Part shown: piece after piece, positions 1-64,000 of the stretch | Position numbering within the stretch: position 1 is the stretch's first letter | How the letters are laid out: every line of letters starts with the position of its first letter | Assembly: GCA_947501805.1 (NCBI GenBank) | Contig: CANMXJ010000008.1 | Location: 1-64,000, forward strand | Length of the DNA: 64,000 nucleotides | From: an uncultured Sulfitobacter sp. | Lineage (GTDB): Bacteria > Pseudomonadota > Alphaproteobacteria > Rhodobacterales > Rhodobacteraceae | Direction: 5' to 3' | Position numbers and translations under genes: made by a program | Notes under the pieces: generated by a model | Told to the model about the DNA's origin: nothing | What the model saw: only the letters and a program-made list of their open reading frames with translations | Database searches by the model: none

Positions 1-186
1 ACACCAACCGAAGCCTTCAGAGAAGAATTAATGAAACTGAGATAGCGGAAACCGTCGCAACGACACTTGAGAATCCAGCTCCTAGCTCACAGCTCACACC
101 GCCAAAAAAGCACTTTGGGTGCAGTTCGAAACGTGTCAGACCAAAATGTCTGAAGCAGATGCCAAATTCGGAAACCGGTGGATTAC

Positions 187-1311
187 ATGATTGAAATACA
201 TGACTTTGAAATTGCCGCGCGTGGGCACCTTCCCCGCTTCGTTTTCGACTTTGTTGCTGGCGGATCAGGACAGGAACACGCACTGCGCCATAACTCAGAC
301 GCGTTTGAGGCCGTAAAGTTTGCACCGCGTGCGTTAAGTGGAATGACCTGTCCTTCAACGTCTGTCAAACTATTGGACAAAACATATGCAGCACCCGTTG
401 GCATTGCGCCGATTGGCATGTTGGGCCTCGTACGAGAGGGGGCTGAGGTGATGTTGGCCCGCGCCGCACAAACGCACACCATCCCGATGATCCTCAGCAC
501 AGCAGCAACGCAAACCATCGAAGACGTCGCGAAAGTCGCTGGTGATAGTTTCTGGTTTCAATATTATCCCACGCAGTCGCCAGCTTTGAATGACAACCTG
601 ATCGAACGCGCACGCGCCGTGGGGTGTCAAACGTTAGTGCTTACAGTTGATACGCCTGTGCCAGGTCGTCGATTACGTGACTTGCGAAATGGATTGCAAA
701 TCCCCCCGCGCCTGAATGCGAAAACTATTGGCCAGCTCGCCCTGCGCCCTCGCTGGGCTCTTGCGCGGGCATTGGCAGGCACACCAAAACTCGCAAATCT
801 CGAAGGAGTCGATGGCGATACGCGCCGAAGTTTTGCTGACACAATGAAGCTGCTCAGCGCCCCGTCAATGACATGGGATGACGTCGCAAAACTGCGGGAA
901 AAGTGGAAAGGCAATCTGGTGGTGAAGGGTCTGCTGAATCCCGAAGATGTCTTGCGCTGTTGTCAATTGGGCGTTGACGGTGTTGTCCTGTCCAATCATG
1001 GCGGGCGCCAACTTGACAGTGCGGTCGCGCCCGTTGATGTCCTCGCGGCCTGCCGCGCTGCTGCGGGTGACAATCTGGCGATCATTGCAGATGGCGGAAT
1101 CCGTTCTGGCGGCGACGTTGCAAAATGCCTCGCGCTTGGTGCGGATTTCGTATTGCTGGGACGCCCGTTTGTCTACGCTGCAGCGCTTGGGGAAACGCAT
1201 ATCTCGACGCTGATCCATTTGCTCGTTTCCGAATTGTCAAACACGCTGTCTTTAACAGGTGTTCCCATAGACGAGCTGGCGACAGTGCTCGCGCAGAACC
1301 TTCGCACGTAA
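187..1311 (+). CDS. FMN-dependent alpha-hydroxyacid dehydrogenase (lactate/mandelate/glycolate family)
   Basis: A 374-residue protein of the FMN-dependent alpha-hydroxyacid dehydrogenase family, which oxidises an L-2-hydroxyacid to a 2-oxoacid. The C-terminal half has the family signature SNHGGRQLD, with the catalytic His at about residue 271, followed by the flavin phosphate-binding motifs ADGGIRSG and LGRPFVY. The N-terminal half has APVGIAPIG and FQYYPT. I prefer the ATG at 187 over the in-frame GTG at 178 because a GGTGGA element lies at 175-180. It converges with the MarR gene at 1319. Close to an IOR and a thioesterase, it could feed a 2-oxoacid to them, but it is not in their operon, so that link is inference. 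L-lactate, mandelate or glycolate are all possible substrates. Confidence 0.85.
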   Translation: MIEIHDFEIAARGHLPRFVFDFVAGGSGQEHALRHNSDAFEAVKFAPRALSGMTCPSTSVKLLDKTYAAPVGIAPIGMLGLVREGAEVMLARAAQTHTIPMILSTAATQTIEDVAKVAGDSFWFQYYPTQSPALNDNLIERARAVGCQTLVLTVDTPVPGRRLRDLRNGLQIPPRLNAKTIGQLALRPRWALARALAGTPKLANLEGVDGDTRRSFADTMKLLSAPSMTWDDVAKLREKWKGNLVVKGLLNPEDVLRCCQLGVDGVVLSNHGGRQLDSAVAPVDVLAACRAAAGDNLAIIADGGIRSGGDVAKCLALGADFVLLGRPFVYAAALGETHISTLIHLLVSELSNTLSLTGVPIDELATVLAQNLRT

Positions 1312-1318
1312 ATCTCGT

Positions 1319-1798
1319 TCAGATTTTGTTCTCACGTGTTTGCGCCAAAATCTGCTGCAGAACGGTAATGCACGTCCGCAAATCGTCGCGATCAATCCCC
1401 TCTGTGAGCGCGCCATAGAGCGGGTTAATGACCTGCGCGACTTCACCAAGCTTCTGCGTTCCCTTTGCAGAAAGCGCGACAGTCCGCACACGTTGGTCTT
1501 GTTCGCTAATGTTGCGTTCAGCCAAACCCGCAACCACCAGTTGCTCGACTGCCCTGCTTGCCGAGGATTGCTCTGTCACGGACAGGATCGACAACTCCCC
1601 TATCGTCAATTCGCCAAATGCGGAAAGGCAAGACAGCAGCCGCATATTCGCGCCTTTGATGTCGAACGGACTTAACTCTTCATCCTGATTAAGTCGCCAG
1701 CGATGCGCGAGCCGTGCGATCAAATAAGGGATGTAATGCTCCAACTCTTCCGGCGACGTGAAGGGCAACGTGACAGGCTCCATATATAAATCACTCAT
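1319..1798 (-). CDS. MarR family transcriptional regulator
   Basis: A 159-residue winged-helix regulator. Its central part (about residues 50-115) has the MarR pattern of recognition helix plus wing: TIGELSILSVTEQSSASRAV, then a wing ending in DQRVRTVALSAKG. It overlaps the end of the second MarR gene (1791-2315) by 8 bp, so the two are translationally coupled behind the thioesterase gene. MarR proteins typically bind phenolic or aromatic acyl-CoA ligands and repress divergent catabolic operons. The likely target is the divergent TRAP-IOR-gentisate operon that starts at 3001. The ligand is not known. Confidence 0.85.
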   Translation of the reverse strand: MSDLYMEPVTLPFTSPEELEHYIPYLIARLAHRWRLNQDEELSPFDIKGANMRLLSCLSAFGELTIGELSILSVTEQSSASRAVEQLVVAGLAERNISEQDQRVRTVALSAKGTQKLGEVAQVINPLYGALTEGIDRDDLRTCITVLQQILAQTRENKI

Positions 1799-2315
1799 CT
1801 ATTTGGCCCTTCTGTTTAAGTTTTTCAGAGAGCGTGCGAAGCGGCTCTGTCGCCTCGATTAACGCCTCTTTTTCCACATCCGCCATCAAATTGGCCAAGG
1901 TGGCTTGATGAAATGTCATGGCTTTTTGAAACGTCCCCATCCCCTTGTCTGTCAACTTTGCACTGAAAGACCGTCGATCCGTTGAGGACATTTCTTTACT
2001 GACCAACCCGTCTTTGACGAGACGGTTTACCAGACCCGACACATTGCCGTTCGTCACCTTCAAAGCTGTGGATAGATCGCTCATGGTGATCCCGTCAGGG
2101 TGTCGCACCAGTTGTGCAAGTACATCGAATTTTGCAAGGCCAACCCCCGCATTGTCGCGCAGGCTTTTGTTCAGTTCGGGAAAAATAGTGTTGTGGACCC
2201 GCAAGATGCTAAGCCAAAATCGCATCTCTGCTGTGCGCTTATCGTCGGGGGACGTTGGGATAGTGAAACCCTCGATTTGAGTGACCGTTCCTCTGTCACA
2301 TGTTTGATTTAGCAT
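1791..2315 (-). CDS. MarR family transcriptional regulator (second, tandem)
   Basis: A 174-residue MarR-type regulator. The HTH segment ITMSDLSTALKVTNGNVSGL and the wing with STDRRSFSAKLTDKG are clear. It overlaps the upstream thioesterase gene by 20 bp and the downstream MarR gene by 8 bp, so the three form one operon. Tandem MarR genes in one operon are unusual. The two proteins are clearly diverged and differ in their N-termini, so they may sense different ligands or form a heterodimer (inference). The start at 2315 lies inside the thioesterase gene. A later internal Met at about residue 31 is possible. Confidence 0.83.
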   Translation of the reverse strand: MLNQTCDRGTVTQIEGFTIPTSPDDKRTAEMRFWLSILRVHNTIFPELNKSLRDNAGVGLAKFDVLAQLVRHPDGITMSDLSTALKVTNGNVSGLVNRLVKDGLVSKEMSSTDRRSFSAKLTDKGMGTFQKAMTFHQATLANLMADVEKEALIEATEPLRTLSEKLKQKGQIDE

Positions 2316-2778
2316 AGTCTAACAACGCGGTTTTGATATCCTCGGGAATTTCGATCGATTGATGCGCTTCTAGCGACGTCGCGACAGTTATGAACTCTCC
2401 ACGCAGCGCTTCGTGATCGCCCTTCATGGCATGCAATGTCAACGCGTAGGACTTGCCGCCCACTTTGCCGACGGAGACGAAAACCTCGATTTCCTCTCCC
2501 ATCATACAGGGCGTAAAGAAGCTGGCATTTGCCTGAACATATCCTAGCCCCGTACGACGGCGGCCAAGGATATCGTAGTAGTTGATACCAAGGCGCTCGC
2601 AAAACCACGCTTCAATCACCTGATTGAAGACGTTGAAAAACTCGGGTGTGTAGACAATGCCAGCAGGATCACATTGGCCATGCCGAAAGGTTATTGAGCG
2701 GGACCACATAGTCGCGGGCAAATCACTTTTGCTCTTGGGAACCGGATACGCCGGGCTGGTGTTTGTTTGACTGTTCAC
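2296..2778 (-). CDS. 4-hydroxybenzoyl-CoA thioesterase family protein (hotdog fold)
   Basis: A 160-residue hotdog thioesterase. The motif QCDPAGIVY carries the catalytic Asp (about D37) in the same context as the Asp of Pseudomonas 4-hydroxybenzoyl-CoA thioesterase. The start is a GTG at 2778 preceded by AGGAG. Known relatives hydrolyse aromatic acyl-CoA esters. The gene is divergent from an operon with an acyl-CoA-forming oxidoreductase (5905) and gentisate dioxygenase (10181). A plausible role is therefore to release a free aromatic acid, possibly gentisate from gentisyl-CoA. That role is inferred from context and not shown by the sequence. It is the first gene of a three-gene operon with two MarR regulators. 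Confidence 0.82.
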   Translation of the reverse strand: MNSQTNTSPAYPVPKSKSDLPATMWSRSITFRHGQCDPAGIVYTPEFFNVFNQVIEAWFCERLGINYYDILGRRRTGLGYVQANASFFTPCMMGEEIEVFVSVGKVGGKSYALTLHAMKGDHEALRGEFITVATSLEAHQSIEIPEDIKTALLDYAKSNM

Positions 2779-3000
2779 TGGCGTGGCTCCTATCGTTTTG
2801 CACTCGACCGCGGTGGGCAGACCACTCTCGTGACTCGGTAGCTTTTACAAAAAGCATACCGTCAGGTTGCCCTAAAACTTATCTATGGTAAAGCATAATT
2901 TTATATGTAAACTAAATTTGGAAACGCACATCTTACGCTGATTCGTGCTTGTTCTTTCAGGTGAACTTAAGTGCTGACCGACCAAACAGGAGAGAGAAAA

Positions 3001-4029
3001 ATGTTAAAATCTAATAAAATGAAAACGTTGATAACAGCAGCAGTCGCCTCGCTTTGCTTCACCGCGGCCAGCGCTCAGGAAACAACATTGACGATTTCGT
3101 CATGGGCACCGCCTACCCACGGTGTGAACGCTAAAATGTGGCCCGATCTTATCTCTCGCATTGAAGCCGCAACAGACGGACGCGTAACGGCGCAGATCAA
3201 ATACAACCTTGCCCCTCCCCCTGCGCAGGCCGACATCATTTCAGACGGAATCGCAGATATTTCGTGGATCGTGCACAACTATACGCCGGGCCGTTTCCCA
3301 TCTGCGACCATGGCCGAACTGCCCGGATTTGGCGGTAATACCGAAGCCTATTCCGTTGCATACTGGCGCACCTACGAAAAATTCTTCAAGCAAGCCAACG
3401 AACATCGCGACCTGAAAGTTCTGGCCTTGTATTCGCACGGCGACGGCATGCTGCACTCTTCCACCAAGGTGGAAAGCCTTGACCAGATCGCAGGGATGAA
3501 GCTGCGGATTGGTGGCGGTGTTGCTGGTAAAGTCGGTGACGCGCTGGGGGCCTCTGCAATCAACGTCCCCGCCCCACGCGTTTACGAAACGCTTGATTCC
3601 AATGCAGCGGACGGTGTTCTGATGCCGATGGAATCAAAGCTGGGGTTCCGTTTGACAGAAGTTGCTGAGCATTCTTTTGATATGCCAAGCGGCTTTTACC
3701 GCACGTCCATTGCGACAGTGATGAACCAGGATAAATTTGACTCGCTCAGCGACGCGGATCAGACGGCCCTGGATGAACTCTTTGGCGAAGAACTGTCACG
3801 GATTGCTGGTGTGCTCTGGGATGAATTTGATGCCACAGCCCTCGCCGCTCTTGAGGGCGCAGGCAATACCCTGACGATGGCGTCCGAAGCGGATCAGGCG
3901 ATCTGGGCCGAAAAAAGTGATGCAATCGTCGCGGAAGTTCTTAACGATATTTCTGAAAAAGGCATCGACGCCACTGCTGCCTATGAGTTCTTCAAGGCCG
4001 AATTCGCCCGCCTGAACGACGGCAGCTAA
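3001..4029 (+). CDS. dctP: TRAP transporter substrate-binding protein, DctP type
   Basis: A 342-residue periplasmic solute-binding protein. The N-terminus is a Sec signal peptide (hydrophobic ITAAVASLCFTAASA, cleavage about residue 26 before QETTL). The mature start TLTISSWAPPTHGVNAKMW is typical of DctP-family proteins. I chose ATG 3001 because AGGAGAG precedes it by about 8 bp; the upstream in-frame GTG at 2971 has no such site. It opens a long operon continuing through dctQ, dctM, the IOR and the gentisate genes, so the ligand is probably an aromatic or 2-oxo/2-hydroxy acid that feeds that pathway. The 2779-3000 promoter region is AT-rich around 2830-2940 and holds the divergent promoters. 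Confidence 0.88.
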   Translation: MLKSNKMKTLITAAVASLCFTAASAQETTLTISSWAPPTHGVNAKMWPDLISRIEAATDGRVTAQIKYNLAPPPAQADIISDGIADISWIVHNYTPGRFPSATMAELPGFGGNTEAYSVAYWRTYEKFFKQANEHRDLKVLALYSHGDGMLHSSTKVESLDQIAGMKLRIGGGVAGKVGDALGASAINVPAPRVYETLDSNAADGVLMPMESKLGFRLTEVAEHSFDMPSGFYRTSIATVMNQDKFDSLSDADQTALDELFGEELSRIAGVLWDEFDATALAALEGAGNTLTMASEADQAIWAEKSDAIVAEVLNDISEKGIDATAAYEFFKAEFARLNDGS

Positions 4030-4032
4030 ACG

Positions 4033-4551
4033 ATGAAAACACAGACAAATCTGTCTCGTGCGGCAAGCCTGGCTGACAGGCTTGCCCTTGGCCCCGCGAT
4101 CATCGCCGGGCTGACGTTGTTTTTCCTGATGGCATTGACCTTTTTCGATGTGATCTCGCGCAGCGTATTTTCTGCCCCTTTGAGTTACTCGGCGGAGCTG
4201 ACTGAGATAGCCATGGCTGTGATTGTGTTTGCGTCTTTGCCAATGGCCACGCTCAAGGGCAATCACATCGTCGTCGACCTTTTTGACGGTTTTTTCAACG
4301 CGCGTGGTTCGCTCATTCGGGATTTTCTTGTGGACGTCGTTTGCCTCGTTGCATTGGCATATCCAGCTTACCGTGTCTGGACGATTGGCACGCGTAGCAA
4401 AAGCTACAACGAAGTGACTGAAATTCTGAATATCCCACAATACTATCTGATCTATTTTGTCTCCATCGCCCTGTTTGCCTGTTGTGGCATCTACGTTCTG
4501 CGGCTGGTCAGCTATTTTCTGAAATCCCCAAAGCAAGATGAGGATCTATAA
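4033..4551 (+). CDS. dctQ: TRAP transporter small permease, DctQ type
   Basis: A 172-residue membrane protein with four predicted transmembrane segments, the normal size and topology for DctQ. It begins 3 bp after the dctP stop and its stop overlaps the dctM start (TAATG at 4549-4553), so translation is coupled. DctQ pairs with DctM to form the membrane part of the sodium-driven TRAP importer. The motif FFDVISRSVF in the first third is typical of the family. Confidence 0.87.
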   Translation: MKTQTNLSRAASLADRLALGPAIIAGLTLFFLMALTFFDVISRSVFSAPLSYSAELTEIAMAVIVFASLPMATLKGNHIVVDLFDGFFNARGSLIRDFLVDVVCLVALAYPAYRVWTIGTRSKSYNEVTEILNIPQYYLIYFVSIALFACCGIYVLRLVSYFLKSPKQDEDL

Positions 4552-5864
4552 TGCTGATCTCGATTATTGGCTTCGTTATGGTCCTTGTGCTGTCCTTCTT
4601 ACGGATACCAATCGCATTTTCCATGGGTATTGTTGGCTTTTTCGGGACGACATATCTTATCAATGCAAAGGCATCTCTGTCCCTGACGGGGCGCTTGATC
4701 ATTGATACTTCACAAGATTACGGGCTGTCAGTTGTTCCGCTGTTCATTCTGATGGGCCTGTTTGTGAACAAGGGCGGCCTGTCGCGTGAGCTTTACCGCG
4801 CCGCTTATGTCTTCCTTGGGCATATGCGCGGCGGTCTTGCCATGACAACGATCACTGCCTGCGCAGGGTTTTCTGCGATCTGCGGCTCGTCCCTTGCAAC
4901 GGCGGCCACCATGTCCAAAGTTGCCATGCCCGAAATGCGCCGCATGGGTTATGCCGACAGCCTCTCAACCGCCTCGATCGCGGCGGGCGGAACGCTTGGT
5001 ATTCTCATTCCTCCCAGCGTCATTTTGGTGATCTATGGCCTGCTTACGGAAACAAGCATCGGCAAACTCTTCATCGCCGGGATCATTCCGGGCTTCATTG
5101 GCGTCGTTTTCTATCTCCTGGCGGTTCAATACACGGTCCGCACCAAGCCTGAAACCGGCCCTGCAGGAGAGCGCAGCACATGGGCGGAACGCCTCACAGC
5201 CCTGCGCGATATCTGGATGGTCTTGGCGCTGTTCTTTGTCGTCATCGGCGGGTTGTATGGAGCATTCGATTTCTATCCGATCCACCTGACATTCTCCCCG
5301 ACCGAGGCAGCAGGCATGGGTGCCGCAGGTGCATTCCTGATTGCGCTGGCGCGCCGCGCACTGACCCTCGCGTCGATCAACGAAGCCCTGCTTGAAACGG
5401 CGATTACCTCGGCGGGCCTCTTTGCGGTTCTGATCGGTGCATGGATGTTTTCGAACTTCGTCAACCTTGCCGGATTGCCCGAAGCATTGCGCGCATTCGT
5501 CCTAAGCGTGGGTGCCACACCAATGACTGTCATGCTAGTCATTATCGCGATATACATCGTTCTGGGCTGTGTTTTCGAGAGCCTTTCGATGTTGCTTTTG
5601 ACCGTTCCGATCTTCTTTCCGCTTGTCACATCACTTGGGTTCGATCCGGTCTGGTTTGGCATCATCGTGGTTGTCGTGACCGAAATCAGCCTGATCACAC
5701 CGCCTGTCGGACTGAATGTCTTTGTCTTGAAAGGCGTGGTCCCCGATGTGTCTACCGCGACGATTTTCAGGGGTGTCACACCGTTCTGGATCGCCGATAT
5801 TTTCCGGCTGATCCTGCTGCTGACTTTTTCAGGTCTGGTGCTGTTCTTGCCGAACATGATGTGA
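4551..5864 (+). CDS. dctM: TRAP transporter large permease, DctM type
   Basis: A 437-residue polytopic membrane protein with about a dozen hydrophobic segments, the normal DctM length. Family hallmarks are seen: VPLFILMGLFVNKGG near residue 62, the conserved GTLGILIPPS segment near residue 150, and SLITPPVGLNVFV near the C-terminus. It is coupled to dctQ by a TAATG overlap. With dctPQ it forms a complete sodium-dependent importer for the pathway encoded downstream. Confidence 0.9.
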   Translation: MLISIIGFVMVLVLSFLRIPIAFSMGIVGFFGTTYLINAKASLSLTGRLIIDTSQDYGLSVVPLFILMGLFVNKGGLSRELYRAAYVFLGHMRGGLAMTTITACAGFSAICGSSLATAATMSKVAMPEMRRMGYADSLSTASIAAGGTLGILIPPSVILVIYGLLTETSIGKLFIAGIIPGFIGVVFYLLAVQYTVRTKPETGPAGERSTWAERLTALRDIWMVLALFFVVIGGLYGAFDFYPIHLTFSPTEAAGMGAAGAFLIALARRALTLASINEALLETAITSAGLFAVLIGAWMFSNFVNLAGLPEALRAFVLSVGATPMTVMLVIIAIYIVLGCVFESLSMLLLTVPIFFPLVTSLGFDPVWFGIIVVVVTEISLITPPVGLNVFVLKGVVPDVSTATIFRGVTPFWIADIFRLILLLTFSGLVLFLPNMM

Positions 5865-5904
5865 GGAAACAGGAAATGCTGAATTTTTGCAGAGGGACTG
5901 TGGC

Positions 5905-8900
5905 ATGACGAAGTCGGACAAAATCGATCAGCGTGCTGCGGAACCGGTCAAGCTCACTAACCAAAAAGGCAATCGCCAGTTTCTAACCGGCAACGATGCC
6001 CTTGTGCGCCTGCCCATCGAACATCTACGCCGCGATAAAGAAAACGGATTGCGCACCAAGGGTTTCATCACCGGTTACCCCGGCTCGCCCATGGGTGGCT
6101 ACGACATGGCGTTGCACCGTGCGAAAATCGAGCAATACGACATCATCCACCGCCCTGCCCAGAACGAGGAACTTGGTGCCACCTCGCTGCTCGGCACGCA
6201 AATGCTCGACAACTTTGAGGCGGATGACACCGATGGTGTTTTAGGCATTTGGTACGGCAAAGGGCCGGGTGCGGATCGGTCGGGCGATGCGTTCAAGCAT
6301 GGCAATTTTGCAGGGACCAGCACGCATGGCGCCGTGATCATCCTGAGCGGTGAGGACCATGAGGCGAAGTCCTCAAGCGTGCCCTACCAACAGGAATTCG
6401 GTTTTGAGCACAGCGGCATTCCGGTCCTGTACCCCGGTTCTGTCTCTGAATTCCTCGACTACGGCCTGCACTCCGCTGCGATGTCGCGGTTCAGCGGTTG
6501 TTGGGTCGCGATGAAGCTGGTGGCGCCGCTCTGTGACGGCGGTGAGGTTGTTGATTTGGACAACCTCGCGGTTCCGGTTCTGCCGCAGGGTTTTCAAGTC
6601 GAAGGCAAGGGTTTCATCAAATCCACCGACTTCAACTTTTTCCCCGTCATGAACGTCGGCACCGAGGCCAAGCTTTATAACGAACGGCATGAAGCTGTGC
6701 TGGCCTATGCCCGCGCCAACAATCTTAACCGGATCAAAGAAACTACATCCTCTGACAAGATCGGCATCGTCGCCGCTGGCAAATCCTACGCCGATGCGCA
6801 TGCCTCGCTGGACAAGCTGGGGCTGGACGCGGCGGCGCGGGCGAAAAAGGGCATAAGGATGGCCAAAGTCGGCCTGCTGACCCCATTGGACGAAGGGTTC
6901 TTTCGCGAATTCGCTGAAGGGCTGGACCTGATCGTCGTGATCGAGGAAAAGCGCGATTTTCTGGAACGTCAGGTTGCCAAAGCCATCGCGGGCCACCGCA
7001 GCGCAAAGATCATCGGCAAGCGTGATCTCGACGGCGCACGACTGTTCCCGGTTGAGGGCGGCATGGATGTGGACATTGTCACAGACCGCCTTGCCCGCGT
7101 GCTGAAAACCAAAATTCCGACCACGAAAAAGGCTACACCCGTCTCCAGCCTGAAACCCGCCCCGCCAAAATTCGCCAACCGCACACCGAACTACTGTTCC
7201 GGCTGCCCGCACAATCGGGGAACAAAATTAGGCAAAGACCAGATCGCATGGGGTGCCCCCGGCTGTCACGTCTTTGCGGCGATCATGGAGCAGCCAGAAA
7301 AACGCATCGAAGCCATGACGCAATATGGTGGTGAAGGCTTGCCATGGATCGGCCTGTCCCCCTACACCACTAAGAAACATATGGTGCAGAACGTCGGGGA
7401 TGGATCGTATTACCACGCGAGCCACCAGAACATCCGCTATGCCGTGGCGACCGACCAGACGATGACCTTCCGCATCCTTTACAACGGTGTCATCGCCAAC
7501 ACCGGCGGTCAGGAATATGCCGACGACAATTCGGTTCACAACATGTGCCGCAAGCTGGCCGTGGACGGTGTGAAAAAGATCGTATTGGCCACCAAAACGC
7601 CAAACGCCTATCGGTTCAAAGGGTTGCCTTCCATCGTATCCCTAACCGGACCTGATGAAATCCCCGCCAAGCTGCTGGAGTTGGAGAAAACCAAGGGCGT
7701 GACCGTCCTCATCTACGACGGTGAATGCGCCAATGAGCGCCGCCGCCGCCAGAAACGCGGCAAGCTGGCCAAGCCCAAGACATTTACCATCGTGAACGAA
7801 GATGTCTGCGAGAACTGCGGCGATTGCGGGCAAAAGGCCAACTGCATGTCGTTGCAAAAGGTGGATACGCCCTTTGGGCGCAAGACACAGATTCACCAAT
7901 CCTCCTGTAATCAGGATCAAGCCTGTATCGCGGGTGAATGCCCCTCCTTTGTTTCTATCCACGTCGAGGAAGGCGCCGGTCCGGGCAAGGTCACGCCGCC
8001 CACGCTGCCCGAAACCTATCCAGAGCCAAAGCGCCCTGTCCTTAACGGACCCTACGCGATCTACATTCCCGGAGTGGGCGGCACGGGCGTTCTCTCACTC
8101 AACGCGATGCTGGCACGCGCTGCGGTCAAGGACGGGCTGAACGTCAAGACATACGACCAATCAGGGGCGGCTCAGAAATGGGGCGCGGTGGTCTCAAGCC
8201 TGATCATTGCCAAGCCGGACGTCGAAATCCCCAGCAACAAAATCTCGTCAGAGCAAGCTGACCTCTACCTCGCGCTCGACATGGCCGCAGGCACCAACCC
8301 CGCGAATTTGGCAGTTGTCGGCGGCACAAAAACCGCCGCTGCGGTGAATTCCGAAATGCTGCCCACGGGTGAAATGGCCCGCAACGTCTATTTCCAACCA
8401 GACCAAGCAGGGATGCAGGCGTTCATCAAAGGTGCGATGCGCGAAGGTGGTTTTGCCGCCGTACCCGCGCTCAGCATCGCGGAAGGGTTGTTTGGCAATT
8501 ACATCCTGTCCAACATGATTATCGTCGGTGCGGCCTATCAATCCGGCTTCCTGCCCATTGCGGCAGAGGCGATTGAGGACACCATCACGACCTCCGCCAC
8601 AGCGCCTGAGCTGAATATCCTCGCTTTCCGCGCAGGGCGTTTGGCGGTCAGCGATCCCGCAGCGATGGAGGCGCTGATGCAGCGTGGTCCCAAAACGCTG
8701 GCGGACCGGACGTTTGAGGCAGACAGCCGTGCGCCTGCAGAGTTCATTGAGGCGGCCAAACAGATCACCGCAAAGCTTGATATTCTCAGCGATGAAACCC
8801 GTGAATTGATCAGCGGTCTGGTGCGTGACTTAATCCTTTATCAAGACCGCCGCTACGCCGAAACCTACATCGAACGCCTCACCTACATCAGTCGCGCCGA

Positions 8901-9411
8901 ACAGGCCGCGACGGAGAACGCAGAACAGCCATTACTGCAACTCGCCGCGAAAAACCTGCACAAGATGATGGCCTACAAGGATGAATACGAGGTCGCCCGC
9001 CTGCTCACCGATCCGGTGTTTGAAGAGCGTATCCGCACCGCTTTCCCCGGCTTCAAATCCTTCAGCTACAACCTTCAGCCCCCTGCCCTGCGCTGGCTGA
9101 TCAAGGACCGCAAAGTCGCGATTGGATCATGGTTCCGCCCTGCGATGGTGCTGCTCGCCAAGGTGCGCGGCTTGCGCGGCACGGCGTTTGATCTGTTCGG
9201 CTACAACCACGGACGCCGCGCAGAGCGTGACGCGATTGAGTGGTACGCCGATGTCCTGTCAAAATCCGCCAAACTGCTGCGCCCCGAAAACGCCGGTAGC
9301 ATCACAGAACTCTTGCGCCTGCCTGAGAATATCCGCGGCTACGAAGAGCTGAAACTCACATCACTCGACCGCGCCAAGACACGCGCGGCTGAGTTGTTGC
9401 AAACAATCTGA
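5905..9411 (+). CDS. Fused indolepyruvate-type 2-oxoacid:acceptor oxidoreductase (IorA-IorB fusion)
   Basis: A 1168-residue single-chain member of the indolepyruvate ferredoxin oxidoreductase family, which turns a 2-oxoacid plus CoA into an acyl-CoA and CO2. Visible parts in order: a TPP pyrimidine domain (TGYPGSPMGGYD, about residue 57), a Cys pair NYCSGCPHN (about 429), the TPP/Mg domain (VGDGSYYH, then YNGVIANTGGQ), a ferredoxin-like Cys cluster from CENCGDCG to CIAGECP (about 633-690), the gamma domain (GVGGTGVLSL, about 724), and a C-terminal extension found in the large fused IORs of aerobic proteobacteria. ATG 5905 has AGAGGGA upstream. It lies between TRAP and gentisate genes. Arylpyruvates or arylglyoxylates are likely substrates; the exact one is unknown. 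Confidence 0.85.
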   Translation: MTKSDKIDQRAAEPVKLTNQKGNRQFLTGNDALVRLPIEHLRRDKENGLRTKGFITGYPGSPMGGYDMALHRAKIEQYDIIHRPAQNEELGATSLLGTQMLDNFEADDTDGVLGIWYGKGPGADRSGDAFKHGNFAGTSTHGAVIILSGEDHEAKSSSVPYQQEFGFEHSGIPVLYPGSVSEFLDYGLHSAAMSRFSGCWVAMKLVAPLCDGGEVVDLDNLAVPVLPQGFQVEGKGFIKSTDFNFFPVMNVGTEAKLYNERHEAVLAYARANNLNRIKETTSSDKIGIVAAGKSYADAHASLDKLGLDAAARAKKGIRMAKVGLLTPLDEGFFREFAEGLDLIVVIEEKRDFLERQVAKAIAGHRSAKIIGKRDLDGARLFPVEGGMDVDIVTDRLARVLKTKIPTTKKATPVSSLKPAPPKFANRTPNYCSGCPHNRGTKLGKDQIAWGAPGCHVFAAIMEQPEKRIEAMTQYGGEGLPWIGLSPYTTKKHMVQNVGDGSYYHASHQNIRYAVATDQTMTFRILYNGVIANTGGQEYADDNSVHNMCRKLAVDGVKKIVLATKTPNAYRFKGLPSIVSLTGPDEIPAKLLELEKTKGVTVLIYDGECANERRRRQKRGKLAKPKTFTIVNEDVCENCGDCGQKANCMSLQKVDTPFGRKTQIHQSSCNQDQACIAGECPSFVSIHVEEGAGPGKVTPPTLPETYPEPKRPVLNGPYAIYIPGVGGTGVLSLNAMLARAAVKDGLNVKTYDQSGAAQKWGAVVSSLIIAKPDVEIPSNKISSEQADLYLALDMAAGTNPANLAVVGGTKTAAAVNSEMLPTGEMARNVYFQPDQAGMQAFIKGAMREGGFAAVPALSIAEGLFGNYILSNMIIVGAAYQSGFLPIAAEAIEDTITTSATAPELNILAFRAGRLAVSDPAAMEALMQRGPKTLADRTFEADSRAPAEFIEAAKQITAKLDILSDETRELISGLVRDLILYQDRRYAETYIERLTYISRAEQAATENAEQPLLQLAAKNLHKMMAYKDEYEVARLLTDPVFEERIRTAFPGFKSFSYNLQPPALRWLIKDRKVAIGSWFRPAMVLLAKVRGLRGTAFDLFGYNHGRRAERDAIEWYADVLSKSAKLLRPENAGSITELLRLPENIRGYEELKLTSLDRAKTRAAELLQTI

Positions 9412-9456
9412 AAATACGGGTGCCACGCCACCCGACCTAACCGGAGACCAAAAACA

Positions 9457-10152
9457 ATGAGCTATGTGTTCGATCCTGCCCCCATTCCCACCGTTGCCGT
9501 GCATGGCAGCGACGCGCGTATTCCCGTGCGCCGCATCTTTTGCATCGGGCGCAACTATGCCGCACATGCGCGTGAAATGGGCAAAGACCCGGACCGCGAT
9601 CCGCCGTTCTTTTTCCTCAAGCCCGCCGATGCAGTTGTCGATGATGGCGTGACCATCCCCTACCCGCCACAGACCGAGAACTTTCATTTCGAGGCGGAAC
9701 TGGTCGCGGTGATTGGCACAGGTGGCAAGAACATCGCAGAGGAAAACTCGCTTGATCACGTCTGGGGCTACGGTGTCGGCAATGACCTGACCCGCCGTGA
9801 CCTGCAACTCAAAGCGCGTGAGCAGGGCCGCCCTTGGGATCTTGGCAAAGGCTTTGACCGCTCTGCCCCCGTGGCCCCCATCCATCCCGTGTCCAAAGTC
9901 GGGCACCTGAGCACAGGCGCAATCAAACTGACAGTGAATGGTGAGACAAAGCAGGAGGCCGATCTGGCCGACCTGATCTGGTCAATTCCCGAGATGATCT
10001 CGATCCTGTCCCATTCAATGGAACTGCAAGCGGGCGATCTGATCATGACCGGCACGCCGGCGGGTGTTGGGCCATTGGCCCCGGGCGATACCTGCGTTGT
10101 CTCAATCGAAGGACTTGGCGATCTGACCACACATATCGGGCCAAAAGAGTGA
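9457..10152 (+). CDS. Fumarylacetoacetate hydrolase family protein, probably fumarylpyruvate hydrolase
   Basis: A 231-residue FAH-fold hydrolase with the short NagK-like architecture. It shows IGRNYAAHAREMG, the metal-binding acidic pair in HFEAELVAVIG, the YGVGNDLTRRDLQ stretch and the C-terminal MTGTPAGVGPL motif. In gentisate degradation the enzyme of this type hydrolyses fumarylpyruvate to fumarate and pyruvate. It is directly upstream of gentisate dioxygenase and maleylpyruvate isomerase, which together make the complete lower gentisate pathway. GGAGACC precedes the ATG. It is much shorter than FahA at 23729, which suggests a distinct substrate. Confidence 0.87.
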   Translation: MSYVFDPAPIPTVAVHGSDARIPVRRIFCIGRNYAAHAREMGKDPDRDPPFFFLKPADAVVDDGVTIPYPPQTENFHFEAELVAVIGTGGKNIAEENSLDHVWGYGVGNDLTRRDLQLKAREQGRPWDLGKGFDRSAPVAPIHPVSKVGHLSTGAIKLTVNGETKQEADLADLIWSIPEMISILSHSMELQAGDLIMTGTPAGVGPLAPGDTCVVSIEGLGDLTTHIGPKE

Positions 10153-10180
10153 ACCCAACGCGGCACAGAAAGGACAGAAC

Positions 10181-11266
10181 ATGGACGACGGAAAAAGCGA
10201 TGTAATGAACCCTGACGAAACACCCGAACTGCGGGCGCTCTATGACGGTTTCGAGAAGGAAAGCATCTTGCCTTTGTGGACGCAGGTGGGCGATCTGATG
10301 CCGCTGCACCCGAAATCCAAGGCAGTGCCGCATGTCTGGAAATGGGCAAACCTGAATGAGCTGGCCGAAAAATCCGGTGATCTGATCCCCGTTGGTCGTG
10401 GTGGCGAACGCCGCGCTTTGGGTCTGGCAAATCCGGGCCTTGCGCCCAATGCCTACATCAGCCCGACCCTTTGGGCCGCGATCCAGCATCTTGGTCCCCG
10501 CGAAACCGCGCCTGAACATCGCCATTCGCAAAATGCCTTCCGCTTTGTTGTCGAAGGGGATGGCGTCTGGACGGTCGTGGACGGCGATCCCGTGCGCATG
10601 TCGCGGGGCGATCTGCTCTTGACGCCCGGCTGGCATTTCCACGGGCACCACAACGACACAGACCATACGATGACATGGATCGACGGGCTTGACATCCCGT
10701 TCAGTCAGCAAAACGATGTGGGCTTTTTCGAGTTCGGTTCCGAGCGTGTGACGGATTATGCGACGCCCAACTATTCACGCGGTGAACGGCTCTGGTGTCA
10801 CCCGGGTTTGCGCCCGCTGTCGGGTCTGCAAGACACGGTGAACTCCCCTATCGGGGCGTATCGCTGGGAACATACGGACCGTGCCTTGACGGAACAGCTG
10901 TTGCTTGAGAACGAAGGCCACCCCGCCACGGTTGAACAGGGTCACGCCGCAATCCGCTATACCAACCCGACCACGGGCGGCGATGTGATGCCGACAATCC
11001 GCTGCGAATTCCACCGCTTGCGGGCAGGCACAGAGACGCCGATGCGCCGCGAAGTTGGCTCAACCGTCTTTCAGGTCTTCGACGGGGATGGTGGCGTGGT
11101 GCTGAACGGTGAGACGCATAAGCTTGAGAAGGGTGATATGTTTGTCATTCCATCCTGGATTCCTTGGTCACTTCAGGCAGAGAGCCAGTTCGATCTGTTC
11201 CGCTTCTCTGACGCGCCGATCATGGAACGCCTTGGCTTTATGCGCACGATGGTTGAGGGCGCGTGA
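10181..11266 (+). CDS. Gentisate 1,2-dioxygenase
   Basis: A 361-residue bicupin dioxygenase that cleaves gentisate (2,5-dihydroxybenzoate) to maleylpyruvate. The first cupin has the ferrous-iron ligands in PEHRHSQNAF (about residues 112-116) and TPGWHFHGHHND (about 150-158). The length and the opening segment (LYDGFEKESILPLWTQ) fit the family. AAAGGA precedes the ATG at 10181. It sits between fumarylpyruvate hydrolase and maleylpyruvate isomerase in one operon. Its stop overlaps the next gene's GTG start. 1-hydroxy-2-naphthoate or salicylate dioxygenases are close relatives, but the operon favours gentisate. Confidence 0.9.
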   Translation: MDDGKSDVMNPDETPELRALYDGFEKESILPLWTQVGDLMPLHPKSKAVPHVWKWANLNELAEKSGDLIPVGRGGERRALGLANPGLAPNAYISPTLWAAIQHLGPRETAPEHRHSQNAFRFVVEGDGVWTVVDGDPVRMSRGDLLLTPGWHFHGHHNDTDHTMTWIDGLDIPFSQQNDVGFFEFGSERVTDYATPNYSRGERLWCHPGLRPLSGLQDTVNSPIGAYRWEHTDRALTEQLLLENEGHPATVEQGHAAIRYTNPTTGGDVMPTIRCEFHRLRAGTETPMRREVGSTVFQVFDGDGGVVLNGETHKLEKGDMFVIPSWIPWSLQAESQFDLFRFSDAPIMERLGFMRTMVEGA

Positions 11267-11832
11267 GCCTGTCGCCTGCGGAGCAATCCGCACGTGACGC
11301 GCTGCGTGCGCGGCAGGGCAAGGGCGCACGTTATGATGCGCCCGAAGCCCCGCACGCCGACCTGCTGCTGGCGCGGCGCGGCGCGGCCTATTTCGCGCGG
11401 AAGCTGGGTGAATTGCAGGACGCTGACCTCAGCGCCCCAAGCCTGCGCGACGGATGGTCCCGCCGCCACCTCATCGCGCATGTGGGTTATCACGCCCGCG
11501 CTTTGGCGCGTCTTGTTGAATCCGCGCGCACCGGCGTTCCTCAAGACATGTATACCTGTGAACAGGCGCGGATTGAGGAGATTGATCTGGGCGCAACGCT
11601 GCCTGATAGAGCGCTGCGCAGCCTAGTTTATCACGCTACAATTCATCTGGATGTGGAATGGCGTGATTTGACTGATTCCCAATGGGAAACACCCCTTATG
11701 CTTAGCGATGACGCACAAATCATCGCACGCGCCACGCCACGCCTACGTGCGGTGGAAATCTGGCAATGCGCCATTGATCTGGGCAACGGCGGACGGGCAA
11801 CGGATATCCCAGCTGAGTTGACGAATCCTTAA
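11263..11832 (+). CDS. Maleylpyruvate isomerase, DinB/mycothiol-dependent family
   Basis: A 189-residue protein of the DinB-like maleylpyruvate isomerase family, which converts maleylpyruvate to fumarylpyruvate. It starts with GTG at 11263, overlapping the gentisate dioxygenase stop (GTGA). Of the three family zinc ligands, the His in LIAHVGYH (about H73) and the Glu in AVEIWQC (about E165) are present. The third ligand, usually a His four residues after the Glu, is a Cys here (about C169). Characterised members use mycothiol, which proteobacteria are not known to make, so this one may use glutathione or no thiol (inference). The operon position strongly supports the isomerase role. Confidence 0.82.
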   Translation: MSLSPAEQSARDALRARQGKGARYDAPEAPHADLLLARRGAAYFARKLGELQDADLSAPSLRDGWSRRHLIAHVGYHARALARLVESARTGVPQDMYTCEQARIEEIDLGATLPDRALRSLVYHATIHLDVEWRDLTDSQWETPLMLSDDAQIIARATPRLRAVEIWQCAIDLGNGGRATDIPAELTNP

Positions 11833-11867
11833 GCTACTTTGCACGACTTGCGCGTTTTCCTGCAGAA

Positions 11868-13628
11868 CTAAGCACCGGGCTTGTGCGCGCATTCTATAAA
11901 CACCCGCAGTGTGCAATCTTTGCAAATGTCATCATCAGCCGAGTGTACCGCGGCTGCGATGGCCTCGGCCTTATTATTGTGAAGATGGTTCTCTCCAAGC
12001 TCATCAAAGACATGCAAGCGATTAAGCGTCGTCAATGACGGGGCATTTGTGGTGAAGATATGGAAATCGCCACCTGCCTTTCGTGCACGTCTGATCTCTT
12101 TCAGCAACAGCCCGGCACCCGACAGGTCAATTTTCCACAGCCCCTTGAGACCCATAAGTTTGGTCTTTGGTACGACACTACCTACTTCGGATCGGCGAAA
12201 TTGCTGTTCAACGTTTTCAACCGAAGCAAAGAACAGCGGCCCATCTATCCGAATGACCGATATTTGCGGACATTCCGGCAGATCATAGGTTGCTGCGTTC
12301 TTGAATACCCGCCTGCCATTAACGTCGGTTGGTGCCCCGATCGCAACAATCGGATGCGCGCTGTCATAGAGAAACACGCAAAGCGACGTGATCACACCCA
12401 CGACAATTGCGAGGTCCAGTTCTGTGAAGATGCCCGTCAGGAATGTCGCCACCAAAATAGCGGTTTCGCTTTTGTTGGAGGTCAGAACGTGATGAATTTC
12501 TGCGAAATTGATCAAGCGGTAGGATACGAACAGGATCACCCCTGCCATGGCCGGCACCGGGACAAGTTCAAGGTAAGGGGCCAGAACCAAAAGCAGGATG
12601 ACCAGAAATCCGGCAGCGAAGATCGTCGAAAAAGGCGTTTGCGCACCAGCGTCAGCGTTGAGCCCGGAGCGCGTGAACGAACCGGACCCCGCGTAGCACT
12701 GAAAGAAAGAGCCAACAGCGTTTGAGAGTCCCTGCCCTACCATTTCCTGACTGGAATCATATGGCTCGTCTCGGCGCATCGCAAAGGAACGGCCAATCGA
12801 AATCGCTTCCAGCAGACCGACGAAAGCGACAGTTGCAGCGGCAGGCAACAGCTCAGCGATCAATCCCGGCGAAATGTCCGGCGCGCCGATGCTGGGGAAA
12901 ATAGACTGCAACGGCGAAAACATTGCAACGCCCTTGTCAGATGCCCCGAGCAAATAGGCCACACCCGACCCAATCGCGAGCGCAATGATGTAACTCGGTA
13001 CCTTTTTGCTAAAGCGCGAAAGAAGCACAAGCGACAAGATCGTCACCCCCGAAACCGTCAGCGCTGTTATGTTGAGTTGATCGAAATGCTCTGCGATATG
13101 GCGTAAACGCTCGAACACACCTCCGCCATCACCGCGTGCAATCCCCAAAGCCCCGCCAAGCTGGCTGGCGGCGATGAGCAATGCAGCTGCGGCAGTAAAC
13201 CCGATGAGCACAGAATGTGAAATGAACGAAATCAAACCGCCCATTTTGAAAATGCCCGCGATGATCTGAATTGTGCCCACCATCAGCGTCAGGGTGAACA
13301 CCATAGAGATATAATCCTGTGACCCCGGCACCGCGAACTGCGACATGGAGGCAAAGATCACCGCCGATATCGCGGTGGTGGGGCCGGAGACCATGATCAT
13401 CGACGATCCCCAGATGCCCGCGATCAACGCAACGACAACGGCGGTAAACAATCCGAATTCAGGGGGCAGACCGGCGATGATGGCGAAGGCCACGCCTTGC
13501 GGCAGTACAATCGCCGCATTGGTCAGGCCCGCGATGGCATCCGCCTTAAGTGTGTTCGCGTTCACCAAGCCGAACCACGGGCGCACAGGGTTCAGTGAAG
13601 ACAAAAGGTCGGTCAGTCGATGGTGCAT
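11868..13628 (-). CDS. SulP family inorganic anion transporter (sulfate permease-like)
   Basis: A 586-residue SulP/SLC26-type membrane protein. The transmembrane core covers roughly residues 25-430. The N-terminal family segment AIAGLTNAAIVLPQGVAFA is clear, and a C-terminal STAS domain follows (about 445-550, including DLSGAGLLLKEIRRA). It is the last gene of a minus-strand run: TAXI-TRAP permease, TAXI binding protein, sulfatase, then this. The simplest role is moving sulfate released by the sulfatase, in or out. Bicarbonate or another anion is possible. The 100-bp gap to the sulfatase gene leaves room for a separate promoter. Confidence 0.87.
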   Translation of the reverse strand: MHHRLTDLLSSLNPVRPWFGLVNANTLKADAIAGLTNAAIVLPQGVAFAIIAGLPPEFGLFTAVVVALIAGIWGSSMIMVSGPTTAISAVIFASMSQFAVPGSQDYISMVFTLTLMVGTIQIIAGIFKMGGLISFISHSVLIGFTAAAALLIAASQLGGALGIARGDGGGVFERLRHIAEHFDQLNITALTVSGVTILSLVLLSRFSKKVPSYIIALAIGSGVAYLLGASDKGVAMFSPLQSIFPSIGAPDISPGLIAELLPAAATVAFVGLLEAISIGRSFAMRRDEPYDSSQEMVGQGLSNAVGSFFQCYAGSGSFTRSGLNADAGAQTPFSTIFAAGFLVILLLVLAPYLELVPVPAMAGVILFVSYRLINFAEIHHVLTSNKSETAILVATFLTGIFTELDLAIVVGVITSLCVFLYDSAHPIVAIGAPTDVNGRRVFKNAATYDLPECPQISVIRIDGPLFFASVENVEQQFRRSEVGSVVPKTKLMGLKGLWKIDLSGAGLLLKEIRRARKAGGDFHIFTTNAPSLTTLNRLHVFDELGENHLHNNKAEAIAAAVHSADDDICKDCTLRVFIECAHKPGA

Positions 13629-13728
13629 TCAAATTTTCCGAGCGCGTTTCGTCTTCGTGATGGGCCGATTCCGGTCCTGTGCTTACCCAAGCGTAGCTTG
13701 ATTATCCTTTTGGTGAAAGTGCTTGGAC

Positions 13729-15351
13729 CTATTGCGGTGTCTGCGCACCAGCAAGCGCATATTTGTATTCTTCTTCTGTGGCAAAGCCGATTACGATGCC
13801 TGCTTTTGCTTCGCTCAAATCCGCGCTGCGGTTTTCAATCTGTGCATCGGTGATTGTCGTGCGCTGCGAGGTGCGGCGTGCCCATTGGAAGAACAGCGTT
13901 CTGAGGCGATCACATTCACCCGCAAAATCGGGGTTGTCCCCCAGATCGTTGAATTCCTCGGGGTCCGTTTCAAGGTCGAACAACATCGGCCGGAAACCTT
14001 CGGAAAAGATATATTTCCAACGCCCGTCAAACAGCATGGTCAGCTTGGCCTCGCGAATATCAACACCCAAACGGCGGCGGGCCTGACGGAAGGAATAATC
14101 GTATTCGGAGATCACAAAATCACGAACCGCGTGTTGCTTGCCCTGCATCAACGGCAACAGGGACCGCCCTTCGATGATATGCGGCACCTCTTGTCCGCCG
14201 AAGTAATCAAGGATCGTCGGGACCACATCAATCGCTTCGACCAAGGCAGTGGAAACCGTGCCACGGGTCACATCGGCCTCGCGGCTTGGGTCCACCACGA
14301 TCAAGGGAATGCGGGCGGATTGATCGTGGAACAGCTCCTTTTCGCCCATCCAGTGATCACCGAGGTAGTCGCCATGATCCGAGGTGAACACGATCAGCGT
14401 GTCATCCGTCAGCCCTTGCGCGTCAAGGAAAGCCATCAACTCGCCCATCTGGTCGTCGATCTGTTTGATCAGGCCCATATAGGCACCGATGACTTTGGTG
14501 CGCGTGGTCTCATTGGTGAAGGCTTTGGAGACACGCTCTTCCATAAATGCGCCATAGACGGGATGCGGGTTTTCCTTTTCCACATCACTGCGCACAACGG
14601 GCATATGCGTGTTAGGGCCATACATATCGTGGTAGGGAGCTGGCACGATATAGGGCCAATGCGGCTTGATATAGCTCAGGTGCAGACACCATGGGGTGTC
14701 GCCCGCCTCGCTGATAAAATCCATCGCACGGCGGGTGATATAGGGCGTTTCGCTTTCCTCATCGCTCGCGCGCGCTTCGATGTCGGAGTTGTCCAGAAAC
14801 CAACCGCTCAGGATATTGCCATCGGCATCCTCACCACTGTTGGCAACGCTGTCCCAAGGGTTTTCCTCTTCCCAGCCGCGTTCCTTCATATAGGCGTCAT
14901 AGTTCTTGTTGCGCTTGCCGTATTTGCCGTCAGGGTGCAGGCCGTCGTCCCGCTCGTAAGGTTCAAAGCCGCATTCGGAGACCAGCGCACCGATCTGGCT
15001 GTCGGGGGCAAGGCCAAGGCGTTTCATCCCCTCCACATCCGCCGCCATATGGGTTTTGCCACAGAGCGCCGTGCGCACACCCAAGGGGCGCAAATGATCA
15101 CCAAGGGTCATTTCGCCAACCTTCAGCGGGATACCGTTCCACGTTGATCCGTGCGAGCTTACGTAGCGCCCGGTATAGGACGACATGCGCGAGGGGCCGC
15201 AGATGGTGGATTGCACATAGGCACGGTCAAACCGAACGCCGCGTTTCGCCAGCGCGTCGATATGGGGCGTTTCCAACGTGGGGTGACCGGCGCAAGACAG
15301 ATAATCCCAGCGCAGTTGATCACACATGATGAAAAGCACATTTTTCGACAT
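13729..15351 (-). CDS. Sulfatase / phosphonate monoester hydrolase-like enzyme
   Basis: A 540-residue alkaline-phosphatase-superfamily sulfatase. The N-terminus NVLFIMCDQLRWDYL supplies metal-binding Asp. The formylglycine signature C-x-P-x-R appears as CGPSR (C51-R55). FTSDHGDYLGDH in the middle carries further metal ligands. There is no signal peptide, so it should act in the cytoplasm. The CGPSR form resembles phosphonate monoester hydrolases as well as arylsulfatases. It lies downstream of a TAXI-TRAP importer and upstream of SulP, which fits import of an organosulfate, intracellular hydrolysis and sulfate handling. The maturase that would make formylglycine is not in the window. AAGGA precedes the ATG. 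Confidence 0.83.
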   Translation of the reverse strand: MSKNVLFIMCDQLRWDYLSCAGHPTLETPHIDALAKRGVRFDRAYVQSTICGPSRMSSYTGRYVSSHGSTWNGIPLKVGEMTLGDHLRPLGVRTALCGKTHMAADVEGMKRLGLAPDSQIGALVSECGFEPYERDDGLHPDGKYGKRNKNYDAYMKERGWEEENPWDSVANSGEDADGNILSGWFLDNSDIEARASDEESETPYITRRAMDFISEAGDTPWCLHLSYIKPHWPYIVPAPYHDMYGPNTHMPVVRSDVEKENPHPVYGAFMEERVSKAFTNETTRTKVIGAYMGLIKQIDDQMGELMAFLDAQGLTDDTLIVFTSDHGDYLGDHWMGEKELFHDQSARIPLIVVDPSREADVTRGTVSTALVEAIDVVPTILDYFGGQEVPHIIEGRSLLPLMQGKQHAVRDFVISEYDYSFRQARRRLGVDIREAKLTMLFDGRWKYIFSEGFRPMLFDLETDPEEFNDLGDNPDFAGECDRLRTLFFQWARRTSQRTTITDAQIENRSADLSEAKAGIVIGFATEEEYKYALAGAQTPQ

Positions 15352-15394
15352 GGGGATTCCTTGGTATAATATGATTTTTCGTAGGTTAGAGTAG

Positions 15395-15417
15395 GTCGGG
15401 GCCCATCTGGCCCCGAC
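15395..15417. other. Perfect intercistronic hairpin after the TAXI binding-protein gene
   Basis: GTCGGGGCC, loop CATCT, GGCCCCGAC: a perfect 9-bp stem in the 75-bp gap between the binding-protein stop (15427) and the sulfatase start (15351). On the transcribed (minus) strand no T-run follows, so it looks like an RNA-stabilising or partly attenuating element and not a simple terminator. Such hairpins commonly lie behind binding-protein genes and raise their expression over downstream genes. Confidence 0.7.
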
Positions 15418-15426
15418 CCTTTTGAC

Positions 15427-16458
15427 TTAACCTTTGGCGGCGTCAGGGATATCGACGCCAAGCTCGGTCAGCGCACGCAAAGCACCGGGATGCAACGGCA
15501 GGTTTATGTCCAGAACTGCAGCCTGTGGAGTAACGGCCTTGAGCCAAGGCGAGCTTTCTCCAGCTTCTTCAACACCCGCGTAGAAGGCTTTGGTCATCTG
15601 ATAGACCATGTCTTCATCCGCAGTTTCGTTGGACACGATACCAACAGTCACACCCAATGTGGTTACGTCGTTTTCGTTCAACTGGTTTTCGCCATAAGCA
15701 CCAGCAGGAAGCGTTGCGGCGCTAAAGCCCGGACGACCAACCAGTTTTTGAACGGCTTCCGACTCCAGCTTGTCCGCCGGAATGCCAAGGAAACGGATCT
15801 GGTTTGTAACCGTGATCTGGGTCAACGCAGGACTCGGCGCGTTGGTCGGGTTACAGTAGACGTCCAAATTACCGTCCTGGAATGCCGCCGCTGCTGCATC
15901 CCAACCCAGTTTAACCGCTTCGTAATCGGTCCCTTCTTCCAGACCAGCAACTGCTTTAAACAGACGCTTCATCGTGGCAAAGGCCGCACCACCGGGAGGT
16001 CCAAGGAAAACGCGCTTGCCTTTGGCTTGCTCCATGGATGTGATGCCGGAAGAGCCGTAAACAGCGATGTGATAGACACCCATCGGGAAGTTCAGAACTG
16101 TGCGCAGTTTTGTCACCAGTTCCGGTGCCTGGTCGATCTTGGCGAACATCGCCGCCTTGTTGCGCATCAGTGCATGGATGGCGGGTGAGGACATGCAGAA
16201 ATCGCTGCGACCCATGGCCACTTCAAGCACGTGGCGCGTGGCGGCACCCGTTGCGTTCAGCTGGATTTCATAGTCAGGCAACGACTGGTTGATGATATTT
16301 GCGAAGGTTGTCATCACAAGGTTCGGGCTGGTGCCCGGCCCAAGCGTGGACATGCGCAGCAGTTCTTTGGCAAAGGCCGCTTTTGGCAGGGCCGCGAGGG
16401 CGGCGGCGCCGGCAGAACTCGCAAGAAGCGACCGACGGGTTAGAGTTGCATTCGTCAT
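15427..16458 (-). CDS. TAXI family TRAP transporter solute-binding protein
   Basis: A 343-residue binding protein of the TAXI class. The N-terminus TRRSLLASSAGAAALAALP with cleavage near AFA is a likely twin-arginine (Tat) signal. The mature part begins KELLRMSTLGPGTSPN and contains KGKRVFLGPPGGAAFATMKR, typical of TAXI proteins. A strong AAGGAGG site precedes the ATG. It is 20 bp behind the fused permease gene and is followed by a strong hairpin. The ligand is unknown. The sulfatase downstream suggests a sulfate ester or a similar anion (inference). Confidence 0.86.
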   Translation of the reverse strand: MTNATLTRRSLLASSAGAAALAALPKAAFAKELLRMSTLGPGTSPNLVMTTFANIINQSLPDYEIQLNATGAATRHVLEVAMGRSDFCMSSPAIHALMRNKAAMFAKIDQAPELVTKLRTVLNFPMGVYHIAVYGSSGITSMEQAKGKRVFLGPPGGAAFATMKRLFKAVAGLEEGTDYEAVKLGWDAAAAAFQDGNLDVYCNPTNAPSPALTQITVTNQIRFLGIPADKLESEAVQKLVGRPGFSAATLPAGAYGENQLNENDVTTLGVTVGIVSNETADEDMVYQMTKAFYAGVEEAGESSPWLKAVTPQAAVLDINLPLHPGALRALTELGVDIPDAAKG

Positions 16459-16478
16459 AGGTATATCCTCCTTATGGA

Positions 16479-18350
16479 TTATGAATTCTCTGGGATCATG
16501 AATTTTCCGAACCGGACTGCGGACAACAGGGCAACAGCCGCTGCAGCAGCGATCCAGGACACGGTTGGTCCGAAGAACAAGAGCGCAAAGGCGATGGCAA
16601 GACCAATAGGCGCATAGCGTGCTTTGCCCTTGGCCGGATAGCAGGCGCGTGAGATCAGCAGCACAGCCAGCGTTACGAACAGGATGGATTGCGCAGAGGC
16701 CGCCAGATCATACCCCGTGCCCAGCAGCATTGCAGGCTGGTAGATGAAGGCAAACGGGATCACAAAGCCGGGAAGTGCAAGGCGTGATGCCTCAATCGCG
16801 GTGCGCATCGCACCGGCACCGGCGATCGGTGCAGCAGCAAATGCGGCTAGGGCGACAGGCGGTGTAATCGCAGACAGCACGCCGAAATACAGCACAAACA
16901 TATGCGTGTGGATGATCGGCACGCCGAGTTTCTGCAGCGCTGGCCCCATGACAAGCACAATGATCAGATAGGCAGGCACGGTTGGCATCCCCATGCCCAA
17001 GAGCAGGCAAGCGAGCGCCATCAGCAGAAGCGAGATCACCAATTGCCCGTCCGCATAGCTGGCTACCAGCGAGGCAAAGCGCAGGCCAACACCCGTCAGG
17101 TTCAGGATGCCGATGATGATCCCGACGGCACCAACAATCACGACCAGCTGAGCAGAAATCATGCCAGCAGAGCGGATGAATTTCAGCCACGACTCGAGAT
17201 TGGTCAGCAGTCCCGGCTTCAGCGCGAACCCAAGAACGATCGCAAAGGCAACGCCGATAAAGCCCGCATAGGCAGGGGATGACCCTCCGACCATGGCAAC
17301 GACGATTGCGGTCAGCGACAGCATGAACACGATGATCTGTGCAACTTCACGCCATGCAAAGTTCAGCTTTGGCTGTTCGGTGGTTTCAAGATCCATGTCA
17401 CGCGCAGCGCTGGAAATCGCCATGAACAGACCCGCGTAATACAGGATTGCAGGCACTGTCGCGGCCAGACAGATTGTGAGGTACGGCTGGCCCGTGACAT
17501 CCGCCATGATGAAAGCCACGGCCCCCATGATCGGCGGCGTGATCTGTCCGCCACTTGATGCGGCGGCCTCAACCGCGCCGGCAAAATGCGACTTGAACCC
17601 CCGCTTTTTGATCAAGGGAATGGTAATGACACCTGTGCCAACAACGTTGGCCACAGCACTGCCAGAGATCGTACCAAACAGCCCGCTGGCAATCGTGGCC
17701 GCAGCAGCAGGACCGGAACGCACCCGCCCCGTGGCGGCAAGGGCCAACTTAACCAGAACCTGATCAATCGTCAGGAACTCAAGAACGGCACCAAAGATGA
17801 TGAATATCAGAATGGTGGACACAACTGTCGCCATGGGACGCCCGAACACACCATCAAAAGAGAACCACAAAACCTGAATGAGTTCTTCGGACGTCATGCC
17901 AGCATGGCGCATAAAGCCGGGCGCAAGATGTCCAAACGCACCATAGATCAAAACAAAAGCAGCGACACATGCCATGACCATCCCGACGGAGCGGCGGGTC
18001 AATTCGATTACAGCAATCAGACCCAACAGACCAAGCCAGATATCAGCAGACGTCAGAAAGTAGAGCCCGGTTTCAATCTCGGATGCAGCACGAAAGTACT
18101 GATAAACTGCAACGCTCAGACAAGCAGCAGTGACCAGCGCAAGGAGCTTCCCAATCGGGCTATCCGTGCCTTCGATCTGGGCGAGCAAGATAAGCAGGCC
18201 ACCGACCAATAGCATGCCAACACGCAGGTAGGATTCACTGAATACGCCAAATACCGAGACATAAAATACAACAACGATAATCAAACCGGACAAAGCCAGA
18301 TTCAAACCACTTGCAGTTCTGGAAAGCATATTTTGCATCGATTTCCCCAT
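16479..18350 (-). CDS. TRAP transporter fused permease (DctQM-like, TAXI type)
   Basis: A 623-residue membrane protein in which the small and large TRAP permeases are fused, as is normal for TAXI systems. It has many hydrophobic helices. Conserved stretches include GLFGTISGSAVANVVGTG, EAAASSGGQITPPIMGAVAF and LGMGMPTVPAYLI. It is the first gene of the minus-strand operon. The 113-bp gap to the IclR gene at 18464 holds the divergent promoters. With the binding protein at 15427 it forms a complete importer. Confidence 0.9.
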   Translation of the reverse strand: MGKSMQNMLSRTASGLNLALSGLIIVVVFYVSVFGVFSESYLRVGMLLVGGLLILLAQIEGTDSPIGKLLALVTAACLSVAVYQYFRAASEIETGLYFLTSADIWLGLLGLIAVIELTRRSVGMVMACVAAFVLIYGAFGHLAPGFMRHAGMTSEELIQVLWFSFDGVFGRPMATVVSTILIFIIFGAVLEFLTIDQVLVKLALAATGRVRSGPAAAATIASGLFGTISGSAVANVVGTGVITIPLIKKRGFKSHFAGAVEAAASSGGQITPPIMGAVAFIMADVTGQPYLTICLAATVPAILYYAGLFMAISSAARDMDLETTEQPKLNFAWREVAQIIVFMLSLTAIVVAMVGGSSPAYAGFIGVAFAIVLGFALKPGLLTNLESWLKFIRSAGMISAQLVVIVGAVGIIIGILNLTGVGLRFASLVASYADGQLVISLLLMALACLLLGMGMPTVPAYLIIVLVMGPALQKLGVPIIHTHMFVLYFGVLSAITPPVALAAFAAAPIAGAGAMRTAIEASRLALPGFVIPFAFIYQPAMLLGTGYDLAASAQSILFVTLAVLLISRACYPAKGKARYAPIGLAIAFALLFFGPTVSWIAAAAAVALLSAVRFGKFMIPENS

Positions 18351-18463
18351 TTCTCCCTATGCTGGGGCAGCAAGCGTGCTGTTCTCCTCCCCTTCGCATC
18401 TAGGTTAAAGCTAGACAGTGATCGGTTTTTGGTCGAGCTTGCGTTTCACTAGGTGGAATGAGA

Positions 18464-19261
18464 ATGACAAAACTGAATCGCTCTGTTGAACGGAGCATGA
18501 AGATAATCGAAGTCGTTTCGGGTAGTGGCGTGACTTCACTTGCTTTTTTGGCGGACCAGACAGGTTTGCCCAAGGCAACTATTCTGAGAATTTGTGCCAC
18601 GCTGGTGAATCAACGATGGTTGACCCAAAGCCGAAGCGACAGCCGATACCGGATCGGACCCAGGTTTCCGCGTTTGGAATCCGAGCCCGATTCGGTCGAC
18701 GCAATCATCGAAGCTGGAAAACTGGAAATCGTCGCATTGACCAAGGACACCGGACTTGCTGTCGATCTCGCCGTGTCGATCGGAAACGGACGCGTTGAAA
18801 TCGTGGATACAACGCGGCACTTTGCCTTGCACGGAATTTTCCCCGATACCATCGGCTACCGCCCGTCACCGTTTCGCTCAGCGTTAGGAAGCGCTTTCCT
18901 TGCGGCGTTAGGTACAGACGAACGGACTTCATATGTCGCGAAACTGGCCGTAAACACGAGAGGCAGGGATCGCGAGGCCGCGTTGAACTTTCCGAACAGA
19001 TTACAGGACATTCGTATCAACGGATTTGCCGCCCGAGAGGAAGCGTATTGGGGCCGCGCAGTTGATTACGGCGGAACACCAAGTGCAATTGGTGTTGCGA
19101 TCCATGCGGACAATAAAGCCGTGGGGGCCATCAGCTTGGTCTGGCTTGCGGAAAAACAAACGGTTGCGTCAGTTGCCGCCGCCCATCTTGAACGCCTTAC
19201 CTTGGCTGCACACGCCATCGGCAGGCAACTGGGATCTGCTGACGGCCATAACGGGCAATAG
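18464..19261 (+). CDS. IclR family transcriptional regulator
   Basis: A 265-residue IclR-type protein with an N-terminal winged HTH (SLAFLADQTGLPKATILRIC, about residues 25-45) and a C-terminal ligand-sensing domain (about 85-255). I prefer ATG 18464 because AGGTGG at 18451-18456 is correctly spaced for it and abuts the alternative ATG at 18458. It is divergent from the TAXI-TRAP/sulfatase operon, which is its likely target. It converges with the CoA-transferase gene at 19300. IclR proteins often sense small acids from aromatic or sugar catabolism. Confidence 0.86.
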   Translation: MTKLNRSVERSMKIIEVVSGSGVTSLAFLADQTGLPKATILRICATLVNQRWLTQSRSDSRYRIGPRFPRLESEPDSVDAIIEAGKLEIVALTKDTGLAVDLAVSIGNGRVEIVDTTRHFALHGIFPDTIGYRPSPFRSALGSAFLAALGTDERTSYVAKLAVNTRGRDREAALNFPNRLQDIRINGFAAREEAYWGRAVDYGGTPSAIGVAIHADNKAVGAISLVWLAEKQTVASVAAAHLERLTLAAHAIGRQLGSADGHNGQ

Positions 19262-19299
19262 AGAAATGGTCTGTGTCAACCAGACGTTGCTTTTCGACG

Positions 19300-21231
19300 C
19301 TATGTCCCGTCAGAGCCAATATAGGACTGTGCCTGTGCGCTTGTCTCAAAGATGTGTGTGCGTGCGTCCGGGAAAACTTCGCCCAGCTTCATACGCATGA
19401 ACGCTGATCCGGAATAGCGAGAGACTGTTCGGTAATGGCGTGTGGTTAGATCGTTGACCATTTCCGCCCAACTACTTTCAAGCGCTTCGTCAATGCGGAA
19501 CCCGTCATAGTTCACGACAACATCAACGGGTTTTCCATGTGCGACACAAACCTCCGCCACGAGACGCCCTACAAGATCAATTTCCTCTTGGGTCCGAATG
19601 CGCAACTTTTCGAAATTGAGGAACAGCTGACCCATGCTTGGATCAAGCGCAATGCGGTCCGGCAAATCCAGATGCAAAAGGTCCGTGCGCAGTCCCATTT
19701 CACCGATCCGGAAAATGCGCGGGTCCATGAGGGCAACCTCATCCACAATCGGACGAACCTCCATCAGGTTCAGGATATCGCGTTCCAAATCGACACCGGG
19801 GGCGATTTCGATCAGGTGCAAACCCGTTGGTGTCAACTCGAACACGCAGCGTTCAGTCACATACAGAACCGGCTGACCCAGCCGCGCGGCCCGCTTGCCC
19901 GAGAAAGAAATCTGCTCAACATGTTCAAGGAATTTGCGGGATCGCCCCTCTTGCCGGATTTCGCACCCGTCTTCGTTGATATGCACATCCAGACCTTGGG
20001 CCGTGAACGTCCCCGCGAACACCACGGCACGGGCATTCTGGCTGATGTTGATGAAACCACCGGCACCTGCAAGCCGAGGCCCGAACCGGGACACATTCAC
20101 GTTGCCCGCCGCATCCGCTTGCGCAAGACCAAGGCACGTCATGTCGAGGCCGCCACCATCGTAGAAGTCAAACTGGTTGTTTTGCGGGATGACCGCATCG
20201 GTATTAACCGCTGCACCAAAGTCGAGGCCTGAGGCAGGTTGTCCACCAATCACACCGGGTTCAGCCGTCAAAGTCAAATGCTCCAACAGACCTTCCTCGG
20301 CAGCCACAGATGCAACCCCTTCCGGCATCCCGATGCCCAGATTAACGACACCATTCACCGGCAATTCAAATGCACACCGTCGCGCGATGACTTTGCGTGC
20401 ATCCAGCGGCATTGCGGGAATTTCACCCAAAGGCGGCCGAATGCGATTGGTAAAAGCTTGGCTAAACGCGGTGCTATACGTTTGGACATGATTTTCTGGC
20501 TTCGCGACGACGATGGCATCTACAAGGATACCTGGAATATGCACGTCCCGCGCGGGCAGCGACCCTGCACGCGCAACCCGTTCGACCTGCACAATCACCA
20601 CGCCGCCCGCATTATGCACGGCCATCGCCTGCGCTAGATTGTCGATGGTCAGCGCTTCGCGCTCCATCGTCACATTGCCCGCCTCATCAGCGGTGGTGCC
20701 ACGCAACAAAGCAACCGTCAGTTTTTGCGACGGATAGAACAGAACCTCTTCACCGCCGATATTCATCAATTCGACCTGAGGTTTGATTGAAATATCATTT
20801 ATCGCGCCGCCACCCTGACGCGGATCGACAAAAGTCTCCAAACCCACTTTGGATAACATTCCCGGCTTGCCAGCTGCGATGTCTCGATAAAGCTGGCTGA
20901 TCACGCCTTGTGGCAGGTTCCAGCCTTCGATCTTTCCCTCGGTGGCTAACTTTGCAACCTTGGGGATCAGCCCCCAATGGCCCCCAACAACTCGTTTCAG
21001 CAATCCTTCATGGCCCAGCCGGTTCAAACCGCGTTCCTTGCCATCTCCCTGCCCCGCGGCAAAGACCAAAGACAGATCGCGCGGATGCCCTGTTTCGATA
21101 AACCGCTCTTCAACGGCGGCCAACAACTCATCCGGTACACCGATACCGACAAAACCGGACGTTGTTATGCTATCGCCGTCCTTGATCAAGGCGGCGGCTT
21201 CGGCGGGGGAAACGACCTTGCTCGCTTTCAT
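19300..21231 (-). CDS. 3-oxoacid / acyl CoA-transferase, single chain with both subunits
   Basis: A 643-residue family I CoA-transferase in which the alpha and beta halves are fused. The N-terminal half has DGDSITTSGFVGIGVPDELL. The second half has VNLGIGMPEGVASVAAEEG and the active-site region TAEPGVIGGQPASG, with the predicted catalytic Glu at about E324. An extra C-terminal domain of about 130 residues (from FLNFEKLRIRT, with VDVVVNYDGF) extends it beyond the roughly 520 residues of SCOT or PCT. The start at 21231 is supported by an ATGA overlap with the preceding small ORF. Divergence from hmgA suggests it activates acetoacetate from homogentisate breakdown (inference). Propionate or acetate CoA-transfer is the alternative. 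Confidence 0.83.
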   Translation of the reverse strand: MKASKVVSPAEAAALIKDGDSITTSGFVGIGVPDELLAAVEERFIETGHPRDLSLVFAAGQGDGKERGLNRLGHEGLLKRVVGGHWGLIPKVAKLATEGKIEGWNLPQGVISQLYRDIAAGKPGMLSKVGLETFVDPRQGGGAINDISIKPQVELMNIGGEEVLFYPSQKLTVALLRGTTADEAGNVTMEREALTIDNLAQAMAVHNAGGVVIVQVERVARAGSLPARDVHIPGILVDAIVVAKPENHVQTYSTAFSQAFTNRIRPPLGEIPAMPLDARKVIARRCAFELPVNGVVNLGIGMPEGVASVAAEEGLLEHLTLTAEPGVIGGQPASGLDFGAAVNTDAVIPQNNQFDFYDGGGLDMTCLGLAQADAAGNVNVSRFGPRLAGAGGFINISQNARAVVFAGTFTAQGLDVHINEDGCEIRQEGRSRKFLEHVEQISFSGKRAARLGQPVLYVTERCVFELTPTGLHLIEIAPGVDLERDILNLMEVRPIVDEVALMDPRIFRIGEMGLRTDLLHLDLPDRIALDPSMGQLFLNFEKLRIRTQEEIDLVGRLVAEVCVAHGKPVDVVVNYDGFRIDEALESSWAEMVNDLTTRHYRTVSRYSGSAFMRMKLGEVFPDARTHIFETSAQAQSYIGSDGT

Positions 21232-21557
21232 GTCACTGTCCATTCACTATCTATCGGCAGAGAAATCCCTGTGATGTTTTCTGCTGCATTCAAGTAACGG
21301 AACTGTATGACACCTGTGGGCCGTCCAACGGTGACGGATTTGCTGCTCCACCGCACTGCCAAGCATGCATCGCGCATAACCACTTCCTCGGTTATGGCGC
21401 ACGATTTGGCCGAGTCGGGCAATTGCACCTTACCCAACGGCGTCAAAGCATACCCCGTACAGATCGCGGTACGGGTATCCTCAGCGTCGGTCAGTCCAAG
21501 TCCGATGCCAGACATTGAGTCGGTGATAACAACCGTTTCGCCAGTTATATCCGTCAT
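21228..21557 (-). CDS. Small ORF, possibly a C-terminal PrpF-like remnant
   Basis: A 109-residue ORF of uncertain identity. It has its own ribosome site (GAGGAAAA before the ATG at 21557), and its stop overlaps the CoA-transferase start as ATGA. This suggests it is translated. Its C-terminal part, VTVGRPTGVIQ followed by SEWTVT, recalls the C-terminal end of PrpF-type 2-methylaconitate isomerases (RxGHPSG and GEWTVTKAIMSRSAR). PrpF proteins are about 390 residues, so it would be a remnant. The resemblance is weak and the N-terminal half matches nothing I recognise. Confidence 0.45.
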   Translation of the reverse strand: MTDITGETVVITDSMSGIGLGLTDAEDTRTAICTGYALTPLGKVQLPDSAKSCAITEEVVMRDACLAVRWSSKSVTVGRPTGVIQFRYLNAAENITGISLPIDSEWTVT

Positions 21558-21594
21558 GTTATTTTCCTCGGTGCTGTCTTATTTCCGGGTTGTG

Positions 21595-22113
21595 TCAACG
21601 CGGCTGACTTGCATCATTTGGCAACGCAGTTGGCCTTTCGCTGTCCATCTGTGGGCGGCGTGTGGCGTTGGGCAGCATATCCAATACGTCATGCAGCCGC
21701 TCCATCAGGTTATGCAATTGGTGCCGCTCCGCATCTGAAAACGCACTGACAAGAGCCGCCTCAAATGCCAAGGCCTCTGGAACAATCCCATGAAACAGAT
21801 CCAGTCCTGCATCGGTGACTTCGATTTCAACCAGCCGATGATCCTTGTCGCAGGTGGTTTTTGCCAGAAGACCTGCTTTTTCCAGCTTGGCAACTGCGCG
21901 GCTGACGCTTGGTTTTTCAAGATAGACACTGTCGTGGATTTCGCGAACGGACATCTTTTCGCGGCGTGCGACATGTACCAAGACGCGCCACTCAGGCGTC
22001 GAGAGTCCATATTCCTCACCATAGACTTTTGAGAGCATCTTGGTAATGCGCGACGACAGCACAGACAGCTTGTAAGGCAGGAACTCCGACAGATTGAAAT
22101 CGTTTGCAGTCAT
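21595..22113 (-). CDS. MarR family regulator of the homogentisate region (HmgR-like)
   Basis: A 172-residue MarR protein with HTH segment MSVREIHDSVYLEKPSVSRA and wing CDKDHRLVEIEVTDAG. I chose ATG 22113; the in-frame GTG at 22125 sits almost on the AAAGG site. It is divergent from hmgA and heads a minus-strand operon with a small ORF and a CoA-transferase. Two copies of a 22-bp operator-like sequence lie between its start and hmgA. The likely role is repression of both operons until an aromatic ligand such as homogentisate or its acyl-CoA appears (inference). Confidence 0.83.
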   Translation of the reverse strand: MTANDFNLSEFLPYKLSVLSSRITKMLSKVYGEEYGLSTPEWRVLVHVARREKMSVREIHDSVYLEKPSVSRAVAKLEKAGLLAKTTCDKDHRLVEIEVTDAGLDLFHGIVPEALAFEAALVSAFSDAERHQLHNLMERLHDVLDMLPNATRRPQMDSERPTALPNDASQPR

Positions 22114-22135
22114 AGGATCGCACACCTTTGATTTC

Positions 22136-22204
22136 GTTGCATATGAAATGATCTTGACTCATCATCCCACAAAATGATAATCGTTGCAAGTGAAACGATT
22201 TTGA
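22136..22204. promoter_or_regulatory. Duplicated operator-like repeat between marR and hmgA
   Basis: Two direct copies of a 22-bp sequence lie 47 bp apart: GTTGCATATGAAATGATCTTGA at 22136 and GTTGCAAGTGAAACGATTTTGA at 22183, 18 of 22 matching. Each sits in an imperfect palindrome: ATTTC/GAAAT for the first, and AATCGTT (22180-22186) with AACGATT (22194-22200) for the second. The dyads of about 20 bp placed between divergent genes suit a MarR dimer. The assignment to the adjacent MarR is inference. Confidence 0.6.
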
Positions 22205-22280
22205 GAAGCTGGCCTTGGTGAGTTCGAACAAGCCCTGAAATACTTTGGTGCCAACCACTTCAAACGTAAGGAGACGTGCA

Positions 22281-23630
22281 ATGAAAGACGCAGATATCAG
22301 CCCAATGGTGCAAGCTAATGGCACCACAACCACGCCCGGCTATATGCCCGGTTTCGGCAATGATTTTGAGACCGAGGCTTTGCCCGGTGCCCTGCCCCAA
22401 GGCATGAACAGCCCGCAGAAGTGTAACTATGGTCTTTATGGCGAACAGCTGTCCGGCACGGCGTTTACCGATGTACACCCCGAACGGACCTGGTGCTACC
22501 GCATCCGTCCCTCGGTAAAGCACAGCCACCGTTATGAAAAAATCGACCTGCCGCATTTCCGCTCTGCCCCTGACATTCACCCTGATGTGACGTCACTGGG
22601 CCAGTACCGCTGGGATCCGATCCCGCATTCCGATGAGCCGCTGACCTGGCTGACAGGCATGCGCACCATGACAACGGCAGGCGATGTGACAACCCAGGTG
22701 GGCATGGCCAGCCACGTCTATCTGGTCACTGAATCCATGAAGGACGAATACTTCTTCTCTGCCGACAGCGAGATGCTGGTGGTGCCACAGGAGGGCCGCC
22801 TGCGCTTTGCCACCGAGCTGGGAATCATTGATCTTGAGCCCAAGGAAATCGCCATTATTCCGCGCGGCCTTGTCTACCGTGTTGAAGTGCTTGACGGACC
22901 TGCGCGTGGCTTTGTCTGCGAAAACTATGGTCAGAAGTTCGAACTGCCGGGCCGTGGCCCGATTGGCGCGAACTGCATGGCGAATCCGCGTGACTTCAAA
23001 GCGCCGGTTGCCGCTTATGAAGACCGCGAAGTTGAATCGACTGTCACCGTCAAATGGTGTGGCCAGTTCCACGAAACCAAAATCGGGCAAAGCCCGCTGG
23101 ACGTGGTCGCATGGCACGGCAATTACGCGCCTTACAAATACGACCTGCGCAACTATTGCCCCGTTGGTGCGATCCTGTTTGATCACCCCGACCCCTCCAT
23201 CTTTACCGTGCTGACCGCGCCGTCCGGTCAGCCGGGCACGGCCAACATCGACTTTGTTCTGTTCCGCGAACGCTGGATGGTCATGGAAGATACCTTCCGC
23301 CCGCCATGGTATCACAAGAACATCATGTCCGAGATGATGGGCAATATTTACGGCGAATATGACGCCAAACCGCAGGGTTTTGTCCCCGGTGGTGTCAGCC
23401 TGCACAACATGATGCTGCCGCATGGCCCCGACCGCGAAGCCTTTGAAAAAGCGTCCAACGCCAACCTCGGGCCCGACAAGTTGGAAAACACCATGTCCTT
23501 CATGTTCGAAACCCGCTTCCCGCAGCAGCTCACCCAATTTGCGGGTAAGGAAGCACCGTTGCAGGACAATTACATCGACTGCTGGGCGGACATGGAAAAG
23601 AAGTTCGACGGCACGCCGGGTAAGAAGTAA
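22281..23630 (+). CDS. hmgA: Homogentisate 1,2-dioxygenase
   Basis: A 449-residue ring-cleavage dioxygenase that opens homogentisate to maleylacetoacetate, in tyrosine/phenylalanine or 4-hydroxyphenylacetate degradation. The N-terminus [19 protein letters not shown] and the block [16 protein letters not shown] are diagnostic. The C-terminal part has [19 protein letters not shown] and the iron-region segment [18 protein letters not shown] 22281 follows AAGGAGACGTGCA. It is the first gene of an operon with fahA and a pirin. No maleylacetoacetate isomerase or 4-hydroxyphenylpyruvate dioxygenase is in the window. Confidence 0.96.
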
Positions 23631-23650
23631 CTGAAAAAAAGACTTAACAG

Positions 23651-23674
23651 CGCGCCTCCGTAACAGGGGGCGCG
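23651..23674 (+). terminator. Hairpin between hmgA and fahA
   Basis: CGCGCCTCC, a six-base loop, then GGGGGCGCG: a 9-bp stem with one T-G pair, followed by TTTGC. It lies 20 bp past the hmgA stop. The T-run is short, so partial termination or mRNA protection is as likely as full termination, and fahA may still be co-transcribed. Confidence 0.55.
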
Positions 23675-23728
23675 TTTGCAAAACTGGTCGCGCTTTGATC
23701 CGGCCAGACAGATATCAAAGGACACCTT

Positions 23729-24979
23729 ATGACACAGCTTCTCCGCTCTTGGGTCGATAGTGCCAATTCGGCCGACACAGACTTTCCGCTCAACAACCTG
23801 CCTTACGGTGCGTTTCACGTCGCGGGCGGTGACCTGCACGCAGGCGTTGCCATTGGCGATTACATTCTCGACGTGACAGCGCTGGAACAAGCCGGCCTGC
23901 TGGACCTGCCGGCACAAAACGTCTTTGCCCGTGGCACATGGAATGATTTCATGGCCCTTGGCGCCGATGTCTGGAAGAGCTTCCGCGCTCACCTTACCGC
24001 TGCTTTGGGTGAAGGCGCCGCACAGCAATCCGACCTCGAAGGCCATCTGGTTGCCATGGGCAGTGCCACGCTTGAGATGCCGTTCTCCGTGACCGAGTTC
24101 ACCGACTTTTATGCAGGCCGCCACCATGCGTTCAACGTCGGTTCTCTGTTCCGCGATCCGGCCAATGCCCTGCCGCCCAACTGGCTGCACATCCCCATCG
24201 GCTATAACGGCCGCGCGTCCTCCGTTGTGGTCAGCGGCACCGATATCACCCGTCCCAACGGTCAGCTGAAAGCGCCCGATGCGGAGATGCCGGTGTTTGA
24301 GGCGTCGAAGCGGTTTGATCTGGAACTTGAGATGGGTGCCATTGTCGGCAAACCCTCCAAGGGCCGCGTTTCCGTACAGGAAGCGGACGACATGATCTTT
24401 GGCTATGTCCTGCTGAACGACTGGTCTGCCCGCGACATTCAGGCGTGGGAATATGCGCCGCTTGGCCCGTTTCAGGCCAAGGCGACAGCCACCACAATCA
24501 GCCCGTGGATTGTGACCAAAGAGGCACTTGAACCTTTCCGCGCCTCCACACCACCACGCGAAAAGGAACTGCTGCCCTACCTCGCAGAACCGGGCCCGAT
24601 GCTTTATGACATCGACCTCGAAGTCGGCCTTGCCCCCGAAGGGAAATCCGAAACCATCCTGTCGCGCACCAACTACAACGTGATGTACTATTCCGCAGCC
24701 CAGCAGCTGACCCACCACACCACCAGCGGTTGCCCGATGCGGGTGGGTGACCTGCTCGGCTCTGGCACAATTTCCGGTCCTGAAAAGGAAAACCGTGGCA
24801 GTCTGCTGGAACTCAGCTGGGGCGGCAAGGAACCCCTGACGCTGGATACAGGTGAGAGCCGCACCTTCCTTGAGGACGGCGACACGCTGACCCTGCGCGG
24901 TGCAGCAAAAGGTGACGGCTACCGGATCGGCTTTGGCGATTGCGCAGGCACATTGCGCCCTGCCCCTGCTCTGGACTAA
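23729..24979 (+). CDS. fahA: Fumarylacetoacetase
   Basis: A 416-residue long-form fumarylacetoacetase, which splits fumarylacetoacetate into fumarate and acetoacetate as the last step of homogentisate catabolism. Diagnostic stretches are NNLPYGAFHV near the N-terminus, DFYAGRHHAFNVGSLFR with the active-site His, the metal-binding region FDLELEMGAIVGKPS and the later Asp in VLLNDWSARDIQAWEY. CTHHTTSGCP-type residues (THHTTSGCPMRVGDLLGSGT) follow. AAAGGA lies just upstream of the ATG. The acetoacetate product links it to the CoA-transferase at 19300. Confidence 0.95.
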   Translation: MTQLLRSWVDSANSADTDFPLNNLPYGAFHVAGGDLHAGVAIGDYILDVTALEQAGLLDLPAQNVFARGTWNDFMALGADVWKSFRAHLTAALGEGAAQQSDLEGHLVAMGSATLEMPFSVTEFTDFYAGRHHAFNVGSLFRDPANALPPNWLHIPIGYNGRASSVVVSGTDITRPNGQLKAPDAEMPVFEASKRFDLELEMGAIVGKPSKGRVSVQEADDMIFGYVLLNDWSARDIQAWEYAPLGPFQAKATATTISPWIVTKEALEPFRASTPPREKELLPYLAEPGPMLYDIDLEVGLAPEGKSETILSRTNYNVMYYSAAQQLTHHTTSGCPMRVGDLLGSGTISGPEKENRGSLLELSWGGKEPLTLDTGESRTFLEDGDTLTLRGAAKGDGYRIGFGDCAGTLRPAPALD

Positions 24980-24986
24980 GCGCCCC

Positions 24987-25021
24987 GATCGTCGCAGAGT
25001 AGCAATACATCTGCGACGATC
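24987..25021. other. Perfect 12-bp inverted repeat between fahA and the pirin gene
   Basis: GATCGTCGCAGA, an 11-base spacer, then TCTGCGACGATC: a perfect 12-bp stem in the 63-bp gap. No T-run follows on either strand. It could act as a processing or attenuation hairpin, or as a DNA operator. Confidence 0.65.
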
Positions 25022-25042
25022 ACCCTTTGTCAGGAGGCCCAA

Positions 25043-26008
25043 ATGAGCTGGAACCCCACCCAAAATCCGGAATGCCCCGAAGCGGGCAGCGATAGCATCG
25101 AAACATTGATCATTCCCCGCGCCCGCGACCTTGGCGGTTTCGAGGTGCGCCGCGCCTTGCCGTCCCCTGACCGCCAGATGGTCGGCCCCTTCATCTTTTT
25201 TGACCAGATGGGCCCGGCGGAATTCATCAATGAGGGCGGCATTGACGTGCGCCCGCACCCGCACATCGGCCTTGGTACGGTCACATACCTTTACGACGGC
25301 GAGTTCGAACACCGCGACAGCATCGGCACGAACCAGATGATCTATCCCGGTGAGGTGAACTGGATGACCGCGGGCCGTGGCGTCACCCATTCCGAACGCA
25401 CCAGTGCCGAGACCCGCGCAGGACGCAGCAAGCTGTTCGGCATCCAGACATGGATTGCCCTGCCCGAAGACCGCGAGGAAATGGAACCGGATTTCGAGCA
25501 TCACAAGGAAGCGGCCCTGCCGGTTATCACCGACACAGGCACCACGGCCCGCCTGATCCTTGGCACGGCTTATGGCGAAACTAGCCCCGTCACCATGCAA
25601 TCCGAAACCTTCTATCTTGATGTAGTGCTGGAGGCTGGCGCGTCTTTTCCGCTGCCCGACAATCACGAGGATCGCGGGATCTATGTGACCCAAGGCAGTG
25701 TCGAGATTGCGGGGGATGTGTTCGAGGAAGGCCGTATGATGGTCTTTCGTCCCGGCGATAAATTGAGCGTGAAGGCCGGCCCGCAAGGGGCGCGGTTGAT
25801 GGCGCTTGGCGGGGCGACCCTGAACGAGAAACGCTATATCTGGTGGAACTTTGTGTCCTCTTCCAAAGACCGGATCGAACAGGCCAAGGAAGATTGGAAT
25901 GCAGCGGATTGGGCAAATGGCCCGTTCAAACTGCCCCCCGGCGATGATAGCGAATTCATCGAGATTGACGCAGCCATGAACCGCACGAAACCGAAGGAAT
26001 GGCCCTGA
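25043..26008 (+). CDS. Pirin family protein (long form)
   Basis: A 321-residue bicupin of the pirin family. The pirin signature is present: FIFFDQMGPAEF, VRPHPHIGLGTVTYLYDGEFEHRDS with the metal-binding His and Glu, then GRGVTHSERT. The C-terminal cupin follows from about residue 190. CAGGAGG precedes the ATG at 25043. It is the third gene after hmgA and fahA. Pirins are iron cupins, some with quercetinase activity; here it may protect against quinoid products of homogentisate, which is inference. Confidence 0.87.
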   Translation: MSWNPTQNPECPEAGSDSIETLIIPRARDLGGFEVRRALPSPDRQMVGPFIFFDQMGPAEFINEGGIDVRPHPHIGLGTVTYLYDGEFEHRDSIGTNQMIYPGEVNWMTAGRGVTHSERTSAETRAGRSKLFGIQTWIALPEDREEMEPDFEHHKEAALPVITDTGTTARLILGTAYGETSPVTMQSETFYLDVVLEAGASFPLPDNHEDRGIYVTQGSVEIAGDVFEEGRMMVFRPGDKLSVKAGPQGARLMALGGATLNEKRYIWWNFVSSSKDRIEQAKEDWNAADWANGPFKLPPGDDSEFIEIDAAMNRTKPKEWP

Positions 26009-26014
26009 CATGGT

Positions 26015-26044
26015 AAAGCCCGCCTTTGATTTAAGACGGGCTTT
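26015..26044. terminator. Bidirectional terminator between convergent pirin genes
   Basis: AAAGCCCG and CGGGCTTT form an 8-bp stem with additional internal CTT/AAG pairing. Flanking A-rich sequence on the left and T-rich sequence on the right make it usable from both strands. It separates the plus-strand hmg operon from the minus-strand doxX operon. Confidence 0.75.
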
Positions 26045-26064
26045 GGTTTGTCGTTGGTTGAAGT

Positions 26065-26805
26065 TTAATCAACCAGATCGAAGAACAGGAACTCTGCGTC
26101 TTGTCCGTCTGTAAACGTCAAGGCCCCGCTGCCTTCGATGGCCAGCCCGTCGCCTTTTGACAAGACGACACCATTCACATTCAGCGCCCCGCTTGCGACC
26201 TGCACCCAGCCTTTGCGACCAGCGGCAAGGTCTGTGGTAATCGTCTGATCGCCGCGCAAGGTCGCGGCATAGACACTGGCATCAGCCTGCGTGGTCATGG
26301 ACCCGTCACGCCCGTCACGGGAAAGAAACAGTTTCAGTTTGCCGTCTTTGTCGGCGGGCGTCAGGTCAATCGTGTCATAGGCCGGATTGGTGTCCTGCAC
26401 TTCGGGCAGCAACCAGACCTGCAAGAACCGCATCTGGTCGGTTTTCGACGGGTTGAATTCGGAATGGGTGACACCCGCACCGGCGCTCATGTATTGCACC
26501 CCGCCCGCCGCAACGACAGATCCGTTGCCCATGCTATCGCGGTGTTCAAGCGCGCCCTCCATCACGTAGGAGAAAATTTCCGCGTTCTGGTGCGGATGCG
26601 CCCCGAAGCCCTGACCGCCATCAACAAGGTCGTCATTGATCACCCGCAGGTTGCCAAAGCCCATGTGGGCGGGATCGTAATAATTGCCAAAGCTGAAACT
26701 ATGCGCCGATTTGAGCCAGCCAAAGTCAGCCTTGCCGCGCTCATCCGCAGGGCGGCGGGTGAGGCGCAGCGTATCTTGTTTTGTAATATTTTCATGCAGT
26801 GTCAT
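26065..26805 (-). CDS. Pirin family protein (short form)
   Basis: A 246-residue pirin, clearly different from the 321-residue pirin across the terminator. It shows FSFGNYYDPAHMGFGNLRV, the metal site FGAHPHQNAEIFSYVMEGALEHRDS and GAGVTHSEFNPS. It is the last gene of the operon doxX, FMN reductase, pirin, which is divergent from a LysR regulator. This gene set is commonly found together and linked to quinone or redox stress. The function here is not proven. Confidence 0.87.
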   Translation of the reverse strand: MTLHENITKQDTLRLTRRPADERGKADFGWLKSAHSFSFGNYYDPAHMGFGNLRVINDDLVDGGQGFGAHPHQNAEIFSYVMEGALEHRDSMGNGSVVAAGGVQYMSAGAGVTHSEFNPSKTDQMRFLQVWLLPEVQDTNPAYDTIDLTPADKDGKLKLFLSRDGRDGSMTTQADASVYAATLRGDQTITTDLAAGRKGWVQVASGALNVNGVVLSKGDGLAIEGSGALTFTDGQDAEFLFFDLVD

Positions 26806-26846
26806 GTGATCATTCCTTTTAAAAACGCATTCCTAGAGCCTGAATG

Positions 26847-27428
26847 TCAGGCTTGGCGGGTCAGTGCGCGTGTTGTCTCGACCAGTTGGCTTACGGTTGT
26901 GTCCAACAATTGCTTATGCGGCTCAGAGACCAGCGCACCACTTTCGTCAAACGCGGTAACTCCGTTTGATACGGCGACCTGACTTGGCACAACGGCCACC
27001 CCGATGTTGCCTAGCATCATCCGCAAGGGAACAAGCCCGCGCAGTCCGCCCAACGCGCCGGGAGCCACGGAACCAAGTGCAGCGACCTTGCCGTTGAACG
27101 CCCAAAGGCCTGGCTCGTTTTCTGTATGCGGACGAGAGATCCAGTCCAGTGCGTTCTTCAACAAAGCAGAAATCGAACTGTTGTATTCCGGCGACGCGAT
27201 AAAGAACCCGTTATGCTCTACGAACAACTGCTTTAGCCGTTTGGCATTTTCAGGCAGGCCTGTGTCGGCCTCAAGATCGCCATTGTAGATCGGCATGTCA
27301 AAATCTGCGAGGTCGATCAGAGTGACTTCCGCACCAGCCTCTTTTGCGGTGCGCGCGGCAAGGGACGCGAGCTGTTTGTTGGTGGAGGCTTTGCGTGCGC
27401 TTCCGGCGAACATAAGAAGATTGGTCAT
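26847..27428 (-). CDS. NADPH-dependent FMN reductase family protein
   Basis: A 193-residue flavodoxin-fold reductase. The phosphate-binding loop LMFAGSARKASTNKQLASL is at the N-terminus and the flavin-ring motif SPEYNSSISALLKNALDW is near residue 80. Relatives reduce quinones, chromate or azo dyes with NAD(P)H. It lies between doxX and the short pirin gene in one operon, so quinone reduction is the most likely role. Confidence 0.87.
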   Translation of the reverse strand: MTNLLMFAGSARKASTNKQLASLAARTAKEAGAEVTLIDLADFDMPIYNGDLEADTGLPENAKRLKQLFVEHNGFFIASPEYNSSISALLKNALDWISRPHTENEPGLWAFNGKVAALGSVAPGALGGLRGLVPLRMMLGNIGVAVVPSQVAVSNGVTAFDESGALVSEPHKQLLDTTVSQLVETTRALTRQA

Positions 27429-27464
27429 TGTCTTTGCTTTCTTATTTGTCAGCGTATTTTCAAT

Positions 27465-27896
27465 TCAAGCCTTCAGCCCATGCGGGATGAAACCGTCAAC
27501 AATCGGCAGCTTGCGCAAGGCAAATGCACCGCTACCTTGCACGGCGACCGCCACGGCAAGGGCCACCAGTAGCATTGGGAACTCCCAACCACCATTTGGC
27601 GCACTAAACAGCCAGCCGTTCGCGGCATGGGCCCAGACAGAGCCGATCAAGAGCGGCAAGGACAGCACCGCAACAAGACGTGCGTAAAGACCCAGAATAA
27701 GTGCGGTACCACCGGCAAGCTCTGCAAAGATTGTCAGGTAAGCGGTTACGGCAGGCAGGCCAAGGCTTTCAAAGTATCCAACGGTACCGGGGATTGTGAA
27801 AACGAGAACCTTCAGAAGGCCGTGCGCCAAAAGGACAACGCCAAGGGAAACGCGGGTTATGAATGCGCCGTAGTTCAGTTCAGTTTGCTGTGTCAT
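27465..27896 (-). CDS. DoxX family membrane protein
   Basis: A 143-residue DoxX-type protein with four predicted transmembrane helices. It opens with NYGAFITRVSLGVVLLAHGLLK, and FAELAGGTALILGLYARLVA lies in the middle. I chose ATG 27896 because GGAGAAAG lies just upstream. It heads the operon with the FMN reductase and pirin genes and is divergent from a LysR gene. DoxX proteins are associated with quinone or thiol redox at the membrane. Confidence 0.84.
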   Translation of the reverse strand: MTQQTELNYGAFITRVSLGVVLLAHGLLKVLVFTIPGTVGYFESLGLPAVTAYLTIFAELAGGTALILGLYARLVAVLSLPLLIGSVWAHAANGWLFSAPNGGWEFPMLLVALAVAVAVQGSGAFALRKLPIVDGFIPHGLKA

Positions 27897-28006
27897 GATC
27901 TTTCTCCAGATGTGTAATTTGTTCTGGGACTGATATTGCATGCGAGCAGTTGATTGATAATATATCTATTCAGAAGATCACTCATTCCATTTGGTTGATA
28001 ATAGGC

Positions 28007-28912
28007 ATGGATCATATTTCTCGTGTTGGCGTGTTTATCGCCGTGGTCAAGGCTGCCAGTTTCGCCGGGGCTGCGCAGGCATTGGGCATCACAAGTTCCG
28101 CTGTATCCAAACAGATTCAAAACCTTGAACAGGACTTGCAAGTCAAACTGCTGAACCGCACTACGCGGAATGTGTCCCCGACCGAAGAGGGCGCAATTTA
28201 CTACGAGCAGGCTGCACGGGCTCTGGAAGATCTGAAAGAAGCGGAAAACCAGATCAACGAATTGAAATCGCGCCCGCGCGGTCCCTTGAAGGTGAGCCTG
28301 CCGCAAAGTCTGGGCATCAAGTATTTCAGTGACGCCATTGCACGTTTCGCGGCCGAGTATCCAGAAGTCGAACTGGACGTGAACCTAGATGATCGCCTTG
28401 TCGACATCTTGGGCGAAGGGTTTGATCTGGTGGTGCGTATCGGTTCACTAAAGGACACAACTCTGATTGCGCGGCGTATGGCCGACTGTCCGGTCGTGCT
28501 TTGCGCCAGCCCCGCCTATCTGCAAGCGCACGGAACACCGCAAAGTCCTGCTGATCTGGCACAGCATAATGTTCTTGCATTCACAGGAAACCGAGGACCG
28601 CATGAATGGCGATATGCCAATGAAGCCGGTCAAACAGGACAGGTCTCGTTGCACGGCAATTTCAAAGCGGACTCGGGTGAAATTCTATGCCGCGCGGCAT
28701 TACAAAACGTAGGGATTGTTATCTTGCCGATATTCTACGTTGCAGAATACCTTGAAACCCAACAGTTGCAGATCATCCTGCCTGAACTTGTTACGTCACC
28801 AAAACGCGAGATCTTTGCAGTGTTTCCACCAAACCGTTTTCAATCAAAAAGGCTGCGCCTGTTTGTGGATCTTTTGGTGGCCACCTCCAAAAAACTGCCA
28901 TGGGTGAATTGA
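28007..28912 (+). CDS. LysR family transcriptional regulator
   Basis: A 301-residue LysR-type regulator. The N-terminal HTH (MDHISRVGVFIAVVKAASFA, then ALGITSSAVSKQIQNLE) and the effector domain from about residue 90 are typical. ATG 28007 gives the canonical LysR N-terminus; the ribosome site is weak (ATAGG). The 110-bp divergent region with doxX contains an AT-rich TTGATTGATAATATATC stretch. It most likely activates the doxX-reductase-pirin operon in response to an electrophile or quinone. Confidence 0.87.
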   Translation: MDHISRVGVFIAVVKAASFAGAAQALGITSSAVSKQIQNLEQDLQVKLLNRTTRNVSPTEEGAIYYEQAARALEDLKEAENQINELKSRPRGPLKVSLPQSLGIKYFSDAIARFAAEYPEVELDVNLDDRLVDILGEGFDLVVRIGSLKDTTLIARRMADCPVVLCASPAYLQAHGTPQSPADLAQHNVLAFTGNRGPHEWRYANEAGQTGQVSLHGNFKADSGEILCRAALQNVGIVILPIFYVAEYLETQQLQIILPELVTSPKREIFAVFPPNRFQSKRLRLFVDLLVATSKKLPWVN

Positions 28913-29113
28913 CTGCCACCACCCAGAAATCTGCTGCCGCAGACGCCCCTTCCGGATGGTAGTCACAAGCGAGATAGCACGCTTGTACCGCCCCCAATTT
29001 GCACATGCCAAACCGGTTTGCGAGAACTTCCCTGTCCCGCTTGAAAGCAGGGTGAATTGAAAGACCAGCCAGCACAGACCGAAATTGCATGCACCTTGGC
29101 CGCGACCAACTGA

Positions 29114-30505
29114 TTATGAAGCAACGCTGCCATCCCTCCCCAATTCATCAGCTGTACGTTTGATCCCCGTTTCCATAATGTCGAACATTTCGTTGATCTG
29201 GTTTTCGGTGATGATTAATGGCGGCGAGAACACACACATGTTGATGATCGGTCGCACAACCAAACCCAATTCCTGACAGTGTTGATCAATCCTAACTCCC
29301 AGATCGCGATCCGTTTCCAGATCATTCAAACCCTCGGGTTCAACTTTGCACTCGACACATCCAACCAGCCCCATACCGCGGGTATCACCAACGATAGGAT
29401 GATCGCGCAACGCGTGCAGCCGTTCCTGAAACAACGGTGCCACGGACCGGACATGTTCCAAAATTCCTTCACGCTCGAAAATCTCGATGTTCTTCAGTGC
29501 GACAGCGGCAGACACAGGATGGCCGGAATACGTGTACCCATTCGAGAACGTCGCCCCTTGGGACTTCTCGCCGGAAATCCTGTCAATCAGCGCATCCGAG
29601 ATGATGCAGGCCCCCATCGGGATATAGCCAGAGGTCAGACCCTTGGCCGTCGTGATGATGTCCGGCACGATATCGAACACTTCCTCAGAAGCGAACCAAT
29701 GCCCCAAACGACCCCAGCTTGTGACCACTTCGTCAGAAATATATAGAACATCGTGCTTGCGGCAGATCTCAAGGCAACGCTTGTGATAACCTTTGGGAGG
29801 GACAATCACACCGCCCGACGCAAGGATGGGTTCGGCAATAAATGCGGCAACTTTATCCGGGCCGATCTCCAGAATGGCGTTCTCCAGATCGTTAACCTTT
29901 TCATCAAGGAAATCCTCGATGCTCATGCCCTCAGACCGACCGTAAGGGTTCACGTTTGGCAGGAAATACGCCAACTCCTGCGCCTGATCCAGCCACCCTT
30001 TGTCACGTTCTTTACCGCTGACGCTGGAGGCCAAATAGGTTGACCCGTGATAGGCCTTTTGCCGCGAAATCACGATCTTCTTTTCGGGGCGACCCAACAG
30101 GTTGTTGCGAAAATGAACAAACCGGATGGCCGTATCTACTGCCGTTGACCCGCCCGTAGTGAAAAAGACATGGTTCAGATCACCGGGCGTGCGTTGCGCA
30201 ATTTCGTGGGCCAGTCGCGCAGGAACGGAGTTGGCGTTATTGAACGGCGAGAAATAGGCCATATCGCGGGCTTGTTGGGCCATTGCATCCGCGATCTCTT
30301 CATTGCCGTAACCGACCTGCACGCACCACATACCAGCAGGCCCGTCGATCAGGCGTTTGCCGGTTTCAGTCGTGACATAAATGCCGCTGGCGGTTTCGGC
30401 AAATGTCCGTTGATTGTTGCCGATATCGGCCATGCCTTCCCACGGATGGATAAAGTTCTTGTTGTCCCAATCACGGACGGCGTCGAAGTCATTTGTCAGG
30501 GTCAT
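29114..30505 (-). CDS. Class III aminotransferase, SpuC-like (putrescine/omega-amine:pyruvate)
   Basis: A 463-residue PLP-dependent class III aminotransferase. It resembles putrescine:pyruvate aminotransferase SpuC: GPAGMWCVQVGYGNEEIADA, NHVFFTTGGSTAVDTAIRFV, YHGSTYLASSVSG, the acidic PLP contact in YISDEVVTSWGR, and the catalytic Lys in TTAKGLTSGYIPMG. ATG 30505 follows AAAGG. It is the last gene of the operon with the polyamine-type ABC transporter, the demethylase and the Rieske oxygenase. A role in transaminating a (de)methylated diamine is inferred. Beta-alanine or GABA are alternative substrates. Confidence 0.85.
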   Translation of the reverse strand: MTLTNDFDAVRDWDNKNFIHPWEGMADIGNNQRTFAETASGIYVTTETGKRLIDGPAGMWCVQVGYGNEEIADAMAQQARDMAYFSPFNNANSVPARLAHEIAQRTPGDLNHVFFTTGGSTAVDTAIRFVHFRNNLLGRPEKKIVISRQKAYHGSTYLASSVSGKERDKGWLDQAQELAYFLPNVNPYGRSEGMSIEDFLDEKVNDLENAILEIGPDKVAAFIAEPILASGGVIVPPKGYHKRCLEICRKHDVLYISDEVVTSWGRLGHWFASEEVFDIVPDIITTAKGLTSGYIPMGACIISDALIDRISGEKSQGATFSNGYTYSGHPVSAAVALKNIEIFEREGILEHVRSVAPLFQERLHALRDHPIVGDTRGMGLVGCVECKVEPEGLNDLETDRDLGVRIDQHCQELGLVVRPIINMCVFSPPLIITENQINEMFDIMETGIKRTADELGRDGSVAS

Positions 30506-30544
30506 CTGAACCTTTCCTTGAGGGCGCATCAGCCCGTCATTTAT

Positions 30545-31780
30545 CTATGCTGATGTTGGGGTATCGGGCGCGGCGGGCAGTTTCTCCAGCATCGTTTTGT
30601 AGAACGTATGGAAGTCCGCAATTGCCCATTCCATGTCTGCCAATGGACCGGGTTCGTAAAACTGCGAATTTACGCCTGCCTGATTGTGCCGGATGATCCG
30701 TTCGTCGTCTTGCGAAGTGACATGCCAAAGCCAAGTGAGGTCGTCAGGATCATAATCGCGCCCTGCAATGGCATCGCTGCGTACCATCCAGACAACCTGA
30801 ATATCGGTTTCCTGAACGCTGCGCGGAATGAAACGGTAACCGACAACGTGGTCGGAATAGACCAGCAAATAGTTCAGGATGCCCAGAACAATGTCCGTGG
30901 CACCACCGTCATATCCTGTCAGGGTGCCCAGCAACGGAGCCAGCGGCGCGCCGGATTTGCTGCCCGTTTCATAGCCCTCAAACAAGGGATAGCGGCGGTG
31001 ATAGACATCCGCGCCCGGTGCCAACGCCTGTTCTCCGGTCAGGTTTAAGACTTGAGGCGATAACCCGACTTCACTGGCACGCGTGTGCAAGGCTGGCAGC
31101 AAGGCCTCCATTTCGGCAGGGGATTTTAACGTATGCGAGCGGGAGTATTCCAGATGCGCAGGGGCGCAATGATAACATTCCAGATAGTTCTCCAGCGCCA
31201 GTTTCCAGTTTGCGGGCACAGGGTAAGTTGCCGTGCGAACAACCTTCAGGTCTTCAAAACCAAACGGCTCTGTCAACGGGCCAAGCTGGGTAAGGGCGTC
31301 GTCCAATGGCGGCGCATCCGCACTGGCACAGACAAGGATCATACCTTGAAACACCTGCACCTGCGCGGATTTCAAACCCCACCTCGCAGGATCAAAGTCA
31401 GGGCCCATCTCGCGCCCTGCCCTCAGTTCCCCCGACAATTCATAAGTCCAAGCATGGTAGGGGCAGACAAAAACCCGCGCCTTGCCTGAACTTTCGGTGC
31501 AAACCCGCGATCCACGATGACGGCAGACATTGATATGAGCGCGTACGGTGTTGTCGCGGTCGCGCACGATAATCAGGGATTCCGGGCCATAGTCGAAAAG
31601 GAAATAATCCCCCGCCGCTGGTAGCTGGCTTTCATGGCCTACCCAGATCCAGTTGCGGTTCCACACTGCCGCAATGTCGTGATCATAGATCGCTTGCGAC
31701 GTGTAAAAATCGCGCGGCAACGCGTGCCCGTGTTGATGTTTAACGATCAGATTGTCGAGTTCTAGGGGGCGCGTCGACAT
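30545..31780 (-). CDS. Rieske non-heme iron monooxygenase, carnitine/glycine betaine type
   Basis: A 411-residue Rieske oxygenase alpha subunit. The 2Fe-2S ligands are C86-x-H88 and C106-x2-H109. The mononuclear iron region is ENYLECYHCAPAH, giving E201-x2-H204-x4-H209. A Glu at the bridging position in place of the usual Asp is a known feature of the quaternary-amine group such as CntA. The start is set by a TAATG overlap with the demethylase stop, preceded by GGAG. The family removes trimethylamine or a methyl group from quaternary ammonium compounds. No reductase partner is encoded in the window. Confidence 0.86.
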   Translation of the reverse strand: MSTRPLELDNLIVKHQHGHALPRDFYTSQAIYDHDIAAVWNRNWIWVGHESQLPAAGDYFLFDYGPESLIIVRDRDNTVRAHINVCRHRGSRVCTESSGKARVFVCPYHAWTYELSGELRAGREMGPDFDPARWGLKSAQVQVFQGMILVCASADAPPLDDALTQLGPLTEPFGFEDLKVVRTATYPVPANWKLALENYLECYHCAPAHLEYSRSHTLKSPAEMEALLPALHTRASEVGLSPQVLNLTGEQALAPGADVYHRRYPLFEGYETGSKSGAPLAPLLGTLTGYDGGATDIVLGILNYLLVYSDHVVGYRFIPRSVQETDIQVVWMVRSDAIAGRDYDPDDLTWLWHVTSQDDERIIRHNQAGVNSQFYEPGPLADMEWAIADFHTFYKTMLEKLPAAPDTPTSA

Positions 31781-33846
31781 TACAAGTTCTCCATCTGCAG
31801 CGAAGGCATTTCTCGCCGGAACCATTCGTTTTCGACATCGGTCTTTGAGCGTTCAAAATTACGCGCAGCCATGTGACCCGCAAAAACCGCATCTGCGATC
31901 AACGCAGGTCCAGCAGCATCACCGATCAACTCTAGCGTCCTCAGTCCTTTGTCGCGCAGCGCATCATACAGCGCTGTCTCACGTTTGCGTTCCGTCACCA
32001 AAACAGCAGCGCCACCGGCAATCTCCTGCACCCGTCCGGTGAACCCACACGCGATCTGGACATAATCAGGCGTCACGCCCAAAATCGTATGGTTGCAAAT
32101 GATCGTTACCCCTAACTCCAAGAGACGCGTTTGGATACGGTGTTGTTCAAGCGTCAGGACCGTGAACGAAGACACCAGACTTTCCGGCGTGATAAAGGTC
32201 ACATCATAGCCCTCAACAGCCAGCTTTTCGGCAAGGACGCCCGCAATATAGGCGTGATCGTCGTCGTAGATTGTGACTGGCCCCTTGGATGGCATTCGAC
32301 CCGCCATAATATCATCAGGGGTAAAAATCGCGGCATTGACGTCCACTTTGGGATGTTTGCGAATGGTGCTGCGGCCGATCCCGTCGGCCCGCCATTTGGA
32401 CCCTGTTGCGACAAAGACATTAGCGATGCCTAGTTCCAGCACCTCTTCCGCACCCATACGGCTTTGGGTGAATATCTGCACATTACCGCGTTGGCGCAAA
32501 TCATGGGTGCGGTGATCCGCAACGCGACCCCACGCGCCCAAGCCGGTCAAGCGGCTCTCGCTCAACACGCGCCCGCCCAATTCTGTCGATGACTCTGCCA
32601 GCGTCACTTGATAGCCGCGTTTCGCCAGTTGCATGGCACATTCAAGACCCGCAGGACCGGCCCCTATGACAAGCGCATCGTCTTCGTTGCCTTTTGGCGC
32701 AATGATCTCGGGGTGCCAGCCGCGCCGCCATTCTTCTCCCATGGTCGGGTTTTGCGTGCAGCGGATCGGCGCATTCACACTGTCGGCCATAACGCAGATA
32801 TTGCAGCCGATACATTCGCGGATTTCATCAATGCGCCCCTGTTCAACCTTTTGCGGCAGGAACGGATCAGCAATCGACGGACGTGCCGCCCCGATAAAAT
32901 CAACAACACCCTTGCGCACCATTGAGACCATCATGTCCGGCGAGGTCAGCCGCCCTACCCCGACAACTGGCTTGCTCGTCATGGATTTCACAAACGAGAT
33001 GTAATCATTCTGGTAGCCATCTTGCGGCTGAAACCTGCTGGTGATGGAATCGTTCGCCCAATCAGCGACATTCACATCCCAAAGGTCGGGCAGTTCGGCC
33101 AGCATCTCGACCACCGCACGACCCTCTTCAGCCGCTTGCATGCCATCTCCGCCCAGCATTTCATCAACCGCAAAACGAAACGCCACAGCGCAGGTATCAC
33201 CAACAACTTCACGCGTTTCTTCAAGCAGTTCGCGGGTCAGGCGCACGCGGTTCTCTAGGCTGCCGCCGTATTCATCTGTCCGGTCGTTCATATGTGGCAA
33301 CATAAAATGCTGCGCCAGCGTCATGTTATGGCCAGCGTAAACATAGACAATGTCAAAGCCCGCATCCCGCGCCCGAACGGCCGCATCACGATGCCAGCGC
33401 CGAAAATTGCGAATGTCGGTCTTGTCCATTGCGCGCGCTTGTTTTGGAAACGGCGCATCAATCGACATATCGGAGGGTGCCAAGATAGGCGCACGGCTGA
33501 ACAAGTTCTGCGCATGATTGCCGTTGTGCACCAGCTCGATTGCGGCAAGCGACCCTTTGTCGTGTACTGCTTCTGTCATCAATCTAAGGGCGGGAATATC
33601 ACGAGCATCCCACAGGCGGTTCTCGGCAAACGGCGACAAATCCGATGTGGGGTGAATTTCGGTTTCCTGATTGCACACAACTGCCCAACCGCCTTCGGCT
33701 TTCATCCCGCGCATGGCCGCTTCGGCCTGCGGGCGCACATGTCCCATACCATTGCAGTGGGGCACCTGAAAAAAGCGGTTCCGTGCCGTAACCGGCCCGA
33801 TTTGAACGGGTTCGAAAAGCACAGAATATGGATTTTCTTTGGTCAT
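31780..33846 (-). CDS. FMN/4Fe-4S/FAD demethylase, dimethylglycine or N-methylproline demethylase-like
   Basis: A 688-residue protein with the trimethylamine-dehydrogenase architecture. An old-yellow-enzyme TIM barrel (about residues 1-340) begins with FEPVQIGPVTARNRF. A 4Fe-4S site follows at about 345-362 (CIGCNICV then a fourth Cys in PIRC). A nucleotide-binding domain comes next (DDALVIGAGPAGLECAMQLA). Relatives such as DgcA and StcD oxidatively demethylate dimethylglycine or N-methylproline. ATG 33846 has AAAAAGG upstream. Coupling to the Rieske oxygenase gene suggests the two act in series on a methylated amine. A 2,4-dienoyl-CoA reductase role is unlikely in this operon. Confidence 0.84.
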   Translation of the reverse strand: MTKENPYSVLFEPVQIGPVTARNRFFQVPHCNGMGHVRPQAEAAMRGMKAEGGWAVVCNQETEIHPTSDLSPFAENRLWDARDIPALRLMTEAVHDKGSLAAIELVHNGNHAQNLFSRAPILAPSDMSIDAPFPKQARAMDKTDIRNFRRWHRDAAVRARDAGFDIVYVYAGHNMTLAQHFMLPHMNDRTDEYGGSLENRVRLTRELLEETREVVGDTCAVAFRFAVDEMLGGDGMQAAEEGRAVVEMLAELPDLWDVNVADWANDSITSRFQPQDGYQNDYISFVKSMTSKPVVGVGRLTSPDMMVSMVRKGVVDFIGAARPSIADPFLPQKVEQGRIDEIRECIGCNICVMADSVNAPIRCTQNPTMGEEWRRGWHPEIIAPKGNEDDALVIGAGPAGLECAMQLAKRGYQVTLAESSTELGGRVLSESRLTGLGAWGRVADHRTHDLRQRGNVQIFTQSRMGAEEVLELGIANVFVATGSKWRADGIGRSTIRKHPKVDVNAAIFTPDDIMAGRMPSKGPVTIYDDDHAYIAGVLAEKLAVEGYDVTFITPESLVSSFTVLTLEQHRIQTRLLELGVTIICNHTILGVTPDYVQIACGFTGRVQEIAGGAAVLVTERKRETALYDALRDKGLRTLELIGDAAGPALIADAVFAGHMAARNFERSKTDVENEWFRREMPSLQMENL

Positions 33847-33870
33847 CAGCTGGCCTTTTTCGGAATGGGT

Positions 33871-33897
33871 ATCCGGGGATCGTAGCGACCCCCGGAT
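33871..33897. other. Hairpin between the polyamine-type binding protein and demethylase genes
   Basis: ATCCGGGG and CCCCGGAT flank an inner TCG/CGA pairing around a TAG loop, with one A-C mismatch. It lies in the 66-bp gap just downstream of the binding-protein stop (33913, minus strand). No T-run follows, so an mRNA-protecting or attenuating role is more likely than termination. Confidence 0.65.
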
Positions 33898-33912
33898 GAT
33901 TTGGCTTAGCAA

Positions 33913-34971
33913 TCAGAAACCAGCTTTGATCCGTTCAAATTCTTTCAGCATCTTGGCCTCAAGCGCCGGATCAACCGCGTCAAAGAACAGGCTGCCGTCA
34001 AAGAACGCCTTCGGATCGTCAAACCCGTATTGCTCGATCAGAGCAGCATCGGAAATGGCGTAGGCATCGGCGTTTGCGTGCGGATAGCCCCAGCTTTCGA
34101 TGATGTATTTGCCGCTTGTCGCATCCGACAGCGCGTTCAAATGGTCATAGATCTGATCCACTGGCGTGGTTGAGGATTTCAGATGCACATAACCACAGAC
34201 CCAAGTCGCAATCCCCTTGTCGATGTCGCGCATCATCTTGGCTGGTGTTTCGTTCCAGATCAGGTTCAGTTCTGACTGGTTCCACGCCCAGCCCATTTCC
34301 AGTTCTCCGCTGGCCATTGCCTGATCCATCTGGCCTGCGTCCGACCAATAAAAACGAATGTTCGGATGCACTGCTCGTAGATAATCCGAAGCCTCTTTAA
34401 ACTGCTCGTCACTCAGCTTTGTGTAGTCGTCAGCGTTGCCCGTCGCCAAAGCCGCCAATGCATAGGCACTGGAGGCGGCATCAGGGATCGACACTTTGCC
34501 CTGATAGGCAGGGTCCGCCAGCAATTGCAGCCCGATCTTGTCGTCAGCAATCTTGTCTGTGCGGTAAATCAGGCCTGTGTTGCCCCATTCAAACGGCATC
34601 ATATAGGTCTTGCCGTCAATCTGGATGCCGTCGACCTCTTTGATCTCGGGCAACATCGCGTCCCAATTGGTCAGCTTGGAGGTGTCGAGCGGATGAATGA
34701 GATCGGCAGCAACCCATTTGCGCACAGCATCCGAACAGGGGTGCGCCAGATCAGCGGCAAAGCCTGATTGCAACTTGGTAAATGCCTCTTCCTGACTTCC
34801 AAAGAATGTATAGGTCGGCGCGTCCCCATATTTCTCCATATAGGCCGTGAAAAACGCCTGATCCTCGTAGCCGGACCAATCAAAAACCGTCAGCGCTCCA
34901 CCGTCTGCCAGTGCCGCGCCGGACGTGAGCGCCGTTGTCAGGGCCAATGCCCCTATTGCTGTAAATTTCAT
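33913..34971 (-). CDS. Polyamine-type ABC transporter substrate-binding protein (PotD/PotF-like)
   Basis: A 352-residue periplasmic binding protein. The signal peptide covers about the first 22 residues (IGALALTTALTSGAALA). The mature start GGALTVFDWSGYED resembles PotD/PotF (LHIYNWSDYI type). KTYMMPFEWGNTGLIYRTDK is also typical. It is encoded with an ATPase and two permeases in the order permease, permease, ATPase, binding protein. The ligand should be a polyamine, a betaine or a methylated relative; the demethylases downstream favour the last. Confidence 0.87.
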   Translation of the reverse strand: MKFTAIGALALTTALTSGAALADGGALTVFDWSGYEDQAFFTAYMEKYGDAPTYTFFGSQEEAFTKLQSGFAADLAHPCSDAVRKWVAADLIHPLDTSKLTNWDAMLPEIKEVDGIQIDGKTYMMPFEWGNTGLIYRTDKIADDKIGLQLLADPAYQGKVSIPDAASSAYALAALATGNADDYTKLSDEQFKEASDYLRAVHPNIRFYWSDAGQMDQAMASGELEMGWAWNQSELNLIWNETPAKMMRDIDKGIATWVCGYVHLKSSTTPVDQIYDHLNALSDATSGKYIIESWGYPHANADAYAISDAALIEQYGFDDPKAFFDGSLFFDAVDPALEAKMLKEFERIKAGF

Positions 34972-34984
34972 TTGCTTCTCCCTT

Positions 34985-36091
34985 TTATGATTTTGATTGA
35001 TCTTGGCCCAAGTCGATCACCGAGGCGCTTTGCACACCTAACCAGACCGTGTCGCCTTGGCGGTAGTCGACTGTGTGAAAGTAGTTTGGCACCGAAGCCG
35101 CAATCGGTTTTTTTACGCCATCAACTTCGACGTGGTAGTGAACATTCTCGCCATAAAACGCGACATTGCGCACCGTGCCTTGGGTGGTTGCGTCGTAGCC
35201 TTCGGGTTCTAGAGCGGATATTTCCAGTTGCTCTGGTCGAATACCAACTTCGATGGCACGCCCCCCGGTAGCAACATTCGGATTGCGTTCTATTTCCATC
35301 GTGCCAAAGCAAGGCGTAGTTATCGTGAGGCTTTCGGCATGTTCCGCCTTGACCTCTGCGGGAAAGAAATTCATTTCGCCGATGAAGCTGGCCACCTCGT
35401 TATTACACGGCTTTGCATAAAGCGTAGGCGGTGCATCAACCTGCACCAGACGACCTTCGAACATCACGCCAATGCGATCCGACATGGTCATCGCCTCGTA
35501 TTGGTCATGCGTCACCATCACAAATGTGATGCCAAGCTCTTGCTGCAAATGGCGTAGCTCAAACTGCATCTGCTCGCGGAGTTTCTTGTCGAGTGCAGAA
35601 AGTGGTTCATCCAGCAACAACACTTTTGGCCGCATGATCAAAGACCGCGCCAATGCCACACGTTGACGTTGACCGCCAGACAGTTCCGTTGCACCGCGCG
35701 ATTGCAGCCCACCCAATTCAACCATCTCAAGCGCTTGCGCCACGCGAGTGTCAATCTCGGCTTTTGAGATGCCTTTACCACGTAGCCCGTAAGCCACGTT
35801 ATTGCCGACATTCAGATGCGGGAAAATCGCATAGCTTTGAAAAACCATATTTGTGGGCCGCTGGTTGGCGGGGATACCGTCCATGTCCTGACCATCAATA
35901 ATGATCTTTCCGGACGTCGGTTCTTGAAATCCCGCAATCATGCGCAAGGCTGTGGTCTTGCCGCACCCGGACGGGCCAAGCAGGGAAAAGAACTCCCCTG
36001 CCCGCAGATCCAGATCAAACTTTGAAACCGCGACCACTTTTCCAAACCGCTTTTCGATTTGCCGCAACTGGATGATGTTTTGCTCGGTCAT
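34985..36091 (-). CDS. Polyamine-type ABC transporter ATP-binding protein (PotA/PotG-like)
   Basis: A 368-residue ATPase of the PotA/FbpC type. Walker A is GPSGCGKTT, the signature is ELSGGQRQRVALARSL and Walker B is VLLLDEPLSALD. A C-terminal TOBE regulatory domain (about residues 280-360) includes VRNVAFYGENVHYHVE. It overlaps the downstream end of the PotC-like permease gene by 4 bp. It energises the importer formed with the two permeases and the binding protein. Confidence 0.91.
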   Translation of the reverse strand: MTEQNIIQLRQIEKRFGKVVAVSKFDLDLRAGEFFSLLGPSGCGKTTALRMIAGFQEPTSGKIIIDGQDMDGIPANQRPTNMVFQSYAIFPHLNVGNNVAYGLRGKGISKAEIDTRVAQALEMVELGGLQSRGATELSGGQRQRVALARSLIMRPKVLLLDEPLSALDKKLREQMQFELRHLQQELGITFVMVTHDQYEAMTMSDRIGVMFEGRLVQVDAPPTLYAKPCNNEVASFIGEMNFFPAEVKAEHAESLTITTPCFGTMEIERNPNVATGGRAIEVGIRPEQLEISALEPEGYDATTQGTVRNVAFYGENVHYHVEVDGVKKPIAASVPNYFHTVDYRQGDTVWLGVQSASVIDLGQDQSKS

Positions 36092-36885
36092 TTCGAACCT
36101 CCAAAAGTCGATTTGGCAGAGCGGCGACGAAAAAACTCGGCCACGACCAGCAAAGCGACAGACGCCAGCAGCAAGAGCGACCCGAGGGCCAGTGTGTTGG
36201 GAAGTTTCGCGGGAAAGCGGATTTGGCTCCAGATATAGACCGGCAGGGTTGTTTCGCTGCCAGACAGGAAAAACGCCAAGACAAATTCATCAAAACTGAC
36301 TGTGAAAGTGACCAGTAGGCTGGCAACGATCCCGGGTGCCACGATGGGCAAGGTCACACGGCGGAATGTCTCTACAACACCGGACCCCAGATCGTAAGCG
36401 GCTTCCTCCAACGAGGGATCAAAATCATCAAATGCGGATTTCAGGATCGACACCGCAAAGGGCAGCGCCAGAAACGTATGCCCTAATGTGATCGCCGTGA
36501 GCGATGGTTTGATGCCGATGGAGATGAACAACACCAACATTGAGGACGCAACAATAATGCCTGGAATGACAAGCGGCAGCATCACCAGCCCCTCGGAGGC
36601 TTTCTTGCCCCGAAACCGGTAGCGCACATAGGCACGTGCCGCAAAAAGCCCCATCGACGTGGCAAGCGTGGCAGCCAACAATCCGACAATGACGCTGTTC
36701 ATCAATGCCCCGATCAGCGCGTCCTGCCCGCCCAACTGGCGATACCATTCCAGCGTCCAACCCTTGATCGGAAAGGCGACAATTGTGCCGTCGTTGAATG
36801 AAAACAGCGGCAGAAACAGTACCGGCAGATAGAGGAACACCAGATAGGCAATCGCATAGATCGCAAGGCCGGAAGGGCGGGTCAT
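36088..36885 (-). CDS. Polyamine-type ABC transporter permease (PotC/PotI-like)
   Basis: A 265-residue inner-membrane permease with six predicted helices. The EAA loop EEAAYDLGSGVVETFRRVTL lies near residue 165. It overlaps both neighbours by 4 bp (ATGA type), so the transporter genes are translationally coupled. The segment FVLAFFLSGSETTLPVYIW near the end is characteristic of PotC/PotI proteins. Confidence 0.9.
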   Translation of the reverse strand: MTRPSGLAIYAIAYLVFLYLPVLFLPLFSFNDGTIVAFPIKGWTLEWYRQLGGQDALIGALMNSVIVGLLAATLATSMGLFAARAYVRYRFRGKKASEGLVMLPLVIPGIIVASSMLVLFISIGIKPSLTAITLGHTFLALPFAVSILKSAFDDFDPSLEEAAYDLGSGVVETFRRVTLPIVAPGIVASLLVTFTVSFDEFVLAFFLSGSETTLPVYIWSQIRFPAKLPNTLALGSLLLLASVALLVVAEFFRRRSAKSTFGGSK

Positions 36886-37754
36886 CTGATGCGCCTCCCC
36901 AAACCACTGGCGGCCAAGACAAAGACGATGGCGACAAACCCGACCGACATCATAGCCAGCAACGAAAGGGTCGCGCCCAAAGGCCAGTTATTCGCAGCGC
37001 CGAATTGCACCTGAATAAGATTGGCGATCATCTTGCCATCAGACCCGCCAACAAGGGAGGGCGTGACGTAATCCCCGACAGTAGGAATAAAGATGATAAG
37101 ACAGGCCGCGATGATACCCGGAATTGTCAATGGCAGCGTGACCCGCAAGAAGCGCTGCACAGCACTGTTGCCCAGATCAGTTGCGGCCTCAAGCAAGCTG
37201 AGATCAATCTTTTGCAACGACACGTAGATCGGCAAAATGGCAAACGGTGCCCATGCATGGGCAAGCGTCAGCACAACCGCAAATTCGTTATACAGCAGGA
37301 ACGTAAGTGGCGTGTCGATCACCCCGATGCTGAGGAGTGCAGAATTCAGAACGCCATTGAATCCCAAGATAAGTTTCCACGCAAAAACACGCAGCAGATA
37401 ACTTGACCAGAACGGGATCGTGATCAGCAAAAGCCAAAGCGTTTTGCGGCGTGCCTTCAGAGCGATAAAATACGCAATCGGATAGGCCAGCGCGACAGTG
37501 AACAACGTGACAGCACCTGCGATCAGAACCGAGCGGATCATCAGGTAACGGACCAGCGGATCAGTGAAGGCCTCGCGGTAGTTTGCCAGCGTTACGGTAC
37601 GATCAACGGACACATAGGTTTGCGTCCAAAGCGAATAGGCCACAAGGATCGCCAAAGGTGCCGCGACCAACAGCCCCACATAAAGTGTTGCAGGTCCGCT
37701 AAGCGCTATTCCTCTTGATGCTTCACTCTTGAAGTTGACCAAAATACCCCCCAA
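36882..37754 (-). CDS. Polyamine-type ABC transporter permease (PotB/PotH-like)
   Basis: A 290-residue permease, first gene of the operon. It has six predicted helices, a periplasmic loop after the first helix as in PotB/PotH, and the EAA loop LEAATDLGNSAVQRFLRVTL. No ATG is available near the start. TTG at 37754 or TTG at 37742 (with a GGGGGG run just upstream) are the options, so the first residues are uncertain. A weak start on the first permease gene may keep its level below that of the binding protein. Confidence 0.87.
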   Translation of the reverse strand: MGGILVNFKSEASRGIALSGPATLYVGLLVAAPLAILVAYSLWTQTYVSVDRTVTLANYREAFTDPLVRYLMIRSVLIAGAVTLFTVALAYPIAYFIALKARRKTLWLLLITIPFWSSYLLRVFAWKLILGFNGVLNSALLSIGVIDTPLTFLLYNEFAVVLTLAHAWAPFAILPIYVSLQKIDLSLLEAATDLGNSAVQRFLRVTLPLTIPGIIAACLIIFIPTVGDYVTPSLVGGSDGKMIANLIQVQFGAANNWPLGATLSLLAMMSVGFVAIVFVLAASGLGRRIR

Positions 37755-37770
37755 AGCGACCAGATCGGGA

Positions 37771-37792
37771 TTAATGGACGCTCGTCCATTAA
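37771..37792. promoter_or_regulatory. Perfect 22-bp palindromic operator of the BetI-like regulator
   Basis: TTAATGGACG, CT, CGTCCATTAA: a perfect 10-bp inverted repeat with a 2-bp spacer. It lies in the divergent region between the ABC transporter operon (start about 37754 or 37742) and the TetR gene. Its form recalls the BetI operator (ATTGAACG/CGTTCAAT type). It probably controls both transcription units. Confidence 0.82.
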
Positions 37793-37853
37793 CTATTGCC
37801 TAGAGTCATTGCGCGTGTCAATCTTTGATGTATTGCTGCACCTTCCGTCCGAA

Positions 37854-38540
37854 ATGGAGGCCGTTCGTTTGACAACCCCAGCGGTAAAACCCGAGCAAAG
37901 CGCTGACAAGCGCCCCTCCAAGCGCGACCCCGAAAACGCCAAACGGGTGCTGATCCGCGCAACCCTCGATACCATTGCCGAAATCGGGATTACCGACACC
38001 ACCGTCAGCAAGATCATTGAACGCGCAGGGGTGTCGCGCGGGATGATCCATCTGCACTTTGGCGGCAAAGGGATGCTGCTGACGGCAGCCGCAAAATTTG
38101 TCAGCGAAGAATATTATCAAGAGGTTGACCGCCGTATCCAGCAAGCGGCAAAAAATCCCGAAGCAATTATTATGGCCGTCATTCACGCAGACCTGAGCGA
38201 GGTGTTGATGAACACAAGGTCAACCCGAATTTGGCACGCATTTCGCGGCATCGCGGGGTCGAATGCCAGTATCGCTGTTTACAGTAACACCCGCGACAAA
38301 CGGCTTCGTCACCTAATTCGGGCAGCATTTGACACGCTTGCAAAAGAGTATGATCAGGACGAACATGCCACGCGCGCCCGCGACGCAACGTTTGGTCTGC
38401 TGGTGATGCTTGAGGGGATGTGGGTGGACTACCTCTCCCACCCAAACGAATTTTCGCGAGAGGTTGCAACATCAATTGTTCGCCGGTTCATGGCAGGAAT
38501 TTTCCCACGTCATTTTCAGGAACAACCGGCTTCTGAATAG
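37854..38540 (+). CDS. TetR family regulator, BetI-like
   Basis: A protein of about 228 residues with an N-terminal TetR HTH (LDTIAEIGITDTTVSKIIER, then AGVSRGMIHLHFGGKGMLL). The C-terminal segment IWHAFRGIAGSNASIAVYSN and the late GLLVMLEGMWVDYL resemble BetI, the choline-sensing repressor. The ATG at 37854 lacks a good ribosome site. A longer form from TTG 37809 or GTG 37815 cannot be excluded. It is divergent from the polyamine/betaine operon with a perfect palindrome between them, so repression of that operon is likely, relieved by a quaternary or poly-amine. Confidence 0.84.
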   Translation: MEAVRLTTPAVKPEQSADKRPSKRDPENAKRVLIRATLDTIAEIGITDTTVSKIIERAGVSRGMIHLHFGGKGMLLTAAAKFVSEEYYQEVDRRIQQAAKNPEAIIMAVIHADLSEVLMNTRSTRIWHAFRGIAGSNASIAVYSNTRDKRLRHLIRAAFDTLAKEYDQDEHATRARDATFGLLVMLEGMWVDYLSHPNEFSREVATSIVRRFMAGIFPRHFQEQPASE

Positions 38541-38578
38541 CTGTATCTGCCAGATATGTTTCAACGTTGATTTTCAAA

Positions 38579-39436
38579 TCAAAGGGCTTGTAATCGACCG
38601 TACATATCAGGTCGGCGATCCCTGAATAGACCCCAGGATGATCTATAGTCTGCCGTTGCCGCAAGGTCGATTGTCGCAGTGATTTGTATCTGTGATGTCC
38701 GGTCTGCCTCGGCGATAAGTGCACCGGTGTGATCTGCTATGAACGAAGTGCCATAGAATGTGATTTCGGTTCGGCCAGAGGTTTCTTTACCAACACGGTT
38801 AGACGCAATGACGGGAACGATGTTTGCGGCTGCATGACCTTGCATAACGCGTCTCCAATGTGGCGCACTATCAATCGACGGATCTGCAGGTTCGGAACCG
38901 ATTGCTGTGGGGTACAGCAACATTTCAGCGCCCTGCAACACAAGTGATCGGGCAGTTTCCGGAAACCACTGGTCCCAGCAGATCGCGCACCCCAGTTTGC
39001 CAAAGGATGTCTCACAAACTTGAAAGCCGGTATCGCCTGGGCTGAAGTAAAACTTTTCCTCATAGCCGGGATTCTGAGGTATGTGTGTTTTGCGATAGTG
39101 TCCGACGATTTCTCCATCAGCGTCCGCGACCACGAGAGAGTTGAAAAACGCCTGTCCCGACCGTTCAAAGAATGAAATTGGCAATACAATCCCCAGCTCT
39201 CTTGCGAGGCTGGTAAAATGCTGAACGACGCGACTGTCTGTTTGTCTGGCAGCAAGTGCAAAGTGTTCCGCTGATTGCTCGATGCAGAAATAGGGCGTTT
39301 CAAACAGCTCTTGCAAAAGAACAATCTGAGCGCCCTGTGAGACTGCTTCGCGGACCAGTTTCTCTGCCCGCGCAATGTTGTCATCCACATCCCAGCCACA
39401 AGGCATCTGTGTCGCAGCAACTGTTACTTCGCGCAT
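38579..39436 (-). CDS. aguB: Carbon-nitrogen hydrolase, N-carbamoylputrescine amidase-like
   Basis: A 285-residue nitrilase-superfamily amidase. The catalytic triad is visible: E43 in LQELFETPYF, K116 in YRKTHIP and C153 in CAICWDQWFPE. The CWDQWFPE context and the length match AguB, which hydrolyses N-carbamoylputrescine to putrescine, CO2 and ammonia. ATG 39436 follows AAAGG. It converges with the TetR gene and is close to the polyamine-type operon. Agmatine deiminase is not in the window. Beta-ureidopropionase-like activity is an alternative. Confidence 0.84.
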   Translation of the reverse strand: MREVTVAATQMPCGWDVDDNIARAEKLVREAVSQGAQIVLLQELFETPYFCIEQSAEHFALAARQTDSRVVQHFTSLARELGIVLPISFFERSGQAFFNSLVVADADGEIVGHYRKTHIPQNPGYEEKFYFSPGDTGFQVCETSFGKLGCAICWDQWFPETARSLVLQGAEMLLYPTAIGSEPADPSIDSAPHWRRVMQGHAAANIVPVIASNRVGKETSGRTEITFYGTSFIADHTGALIAEADRTSQIQITATIDLAATADYRSSWGLFRDRRPDMYGRLQAL

Positions 39437-39654
39437 TGGAAGGCCTTTCAAAAGAATCCCGTTACAAGGCACTATGGTGAAAAAAGTGAACCAAATTCAA
39501 ACTTATCAGTCACCTTGCAGTAAATTCTTCTAAATTCGCTCAGAAATGGTGCCGCGATAGGGTTCAAACCGACAGCGGTGGTTTACCAATTTCCCTTAAG
39601 ACTGCTCTGAACCTCATGCATGACAGGTGCGGTTTCCCGGAGCAGGACAAACCC

Positions 39655-40044
39655 ATGCCGAAATATCATTTTAGGGGCTTTTTCCCTTTGGATATTTCAA
39701 TCCCGTCGACGGGGCTGATACGTCTTAATTCGACTTATGATAGCACGTCGGCATACCGCTTTGAAATCACCGTTGATGACAGCACTTGGTCCGGTGAATC
39801 AGGAGCCAATGCCACCGCTGACGATGCATCCCAGCAAACAACAGTTGGCTATGTTGCAAATGGTCAGGTTGATCCGGATCTGGCAAATGACATGCAACGT
39901 ACTGTGCACGGGGACTACCAGCGCGGCTATGCTGGCGCTGACTCGATTGCCGACTTCAACGCTGGCAACACTTGCGCGTTAACTGACGGCGACACCGCAC
40001 GGCATATCACCTACAGACACGCCTTGCCGGAAATACTGGGCTAA
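39655..40044 (+). CDS. Small ORF resembling the leader domain of Hint-domain proteins
   Basis: A 129-residue ORF with AGGA before the ATG. The start MPKYHFRGFFPLDISI and the Asp/Ser/Thr-rich stretch YRFEITVDDSTWSGESGAN resemble the N-terminal leader domain of large roseobacter proteins that continue into a Hint (intein-like) domain. No Hint domain follows; the stop is at 40044. It may be a truncated remnant or a stand-alone leader. The resemblance is from memory of the family pattern and is weak. Confidence 0.4.
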   Translation: MPKYHFRGFFPLDISIPSTGLIRLNSTYDSTSAYRFEITVDDSTWSGESGANATADDASQQTTVGYVANGQVDPDLANDMQRTVHGDYQRGYAGADSIADFNAGNTCALTDGDTARHITYRHALPEILG

Positions 40045-40062
40045 CTCCCCCACTTACACACG

Positions 40063-40950
40063 TCAAATCCGATAAAACGCCGCTGCTGTTCTTGAAAACA
40101 CCTGTTCCGCGTCAGTGCCCGCCTGCTCGTGCACAAATGCAACAAGATCGGGGTACGTCTGATGAAGTTTATCCACCGGAAAGTTACTGCCAAACATCAC
40201 ACGGTCCGCCCCGAACAGCGCCAGAATTTCCTGCGTAACCCAAACTGCTGCACCACTCAGATCTGAACCAAAAAACATTGCATAACCGGAAAGCTTGACC
40301 GCCACATGTGGCAATTCTGACAGCGTTCGCATACCGTTACGCCACACCTCCATTCCACGGGCGGACATGTCATAAGGAGAGCCAAGATGGTCAATCACAA
40401 CAGGTATTTGCGGATAATCCGCCAAAAATTCAGCTGCTTGTCCCATCTGTTCCGGATAAAGTTGCAAATCAAAACTCAGCCCATGATCGGCAAGACAGGC
40501 AAATTGCAAGCGCCAAGTCGGATCGTCCAGATAGTTGCAGGGTGCAAAGCTTAACTCGGGGTGATCAGACAGGTGGGAAACAATCTGACGGATACCGCGC
40601 AAATTGGCATGTGCCTTGTGCCCCGCCAATTGATCCGTAAATGCTCTGGACGCCAGATCAGCAAAGGCCACAATCATAATCGGATGGCCAGAAACATCAG
40701 AAATATTCTGGATAAACGCAGTTTCGGCAACCGGATCTGGCAGCTTGGGATCAGCCTGCACATGTACCGAAGCAGTCAGGCAATTTTGCACACTTTCACT
40801 TAAGAACTCGTCCAGCAGATAGTCGCGCTGAATTGGTGTCGGGTCTCCAAACGGTTTTGGCGCGCCAATATCCTTGAGCCAGACATAACCCACGTCCAAA
40901 TCAGGCGATTGTGGTGCCCAAAGATGATGATGCGCATCAATGATCCTCAT
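40063..40950 (-). CDS. Amidohydrolase family protein (Amidohydro_2, lactonase-like)
   Basis: A 295-residue TIM-barrel metal-dependent hydrolase. It starts with the metal motif MRIIDAHHHLWAP, has VVIDHLGSP near residue 200 and ends with VMFGSNFPVDKL, carrying the late acidic region. This is the family of 2-pyrone-4,6-dicarboxylate lactonase and sugar lactonases. It lies 30 bp behind the aminotransferase gene at 40981 on the same strand, so the two are probably co-transcribed. The substrate is unknown. Confidence 0.83.
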   Translation of the reverse strand: MRIIDAHHHLWAPQSPDLDVGYVWLKDIGAPKPFGDPTPIQRDYLLDEFLSESVQNCLTASVHVQADPKLPDPVAETAFIQNISDVSGHPIMIVAFADLASRAFTDQLAGHKAHANLRGIRQIVSHLSDHPELSFAPCNYLDDPTWRLQFACLADHGLSFDLQLYPEQMGQAAEFLADYPQIPVVIDHLGSPYDMSARGMEVWRNGMRTLSELPHVAVKLSGYAMFFGSDLSGAAVWVTQEILALFGADRVMFGSNFPVDKLHQTYPDLVAFVHEQAGTDAEQVFSRTAAAFYRI

Positions 40951-40980
40951 CGCAGACCACCAGTCTGTCCACTACATATC

Positions 40981-42111
40981 TTAGTCATATTTCCATTCCT
41001 TCAACGCCTGCGAAACCCGCATCAGCCCGTCAGCCAGATTGACACCGCTACCACCGCCAACACCCAGACGAATGTGTTCCGGCTGGTCATAAGCGCTGCC
41101 GGGCAAGAGAAACGTCCGGTACGGATCAGCCAGCAGCACCTTGGCAAAGACATCACTGTCGATCCCCTTCGGCAACCGCCCCAGACCGATCAGCCCGGCG
41201 CGTGGTTTAACCCAACTTAACCCGTCTTGTGCAGCAACCCATTTGTCCATCTGCACAAGGTTCGCAGCCCCTTCGCGCCGCGCCTTTTCCATCGACGCGG
41301 CATAGCGTTCGGGGCGCAAGGCGATCTGCGCAATCACCTCGCCCATGATGTTCATAATCTCGGAGGAATTCTCCCGCAGGATTACCGCATCCATCACCAG
41401 TTCAGGATCAGGGCAGATCAGCCAACCGGTACGCAACCCTTGCAAGCCCAACGCCTTGCTAACGGAGCCCGTTGTGATCCCCCGCGCATACATGCCCGCG
41501 ATGGAAGGCGCACGGGTGCCGTCCCACTCAAGACCTGCATAAACCTCATCCACCAGTAGCCATGCCCCTACTCTATCCGCAATCCGCACCAGTTCTTCCA
41601 GCTCCCCCTGCCCCAGCAAATCTCCAGTCGGATTGTTCGGGTTGGTGATGAAAATCATCTTGGTTTTGGCTGTCACAGCATCCGCCACCTGATCCAATGG
41701 CAGACGCCAGCCATCCTTCTCCTTCCGGTTAACCTTGACCACTTTTGCGCCAATTGCCTTGGCCAGCACCTCGGCCTGTGGCCAACCCGGCGTCTCGATC
41801 ACAATCTCATCTTCAGGCTGCAAAAGCTGCATTATGGCCAAATAGTTCGCTTCGGCCGCCCCTGCGGTGATCAACACATCCTTGCGGGCACAGGTTCCCT
41901 GCAATCCCGCGTGGGTCAGGATATGATCACGCAACTCAGGCAGTCCACGGAAATCGCGATTGTTCCAATCCAGCGGCAATTGAGGGTCCAGATCGTCCAG
42001 ATACTCCCCAAGCACAGGCGATTGCGAAAGCGAAAAGCCGACAATCGCTTCGGGCGCAGCATCCGTGGTCTCCAGCAGATGCTGAAACAATGTGTGTATC
42101 TTGACTTTCAT
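40981..42111 (-). CDS. Class I/II PLP-dependent aminotransferase
   Basis: A 376-residue fold-type I aminotransferase. ITNPNNPTGDLLGQGE and LVDEVYAGLEW give PLP contacts. The Schiff-base Lys is in TGSVSKALGLQGLRTGW. The N-terminus is unlike standard AspC proteins; relatives include capreomycidine synthase-like enzymes. It is divergent from the MBL gene at 42136 with a 24-bp gap and sits upstream of the amidohydrolase gene. The substrate is not evident. Confidence 0.83.
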   Translation of the reverse strand: MKVKIHTLFQHLLETTDAAPEAIVGFSLSQSPVLGEYLDDLDPQLPLDWNNRDFRGLPELRDHILTHAGLQGTCARKDVLITAGAAEANYLAIMQLLQPEDEIVIETPGWPQAEVLAKAIGAKVVKVNRKEKDGWRLPLDQVADAVTAKTKMIFITNPNNPTGDLLGQGELEELVRIADRVGAWLLVDEVYAGLEWDGTRAPSIAGMYARGITTGSVSKALGLQGLRTGWLICPDPELVMDAVILRENSSEIMNIMGEVIAQIALRPERYAASMEKARREGAANLVQMDKWVAAQDGLSWVKPRAGLIGLGRLPKGIDSDVFAKVLLADPYRTFLLPGSAYDQPEHIRLGVGGGSGVNLADGLMRVSQALKEWKYD

Positions 42112-42135
42112 GCCCGCTCCTTACCCAATGCGTCC

Positions 42136-42894
42136 ATGAGTAACCGGATCACCCTCAAGGGCAAACCCAAACGTCTGGCCGTACTGGATTACGGATTGTT
42201 CGAAGTCCACGCAGGCCCGCGCACCATCGGTATATGCGGCTTTGTGATTGAAACGGACGCCGATGAAATTGTGCTGATCGACACCGGCTTTCCGCAGAAA
42301 TACGCAACTGATGCCGAGGCGGCCACGGCAGAGGATGACTTGGGCAGTTTCGGGCGCGTGCTGTCCGTCTCGCCAGAAAACATGCCGGGTCCGCAGCTGG
42401 CCAAACTGGGGCTGGCGAAATCGGATATCACCCTGATGATCCAAAGCCATACCCATATTGATCATGTGGGACATATGGCAGACTTTGCGCATGCCCCGAT
42501 CCTCATGTCCGCCGATGAGCGCGCCCTACCCCGTCCGCTATATTGGTCGGGCAAACAAATGATGGAATGGCCAGAGGCGGACTATCATTTGATCGCAAGC
42601 GATATCGTTCTGGGCGAGGGCTTCAAAGTGTTGCACTGCCCGGGTCATGCACCGGGGCAACTGGCATTCTTGATCGACTTACCACAGACAGGTTGGGTCA
42701 TGTTGACCTCTGATGCCATCAGCCGCGCTGCCGAGATAGACGAAAAATTCGCAGGATCATGGAACGTGGACCAAGCGATTTTCCACGGGGACAGGTTGAT
42801 GGGTTTGGCGGCTGAACGGGAGGCATTTGTGATCTACGGACATTCACCCGAACAATGGCCCAACCTGAAGAAAGCGCCACATTGGTTCGCGTAA
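42136..42894 (+). CDS. Metallo-beta-lactamase fold hydrolase, AHL-lactonase-like
   Basis: A 252-residue MBL protein. The metal motif H-x-H-x-D-H is SHTHIDHVGH (H105, H107, D109, H110). Further ligands are the His in CPGHAPGQ, the Asp in LTSDAIS and a late His in IYGHSPEQW. Size and motif order match N-acyl-homoserine lactonases of the AttM/AiiB group. ATG 42136 is the only reasonable start near the domain beginning. It is divergent from an aminotransferase and converges with an SDR gene. A role in lactone hydrolysis inside a catabolic pathway is as likely as quorum quenching. Confidence 0.8.
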   Translation: MSNRITLKGKPKRLAVLDYGLFEVHAGPRTIGICGFVIETDADEIVLIDTGFPQKYATDAEAATAEDDLGSFGRVLSVSPENMPGPQLAKLGLAKSDITLMIQSHTHIDHVGHMADFAHAPILMSADERALPRPLYWSGKQMMEWPEADYHLIASDIVLGEGFKVLHCPGHAPGQLAFLIDLPQTGWVMLTSDAISRAAEIDEKFAGSWNVDQAIFHGDRLMGLAAEREAFVIYGHSPEQWPNLKKAPHWFA

Positions 42895-42940
42895 CATCGC
42901 AGCATTGAAATTGCCGCAACAGGCACCAGGCGTCAGATGC

Positions 42941-43663
42941 TTAACGCACGTCACGACCCTGATTAAGAATGATCACGTTCCCGCTTGATATGTCACCTGC
43001 TGGGGACACCAGAAACCCGACCCAATCAGCAATTTCTGACGGCTGCATGGCGCGGCCATGTGGCATCTGCGCAATTGCTTTGGCCAGCACATCTTCGCTC
43101 AACACCCCAAACAACGGGGTTTCAGTCATTGCTGGGGCAATCGAATTTACCGCAATCTTGTCTGTCGCAAAACGGCGGGCCAAATCCTTGGTCAGATTAT
43201 CAAGTGCCGCCTTGGACGCACGGTAGTGCGGCGGGTCGAACACGTCGAAATTATAAGCCCCGTTCGAGGAAATATTGACGATCTTGCGCACACCGTCCCG
43301 CCCCATCATCAGCTTGATCGCGGCCTGACAACAATGGAACGCGGCCGAGAAATTTAGCGCCATCTGCCGCTCGAACTCATCCACAGGAATGTCGGGAAAT
43401 TCAGACATAAAACAAGTACCCGCATTGTTGACCAATACGTCAACACCACCGTGGTCCGCCTTGATCTGTGCAAACGCCGCGCCAATCGCTGATGCGTCCA
43501 TCAAATCGACACACATTTCTGTAAATCCCGCCTGCGCCATGCCTTCCAAACCGTGCGCGTCCACATCCAGACCGACAACATGACATTCATCCGACATCAG
43601 GCGCGCGACAATCGCGCGGCCCATGCCACCTGCCGCACCTGTTACTACTGCAATCCTGTTCAT
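42941..43663 (-). CDS. SDR family NAD(P)-dependent oxidoreductase
   Basis: A 240-residue classical short-chain dehydrogenase. The cofactor motif is VVTGAAGGMGRAI, followed by NNAG, the Ser of NISSNGAYN and the catalytic Tyr-x3-Lys in HYRASKAALDN. The end NVIILNQGRDVR is near full length for the family. It is divergent from the aminotransferase gene at 43758. It probably oxidises or reduces a hydroxy/oxo group in the same unknown pathway. Confidence 0.87.
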   Translation of the reverse strand: MNRIAVVTGAAGGMGRAIVARLMSDECHVVGLDVDAHGLEGMAQAGFTEMCVDLMDASAIGAAFAQIKADHGGVDVLVNNAGTCFMSEFPDIPVDEFERQMALNFSAAFHCCQAAIKLMMGRDGVRKIVNISSNGAYNFDVFDPPHYRASKAALDNLTKDLARRFATDKIAVNSIAPAMTETPLFGVLSEDVLAKAIAQMPHGRAMQPSEIADWVGFLVSPAGDISSGNVIILNQGRDVR

Positions 43664-43757
43664 GTCCCTGCCCTATTCGTTGTGGCCTATCACAGACCGC
43701 CGCGTTACCCTTTAAATAGATGTAAACGCACATAATCCACTTGCCAAGGAATGCCTC

Positions 43758-44921
43758 ATGCCCATCCGCCCTGCCCGCCGTATTACGGACACATCGCCCA
43801 AGAATTTCGGCATGTTCGCCAAGGCCGTTGGTATGGAGGGTGATTTGATCCACCTCGAACTAGGCATGCCCGCCGAAGACACCCCACAGCATATCAAAGA
43901 CGCGACAATCGCGGCGCTGCAAGCGGGTCATGTACACTACTCCGATCTGCAAGGCATTCCGGCGTTGCGTGCCGCCATCGCAGACAAACTGCGCCACCAA
44001 AACGGGATGGACCTATCTGCTGACGAAGTGATTGTTACCAACGGGCTAACGCAAGCCTCTTTTGCTGCTTTCATGGCATTTCTGGATACGGGCGACGAAT
44101 GTCTGCTGCTTGCTCCCTACTACCCGCAACACATCGGCAAGGCAGAACTGGCCGGTGCAAAAGTGACCATCGCGCCGCTGGACGCGGCAAACAATTTTTC
44201 TATCAATCGCACCTTGATAGAGCCACATATCACGCCTGCAACCCGCGCCATTGCACTGATCAATCCCTGCAATCCAACGGGCCGTGTTTACACCCGTGAT
44301 GAACTGCAAATCCTTGCCGATTTAGCGCAAGAAAATGACCTGCTCGTCTTTTCTGATGAGGTTTACGAAGAGATCACCTATGATGGGGCTACACATATCT
44401 CTATTGCTTCCCTGCCCGGCATGAAGGAACGCACAATCACCATGTGCGCCTTTACCAAATCACATGCCATGGATGGTTGGCGGCTTGGATACATCGCCGC
44501 TGATGCCGCGCTGATCGGGCCATGCATGAAGATGACGACAAGCGAAGTGACCCACGTTAATACATTTGTCCAGCATGGCGCAGTGGCGGCGTTAACGGGC
44601 GATCCTGCCATCCTTGCATCAATGGTCGAACGCGACAGACAGCGGCGTGATCTTGTAGTCGGGCGGCTGAACCAAATGCCGGGCGTGACCTGTTCGCATG
44701 TCGAAGGCACGATTTATGCTTTTCCCGACATCTCTGCAACAGGGCTAAGCGCGCAAGACTGTGCCGATCGGCTTTTGTACGAAACCGGCGTGGTTGTGGA
44801 AGCGGGCACATTTTACGGAGAGGCTGGCGAAGGCCATTTGCGCGTTTGTTTCGGGTGTGCGGAACTTCAGGTGTTGGAGGACGCGATGGACCGGATGCAG
44901 CAGTTTTTCAATAAACTTTAA
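43758..44921 (+). CDS. Class I/II PLP-dependent aminotransferase (second)
   Basis: A 387-residue fold-type I aminotransferase. It has LELGMPAEDTPQ near the start, INPCNPTGRVYTRDE, FSDEVYEEITYDG and the Schiff-base Lys in FTKSHAMDGWRLGY. It is not closely similar to the aminotransferase at 40981. The gene is alone on the plus strand between a divergent SDR gene and a convergent kynureninase-like gene. Aromatic or aspartate-type amino acids are possible substrates. Confidence 0.86.
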   Translation: MPIRPARRITDTSPKNFGMFAKAVGMEGDLIHLELGMPAEDTPQHIKDATIAALQAGHVHYSDLQGIPALRAAIADKLRHQNGMDLSADEVIVTNGLTQASFAAFMAFLDTGDECLLLAPYYPQHIGKAELAGAKVTIAPLDAANNFSINRTLIEPHITPATRAIALINPCNPTGRVYTRDELQILADLAQENDLLVFSDEVYEEITYDGATHISIASLPGMKERTITMCAFTKSHAMDGWRLGYIAADAALIGPCMKMTTSEVTHVNTFVQHGAVAALTGDPAILASMVERDRQRRDLVVGRLNQMPGVTCSHVEGTIYAFPDISATGLSAQDCADRLLYETGVVVEAGTFYGEAGEGHLRVCFGCAELQVLEDAMDRMQQFFNKL

Positions 44922-44938
44922 ACGGTAGATGTTAGTCC

Positions 44939-46054
44939 CTAACAAAGGTTTTTCAGGGCCTCAAACAGCTGTTCGACATGTTTCATCGTTGTCACAGCCC
45001 CCGGCGACAAACGCATAATTTGTCCCCGCGCATCCACATGGATATTCTGCGCCCGCAGGATATCTACAGTGCCAGTCGGGTTCACGGATTCAGGCAGTTG
45101 CACCATAACCGACCCGCCCCGGCGATCGGGATCACGCGGCGTTGCAAGGGTCATTCCCGACATGTCAGCAGCGTCAATCACAGCCTCCGTCAGCATCCGG
45201 TTATGAGCCAAAATTCCATTCTGATCTGCATGCCATTTCAACGCAGGAACAGACCCTACACAGGCAAGAACCGACGGTGTTCCATGTTCAAACCGCCGCG
45301 CATCCGGCGCATATTCAAAAGCATCCAGATCCCATGAAAACGGATTGTCCTGAGAAAACCAGCCCCGCAGTTCCGGTTTCACTTCACCGATCAGATCAGG
45401 CCGCATCTGGATAATGCCAGCCCCCGGCGTCCCACAAAGCCACTTGAGCGACGTTGAAATCACAAAGTCAGCCGGCATGGTATCGAGGGAAAAGGGAATA
45501 ATCCCGATGCCTTGCGTCAAGTCAACGCCCACCAGTGATCCCATTTTAGAGCCATGCGCAATGAGTGCCTCCAGATCACAACGGTACGAAGACGTAGAAG
45601 TTACAAATGTCAGCAGCGCCAGACCAACATCCTCGTCCCACGCCGCCAGCATATCCTCGTCGCGCACCCAAAACTCACCTTGCCGGATCGGAACCGTTTC
45701 AAGCTTGTAGCCGAACCGTTCCGACATCCCGTTCAACAAAAAATGTAACGACGGAAAGCAATCAGCAGCAATCAGCACTTTCTTGCCTTGCAAACGCTCT
45801 GTTGGCAGTCCGCCAAGCACAGAAAACAGCGCGGTCGTGACATTCTCTGCACTTGTCAAAGACCCCTCTGGCGCCTCGATTAAATCTCGCCACAGAGCGA
45901 GGAACTCGGCCCTTGCGCCCAGAACTTTCGGCCATTGCGCATCATCCTGCGCAGCCCAATCCACTGAAAAGGACGTCAGGGCTGCGGCCATATCAGCAGC
46001 CTTTTCCGGATAAAGCCCGATGGAATGATACAAGAAATATGCGGGATCAGACAT
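44939..46054 (-). CDS. Class V PLP enzyme, kynureninase-like
   Basis: A 371-residue fold-type I enzyme with a kynureninase-like pattern: VTTALFSVLGGL, VDLTQGIGIIPFSL, the PLP-Lys in FVISTSLKWLCGTPGAG, and GWFSQDNPFSWD followed by RRFEHGTPSV. Kynureninase splits kynurenine into anthranilate and alanine. It begins 14 bp after the repB stop on the same strand, so it could be read from the replication promoter. A related aminotransferase or isopenicillin epimerase-like role is possible, as it is shorter than classical kynureninase (about 400-420 residues). Confidence 0.75.
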   Translation of the reverse strand: MSDPAYFLYHSIGLYPEKAADMAAALTSFSVDWAAQDDAQWPKVLGARAEFLALWRDLIEAPEGSLTSAENVTTALFSVLGGLPTERLQGKKVLIAADCFPSLHFLLNGMSERFGYKLETVPIRQGEFWVRDEDMLAAWDEDVGLALLTFVTSTSSYRCDLEALIAHGSKMGSLVGVDLTQGIGIIPFSLDTMPADFVISTSLKWLCGTPGAGIIQMRPDLIGEVKPELRGWFSQDNPFSWDLDAFEYAPDARRFEHGTPSVLACVGSVPALKWHADQNGILAHNRMLTEAVIDAADMSGMTLATPRDPDRRGGSVMVQLPESVNPTGTVDILRAQNIHVDARGQIMRLSPGAVTTMKHVEQLFEALKNLC

Positions 46055-46068
46055 TGTAAAACCAGTCT

Positions 46069-47070
46069 CTAAATGGGGTTATTCTCTGAATAAGTCTTGA
46101 AAAACGCCAGATACGCCTTGTCCGGATCACGCGCGGGCGGCTTCCCGCCCGCCCATGCACGCCACTCACCTTCAACGAAATAAATATCGTATCCGGGAAA
46201 GCGCAACTTGGCGGTCTCGTAGGTTTCCGCCCGCAATGCTGCACCTTTTGCATCCAACCAGCCGGGGCGCGGTCGCGGGCCTTCTGCTTTTGCATTCACC
46301 CGTTCCTTGCGCCCAACTTTCGAGAACTTCAGCTCATGTTCTGCCTCTGCTTCAGCGCCAGCATCCTTGCGCCACCAACGCAACTCAACATGTGTGACCC
46401 GCCGCCCCGTTTTGATCGGATCAATCTCGACAATATAGTCCGACAGCGCAGAAACCTCTTCAACTGCCGGATCAATTGCCCGCAACTTGAGGTTCGACCA
46501 AGAGGTCAGTTTGCCTTTGGGAACACCCAAAACCCCGCGCATGTCTTCCAGCGAGAACTTTTCGGAACTGCGCCAGCGCAAGTTTCCGCGTTTCTGCACC
46601 ATTTCATAGAGCGTCAGTGCATATTTAGAAGACAGCGCAAACATCACTTCACGTTGCAGGCGCGCAAAAACAGAACTGTCCTTGATGATGCGCCTTAACC
46701 TTTGCGGGATTTCATACTCCAGCAACCCATCGCGGCGTGCCGTTTCCACGTTACCACCCAAAAGTTGCACCCGCTCGATTGCCGGTTCGCCGTCCCGCAC
46801 AATCTGAATTTTCACAATCGACGCCATCAGCCGTTCAATGGACGCGCCCACGCGATCATTGGAATTATGTGATCCGCGCAGATCAGACTTGGCAATCACA
46901 TGGGTCACAGGTTTTTCAATCGCGTCCCAGGCATTTTCCAGCAATTGATTATAAATCCGCCTGTCCGCCAGCGTCAGCGGCGTCACCTCAACCAAATCCA
47001 CCAGCTCGCCGGGCTTTACCAGCGTCTGCGCATTTGGCCGTGCATCAATTGTGCGATAGGCTTTGCTCAT
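46069..47070 (-). CDS. repB: Plasmid replication initiator, Rep_3 family (roseobacter RepB type)
   Basis: A 333-residue initiator with the two winged-helix layout of the Rep_3 superfamily. The first domain has VEVTPLTLADRRIYNQLLEN. The second includes MFALSSKYALTLYEMVQKRG, FSLEDMRGVLGVPKGKLTSW and LKLRAIDPAVEEVS. ATG 47070 follows AAGGCAGG; a TTG at 47088 in frame is less likely. It is divergent from parA. Iteron-like repeats lie at 47258-47354, and an inverted half-repeat lies at its own start, as expected for an autoregulated iteron replicon. It binds the origin and starts replication. Confidence 0.88.
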   Translation of the reverse strand: MSKAYRTIDARPNAQTLVKPGELVDLVEVTPLTLADRRIYNQLLENAWDAIEKPVTHVIAKSDLRGSHNSNDRVGASIERLMASIVKIQIVRDGEPAIERVQLLGGNVETARRDGLLEYEIPQRLRRIIKDSSVFARLQREVMFALSSKYALTLYEMVQKRGNLRWRSSEKFSLEDMRGVLGVPKGKLTSWSNLKLRAIDPAVEEVSALSDYIVEIDPIKTGRRVTHVELRWWRKDAGAEAEAEHELKFSKVGRKERVNAKAEGPRPRPGWLDAKGAALRAETYETAKLRFPGYDIYFVEGEWRAWAGGKPPARDPDKAYLAFFKTYSENNPI

Positions 47071-47684
47071 ATCCTGCCTTACGTGCAAAACTTACTTTTG
47101 TTCGTTGTTGTGTGTAAGATATCATAGGTGATCGGTCTGGTCTATCACCCAATTTGTAAGTGTTCACAAAGCCTACTTTGGGGCTCCGATTCGCAACCTG
47201 TTGTTCCTTAAGGAGAGTTTAGCACGTTTTATACCGTCCTTAAGAGCCACCCAAAAAGTAAGTTCTGGGCAACACCCCTAAGGTATGTCCAACACTCCCG
47301 AAACGTAGGTTTCACCATCCCGAACTGTAAGCCAAACAGTCCCTAGACGTAAGTATTAGGCTCACTTTTTCCATAAAAGAAAGGGCGTTGGTGATGTTGA
47401 ACACAGAACACTAAGAATCTAGAACCAAAGATGTGTATTCTTTTTGATTTTGTTGATTTGAGGCAGGTTAGAACCCTACCTTTCCCACAACAAAGACATC
47501 TCTTACAAATGGGGTGCTACCTGACAAAAACACCACTCCAAATGTCACACAATCACAGAAGCTGAACCTTCAACAACATCTAGCCATCTTCCGGCTTTTT
47601 GAGATTGAAATCGAAATATTCACACTTGAGAAGTCCTGCACAACAGTCCATGATTCTTTGAAAACAATATATCAGAGGCCAAAA
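47071..47684. other. Putative iteron-type replication origin and divergent repB/parA promoter region
   Basis: A 614-bp gene-free stretch between divergent repB and parA. It contains repeated GTAAGT/GTAGGT-like cores (47258-47354), additional copies near 47156, and inverted copies at 47088-47096 (CTTACTTTTG) and 47171-47180 (GCCTACTTTG). GGTGAT/ATCACC forms a short dyad at 47127-47149. A markedly AT-rich segment at about 47360-47470 would suit strand opening. No clear DnaA box was found. I see no convincing small gene in it. Confidence 0.72.
47258..47354 (+). repeat. Iteron array, about five units at 22-25 bp spacing
   Basis: Core hexamers start at 47258 (GTAAGT), 47283 (GTATGT), 47305 (GTAGGT), 47327 (GTAAGC) and 47349 (GTAAGT). 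The intervals are 25, 22, 22 and 22 bp, about two helical turns. The flanks share a loose CC(C/T)(G/T)A pattern about 4-8 bp before the core. Regular phasing beside a Rep_3 initiator gene is the expected arrangement for initiator binding sites. Confidence 0.75.
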
Positions 47685-48887
47685 ATGCAGCAGCCTGTTC
47701 TCCCCCCCGTTACACTCGAAGAACTTGCGAATCTCAGTGATAGAGCAAGTACTGTTATTGAACGATTACGGGAACGTGTTTATGCCCCGGGCGTTTCCAA
47801 ATCTCTCGACCTTAGGTTCAATGTTCGCAAGGCCGCAGAGATGGTAGGCCGCAGCGATAAACTGATCCGTGATGCTGAGGCAGACAGCCGTCTACCAACT
47901 CCGGAAAAAGACCCTAATACAGGCCGGCGTACCGGTTACTCCTTGGCGCAAATCAATACCATGCGGGAGGTTTTTGGAACATCCCCCCAACGCAGCCCCG
48001 AGGATCCCGCGATGGTTCTTGCGATCCAGAACTTCAAAGGTGGTGTCGGAAAATCAACGATGGTGTGCCACCTTGCACAATTCCTTGCGCTGAAAGGCTA
48101 CCGTGTTTGCGTAATTGATTGCGACAGTCAGGCAAGTACGACCTCTATGTTCGGCCTAAACCCAGATGTTGATGTCGATGAAGACGACGATACCCTTTAT
48201 CCATTTTTTCGCCATGGGGGCCCTTCTTCGTTACACTATGCCTTGCGCGCGACGTATTGGCCCGGTGTTGCCCTCATTCCTGCGAACCTGGGTCTCTATG
48301 ATGCGGAATATGAATTTGCGGCACGTATGGCCCGTGACAGCAGCTTTGTTTTGGATCGTTTGCGCTCAGGAATAGACACTATCAAGGAGAATTTCGACGT
48401 TATCCTGATGGACCCGCCCCCTGCCCTCGGGATGCTTTCGCTTTCAGTTCTGCGTGCGGCCAATGCACTGATCATTCCTGCCCCGCCAAACAACATTGAT
48501 TTTGGCTCGACTGCGCATTTTCTGAAAATGATGGGCGCAACGCTTGAGGAACTCGCCCGCGCGGGCGGTGCGCGTGATTATGCGTTCGTTAAGATTTTGG
48601 CTACCAAGATGAATGATGGTAAATCCGCGCATCAGGCGATCAAACGTATGATGGATGCGGTATTTCCGATGGATATGATGAGTGCTGTGTTAAAAGATTC
48701 CGCCGAGATCGATAATGCTGCGGCAAACCTGTCAACGGTGTATGAATTGACGGGTGCAGGTACGCGAACGGAGACCCACAAGCGGTGTCGCGCCTATCTG
48801 GACGCGGTGAACTCGGAAATCGAGCTGCTGATCCGCAAGACTTGGCCCAGCCACCACAGCGCATTGCGCAAGGAGGGATTGTTATGA
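47685..48887 (+). CDS. parA: Plasmid partition ATPase ParA
   Basis: A 400-residue ParA with an N-terminal DNA-binding region (about residues 40-90: FNVRKAAEMVGRSDKLIRDA) and a Walker-type ATPase. The deviant Walker A is FKGGVGKSTM at about residue 118, followed by VIDCDSQAST and MDPPPALGM. The ATG at 47685 gives a normal plasmid-ParA length and follows CAGAGG. The earlier in-frame start region at 47514 lacks support. The stop overlaps the parB ATG. It drives plasmid segregation with ParB and probably represses its own operon. Confidence 0.9.
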   Translation: MQQPVLPPVTLEELANLSDRASTVIERLRERVYAPGVSKSLDLRFNVRKAAEMVGRSDKLIRDAEADSRLPTPEKDPNTGRRTGYSLAQINTMREVFGTSPQRSPEDPAMVLAIQNFKGGVGKSTMVCHLAQFLALKGYRVCVIDCDSQASTTSMFGLNPDVDVDEDDDTLYPFFRHGGPSSLHYALRATYWPGVALIPANLGLYDAEYEFAARMARDSSFVLDRLRSGIDTIKENFDVILMDPPPALGMLSLSVLRAANALIIPAPPNNIDFGSTAHFLKMMGATLEELARAGGARDYAFVKILATKMNDGKSAHQAIKRMMDAVFPMDMMSAVLKDSAEIDNAAANLSTVYELTGAGTRTETHKRCRAYLDAVNSEIELLIRKTWPSHHSALRKEGLL

Positions 48888-49873
48888 GCAAGAAACATGA
48901 TGCAGTCTTTGATGATGTATTGAGCGGGCTGGAGTCCCCTGCCCTGCCCACGGAGCGCACCAGCGCCCGATTTCTGAAGAGGTCCACCTCGATCGGGGAG
49001 CGGATGACCGGCGAGCGGCAGGAGAAAACCCTGCATCTGGTAGATCCTGCGCGCTGCCGCATGTGGGAACGCCACAATCGCGACTATGCCCTGCTGACAG
49101 AAGAAAACTGCCGTGATCTGATTGATGGTATCAAGGCGCAAGGCCAACAGGAGTTTCCGGCAATCGTCAGACGGCTGCACAACGAATCGCATGAATTCGA
49201 GGTCATCTGTGGTGCCCGCCGTCACTTTGCAGTGAGCTGGTTGCGCGGCAATAACTATCCTCAGTTCCGTTATCTGGTCGAAGTCCGCGATCTGACAGAC
49301 GAAGAAGCGTTTCGCCTTGCTGATATCGAAAATCGTGACCGTGAAGACATTTCAGATTACGAGCGCGCGGTAGATTATTCCGACGCGATCCGCCTCTATT
49401 ATGGCGGCGCGCAAAAAGCGATGGCAGAGCGATTGGAGGTAAGTCCGCCCTGGCTGTCCCGCTATCTGGTTCTGGCAAAGATGCCGCAGGAGATTCTGGA
49501 GGCTTTTGCGTCCAAGCGCGACATTCGGGAACGTCACGCGCGTGCACTGAAGCCGCTGCTTAGCAATCCTGAACAGGCGAAAGCTGTGCTGGAAGAAGCC
49601 CGCTTCCTCGCCGCGACACAAGCCCGTGCGGCTAAGGGACAGGGCGGCTATGTCGAGGCGCAAGATGTCTTCAAGCGCTTGATCGCGGCAGCAAAGCCAA
49701 AGGCCAAACCAGCGAAGTCCAGCACTGGAAAGTTGTTTGCGCGCAGCTCCGGCGAGCGTGGGATCATGGTCCGCAAGCTTGGCAAGCAAGTGAAGATGGA
49801 GTTTGATGCGGACTTGTCCGAAGGATCATTGCGTGCAGCGTTTGATGCTTACCTCAAGAGCCGTAAGGCGTGA
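48884..49873 (+). CDS. parB: Plasmid partition protein ParB
   Basis: A 329-residue ParB-type DNA-binding protein. The N-terminal ParB domain includes QEFPAIVRR and the conserved CGARRHFAVSWLRG (GxRR box), then DIENRDREDISDYERAVDY. The central HTH is QKAMAERLEVSPPWLSRYLV. The ATG at 48884 overlaps the parA stop and follows AAGGAGG. Two copies of a palindrome (49875 and 50036), one directly after its stop, are the likely centromere it binds. The C-terminal part carries a dimerisation-type segment. Confidence 0.9.
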   Translation: MSKKHDAVFDDVLSGLESPALPTERTSARFLKRSTSIGERMTGERQEKTLHLVDPARCRMWERHNRDYALLTEENCRDLIDGIKAQGQQEFPAIVRRLHNESHEFEVICGARRHFAVSWLRGNNYPQFRYLVEVRDLTDEEAFRLADIENRDREDISDYERAVDYSDAIRLYYGGAQKAMAERLEVSPPWLSRYLVLAKMPQEILEAFASKRDIRERHARALKPLLSNPEQAKAVLEEARFLAATQARAAKGQGGYVEAQDVFKRLIAAAKPKAKPAKSSTGKLFARSSGERGIMVRKLGKQVKMEFDADLSEGSLRAAFDAYLKSRKA

Positions 49874-49874
49874 G

Positions 49875-49888
49875 TTGCCCATGGGCAA
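49875..49888. repeat. Candidate parS palindrome, copy 1
   Basis: TTGCCCATGGGCAA, a perfect 14-bp palindrome beginning 2 bp after the parB stop. The same 14 bp recur at 50039-50052. Location directly behind parAB and duplication support a partition site. Confidence 0.75.
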
Positions 49889-50035
49889 TTCCTGATTAAA
49901 TTAATGAAATCAGGCATCTAAGGTTTTCTGGAGAGAGTGCATCGCATTCTTCTAATGGGGGATCGACGGGTGATCATGTGCCGCGTTGCGATGCGCTGCA
50001 ATAACACAAGTCATTGTAAAGTAATGCTAAATCAG

Positions 50036-50055
50036 AAATTGCCCATGGGCAATTT
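50036..50055. repeat. Candidate parS palindrome, copy 2
   Basis: AAATTGCCCATGGGCAATTT, a perfect 20-bp palindrome that includes the 14 bp of copy 1, 164 bp away. It overlaps the stop codon of the ABC ATPase gene at 50054. I saw no third full copy elsewhere in the window. The 49889-50035 interval between the two copies is non-coding. Confidence 0.75.
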
Positions 50056-50848
50056 AGCCCCAGGGCTGGTACGGGTCTGGTAGAGGGATCGCGGCCAGCA
50101 GCTCGCGCGTATAAGCAGCCTGCGGAGCATCAAACAATGTTGCAGTTTCGCTTTCCTCAACGATTTCACCATTATGCAGGACCAGAACACGGTTACATAA
50201 CCGTCGGATCACAGAAAGATCATGGCTGATAAATGCCAGCGTCAATCCTAAATCCTTAACCAAATTCCCCAACAAATTCAGAACTTGCGCCTGACTGGAA
50301 ACGTCCAGGCCGGAAACAATCTCGTCCGCCAGAATGAAGTCTGGCCGCAGTGCAACGGCGCGCGCGATACCAACTCTTTGTCTCTGGCCGCCGGACAATT
50401 CATGCGGATAGCGTTGTGCGAAATTTTGCGGCAAGCCGACCATGTCAAGCGCCTCGTTCACGCGCGCAGTTAATCCATCCATCCCGTGCAAACGCAATGG
50501 CCCCGCAATGATCCCGCCAACACGTCGCCGCGGATTGAGGGATGACATCGGATCTTGAAAAATCATCTGGAACCTCTGCCGCATCCCGCGCAGCTGGTCT
50601 TCGGTCCTGTGGGTGATGTCGGTACCAGCAAAGTGGATGCTGCCGCCGGTGGGCTCCAGTAGCCTTAGCATCGCGCGGCCCAGCGTGGATTTACCGGAAC
50701 CTGACCCGCCTACAATGCCCAACACCGCACCCTTTGGTACATCAAAGCTGAGGCCTTTCAAAATCTCGATGCGGGGCGCGGCACCCAACAAGGGTTTGCG
50801 TGTCATATCGGGCAAGGACAAATGCAGGTCGCGGATTTCATACATCAT
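50054..50848 (-). CDS. Dipeptide/oligopeptide-type ABC transporter ATP-binding protein (DppF-like)
   Basis: A 264-residue ABC ATPase with Walker A GGSGSGKST, signature ELSGGQRQRVGIARAV and Walker B FILADEIVSGLDVSS. It is shorter than typical DppF (about 330 residues) and lacks most of the C-terminal extension. It overlaps the upstream ATPase gene by ATGA coupling. Its stop codon lies within the second parS-like palindrome, so the operon ends exactly at the partition region. Confidence 0.9.
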   Translation of the reverse strand: MMYEIRDLHLSLPDMTRKPLLGAAPRIEILKGLSFDVPKGAVLGIVGGSGSGKSTLGRAMLRLLEPTGGSIHFAGTDITHRTEDQLRGMRQRFQMIFQDPMSSLNPRRRVGGIIAGPLRLHGMDGLTARVNEALDMVGLPQNFAQRYPHELSGGQRQRVGIARAVALRPDFILADEIVSGLDVSSQAQVLNLLGNLVKDLGLTLAFISHDLSVIRRLCNRVLVLHNGEIVEESETATLFDAPQAAYTRELLAAIPLPDPYQPWG

Positions 50849-51714
50849 CTCGCGGCCCTCACATCGTGCTCTGCAACCTCTTTCTCGACGTACTCGATCA
50901 CATGTTCCGGTACAGGTGTCAGGCTGCCAGTCGGGTCCGTATAGGTTGGCGTTGCCGCGAGCAGGGCGGCGGAATAAGGGTGGATGGGTCGCATGAAAAA
51001 GCGATTCATCTGAGCGTCTTCGACAACCTTTCCGGCATAGAGGACAGACAGAGTGTCGCAGACCTTGGATACGACACCAAGGTCATGGGTGACAAACAGA
51101 AGGGCAGTGTCGTGACGTTGCTGCATCTCGGCGATCAGGCGCAGAATTTGCTTTTGCACCGTAACATCAAGCGCCGTGGTGGGTTCATCCGCAATGATCA
51201 GTTTAGGCTCTGCGGCAAAGGCAGACGCGATCAAAATGCGCTGTCGCATCCCGCCTGATAACTCATGTGGATAGCTCCGCATCACCCGCGTTGCGTTTGG
51301 AATATGCACTTCGTCCAAAAGCTCCAGTGCACGCTGTTGTGCCTTTGTTTTGCTCCAGCCCAGTATGTCTACCAGCCGCCGTGTGATTTGGGGGCCGATG
51401 CGTTTTGAAGGGTTTAACGCGGTGAGAGGATCCTGTGGGATCAGCGCGGCAGTAGCACCGATCTGCTTGCGCCGTTCCGTTTGTGACAGGGACAGAAGGT
51501 TCACACCATCCAGCCATATTTCCCCGCTGGTGACGTGCAGCGCACGGGGCAGGGTGCCCAGTACCGCTTTGCCAATCATGGACTTGCCTGCACCGGATTC
51601 GCCCACCAAACCATGCACCTGTCCCGCACTGACAGTTAGCGAAACAGAACGCAGAATCGGGGCACCGGATTTCAGACACACCGTGAGATTGCGAATGGAC
51701 AGATAACCGCTCAT
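50845..51714 (-). CDS. Dipeptide/oligopeptide-type ABC transporter ATP-binding protein (DppD-like)
   Basis: A 289-residue ABC ATPase with Walker A GESGAGKSM, signature ELSGGMRQRILIASAF and Walker B LIIADEPTTALDVT. The C-terminal part has MRPIHPYSAALLAATPT, typical of DppD/OppD. It overlaps both neighbours by 4 bp. The Walker A motif reads GKSM where most have GKST or GKSV, a mild variation. Confidence 0.9.
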   Translation of the reverse strand: MSGYLSIRNLTVCLKSGAPILRSVSLTVSAGQVHGLVGESGAGKSMIGKAVLGTLPRALHVTSGEIWLDGVNLLSLSQTERRKQIGATAALIPQDPLTALNPSKRIGPQITRRLVDILGWSKTKAQQRALELLDEVHIPNATRVMRSYPHELSGGMRQRILIASAFAAEPKLIIADEPTTALDVTVQKQILRLIAEMQQRHDTALLFVTHDLGVVSKVCDTLSVLYAGKVVEDAQMNRFFMRPIHPYSAALLAATPTYTDPTGSLTPVPEHVIEYVEKEVAEHDVRAAR

Positions 51715-52562
51715 CTCAACACCGGATCAAAGCGGTCTTTCAACCCTTCGCCCAATTGGCTGAAGCTGAGAACGGTCAGGAACAATGTAATGAGCGGGAA
51801 CACCAACACCCACCAGGCCTGATGCACCGAAGTGCGGCCCTCTGAAATCATGCCCCCCCATGTCGGGCTGTCTGTCGAGATAGAGAGGTTTACGAAAGAC
51901 AGGATGGCTTCGACAATAACAGCGATGCCCATTTCCAAGGTCAGAAGGGCGACGATTGTCGGCAACACGTTTGGCAGTATTTCAGTCATCATTGTGCCAA
52001 AACGGGTGCGGCCCGCGACCTGTGCAGATGCGACATAGTCCATCGCACTCTGTGACATGGCTTCGGCGCGGATCACACGGGCGAAACGGGTCCAGTCAAT
52101 GACAACAATTGCAATGATGATGGAGGTCAGACCGGGGCCAAGAACCGCGATAAGCAGGATCGCAAAGAGGACTGGGGGGAAAGCCATCCATATGTCGACA
52201 AAACGGCTGATGATCCGGTCCGCCCAGCCGCGGTAAAAGCCAGCGACAAGGCCCAATGTGGCACCAACAATGCAGGTCAAACTGCCCGCAATCACCGCCA
52301 CGATCAGAGCCAAACGCGCACCATAGAGTATGCGTGACAACACATCACGGCCTAATGAGTCTGTGCCGAGAAAATATCCCGGCTCCGATCCGTCCATCCA
52401 AAAGGGCGGCAGGCGGCCAAGGAACAAATCCTGCATCAACGGGTCCTTGGGGGCGATCAGGGGCGCGCAGAGGGCTGCGAGCACCAAAACGGTTAACCAC
52501 CCCCCTGAAAGCCACAGGCGCATCCCTATGGGCCGTTTTTCGCCTCCGCGCGCGTCACGCAT
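51711..52562 (-). CDS. Dipeptide/oligopeptide-type ABC transporter permease (DppC-like)
   Basis: A 283-residue inner-membrane permease with about six helices. LGTDSLGRDVLSRILYGARL is the DppC hallmark near residue 65, and the EAA-type loop includes YVASAQVAGRTRFGTMMTEI. It overlaps the DppB-like gene by 8 bp and the DppD-like gene by 4 bp. Confidence 0.92.
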   Translation of the reverse strand: MRDARGGEKRPIGMRLWLSGGWLTVLVLAALCAPLIAPKDPLMQDLFLGRLPPFWMDGSEPGYFLGTDSLGRDVLSRILYGARLALIVAVIAGSLTCIVGATLGLVAGFYRGWADRIISRFVDIWMAFPPVLFAILLIAVLGPGLTSIIIAIVVIDWTRFARVIRAEAMSQSAMDYVASAQVAGRTRFGTMMTEILPNVLPTIVALLTLEMGIAVIVEAILSFVNLSISTDSPTWGGMISEGRTSVHQAWWVLVFPLITLFLTVLSFSQLGEGLKDRFDPVLR

Positions 52563-53565
52563 GGCGCAACCTTGGATTCAGGACGACATAGAGCATATCA
52601 ACGACCAGATTAACCACAGTGAAAAGCAGGGCGAACAGGATTACGATGCCTTGAATCAGGGGCAGGTCGCGGTTGATCACTGCGTCAATCGCCATATTGC
52701 CCAGCCCTTCGTAGCTAAACAGCCGTTCGATGATAACCGTGCCGCCGATCAAGAAAGTGAATTGGACCCCCACCAGCGTCAGTGTGGGAAGTATCGCATT
52801 GGGTAACGCTTCGCGGGTAATGACATGGTTCTCACCATAGCCCTTGGTCCGTGCGAGGGTCACGTAATCAAGATGCATTGTCTCCTTTAGAGACTGTTTT
52901 AAAAGCTGTGCAATGATCGCAGCAAGGGGTATGGCAAGCGCGAGGGCAGGCATGAACATATGTGCCACAAGATCGGCCCAGACATCAAAACGCAGGCGGA
53001 TCAGCGATTCAAACAGATAAAAATTCGTTGAAAAATCAATATTAAGCGAAGGGGAGATGCGGCCGGAAATATGAAACACCGGCCAGAGCACCCCAAAAAG
53101 TAAGATTAACACCAATCCCCATAGAAAATCTGGTATCGACAGGGCCATGCCTGCACTTACATCGACCGCAGCTTCGGTTTTGGAATCGCGGTAGCGGGTG
53201 CCAAGAAGGGCCATTGCGCCGCCCATCAACATCGCCATGACCAAGGCCATGATCGATAATTCCAACGTGGCGGGCAGGCGGCCCAAGACCAGATTTGCAA
53301 CCGGTTGGCGCAGCGAGATGGATTGGCCGAAATCACCTTGCATGACGCCACCCAGCCAGATGATGAACTGCTGGAAGATGGATTTGTCAAAGCCGTATTG
53401 CGCTTGGAGTTGTGCAATGTCCGCATCCGTGGCACCGGGCGGTAACATCATGGCAATCGGGTTGCCTGGTACAACGCGGATCACGACAAACACGATCACC
53501 GCGACACCAAAAAGCGTGACGGCGGTAGTCAGAAGCCGGATCAGGATGTTGCGTAGAACTGTCAT
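52555..53565 (-). CDS. Dipeptide/oligopeptide-type ABC transporter permease (DppB-like)
   Basis: A 336-residue permease with the DppB pattern: the N-terminal first helix with VVPGNPIAMML, FGQSISLRQPVANLVLGRLP, and the cytoplasmic loop YVTLARTKGYGENHVITREAL. The end FALLFTVVNLVVDMLYVVLNPR is also typical. It is 76 bp behind the binding-protein gene, with a GC-rich hairpin in the gap. Confidence 0.92.
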   Translation of the reverse strand: MTVLRNILIRLLTTAVTLFGVAVIVFVVIRVVPGNPIAMMLPPGATDADIAQLQAQYGFDKSIFQQFIIWLGGVMQGDFGQSISLRQPVANLVLGRLPATLELSIMALVMAMLMGGAMALLGTRYRDSKTEAAVDVSAGMALSIPDFLWGLVLILLFGVLWPVFHISGRISPSLNIDFSTNFYLFESLIRLRFDVWADLVAHMFMPALALAIPLAAIIAQLLKQSLKETMHLDYVTLARTKGYGENHVITREALPNAILPTLTLVGVQFTFLIGGTVIIERLFSYEGLGNMAIDAVINRDLPLIQGIVILFALLFTVVNLVVDMLYVVLNPRLRHA

Positions 53566-53598
53566 GGAACCCGTTCTAATAGGACATAAGATAAAAGA

Positions 53599-53624
53599 GC
53601 GGGGCCAGCCTGCGCCAGCCCCGC
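53599..53624. other. Hairpin between the Dpp-type binding protein and permease genes
   Basis: GCGGGGC and GCCCCGC pair, with two mismatches and an inner GC/GC pairing around CTGC. It lies in the 76-bp gap after the binding-protein stop (53642, minus strand). It probably protects the binding-protein mRNA or limits read-through into the permease genes. Confidence 0.65.
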
Positions 53625-53641
53625 CAGTCAGGAAGAGCCCG

Positions 53642-55168
53642 TTAGCTGCGTGTCATCAGATGCGGCAGCAACGCGCCGGATCTATGCGGTGTGACCTTGA
53701 CACCCGCAGCATGCACAATCGGTTGCACATACTGGATAAGCGGAATGACCTCGGCGTTTTCAGCGATGCGGCGGTCCACTTCTTTCCATCCCGCGATGCG
53801 CTTGGTTTCGTCAGCTTCGGCCCACAGTGGCAAGATTGCGTTGAAGGTGTCCTCGCCGTCCCAGACAGAGTGCGGAGAGGGGCCAAACATCGCAAAACCG
53901 GTTGAGGTCGTGGGATCACCAACCGAATTGCCCCAATTGTAGAACGCGGCAGGGGCGAGTTGATCGGCGGCGCGTAGCTCGAAATGCTTTGCGATTTCGT
54001 AGACTTCGATCTCGGCTTCGATCCCGACGCGGCGCCACAGACCCACGATGGCCTGCACCATTTCATAGTCCTTGGGTTTGTAACCTTTGGTCGACTGAAT
54101 CTTGAATTTCACTGGATTATCAGGGCCATAACCGCTCTCTGCCAACAACTTCTTGGACAGCTCAGGATCGTAAGCCACCTTGATGCTAGGATCATAAGCC
54201 GGATAATCCGGCGTTTGCAGCGTGTCGATCGGGATGCCGTAGCCGGACAGCAGGCGGTCCACAATCAACTGTTTGTCGATGGCATGTGCAGCGGCCTTGC
54301 GTACATTGGGGTCCGTCATAACTTCGATATCGTTGAGGAAAATCATGCCGATGTCGGAGACCGGTTCGGCCACTCCCGCCAAACCGTCTTTGGCCTTGAG
54401 GCGGTCGAATTCTTCGTAGGGAATTTCCAAAGTAACGTGGGAATTGCCCGATTCCACTTCGGCCACGCGAGACGCGGCATCGGTGACAAACTTGATCGTA
54501 ACGGTCTTAAATTCGGGCGCACCACCCCAGTAATTCTCGTTCGCCTTGAGACGGACAAAGGCGTTACGCTCGAATTTTTCGACCATATAGGGGCCAGAGC
54601 CAATAGGAGCAGCCTCGAACCCCTCCGCGCCAACTTCTTCGTAGTATTTCTTGGGCATGACGTAGCCGGTCAGGAACGACATCCACTTGAAGAAAGTTGG
54701 GTCATATTCCTTGACGTCAGCGGTTACACGGTTTCCCTGCGCGACCACATTTTCGATCTTGCCCCAGACAAACTGGATCGGGGAGCCGGTGTCAGGGTTG
54801 CCAACGCGGGTGAGGGACCAGGCCACGTCATCGGCGGTCAATGGATCGCCGTTGTGCCATGTTACGCCTTCGCGCACGTCCATCCAGATCGCGGAATTAT
54901 CGTCGTTCCAGCCGTAGCCCGTGATGATGCCCGACCCAAAGGACAGATCGGGGTTCTGCGGGATATATAGATCAAATACCGACTGATAGAATCCCTGAAT
55001 TGTCGGGTTCACGGCTGACAGGCCTACGGTGGGATCCCAGCTGGGCAAGTTGACGTTGTAGGCCACGACCAGTTCGTCGATGGCCTGTGCAAAGGACGGC
55101 AGACCGACAGTTGCAAATGTGGCTGCGGCGGCAGAGGTTTTTAACAGGCTTCTTCTGGACAGTTTCAT
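53642..55168 (-). CDS. Dipeptide/oligopeptide-type ABC transporter substrate-binding protein
   Basis: A 508-residue family 5 binding protein. The N-terminus KLSRRSLLKTSAAAATFATV is a clear twin-arginine signal. The mature start DELVVAYNVNLPSWDPTVG and the central VTWHNGDPLTADDVAWSLTR are family markers. It sits between an FAD oxidoreductase gene (55200) and the permease genes. Family 5 proteins bind peptides, opines, glycosides or other amides. The ligand here is probably the substrate of the oxidoreductase-cyclase-IOR genes nearby (inference). Confidence 0.9.
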   Translation of the reverse strand: MKLSRRSLLKTSAAAATFATVGLPSFAQAIDELVVAYNVNLPSWDPTVGLSAVNPTIQGFYQSVFDLYIPQNPDLSFGSGIITGYGWNDDNSAIWMDVREGVTWHNGDPLTADDVAWSLTRVGNPDTGSPIQFVWGKIENVVAQGNRVTADVKEYDPTFFKWMSFLTGYVMPKKYYEEVGAEGFEAAPIGSGPYMVEKFERNAFVRLKANENYWGGAPEFKTVTIKFVTDAASRVAEVESGNSHVTLEIPYEEFDRLKAKDGLAGVAEPVSDIGMIFLNDIEVMTDPNVRKAAAHAIDKQLIVDRLLSGYGIPIDTLQTPDYPAYDPSIKVAYDPELSKKLLAESGYGPDNPVKFKIQSTKGYKPKDYEMVQAIVGLWRRVGIEAEIEVYEIAKHFELRAADQLAPAAFYNWGNSVGDPTTSTGFAMFGPSPHSVWDGEDTFNAILPLWAEADETKRIAGWKEVDRRIAENAEVIPLIQYVQPIVHAAGVKVTPHRSGALLPHLMTRS

Positions 55169-55199
55169 GTGGTTTCTCCCTTATTAGTTTCTGATAATT

Positions 55200-56768
55200 T
55201 CAGTTTCCAACCAGTTTCTTGGCGAGCATCGTCCCCGGTCCCGCGCCGGTTCCGCCACCGGGCCAGACAGCGGCACCCGTAAGATACAGATTCTTGAGCG
55301 GGGTGGTTCCATCGGCGAATCCGCGCGCGGGGCGATTCATAAAATGCTGATGCAGATGATGGCTGCCACAGACCTGATCCCCGCCGACAAGATTGGGGTT
55401 TTCTGTCTCTAACATTTCGGGCGTGACGATATGTTGTCCAAGGATGTTGGCGCGTGTGCCGGGGGCGTAACGTTCCAGTATATCCAAGGCCCGATTGGCA
55501 AACGGTTCTGCCGCATCCTGCCAGTTTTTCGCGGAAATTGTGCCACCTGCATCACCTTTGATTTCCCCCGGTGCCATGCGCACTTGTAGCCACAATACGT
55601 GTTTACCCTTGGGCGCACGGGATGGATCAACAACAGTGGGCTGGCCGCATACAATCACCGGTTCATCGGGCAATAATCCGGCTTTGGCTTGGGCATAGGT
55701 GCGCGCCATTTGGTCCATTGAGGGTGCCATATGAACATAGGCAAATCGCTTGAGTTCGGGTGCTGTCCAACTGGGCAGATCATCCATTGCGAGGTGGATC
55801 ATCATTGTGCCGGGAGCATGCTGATATGTCTCCATCGCGGCCTGATGTCTCTGGTCGCCGGTGTCACCGGTCAGCCTGTTCAGCGCGGCAGGCGAGACAT
55901 TGGCGATCACAGCCTTTTCTGCTTCAACCAGCCTGCCGTCATTCAGAATGATGCCGAAGGCCCGACCGGCAGCGTGTTTGATGCCAGTTACCTTTTGCCC
56001 GCAATGCACAGCGCCACCGCGGCTTTCGATCATTTTCACCATCGCCTTGATTATTGTGTCTGCACCACCTTGGCCAAGGACCATGCCAAAGGCCTGTCCC
56101 GCCATCGCTTCAAGGTATGGAAAAACCGCGCCACCCGCGATATCCGGCGCAAAATCAAGGTGCATACCCCATGCGGCAAGGGTCGCTTTGACGTGATCGC
56201 TTTGGAATGTCTCATCCAGCCATGCACGCGGCGACATCATCAGGAAACGGGCAAGGTCCAGCGTTCCGGCACGCCCTCTCTTGCGCCACGTTTTCCACCC
56301 TAAAGATGAAATTGCACGTAAATTCATCGGACTGCCAAGAACGCCAAAGATGGATTCGGCCTGATCCGGAAAATTCTGTGTGAGTTCAGTCCATGTCGCG
56401 GCGTCCGCATTTGAAAAGCCTCGCACACGCGCAGTTGTTAGCGCGGCATCATTGGAGACGCCAAGCCAGCGACCATCGGGGAAAATGGAAGCAAACGGAT
56501 TGCCCGTTGGCGCAATAGCCAAGCCGTGTTTTGCAAGTTCTGCTGCATATTCTGTATGAAATGCCGATCCGGCAAACAGGGACAGGTTCATAGCGGCCCA
56601 GTCGTGTTTGAAGCCGGGAAGCGTGTATTCGCCGGATTTAACGGCACCGCCGGGTGTGGCGGCCTGTTCGTAAACCGCTACTTTCCAGCCGCGCGCGGCT
56701 AGATGACAGGCGCATGCCAGCGAATTGTGGCCCGCTCCGATGATGATTGCGTCTGGATTGGTTGGCAT
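55200..56768 (-). CDS. CrtI-like NAD(P)/FAD-dependent oxidoreductase (first of pair)
   Basis: A 522-residue flavoprotein of the phytoene desaturase-like/PYROXD2 group. The dinucleotide motif is AIIIGAGHNSLACACHLAARG, followed by VYEQAATPGGAVKSGEY. The end includes the FAD-contact stretch NLYLTGAAVWPGGGTGAGPG. Carotenoid genes are absent, so a desaturase or amine/alcohol oxidation on a catabolic substrate is likely. It is first in the minus-strand operon with the Dpp-type transporter. A paralogue of similar length lies at 57678 in the divergent operon. Confidence 0.85.
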   Translation of the reverse strand: MPTNPDAIIIGAGHNSLACACHLAARGWKVAVYEQAATPGGAVKSGEYTLPGFKHDWAAMNLSLFAGSAFHTEYAAELAKHGLAIAPTGNPFASIFPDGRWLGVSNDAALTTARVRGFSNADAATWTELTQNFPDQAESIFGVLGSPMNLRAISSLGWKTWRKRGRAGTLDLARFLMMSPRAWLDETFQSDHVKATLAAWGMHLDFAPDIAGGAVFPYLEAMAGQAFGMVLGQGGADTIIKAMVKMIESRGGAVHCGQKVTGIKHAAGRAFGIILNDGRLVEAEKAVIANVSPAALNRLTGDTGDQRHQAAMETYQHAPGTMMIHLAMDDLPSWTAPELKRFAYVHMAPSMDQMARTYAQAKAGLLPDEPVIVCGQPTVVDPSRAPKGKHVLWLQVRMAPGEIKGDAGGTISAKNWQDAAEPFANRALDILERYAPGTRANILGQHIVTPEMLETENPNLVGGDQVCGSHHLHQHFMNRPARGFADGTTPLKNLYLTGAAVWPGGGTGAGPGTMLAKKLVGN

Positions 56769-56796
56769 TGTTTCTTAGACTCCCCAGCCACAAGAT

Positions 56797-56816
56797 AATT
56801 GCAAACGCATGTAATT
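56797..56816. promoter_or_regulatory. Operator-like dyad in the divergent promoter region
   Basis: AATTGCA, six bases, TGTAATT: an inverted repeat with one mismatch per arm, 20 bp long. It lies between the divergent FAD oxidoreductase (56768) and cyclase (56882) genes. Size and AT content suit a MarR dimer such as the one encoded at 59237, but no second copy was found. Confidence 0.45.
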
Positions 56817-56842
56817 TTGTCTAGCATTGATTCATCATGCAA

Positions 56843-56862
56843 CCACGAGGGGAAACTCGTGG
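56843..56862 (+). other. Leader hairpin upstream of the cyclase gene
   Basis: CCACGAG, loop GGGAAA, CTCGTGG: a perfect 7-bp stem ending about 20 bp before the cyclase ATG, in the predicted 5' leader. The ribosome site GGGAGAG lies after it. It could stabilise the transcript or be a regulatory dyad. Confidence 0.55.
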
Positions 56863-56881
56863 CAGATAGGGAGAGTATCAA

Positions 56882-57673
56882 ATGAGTGCATCGGATATGT
56901 TGGGCAATCTAGGGGCGATGCTGGTCTCTGGTGGTGTTGAAGTGGTGGATTGCACAGGCGTGCTGGGACCGGAAACGCCGATCATCCAGTTACCACCGGA
57001 GTTCGCCAAACCAACGCCAAAAGTCGAGATTCACAAGATTTCGGAATACGACAATGACGGCCCGTTTTTTGCATGGAACTGGATGGTTCTGGGTGAGCAT
57101 TCAGGAACCCACTTTGATGCGCCGCACCATTGGATCACCGGCAAGGACTATCCGGATGGCTTCACCGACAAGCTGGATGTGCAGCGGTTGGTGGCCCCTG
57201 TGAATGTGATCGACTGTTCGGCGCAAAGTGCCGAAAACGAGGATTTCCTGCTGACGGCTGATGGCGTGAAGGCATGGGAAAAGGAACATGGCGAAATCAA
57301 TGCCGGTGAATGGGTTGTCATGCGCACGGATTGGGATGCGCGGGTCGATGACGAAGCAAACTTCCTGAATACTGACGAGGCAGGACCACATTCACCGGGT
57401 CCGACGCCGGACTGCATTGAGTATCTGCTCAGCAAAAAGATCGTCGGTTGGGGCACGCAGTGCATAGGCACGGACGCAGGTCAGGCTGGCGGGATGGAGC
57501 CGCCATATCCGGCGCATAACCTGTTGCACCGCGACAATTGTTTCGGGTTGGCGTCCTTGACCAATCTGGACAAGTTGCCGGCAAAGGGCGCGATCCTGAT
57601 TGCTGCGCCTTTGAAAATTAAGGACGGTACGGGTTCGCCCATCCGTGCGCTTGCCTTAGTTCCAAAAGGCTAG
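56882..57673 (+). CDS. Cyclase family protein (kynurenine formamidase / isatin hydrolase type)
   Basis: A 263-residue metal-dependent hydrolase of the cyclase family (PF04199 type). The metal signature is GEHSGTHFDAPHHW, at about residues 73-86. The family includes kynurenine formamidase and isatin hydrolase, which open an amide or lactam. GGGAGAG precedes the ATG. It is the first gene of the plus-strand operon with an FAD oxidoreductase, MarR, VOC and IorAB. If it opens a cyclic alpha-keto amide, the product would be a 2-oxoacid suited to IorAB (inference). There is no signal peptide, so it is cytoplasmic. Confidence 0.83.
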   Translation: MSASDMLGNLGAMLVSGGVEVVDCTGVLGPETPIIQLPPEFAKPTPKVEIHKISEYDNDGPFFAWNWMVLGEHSGTHFDAPHHWITGKDYPDGFTDKLDVQRLVAPVNVIDCSAQSAENEDFLLTADGVKAWEKEHGEINAGEWVVMRTDWDARVDDEANFLNTDEAGPHSPGPTPDCIEYLLSKKIVGWGTQCIGTDAGQAGGMEPPYPAHNLLHRDNCFGLASLTNLDKLPAKGAILIAAPLKIKDGTGSPIRALALVPKG

Positions 57674-57677
57674 GGGC

Positions 57678-59240
57678 GTGGCAGCGTTTGACCATCTGAT
57701 CATCGGCACGGGCATCAATGCGTTGGTGGCCGCGGCGATGTTGTCGCGCAAAGGCGACAGCGTGCTGATGGTTGAGCGCGAAAGCCGGATTGGCGGCTGT
57801 ATGTTCACCTCGGACGAGGTCACATTGCCCGGTTATCATCACGATGTTATGGCCGCGACTTTTGTGTTGTTCCTGACAGGGCCTGCCCATGCAGCTTTGG
57901 GGGATGATCTGGCGAAACACGGGTTGGCGTTTTGCCATTCTCCCCATCCGACGGCTGTTCTGCGCCCCGACGGATCGTCGCTGGTTGTGGCGACGGACCG
58001 TTCGGCAAATGTTGCTGCGTTTAATCAGCGGGGGGCAGGAGATGGTGATCAGCATGGGCGCGATGTCGGCGCAATAGAGCAGGATGCGGAGTTTCTTTTT
58101 GCACTTTTGGGTCAGCCGCTCTGGTCGCGCCAAACTTTGACGCTGGTTGCAAAACAAGCTTGGAAAAAGGGCCTTGGCCCGCTGAAGACATGGTTTGGCG
58201 AAGCGATGGAACCGGCGCGGGGATGGCTTGAAACGCGCTATACATCGCAGGATGTGCAGGCGCTTTGGGCCCCTTGGGTTTTGCATGTCGGGTTGACCCC
58301 CGAAGCGACCTATGGCGGGCAAATGGCGCGAGTCATTGCTTTTGCTTTGGAAGCGGCCGGCGCGCCTGTTGTCAAAGGCGGGGCAGGGCAGGCAGCGGCT
58401 GCATTTCAGACTCTAATCGAGGCAAATGGCGGGAAAATCCGCACCAATGTCGAGGCAACTAGGATCATCGTCGAGAACGGCAGGGCGATTGGCATTTCGA
58501 CATCGGATGATGAAAAGATTCTGGCTAACAACGTGATTGCCAGCACAGCACCGGGGCAGCTTTATGAAGGGTTGCTTGCAGATCAGAACCCGCCTGCGAC
58601 TGCCAAAAAGTTCCGTCATGGACGTGGTAATTTCCAACTGCATTTTGCTCTGGACGGGCCCGTCGAATGGAACGCGGAAGGGTTGGAAGATGTGGCGCTG
58701 ATCCATCTGTCGGATGGCATCGACTCTGTGTCAAAATCCAGCAACGAGGCGGAGCGTGGCATGTTGCCAGAGGTGCCGACGATCTGTGTAGGCCAGCCGC
58801 ACCGCATGGATCCGACACGTTGCCCTGAAGGTAAAGCACTGCTTTGGTTGCAAATCCCCGATGCGCCGTCGGTTATTAAGGGTGATGCTGCGGGCAAGAT
58901 AAAAACTGTGCCGGAATGGTCCGAGCAGATGCGGGAAGCCTTTGCCGACCGGATCGAAGCCATCCTTTCAAAACACATCGGGAACTGGGATCAGATCAAG
59001 TTGAAACGCCGCGCCTATTCGCCTGCCGATCTTGAAAAGATGAACGTAAACCTTGTGGGGGGCGATCCCTACGGCGGGGCGTGTACGCTTGATCAGTTCT
59101 TTGTTTGGCGCCCTTACGCGGCCCAGACGAACAACGGAACGCCCGTTAAGAACCTCTATCATATCGGTGCTTCTACGCATCCCGGACCGGGTTTGGGTGG
59201 TGGGTCCGGCCTGAATGTGGCCAAAGGACTGGGCGCATGA
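57678..59240 (+). CDS. CrtI-like NAD(P)/FAD-dependent oxidoreductase (second of pair)
   Basis: A 520-residue flavoprotein of the same group as the one at 55200. It starts with GTG, 4 bp after the cyclase stop, with GGCTAGGGGC upstream. The dinucleotide motif is LIIGTGINALVAAAMLSRKG, followed by VERESRIGGCMF. The C-terminal end NLYHIGASTHPGPGLGGGSG mirrors the paralogue. Its stop overlaps the MarR ATG. The two paralogues may act on successive intermediates or form a heteromer (inference). Confidence 0.85.
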   Translation: MAAFDHLIIGTGINALVAAAMLSRKGDSVLMVERESRIGGCMFTSDEVTLPGYHHDVMAATFVLFLTGPAHAALGDDLAKHGLAFCHSPHPTAVLRPDGSSLVVATDRSANVAAFNQRGAGDGDQHGRDVGAIEQDAEFLFALLGQPLWSRQTLTLVAKQAWKKGLGPLKTWFGEAMEPARGWLETRYTSQDVQALWAPWVLHVGLTPEATYGGQMARVIAFALEAAGAPVVKGGAGQAAAAFQTLIEANGGKIRTNVEATRIIVENGRAIGISTSDDEKILANNVIASTAPGQLYEGLLADQNPPATAKKFRHGRGNFQLHFALDGPVEWNAEGLEDVALIHLSDGIDSVSKSSNEAERGMLPEVPTICVGQPHRMDPTRCPEGKALLWLQIPDAPSVIKGDAAGKIKTVPEWSEQMREAFADRIEAILSKHIGNWDQIKLKRRAYSPADLEKMNVNLVGGDPYGGACTLDQFFVWRPYAAQTNNGTPVKNLYHIGASTHPGPGLGGGSGLNVAKGLGA

Positions 59241-59716
59241 GCAAGCCGGAAAATGCGACTGCTGATGCCGTGCGTCTGGGCGAAATGGGGCTGGAAAATT
59301 TCGCGCCTTATCTGATGAACCGGATCATCGGGCGCTATAATGCGGCGCTACAGGCGGAAATGGCAGAGCTGGGGCTGACCACGCCACAAATGCGGTCTTT
59401 AGCCGTTCTTTCGGTTATTGATGGCATTCTGATCCGCGAACTTGCGGTTTATGCGGTTGTGCAACAATCGACCCTAAGCCGCGCATTAGACACGTTACAG
59501 CAGAACGGAATGATCCGGCGTGAAACAGATGGACAAGACAGTCGTGCGACACGCGTTTTTCTGACCGAGAAAGGGCGCGAGGCCTATGAGAGGCTTTGGC
59601 CACATATGTCGGGTGCTTATGATGCGATGTTCAAGGGCGTCGGAGATGCTGAGAAACGCGCATTTGTCGGCACCTTGCAAACCATGTTGCGCAACATTCG
59701 CAAACACGATTTCTGA
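59237..59716 (+). CDS. MarR family transcriptional regulator of the cyclase-IOR operon
   Basis: A 159-residue MarR protein with HTH segment LIRELAVYAVVQQSTLSRAL and wing DGQDSRATRVFLTEKG. It overlaps the FAD oxidoreductase stop by ATGA. It resembles the 159-residue MarR at 1319 in length and in the alignment of the HTH region; both are near IOR genes. It is likely to autoregulate the operon and the divergent transporter operon, with an aromatic acid or acyl-CoA as ligand (inference). Confidence 0.86.
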   Translation: MSKPENATADAVRLGEMGLENFAPYLMNRIIGRYNAALQAEMAELGLTTPQMRSLAVLSVIDGILIRELAVYAVVQQSTLSRALDTLQQNGMIRRETDGQDSRATRVFLTEKGREAYERLWPHMSGAYDAMFKGVGDAEKRAFVGTLQTMLRNIRKHDF

Positions 59717-59741
59717 GAACCGCAATTCAACGGGGGATACC

Positions 59742-60329
59742 ATGAAATTCTGGATGACACTTGGCGCAGGACTGATTGCCGCTGCCGCCGCACAATCCGA
59801 GAGCATTCCAGGGATGCGCGGCGTTGATCATATTGGTCTGACCGTTCCTGATCTGGCACAAGCAGAAATGTTTTTTTCCGACGTGCTGGGGTGTGAAAAA
59901 GCCACTTCATTTGGGCCGTTTCGTGACGATGAAGGGACGTTTATGCAGGATTTGCTGGATGTCGATCCACGTGCTGTTGTTGAAACAATAACGCTTATGC
60001 GCTGCGGTTTCGGCTCTAACATAGAGCTTCTCAAGTATACCGCCCCGGATCAGAAGGTTGTCCAGCCGCGCAATAGCGATATCGGCGGGCACCACATCGC
60101 AATCTATGTGGATGATATCAATGTTGCTGCCGATTATCTCAGAGGCAAGGGAATCAGGACATTGATGGGGCCGCTTCCCGTCAACGAGGGACCGGCGGCA
60201 GGCCAGTCCATCATGTATTTCTTTGCACCTTGGGGTTTGCAGATGGAGGCGATCTCCTACCCTGATGGAATGGCTTACGAAAAGGATGGCGGTACGGTGC
60301 TGTGGTCCTCGCGTTCTCCTGCCGAATAA
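59742..60329 (+). CDS. VOC (glyoxalase/dioxygenase superfamily) protein with a predicted signal peptide
   Basis: A 195-residue vicinal-oxygen-chelate protein. The N-terminus KFWMTLGAGLIAAAAAQSES looks like a signal peptide. Two beta-alpha-beta modules follow. Putative metal ligands are H in GVDHIGLTV, E in NIELLKY, H in GGHHIAIYV and E in GLQMEAIS. ATG 59742 is preceded by GGGGGA. Earlier in-frame starts lie inside the MarR gene. Periplasmic VOC proteins are unusual. In the operon it could be a lyase or isomerase acting before import, or a binding protein. The reaction is unknown. Confidence 0.8.
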   Translation: MKFWMTLGAGLIAAAAAQSESIPGMRGVDHIGLTVPDLAQAEMFFSDVLGCEKATSFGPFRDDEGTFMQDLLDVDPRAVVETITLMRCGFGSNIELLKYTAPDQKVVQPRNSDIGGHHIAIYVDDINVAADYLRGKGIRTLMGPLPVNEGPAAGQSIMYFFAPWGLQMEAISYPDGMAYEKDGGTVLWSSRSPAE

Positions 60330-60350
60330 TGACAAACCGGAGTTACTGAT

Positions 60351-62501
60351 ATGGCGGAACGCTCGTTCAAGGCTGAAGTGGAACACCTGCGGATGGGGAA
60401 TGGCGAGGTGTTCACCGGCGAGGGAATTCTGGCGATCACCAAGGCGCTGCTGGAAAACGGCGTGGGATATGTCGGCGGCTATCAAGGTGCGCCGATCTCG
60501 CACTTGATGGACGTGTTGGCCGATGCCCAAGGGTTGTTGGGCGAGTTGGGCGTGCGGTTCGAGGCAAATGCATCAGAGGCTGCAGCAGCAGCGATGCTGG
60601 CGGCGTCCGTGCATTACCCCATTCGCGGTGCGGTGACGTTCAAGGGGCCGGTTGGGGTAAACGTGGCGTCTGATGCCTTGGCGAACCTGTGTTCCAGTGG
60701 TGTGAACGGCGGCGCGTTGATCATCGTCGGGGAGGATTACGGCGAGGGCAGTTCCATTATGCAGGAACGCAGCCACGGCTTTGCAATGAAGTCGCAATTC
60801 TGGCTGCTGGACCCGCGTCCGAACCTTCCCTGCATTACGAAGGCTGTGAAAGACGGGTTCGAGCTGTCCGAGGCCAGTAATACGCCCGTGATGCTGATGG
60901 TGCGCATCAGATCGTGCCACGTGACGGGCAGTTTTGTAACGAAAGACAACGTGCCGCCGCCGCTGACAGTCAAGGAAGCGATTGCCAATCCGCAGTCGGA
61001 TTTCAATCGTGTTGTATTGCCGCCGATGAGCTATCTGCATGAGCAGGACAAGGTAAAGAATCGCTGGCCCGCTGCGGAGAAGTACATCGTCGAGAACAAG
61101 CTGAACGAGGTGTTCGGCCCCGAGAAATCCAAGATCGGGATCGTCACGCAGGGCGGCATGTACAACAGCGTAATCCGTGGTCTGCAAAGGCTTGGGCTGG
61201 CGGATGTCTTTGGTCAGACCGAAGTGCCAATTTATTGTCTGAATGTCACCTATCCCCTGATTAGAGACGAATTTGATGCCTTCTGTGAGGGCAAAGAGCA
61301 TGTGTTGGTGGTCGAAGAAGGGCAGCCGGAACATATCGAACAGCACCTTGGGTCGTTTCTGTATAAATCCGGTCGCAAGCTGAAACTCTATGGCAAGGAC
61401 GTGTTGCCGATGGCGGGGGAATACACCGGTCAGGTGATGCTGGATGGGATGACCGCGTTTTTGAAAGCAGCAGCGCCCGACATGTTGCCGGGTAAGGTCC
61501 GTGCCCCGAATATGGAAGAGCCGCAGATACCGGACCTTTCCAAAACCGTACCGATCCGCCCTCCCGGTTTTTGTACGGGCTGTCCTGAACGTCCGATCTT
61601 TGCGGGCATGAAACTGGTCGAGATGGAATTGGGCAAAAGCCAGATCACTGCTGACATCGGCTGTCATTTGTTTGGCTCTCTACCACCGTTCGAAATGGGC
61701 GGCGCGACGATGGGTTACGGGCTCGGCCCTGCGGCCAATGCGGCGTTTGACGGCGGTGGTGAACGGCGCGCGATTTCGATCCTTGGCGATGGTGGGTTCT
61801 GGCACAATGGCCTGACGTCCTCCATCGGGAACATGGTGTTTAACAAATCCGACAATGTGGCGATCATCGTTGATAATTACTATTCGGCGGCGACGGGCGG
61901 GCAGGATGTGCTGTCCTCGCGTGCGCAGAATGACACCAAGGCCACGCAAAACCCGATATCCGCTGCGCTTAAGGGTGTTGGTGTGGAGTGGGTCCGCCAG
62001 ATTGACCACACCTATGACGTGGCCAAGGTGCGCGACACGTTGAAAGAGGCTCTAACAACGGACTTTAAGGGGCCAAAAGTCATTGTCGCGTCCTCTGAAT
62101 GTATGCTGAACAAACAGCGCCGCGAGAAACCTATCCGCAATACCGCGATCAAGGAAGGACGGCGCGTGGATGTGCCGCGCTTTGGTGTGGATAGCGATGT
62201 TTGTACCGGCGATCACGCCTGTATCCGGCTGTCGGGCTGTCCGTCGCTGTCGCTGAAACGGCTGGATGATCCGCTGCGCGATGATCCGATTGCACATATC
62301 GACCAAACTTGTGTGGGCTGTGGCAACTGCGGTGAAGTGGCAGATGCGGCTGTCTTGTGCCCGTCGTTCTATCGCGCCGATGTGGTGCATAATCCGGGCA
62401 AGTTCGAGACATGGCGTGCGGGCTGGCGGAACAGGATTATCAACCATCTGCAAAAGCGGCGGGACGCGAAACGCTTGCGCCTGAAAGGGGTTGTCACATG
62501 A
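60351..62501 (+). CDS. iorA: Indolepyruvate-type oxidoreductase alpha subunit (IorA)
   Basis: A 716-residue IorA. The TPP pyrimidine domain has YVGGYQGAPISHLMDVL and KGPVGVNVASDALANL. The TPP/Mg domain has ILGDGGFWHNGLTSSIGN and the later VDNYYSAATGGQ. Cys motifs include FCTGCPERPIF (about residue 405) and a C-terminal two-cluster ferredoxin domain with CTGDHACIRLSGCP and CVGCGNCG (about 620-670). GGAG precedes the ATG at 60351. It overlaps iorB by ATGA. With IorB it should oxidatively decarboxylate an aryl 2-oxoacid to an acyl-CoA, with ferredoxin as acceptor. Confidence 0.88.
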   Translation: MAERSFKAEVEHLRMGNGEVFTGEGILAITKALLENGVGYVGGYQGAPISHLMDVLADAQGLLGELGVRFEANASEAAAAAMLAASVHYPIRGAVTFKGPVGVNVASDALANLCSSGVNGGALIIVGEDYGEGSSIMQERSHGFAMKSQFWLLDPRPNLPCITKAVKDGFELSEASNTPVMLMVRIRSCHVTGSFVTKDNVPPPLTVKEAIANPQSDFNRVVLPPMSYLHEQDKVKNRWPAAEKYIVENKLNEVFGPEKSKIGIVTQGGMYNSVIRGLQRLGLADVFGQTEVPIYCLNVTYPLIRDEFDAFCEGKEHVLVVEEGQPEHIEQHLGSFLYKSGRKLKLYGKDVLPMAGEYTGQVMLDGMTAFLKAAAPDMLPGKVRAPNMEEPQIPDLSKTVPIRPPGFCTGCPERPIFAGMKLVEMELGKSQITADIGCHLFGSLPPFEMGGATMGYGLGPAANAAFDGGGERRAISILGDGGFWHNGLTSSIGNMVFNKSDNVAIIVDNYYSAATGGQDVLSSRAQNDTKATQNPISAALKGVGVEWVRQIDHTYDVAKVRDTLKEALTTDFKGPKVIVASSECMLNKQRREKPIRNTAIKEGRRVDVPRFGVDSDVCTGDHACIRLSGCPSLSLKRLDDPLRDDPIAHIDQTCVGCGNCGEVADAAVLCPSFYRADVVHNPGKFETWRAGWRNRIINHLQKRRDAKRLRLKGVVT

Positions 62502-64000
62502 ACATGGTGCTTCCCCAGAAAACACCGGATGCGCGGGTCGGGCAGATCATCAAACTGGCAGTGATGGCCGTTGGTGGTCAGGGCGGCGGTGTGCTGACAT
62601 CATGGATCGAAAGCATGGCACGCGCACAAGGATATGTGTGTCAGGCGACAAGTGTGGCCGGTGTGGCGCAGCGCACGGGGGCCACGATTTATTACGTCGA
62701 AATGACACCGAAATCCGAGCTGGAGCCGGTTTTTGCACTGGCCCCTGCGGGTGGTGACGTTGATATTCTGATTGCATCGGAAATGATGGAAGTGGGCCGC
62801 GCGGTGATGCGCGGTTTTGTGACGCCGGACCGCACGGTGTTGATCGGATCAACCCATCGTTCCTTGGCTGTCTCGGAAAAGATGGCCCCGGGTGACGGGA
62901 TCGCAGATGCGGACGAGGTCCGTGCTGCCGCCGAGATTGCAGCGCAGCAGTTGATTTTGGCGGATATGGACAAGCTGGCTGTTGAACAGGGGTCTGTGAT
63001 TTCGTCGAGCTTGTTTGGTGCGCTGGCGGGGGCTGATGCCCTACCGTTCCCAAGGGAAGCGTTTGAAGATGCGATCAAGGCGAGTGGCAAAGGAGTTGAG
63101 GCATCGCTGCGCGCTTTTGCTGCCGGTTATGATGCGGCGCGCCATGGCGTTGCCGCGCCGGAGCAAGAGGCCGTGAAACCCGCACCGGCATTGCAAGGCC
63201 CGGCAAAGGAAATGCGCAAGTGGGAGGGGCTGGTTGCGCGTGCGCAAGCGATGCCCGCACCGGTTCAGGAAATGGCGCTGCATGGTTTGATGAAGGTCGT
63301 GGATTTTCAGAACTGCGCCTATGGGACCGTCTATCTGGATCGTCTGGACGGTGTTGTTGCACAGGATGATTCAGCGCATGATTTTCTGCTGAGTGCGACA
63401 GCTGCAAAATATATTGCCACTGCAATGGCCTATGACGACATCATTCGGGTTGCGGACCTCAAGACACGGCAACCGCGGATGGAGCGGATCTGGAACGAGA
63501 TGGGGGCGAAAAGTGCGAACCTCGTTGAGCTGACCGAGTTTTTCCATCCCCGCGCCGAAGAGGTTGCCAGTCTGATGCCAGCCAAAATGGGTGCGGCCTG
63601 GGAGTCAAATCCTAAACGCATGGCGCTGTTGAACCGCTTGTTCAACAAGGGGCGGCGGTTGCGGACGCATACACTGCGGTCGTTCCTGATGCTGCATTTT
63701 TTGGGTGGGCTGAAAGGCTATCGGTTGCAAACACGGCGGCATCAGGTCGAAGTGGCACATCTGGAGGCGTGGTTGCGTGATAGCCTGAGCGTGTTGAAGG
63801 ATGATTACACGCTAGCGGTGGAGTTGCTGAAAAACCGCCGATTGGTCAAAGGCTATTCTGATACCCATGCGCGCGGATTGACGAAATTCGGCACCGTGAT
63901 GGGTGCTGCGGCTTTGTTGAAAGGACGGACGGATGCGGCGGACTGGATGAACCGGTTACGCGAGGCAGCTTTGCAAGACCCGGATGGCAAAACGTTGGAA
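62498..64000 (+). CDS. iorB: Indolepyruvate-type oxidoreductase beta subunit (IorB), truncated by the window end
   Basis: The open frame continues to the last base (501 codons visible), so the C-terminus is outside the window. The N-terminal gamma-type domain has KLAVMAVGGQGGGVLTSWI and TSVAGVAQRTGATIYYVEM, the family markers. The ATG at 62498 overlaps the iorA stop (ATGA). Classical IorB is only about 200 residues. The visible chain of over 500 residues carries a large extra C-terminal region of the kind also seen at the end of the fused IOR at 5905. Confidence 0.86.
   Translation, partial: MNMVLPQKTPDARVGQIIKLAVMAVGGQGGGVLTSWIESMARAQGYVCQATSVAGVAQRTGATIYYVEMTPKSELEPVFALAPAGGDVDILIASEMMEVGRAVMRGFVTPDRTVLIGSTHRSLAVSEKMAPGDGIADADEVRAAAEIAAQQLILADMDKLAVEQGSVISSSLFGALAGADALPFPREAFEDAIKASGKGVEASLRAFAAGYDAARHGVAAPEQEAVKPAPALQGPAKEMRKWEGLVARAQAMPAPVQEMALHGLMKVVDFQNCAYGTVYLDRLDGVVAQDDSAHDFLLSATAAKYIATAMAYDDIIRVADLKTRQPRMERIWNEMGAKSANLVELTEFFHPRAEEVASLMPAKMGAAWESNPKRMALLNRLFNKGRRLRTHTLRSFLMLHFLGGLKGYRLQTRRHQVEVAHLEAWLRDSLSVLKDDYTLAVELLKNRRLVKGYSDTHARGLTKFGTVMGAAALLKGRTDAADWMNRLREAALQDPDGKTLE

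Follow-up and report, generated by a model that had tools for sequence, protein, structure and literature searches.

A divergent gene cluster of an uncultured Sulfitobacter sp. that most likely allows an indole-derived compound to be imported and degraded through isatin

Known routes and the layout of the cluster

The iif/ind cluster of Acinetobacter, Cupriavidus and Burkholderia feeds indole-derived 3-hydroxyindolin-2-one (dioxindole) towards anthranilate, dioxindole being the compound that IifA consumes. According to a 2018 review (PMC6221969), the iif cluster has no gene associated with making or transforming isatin, which is why isatin was questioned as a true intermediate of indole degradation. 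Isatin and isatinate are reported as intermediates of the auxin (iad) locus of Variovorax and Bradyrhizobium, and IorAB homologues are given as markers of iad loci in another report (PMC9613470). For Providencia rettgeri, an excerpt of PMC9871250 gives a GS cluster with an AraC regulator, an SDR, a styrene/indole monooxygenase, a flavin reductase and a MetA-pathway protein, together with GS-A, a cyclase, and the 1613 bp GS-O, an oxidoreductase; a spontaneous conversion of 2,3-dihydroxyindole to isatin is proposed there. The C8H7NO3 product named N-formylanthranilic acid in Providencia is an isomer of isatinate. Isatin hydrolases carry the metal motif HxG[T/A]HxDxPxH, and the crystallised isatin hydrolase B (LaIHB, 4J0N) of Labrenzia (Roseibium) aggregata has a pocket of Phe63, Trp65, Trp84 and Phe209 with a GLAS motif (PMC6117287).

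The window, the whole 64,000-nucleotide stretch of DNA that was analysed, most likely encodes the import of an indole-derived compound and its degradation through isatin, at the divergent genes dppFDCBA-crtI1 // cyc-crtI2-marR-voc-iorA-iorB. The first-pass annotation had outlined a catabolic cluster here and was largely right; every gene it named is an open ORF in the window (ORF list), yet its left edge at 53642 misses dppBCDF, the transporter reaching leftwards as far as 50054. Gene families were assigned by HMM scan, and dppB and dppC from ORF and position. The minus strand carries dppF-like and dppD-like ABC importer ATPases at 50054-50848 (ABC_tran 3.3e-31; next to crtI1 in relatives) and 50845-51714 (ABC_tran 1.9e-28, oligo_HPY under its cut-off; conserved), dppC-like and dppB-like permeases at 51711-52562 and 52555-53565, both in conserved positions, a dppA-like substrate-binding protein at 53642-55168 (SBP_bac_5 4.6e-73), whose N-terminus resembles a Tat signal by eye (SRRSLLK), and the CrtI/CrtO-like FAD oxidoreductase CrtI1 at 55200-56768 (Amino_oxidase, NAD_binding_8).

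The block dppFDCBA-crtI1 // cyc-crtI2-marR-iorAB is kept in Rhodobacteraceae and other Alphaproteobacteria, conservation extending over Rhodobacteraceae, Rhizobiales and Kiloniella; the lack of conservation that had been named beforehand as fatal to the outline did not occur. We surveyed 394 genomes of 393 genera (44 with CrtI2, 350 without) at E-value cut-offs of 1e-100 for CrtI2 and CrtI1, 1e-150 for the 2-aminobenzoyl-CoA monooxygenase/reductase (ACMR) type, 1e-60 for indole monooxygenase and 1e-50 for the cyclase; Fisher tests take no account of phylogeny, although the sample comes near to one genome per genus. Of the 44 CrtI2 genomes 43 also hold CrtI1, which was detected in none of the 350 others; in 41 of those 43, crtI1 lies on the crtI2 contig, 1.6-6.3 kb away from crtI2. 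The linkage of CrtI1 and CrtI2 is thus far beyond chance. That these genes are conserved neighbours of no common pathway is hardly credible: the VOC gene and the IspD and FAD monooxygenase genes past 64000 are indeed rarely linked, but the conservation across these groups, the broadly similar branching of CrtI1 and CrtI2 by eye and a shared palindrome speak against it. The ispD gene occurs in 3/15 loci and the FAD monooxygenase gene (fmo) in 1/15, and we rejected the genes past 64000 as parts of the pathway. The VOC protein (59742-60329, plus strand; Glyoxalase_4) was likewise rejected as a core enzyme, since it is present in 1/15 loci and in 3/30 short loci (window counted). It is accessory, and its earlier description as secreted is plausible, for signal-peptide-like N-termini were recognised by eye in its own sequence and in each of the 6 different VOC homologues looked at.

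The control region shared by the two operons, as already claimed from the first reading, is real; 113 bases (56769-56881) separate crtI1 from cyc and, when aligned with 40 relatives, hold the conserved operator-like palindrome ATTGCAAACGCATGTAA at 56798-56814. The palindrome lies upstream of cyc in 41 of 50 loci against 0.46 expected, a count that omits cyclases below 60% identity (L049, L056, L057, L058), one locus whose upstream stretch is too short (L004) and duplicates with the same upstream sequence. It was also found in loci lacking CrtI (L048, L050, L053, L056), and some loci, those of Azospirillum and Alloyangia included, do not have it ahead of cyc. A minus-strand sigma-70-like site (56823-56795) encloses the candidate operator in its spacer, but the promoter scan is weak on its own (1 site found, 0.4 expected). 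Genome-wide, the only exact match of the pattern is its own site, and allowing up to 2 mismatches gave no clear regulon (16 matches, 8 for a reversed control pattern). We infer that the palindrome pairs with the MarR regulator (59237-59716, plus strand; MarR HMM), proposed as repressor of both divergent operons, which would bind between them and be released by a pathway intermediate. This would offer a candidate operator for the MarR that accompanies the isatin module.

The probable isatin module and its predicted continuation

The cyclase (cyc, 56882-57673, plus strand; Cyclase, PF04199) bears out the earlier suggestion of an isatin hydrolase. It is an orthologue of LaIHB (4J0N_A; phmmer 9.8e-158), with 225 of 262 residues identical (86%), an intact metal motif (HSGTHFDAPHH at residue 73) and conserved F63, W65, W84, A224 and S225, Phe209 being replaced conservatively by Tyr. 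It most likely hydrolyses isatin to isatinate with Mn2+, a reaction known for its close orthologue. Another cyclic amide or trione might be opened by the cyclase in vivo, giving IorAB a different 2-oxoacid, and the breadth of a family whose solved members include kynurenine formamidases and other hydrolases, the Tyr in place of Phe209 and an importer with no assigned substrate would suit such an alternative. We consider it quite improbable, however, given that isatin hydrolase activity has been measured for an enzyme 86% identical to this cyclase, and given the linkage to genes of the indole (iif), IAA (iad) and ACMR types.

Isatinate would then be taken over by IorAB. IorA (60351-62501, plus strand) has a TPP motif at 479 and a CxxCxxC motif at 654, matches TPP_enzyme_C and IOR_alpha (7.9e-83, under cut-off) and scores 278.7 bits against TIGR03336 (indolepyruvate ferredoxin oxidoreductase alpha), below the cut-off of 650.9; by these scores it is a divergent relative of that family. 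IorB (62498-64000, running on to contig position 64033, plus strand) is of the POR + DUF6537 type and its part inside the window exceeds the cut-off of PRK08312 (IOR beta-like; 643.3 against 348 bits). IorA is proposed to be an isatinate:acceptor oxidoreductase (CoA-acylating), and IorAB would convert isatinate and CoA to 2-aminobenzoyl-CoA by oxidative decarboxylation, with reduction of ferredoxin. IorAB is well placed for the acyl-CoA-forming role first assigned to it, an ACMR-type gene being found in 43/44 CrtI2 genomes against 101/350 others (Fisher 5e-20), although the gene is thus also common where CrtI2 is lacking. It lies within 30 kb of crtI2 in 13 of the 43 genomes, and in G358, where crtI2 and cyc no longer stand together, a 76% identical cyclase is still less than 10 kb from it; in the genus mate (G055) the ACMR-type match is only 48% identical. 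The anthranilate-CoA genes expected beyond 64000 were not recognised in the 16 kb read there. Such genes are found on another contig of the source genome (C14), where the neighbours of an ACMR-type gene include one for tryptophan 2,3-dioxygenase and one of the benzoate-CoA-ligase family; the ACMR-type protein, with VioD-like and OYE-like halves, reaches 1293.5 bits against PRK08255 (cut-off 1078), a model named salicylyl-CoA 5-hydroxylase/oxidoreductase, so the match leaves its substrate unfixed. This enzyme would take 2-aminobenzoyl-CoA on.

The same genes raise the question of a second IAA-degradation locus. In Paracoccus saliphilus cyc-marR-iorAB adjoins an iad-type Rieske cluster and therefore serves as a shared isatin module; in another genome (G263) iad-type Rieske genes follow iorB, and IorAB homologues mark iad loci (PMC9613470). 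Against this, neither the ORFs nor the HMM scan revealed a Rieske (IadDE-type), ligase or thiolase gene in the window cluster, and the source genome keeps a separate iad-type cluster on a further contig (C15), with the Rieske genes, its own isatin hydrolase (48-49% identical) and an IadR-like MarR. That MarR matches the IadR structure 3CDH at 1.3e-46, whereas the best solved relative of the window MarR is 3CJN (1.9e-53), ahead of 7KYM (2.4e-21) and 3CDH (1.9e-11), so that by sequence it falls outside the IAA-binding IadR type. We therefore rejected a second iad cluster as very improbable. Perhaps, IorAB of iad-type auxin loci carries isatinate to a CoA thioester as well, as our reading of the window cluster suggests.

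CrtI-like flavoproteins and their proposed part in the formation of isatin

CrtI2 (57678-59240, plus strand) is 34% identical to CrtI1, which forms a separate clade, and the two trees branch broadly alike by eye. Both remain below the cut-off of TIGR02734 for the CrtI family (238.1; CrtI1 115.8, CrtI2 86.3) and far below that of NF045689 for CrtO (1000; 205.1 and 148.1). Structure models were of moderate quality (pLDDT 71.1 for CrtI2, 65.6 for CrtI1), and that of CrtI2 is nearest to carotenoid desaturases, then to nicotine oxidoreductase, in a structure search. A carotenoid role for the pair was rejected, as the curated cut-offs were missed and no link to carotenoid genes was noticed. CrtI1-like genes were also seen in haloarchaea and Cedecea, in uninformative gene contexts, and the viral contigs scanned gave no relative.

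The gene neighbourhoods point to CrtI2 as a candidate oxidase of dioxindole to isatin, because IifA consumes dioxindole and the iif loci read that have CrtI2 and the cyclase show no IifA-like gene. Among the 12 iifBCD loci read, 7 hold CrtI2 and the cyclase without an IifA-like gene, 5 show the reverse, and the two never occur together, absence here meaning absence within the 15-25 kb read. All of the 7 (5 genome loci and the plasmids of Azospirillum and Alloyangia) were first found by way of CrtI2, and the 5 IifA-type plasmid loci by way of the monooxygenase; the p value of 0.0013 for this alternation is thus only a guide, the 7 having been fetched because of CrtI2. Counting only plasmid loci from the monooxygenase search (n=7), 2 have CrtI2 and the cyclase and 5 an IifA-like gene. 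The two groups differ in taxonomy as well (Alphaproteobacteria for CrtI2, Beta- and Gammaproteobacteria for IifA), and one B. cenocepacia strain with an IifA-like gene has a 51% identical cyclase on another replicon. Of 21 monooxygenase plasmid records, 11 were read (two as L049 and L054); the alternation count leaves out L104, L107, L108 and L109, without iifB and with neither alternative, as well as 6 further CrtI2 genomes whose monooxygenase lies on another contig. In the genome survey, 11 of the 12 genomes with indole monooxygenase bear CrtI2 (12/394 genomes; p 1e-10), yet these make up only 11/44 of the CrtI2 genomes, and the source genome has no styrene/indole monooxygenase (iifC homologue) at 1e-60.

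Isatin may also form from dioxindole without an enzyme, with the CrtI pair acting on some other, imported compound that feeds the same lower pathway. Spontaneous formation was proposed for Providencia (PMC9871250); moreover, the 41.6 kb read in Mesorhizobium loti, which hold CrtI1-Dpp-VOC and CrtI2, showed neither cyc nor iorA nor iorB, and Neorhizobium has Dpp and CrtI1 beside a luciferase-like monooxygenase, with no isatin module within 25 kb. We regard this as unlikely, since crtI2 and cyc are direct neighbours in 30 of 32 loci, although CrtI2 near IifB has no cyclase in the 20 kb read in G358, and since CrtI2 occurs in 7 iif loci without an IifA-like gene, as on the 672 kb Azospirillum plasmid, where it accompanies the indole-to-isatin gene set (iifBCD and cyc) and where CrtI1 was not found. 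Judged from the Azospirillum and Neorhizobium loci, CrtI1 and CrtI2 might each act at an entry point of its own. The serial oxidation of one imported substrate that was first envisaged is left unproven.

Returning to the preferred reading, DppABCDF would import an indole-derived compound, CrtI1 would carry out its first oxidation and CrtI2, with FAD, would oxidise dioxindole to isatin ahead of the cyclase and IorAB. More speculatively, CrtI1 might dehydrogenate oxindole to indol-2-one, to which water would add at C3 to give dioxindole; acting together, CrtI1 and CrtI2 would then make a carbonyl of a methylene group (CH2 to C=O), a conversion resembling that of CrtO ketolase. All reactions other than isatin hydrolysis are ones that we infer. 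On this basis, an isatin-centred catabolic cluster with the full pathway and MarR control seems to us moderately probable. The wider proposal is tentative and rather doubtful as yet: CrtI-like flavoproteins might be the enzymes so far missing for isatin formation in bacterial indole catabolism, CrtI2 acting on dioxindole and CrtI1 converting the methylene of an oxindole to a carbinol with oxygen from water, so that with isatin hydrolase and isatinate:ferredoxin oxidoreductase they would form an isatin-CoA route to 2-aminobenzoyl-CoA, alternative to the one by which IifA leads to free anthranilate, under a MarR family that senses an isatin-type intermediate. The cluster and its relatives offer candidate genes for both making and transforming isatin, including the use of its ring-opened product, and a role of CrtI/CrtO-like proteins in N-heterocycle catabolism would correct many carotenoid-based annotations.

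Comparison with described systems

The cluster may represent a new variant of indole/auxin catabolism. Its cyclase has the metal motif of the Labrenzia aggregata enzyme, and with the iad locus it has in common homologues of MarR and IorAB and a cyclase annotated there as kynurenine formamidase; unlike that locus, it has the CrtI pair and a Dpp importer in place of Rieske oxygenase, ligase and thiolase. The gene set of the Providencia GS cluster, so far as the excerpt gives it (PMC9871250), is that of the Azospirillum locus, and Dpp, CrtI1 and IorAB are not among the genes given; GS-O, judged by size and position only, may be a relative of CrtI2. The CrtI/CrtO carotenoid desaturases and ketolase share their family with CrtI1 and CrtI2, and their fold according to the CrtI2 model, yet both proteins score under the curated threshold of every model listed. 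The 2-aminobenzoyl-CoA (ACMR) pathway is the predicted continuation, encoded elsewhere in the source genome. Finally, several CrtI2 loci hold homologues of iifB, iifC and iifD like the iif/ind cluster, but unlike it they combine CrtI2 with isatin hydrolase (6 of 7 also with IorAB) where no IifA-like gene was found.

Organisation and conservation of the divergent cluster

The genes named in the first-pass annotation are all real ORFs arranged as two divergent operons. The left operon, crtI1-dppABCDF on the minus strand, is present but longer than first delimited, spanning 56768 to 50054. The right operon, cyc-crtI2-marR-voc-iorA-iorB on the plus strand, ends at contig position 64033, with 4-base overlaps (from ORF coordinates) at crtI2/marR and iorA/iorB. 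No anthranilate-CoA gene was recognised in the 16 kb read past 64000; the genes beyond iorB are an IspD gene and a convergent FAD monooxygenase (both by Pfam), then OmpA-like and caspase-like genes followed by NosR/NosZ-like genes (all by eye).

One scan of genome contigs with CrtI2 as query gave 15 loci, 10 of which carry the full block dppFDCBA-crtI1 // cyc-crtI2-marR-iorA-iorB. Among the other five, L003, L004 and L012 are cut short, L015 is rearranged and L013, from a Rhizobiaceae MAG, is without iorAB. In L013 (12523-16186) transposase and integrase-like genes follow marR, where iorAB would stand, and the absence is likely a recent loss. In the family sample of 394 genomes, identical across searches, CrtI2 was found in 44 and CrtI1 in 43, every one CrtI2-bearing, and the pair lies on one contig, 1.6-6.3 kb apart, in 41 of the 43. 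Isatin-hydrolase-like cyclases occur in 78 of the 394 genomes, including 43 of the 44 with CrtI2. Among 32 CrtI2 neighbourhoods examined, crtI1, cyc and crtI2 stand together in 30, with the window's gene order in 29, and iorA-iorB adjoin them in 28, one of which (L088) ends at a contig edge before cyc. CrtI1 and CrtI2 form two clades (support 100/100) in a midpoint-rooted tree of 44 rows. One CrtI1 match (genome G222, contig C2, 116952-118508) contains one internal TGA, reflecting either a disrupted gene or an error in the sequence.

An isatin hydrolase orthologue and the putative regulator of the cluster

Sequence comparison identifies the cyclase as orthologous to Labrenzia aggregata isatin hydrolase B (LaIHB), with 225 of 262 residues identical and a match to structure 4J0N over residues 1-262 (phmmer 9.8e-158). 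The metal motif HSGTHFDAPHH is present and, in the LaIHB pocket, F63, W65 and W84 are retained while F209 is replaced by Tyr; PMC6117287 describes the metal motif and pocket residues of isatin hydrolases and their strict preference for Mn2+.

In the 113-base divergent region, ATTGCAAACGCATGTAA (56798-56814) occupies the spacer of a minus-strand promoter-like site, flanked by its two hexamers. When this region was aligned with 40 others, the conserved block was TTGCAAAtGCAT followed by TGTCTAG. Of 50 loci, 41 have a palindrome [AT]TGCANN[TC]GCA[AT] no more than 200 bases upstream of cyc, versus 0.46 expected from shuffles; of the nine loci lacking it, three are without and six with a nearby marR. 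It is present in L076, where marR was not found in the stretch, and in four CrtI-less loci (L048, L050, L053 and L056), and absent from the Azospirillum and Alloyangia loci and from the cyclase genes of L058 and L097, both of which are A-type. A wider pattern had no exact match in the whole genome besides 56798-56814. We infer that the cluster MarR binds this palindrome. Its closest structure is 3CJN, then 7KYM, and it is far from the IadR structure 3CDH, which binds IAA according to PMC9613470.

A separate iad-type auxin cluster was observed on contig C15 of the same genome (L097:6713-15683), comprising thiolase, SDR, isatin hydrolase, ligase, Rieske alpha/beta, reductase and an IadR-like MarR. 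Its isatin hydrolase shows 48-49% identity and an A-type GLQC motif, and iorAB is absent within the 20 kb read.

Modular make-up and proposed lower pathway

The first-pass annotation had proposed import of a cyclic amide or lactone, two oxidations, ring opening to a 2-oxoacid and decarboxylation to an acyl-CoA. This outline is largely upheld and can be sharpened: CrtI2 is the candidate dioxindole oxidase, Dpp with CrtI1 makes up an entry unit separable from the rest, and the VOC protein is accessory. In the stretches read, cyc-marR-iorAB occurs without the CrtI pair in Sulfitobacter D7, Paracoccus saliphilus (adjoining iad-type Rieske genes) and Paracoccus SMMA_5; Neorhizobium has Dpp and CrtI1 without cyc-marR-iorAB, with a luciferase-like monooxygenase, and Mesorhizobium loti both CrtI genes without cyc-marR-iorAB within 41.6 kb. 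Because these parts also occur apart, the cluster in the window appears composite, with a unit for uptake and first oxidation (Dpp, CrtI1), CrtI2 and an isatin unit. For the imported compound our guess would be an oxindole; the presence of an importer points to a larger or charged molecule.

Several side observations concern neighbouring genes. A luciferase-like (SfnG/RutA-like) monooxygenase, possibly another entry step, stands beside the cluster or Dpp-CrtI1 in L078, L079, L083, L084, L087 and L102 (L015 weaker), in many cases accompanied by a flavin reductase and a small regulator of the winged-helix type. An aminotransferase class V/kynureninase-like gene adjoins the cluster at L073:7310-8443 and in three other loci. 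VOC proteins with signal-peptide-like N-termini are sporadic near CrtI/Dpp genes (window 59742-60329, L010, L037, L040, L055 and L051).

On an Alloyangia pacifica plasmid, a gene annotated as bifunctional salicylyl-CoA 5-hydroxylase/oxidoreductase adjoins the cluster copy; it has a VioD-like plus OYE-like architecture, which we take to be that of 2-aminobenzoyl-CoA monooxygenase/reductase (ACMR). At E 1e-150 across the 394 genomes, an ACMR-type gene is present in 43 of 44 CrtI2 genomes versus 101 of the 350 that lack CrtI2 (Fisher 5e-20). Thirteen of the 43 have it no more than 30 kb from crtI2. This association with CrtI2 genomes supports, without proving, 2-aminobenzoyl-CoA as the IorAB product. 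The match in the genus mate G055 has only 48% identity, and the window's own genome has a 66% match on contig C14. There, the accompanying tryptophan 2,3-dioxygenase scores 384.3 bits (cut-off 390.7) and the benzoate-CoA-ligase-family gene 365.0 (cut-off 375.25); the stretch (L064:3952-11880, partly by eye) also holds acyl-CoA dehydrogenase, enoyl-CoA hydratase and MarR genes. On the Alloyangia plasmid the ACMR-type gene is followed by SDR, thioesterase, RidA, FAH and cupin genes (whole stretch L054:6038-10810); these might constitute a lower route of gentisate type downstream of 2-aminobenzoyl-CoA.

Proposed upper pathway and comparison with indole degradation loci

CrtI1 and CrtI2 are nearest to CrtO and CrtI in NCBIfam, with scores far below cut-off. 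Among solved structures, the CrtI2 model (pLDDT 71) most resembles 4REP (query TM 0.66), a gamma-carotenoid desaturase, and 4DGK (0.46), a phytoene desaturase, and next the nicotine oxidoreductase NicA2 (0.46-0.52); the predicted fold is one already in use on N-heterocycles. Neither a link of CrtI-like flavoproteins to isatin nor one of IorAB to isatinate was found in the portions of open-licence papers searched, which is weak evidence of absence.

Twelve of the 394 genomes have an iif-type styrene/indole monooxygenase. CrtI2 is present in 11 of these (p 1e-10), and in five of the 11 the monooxygenase gene lies within 12 kb of crtI2. An Azospirillum thermophilum plasmid has the order AraC-SDR-monooxygenase-flavin reductase-transporter-CrtI2-cyclase, with no second CrtI-like match on the plasmid. 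The iif loci read from Burkholderia (two), Paraburkholderia, Variovorax and Acinetobacter carry an IifA-like gene, which immediately precedes iifB in four of the five, whereas in Variovorax it lies after the flavin reductase; a B. pyrrocinia relative is annotated as dienelactone hydrolase family, and the assignment of this gene type as IifA rests on its position and our reading of iif papers. Across 12 iifBCD loci, seven have CrtI2 and cyclase without the IifA-like gene, and five have that gene with neither CrtI2 nor cyclase in the stretches read (p 0.0013, only a guide, since the seven were located by way of CrtI2 and the two groups are of different taxonomy). The monooxygenase search itself listed seven plasmid loci with iifB, two with CrtI2 and cyclase and five with the IifA-like gene. 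The simplest reading is that CrtI2 and isatin hydrolase do the job of IifA via isatin.

A published Providencia cluster (PMC9871250) has the gene set of the Azospirillum locus, with a 1613-bp oxidoreductase of unassigned function, GS-O, adjoining the cyclase GS-A; GS-O was compared by size and position. The product named there as N-formylanthranilic acid (C8H7NO3) is isomeric with isatinate, so GS-A could just be an isatin hydrolase.
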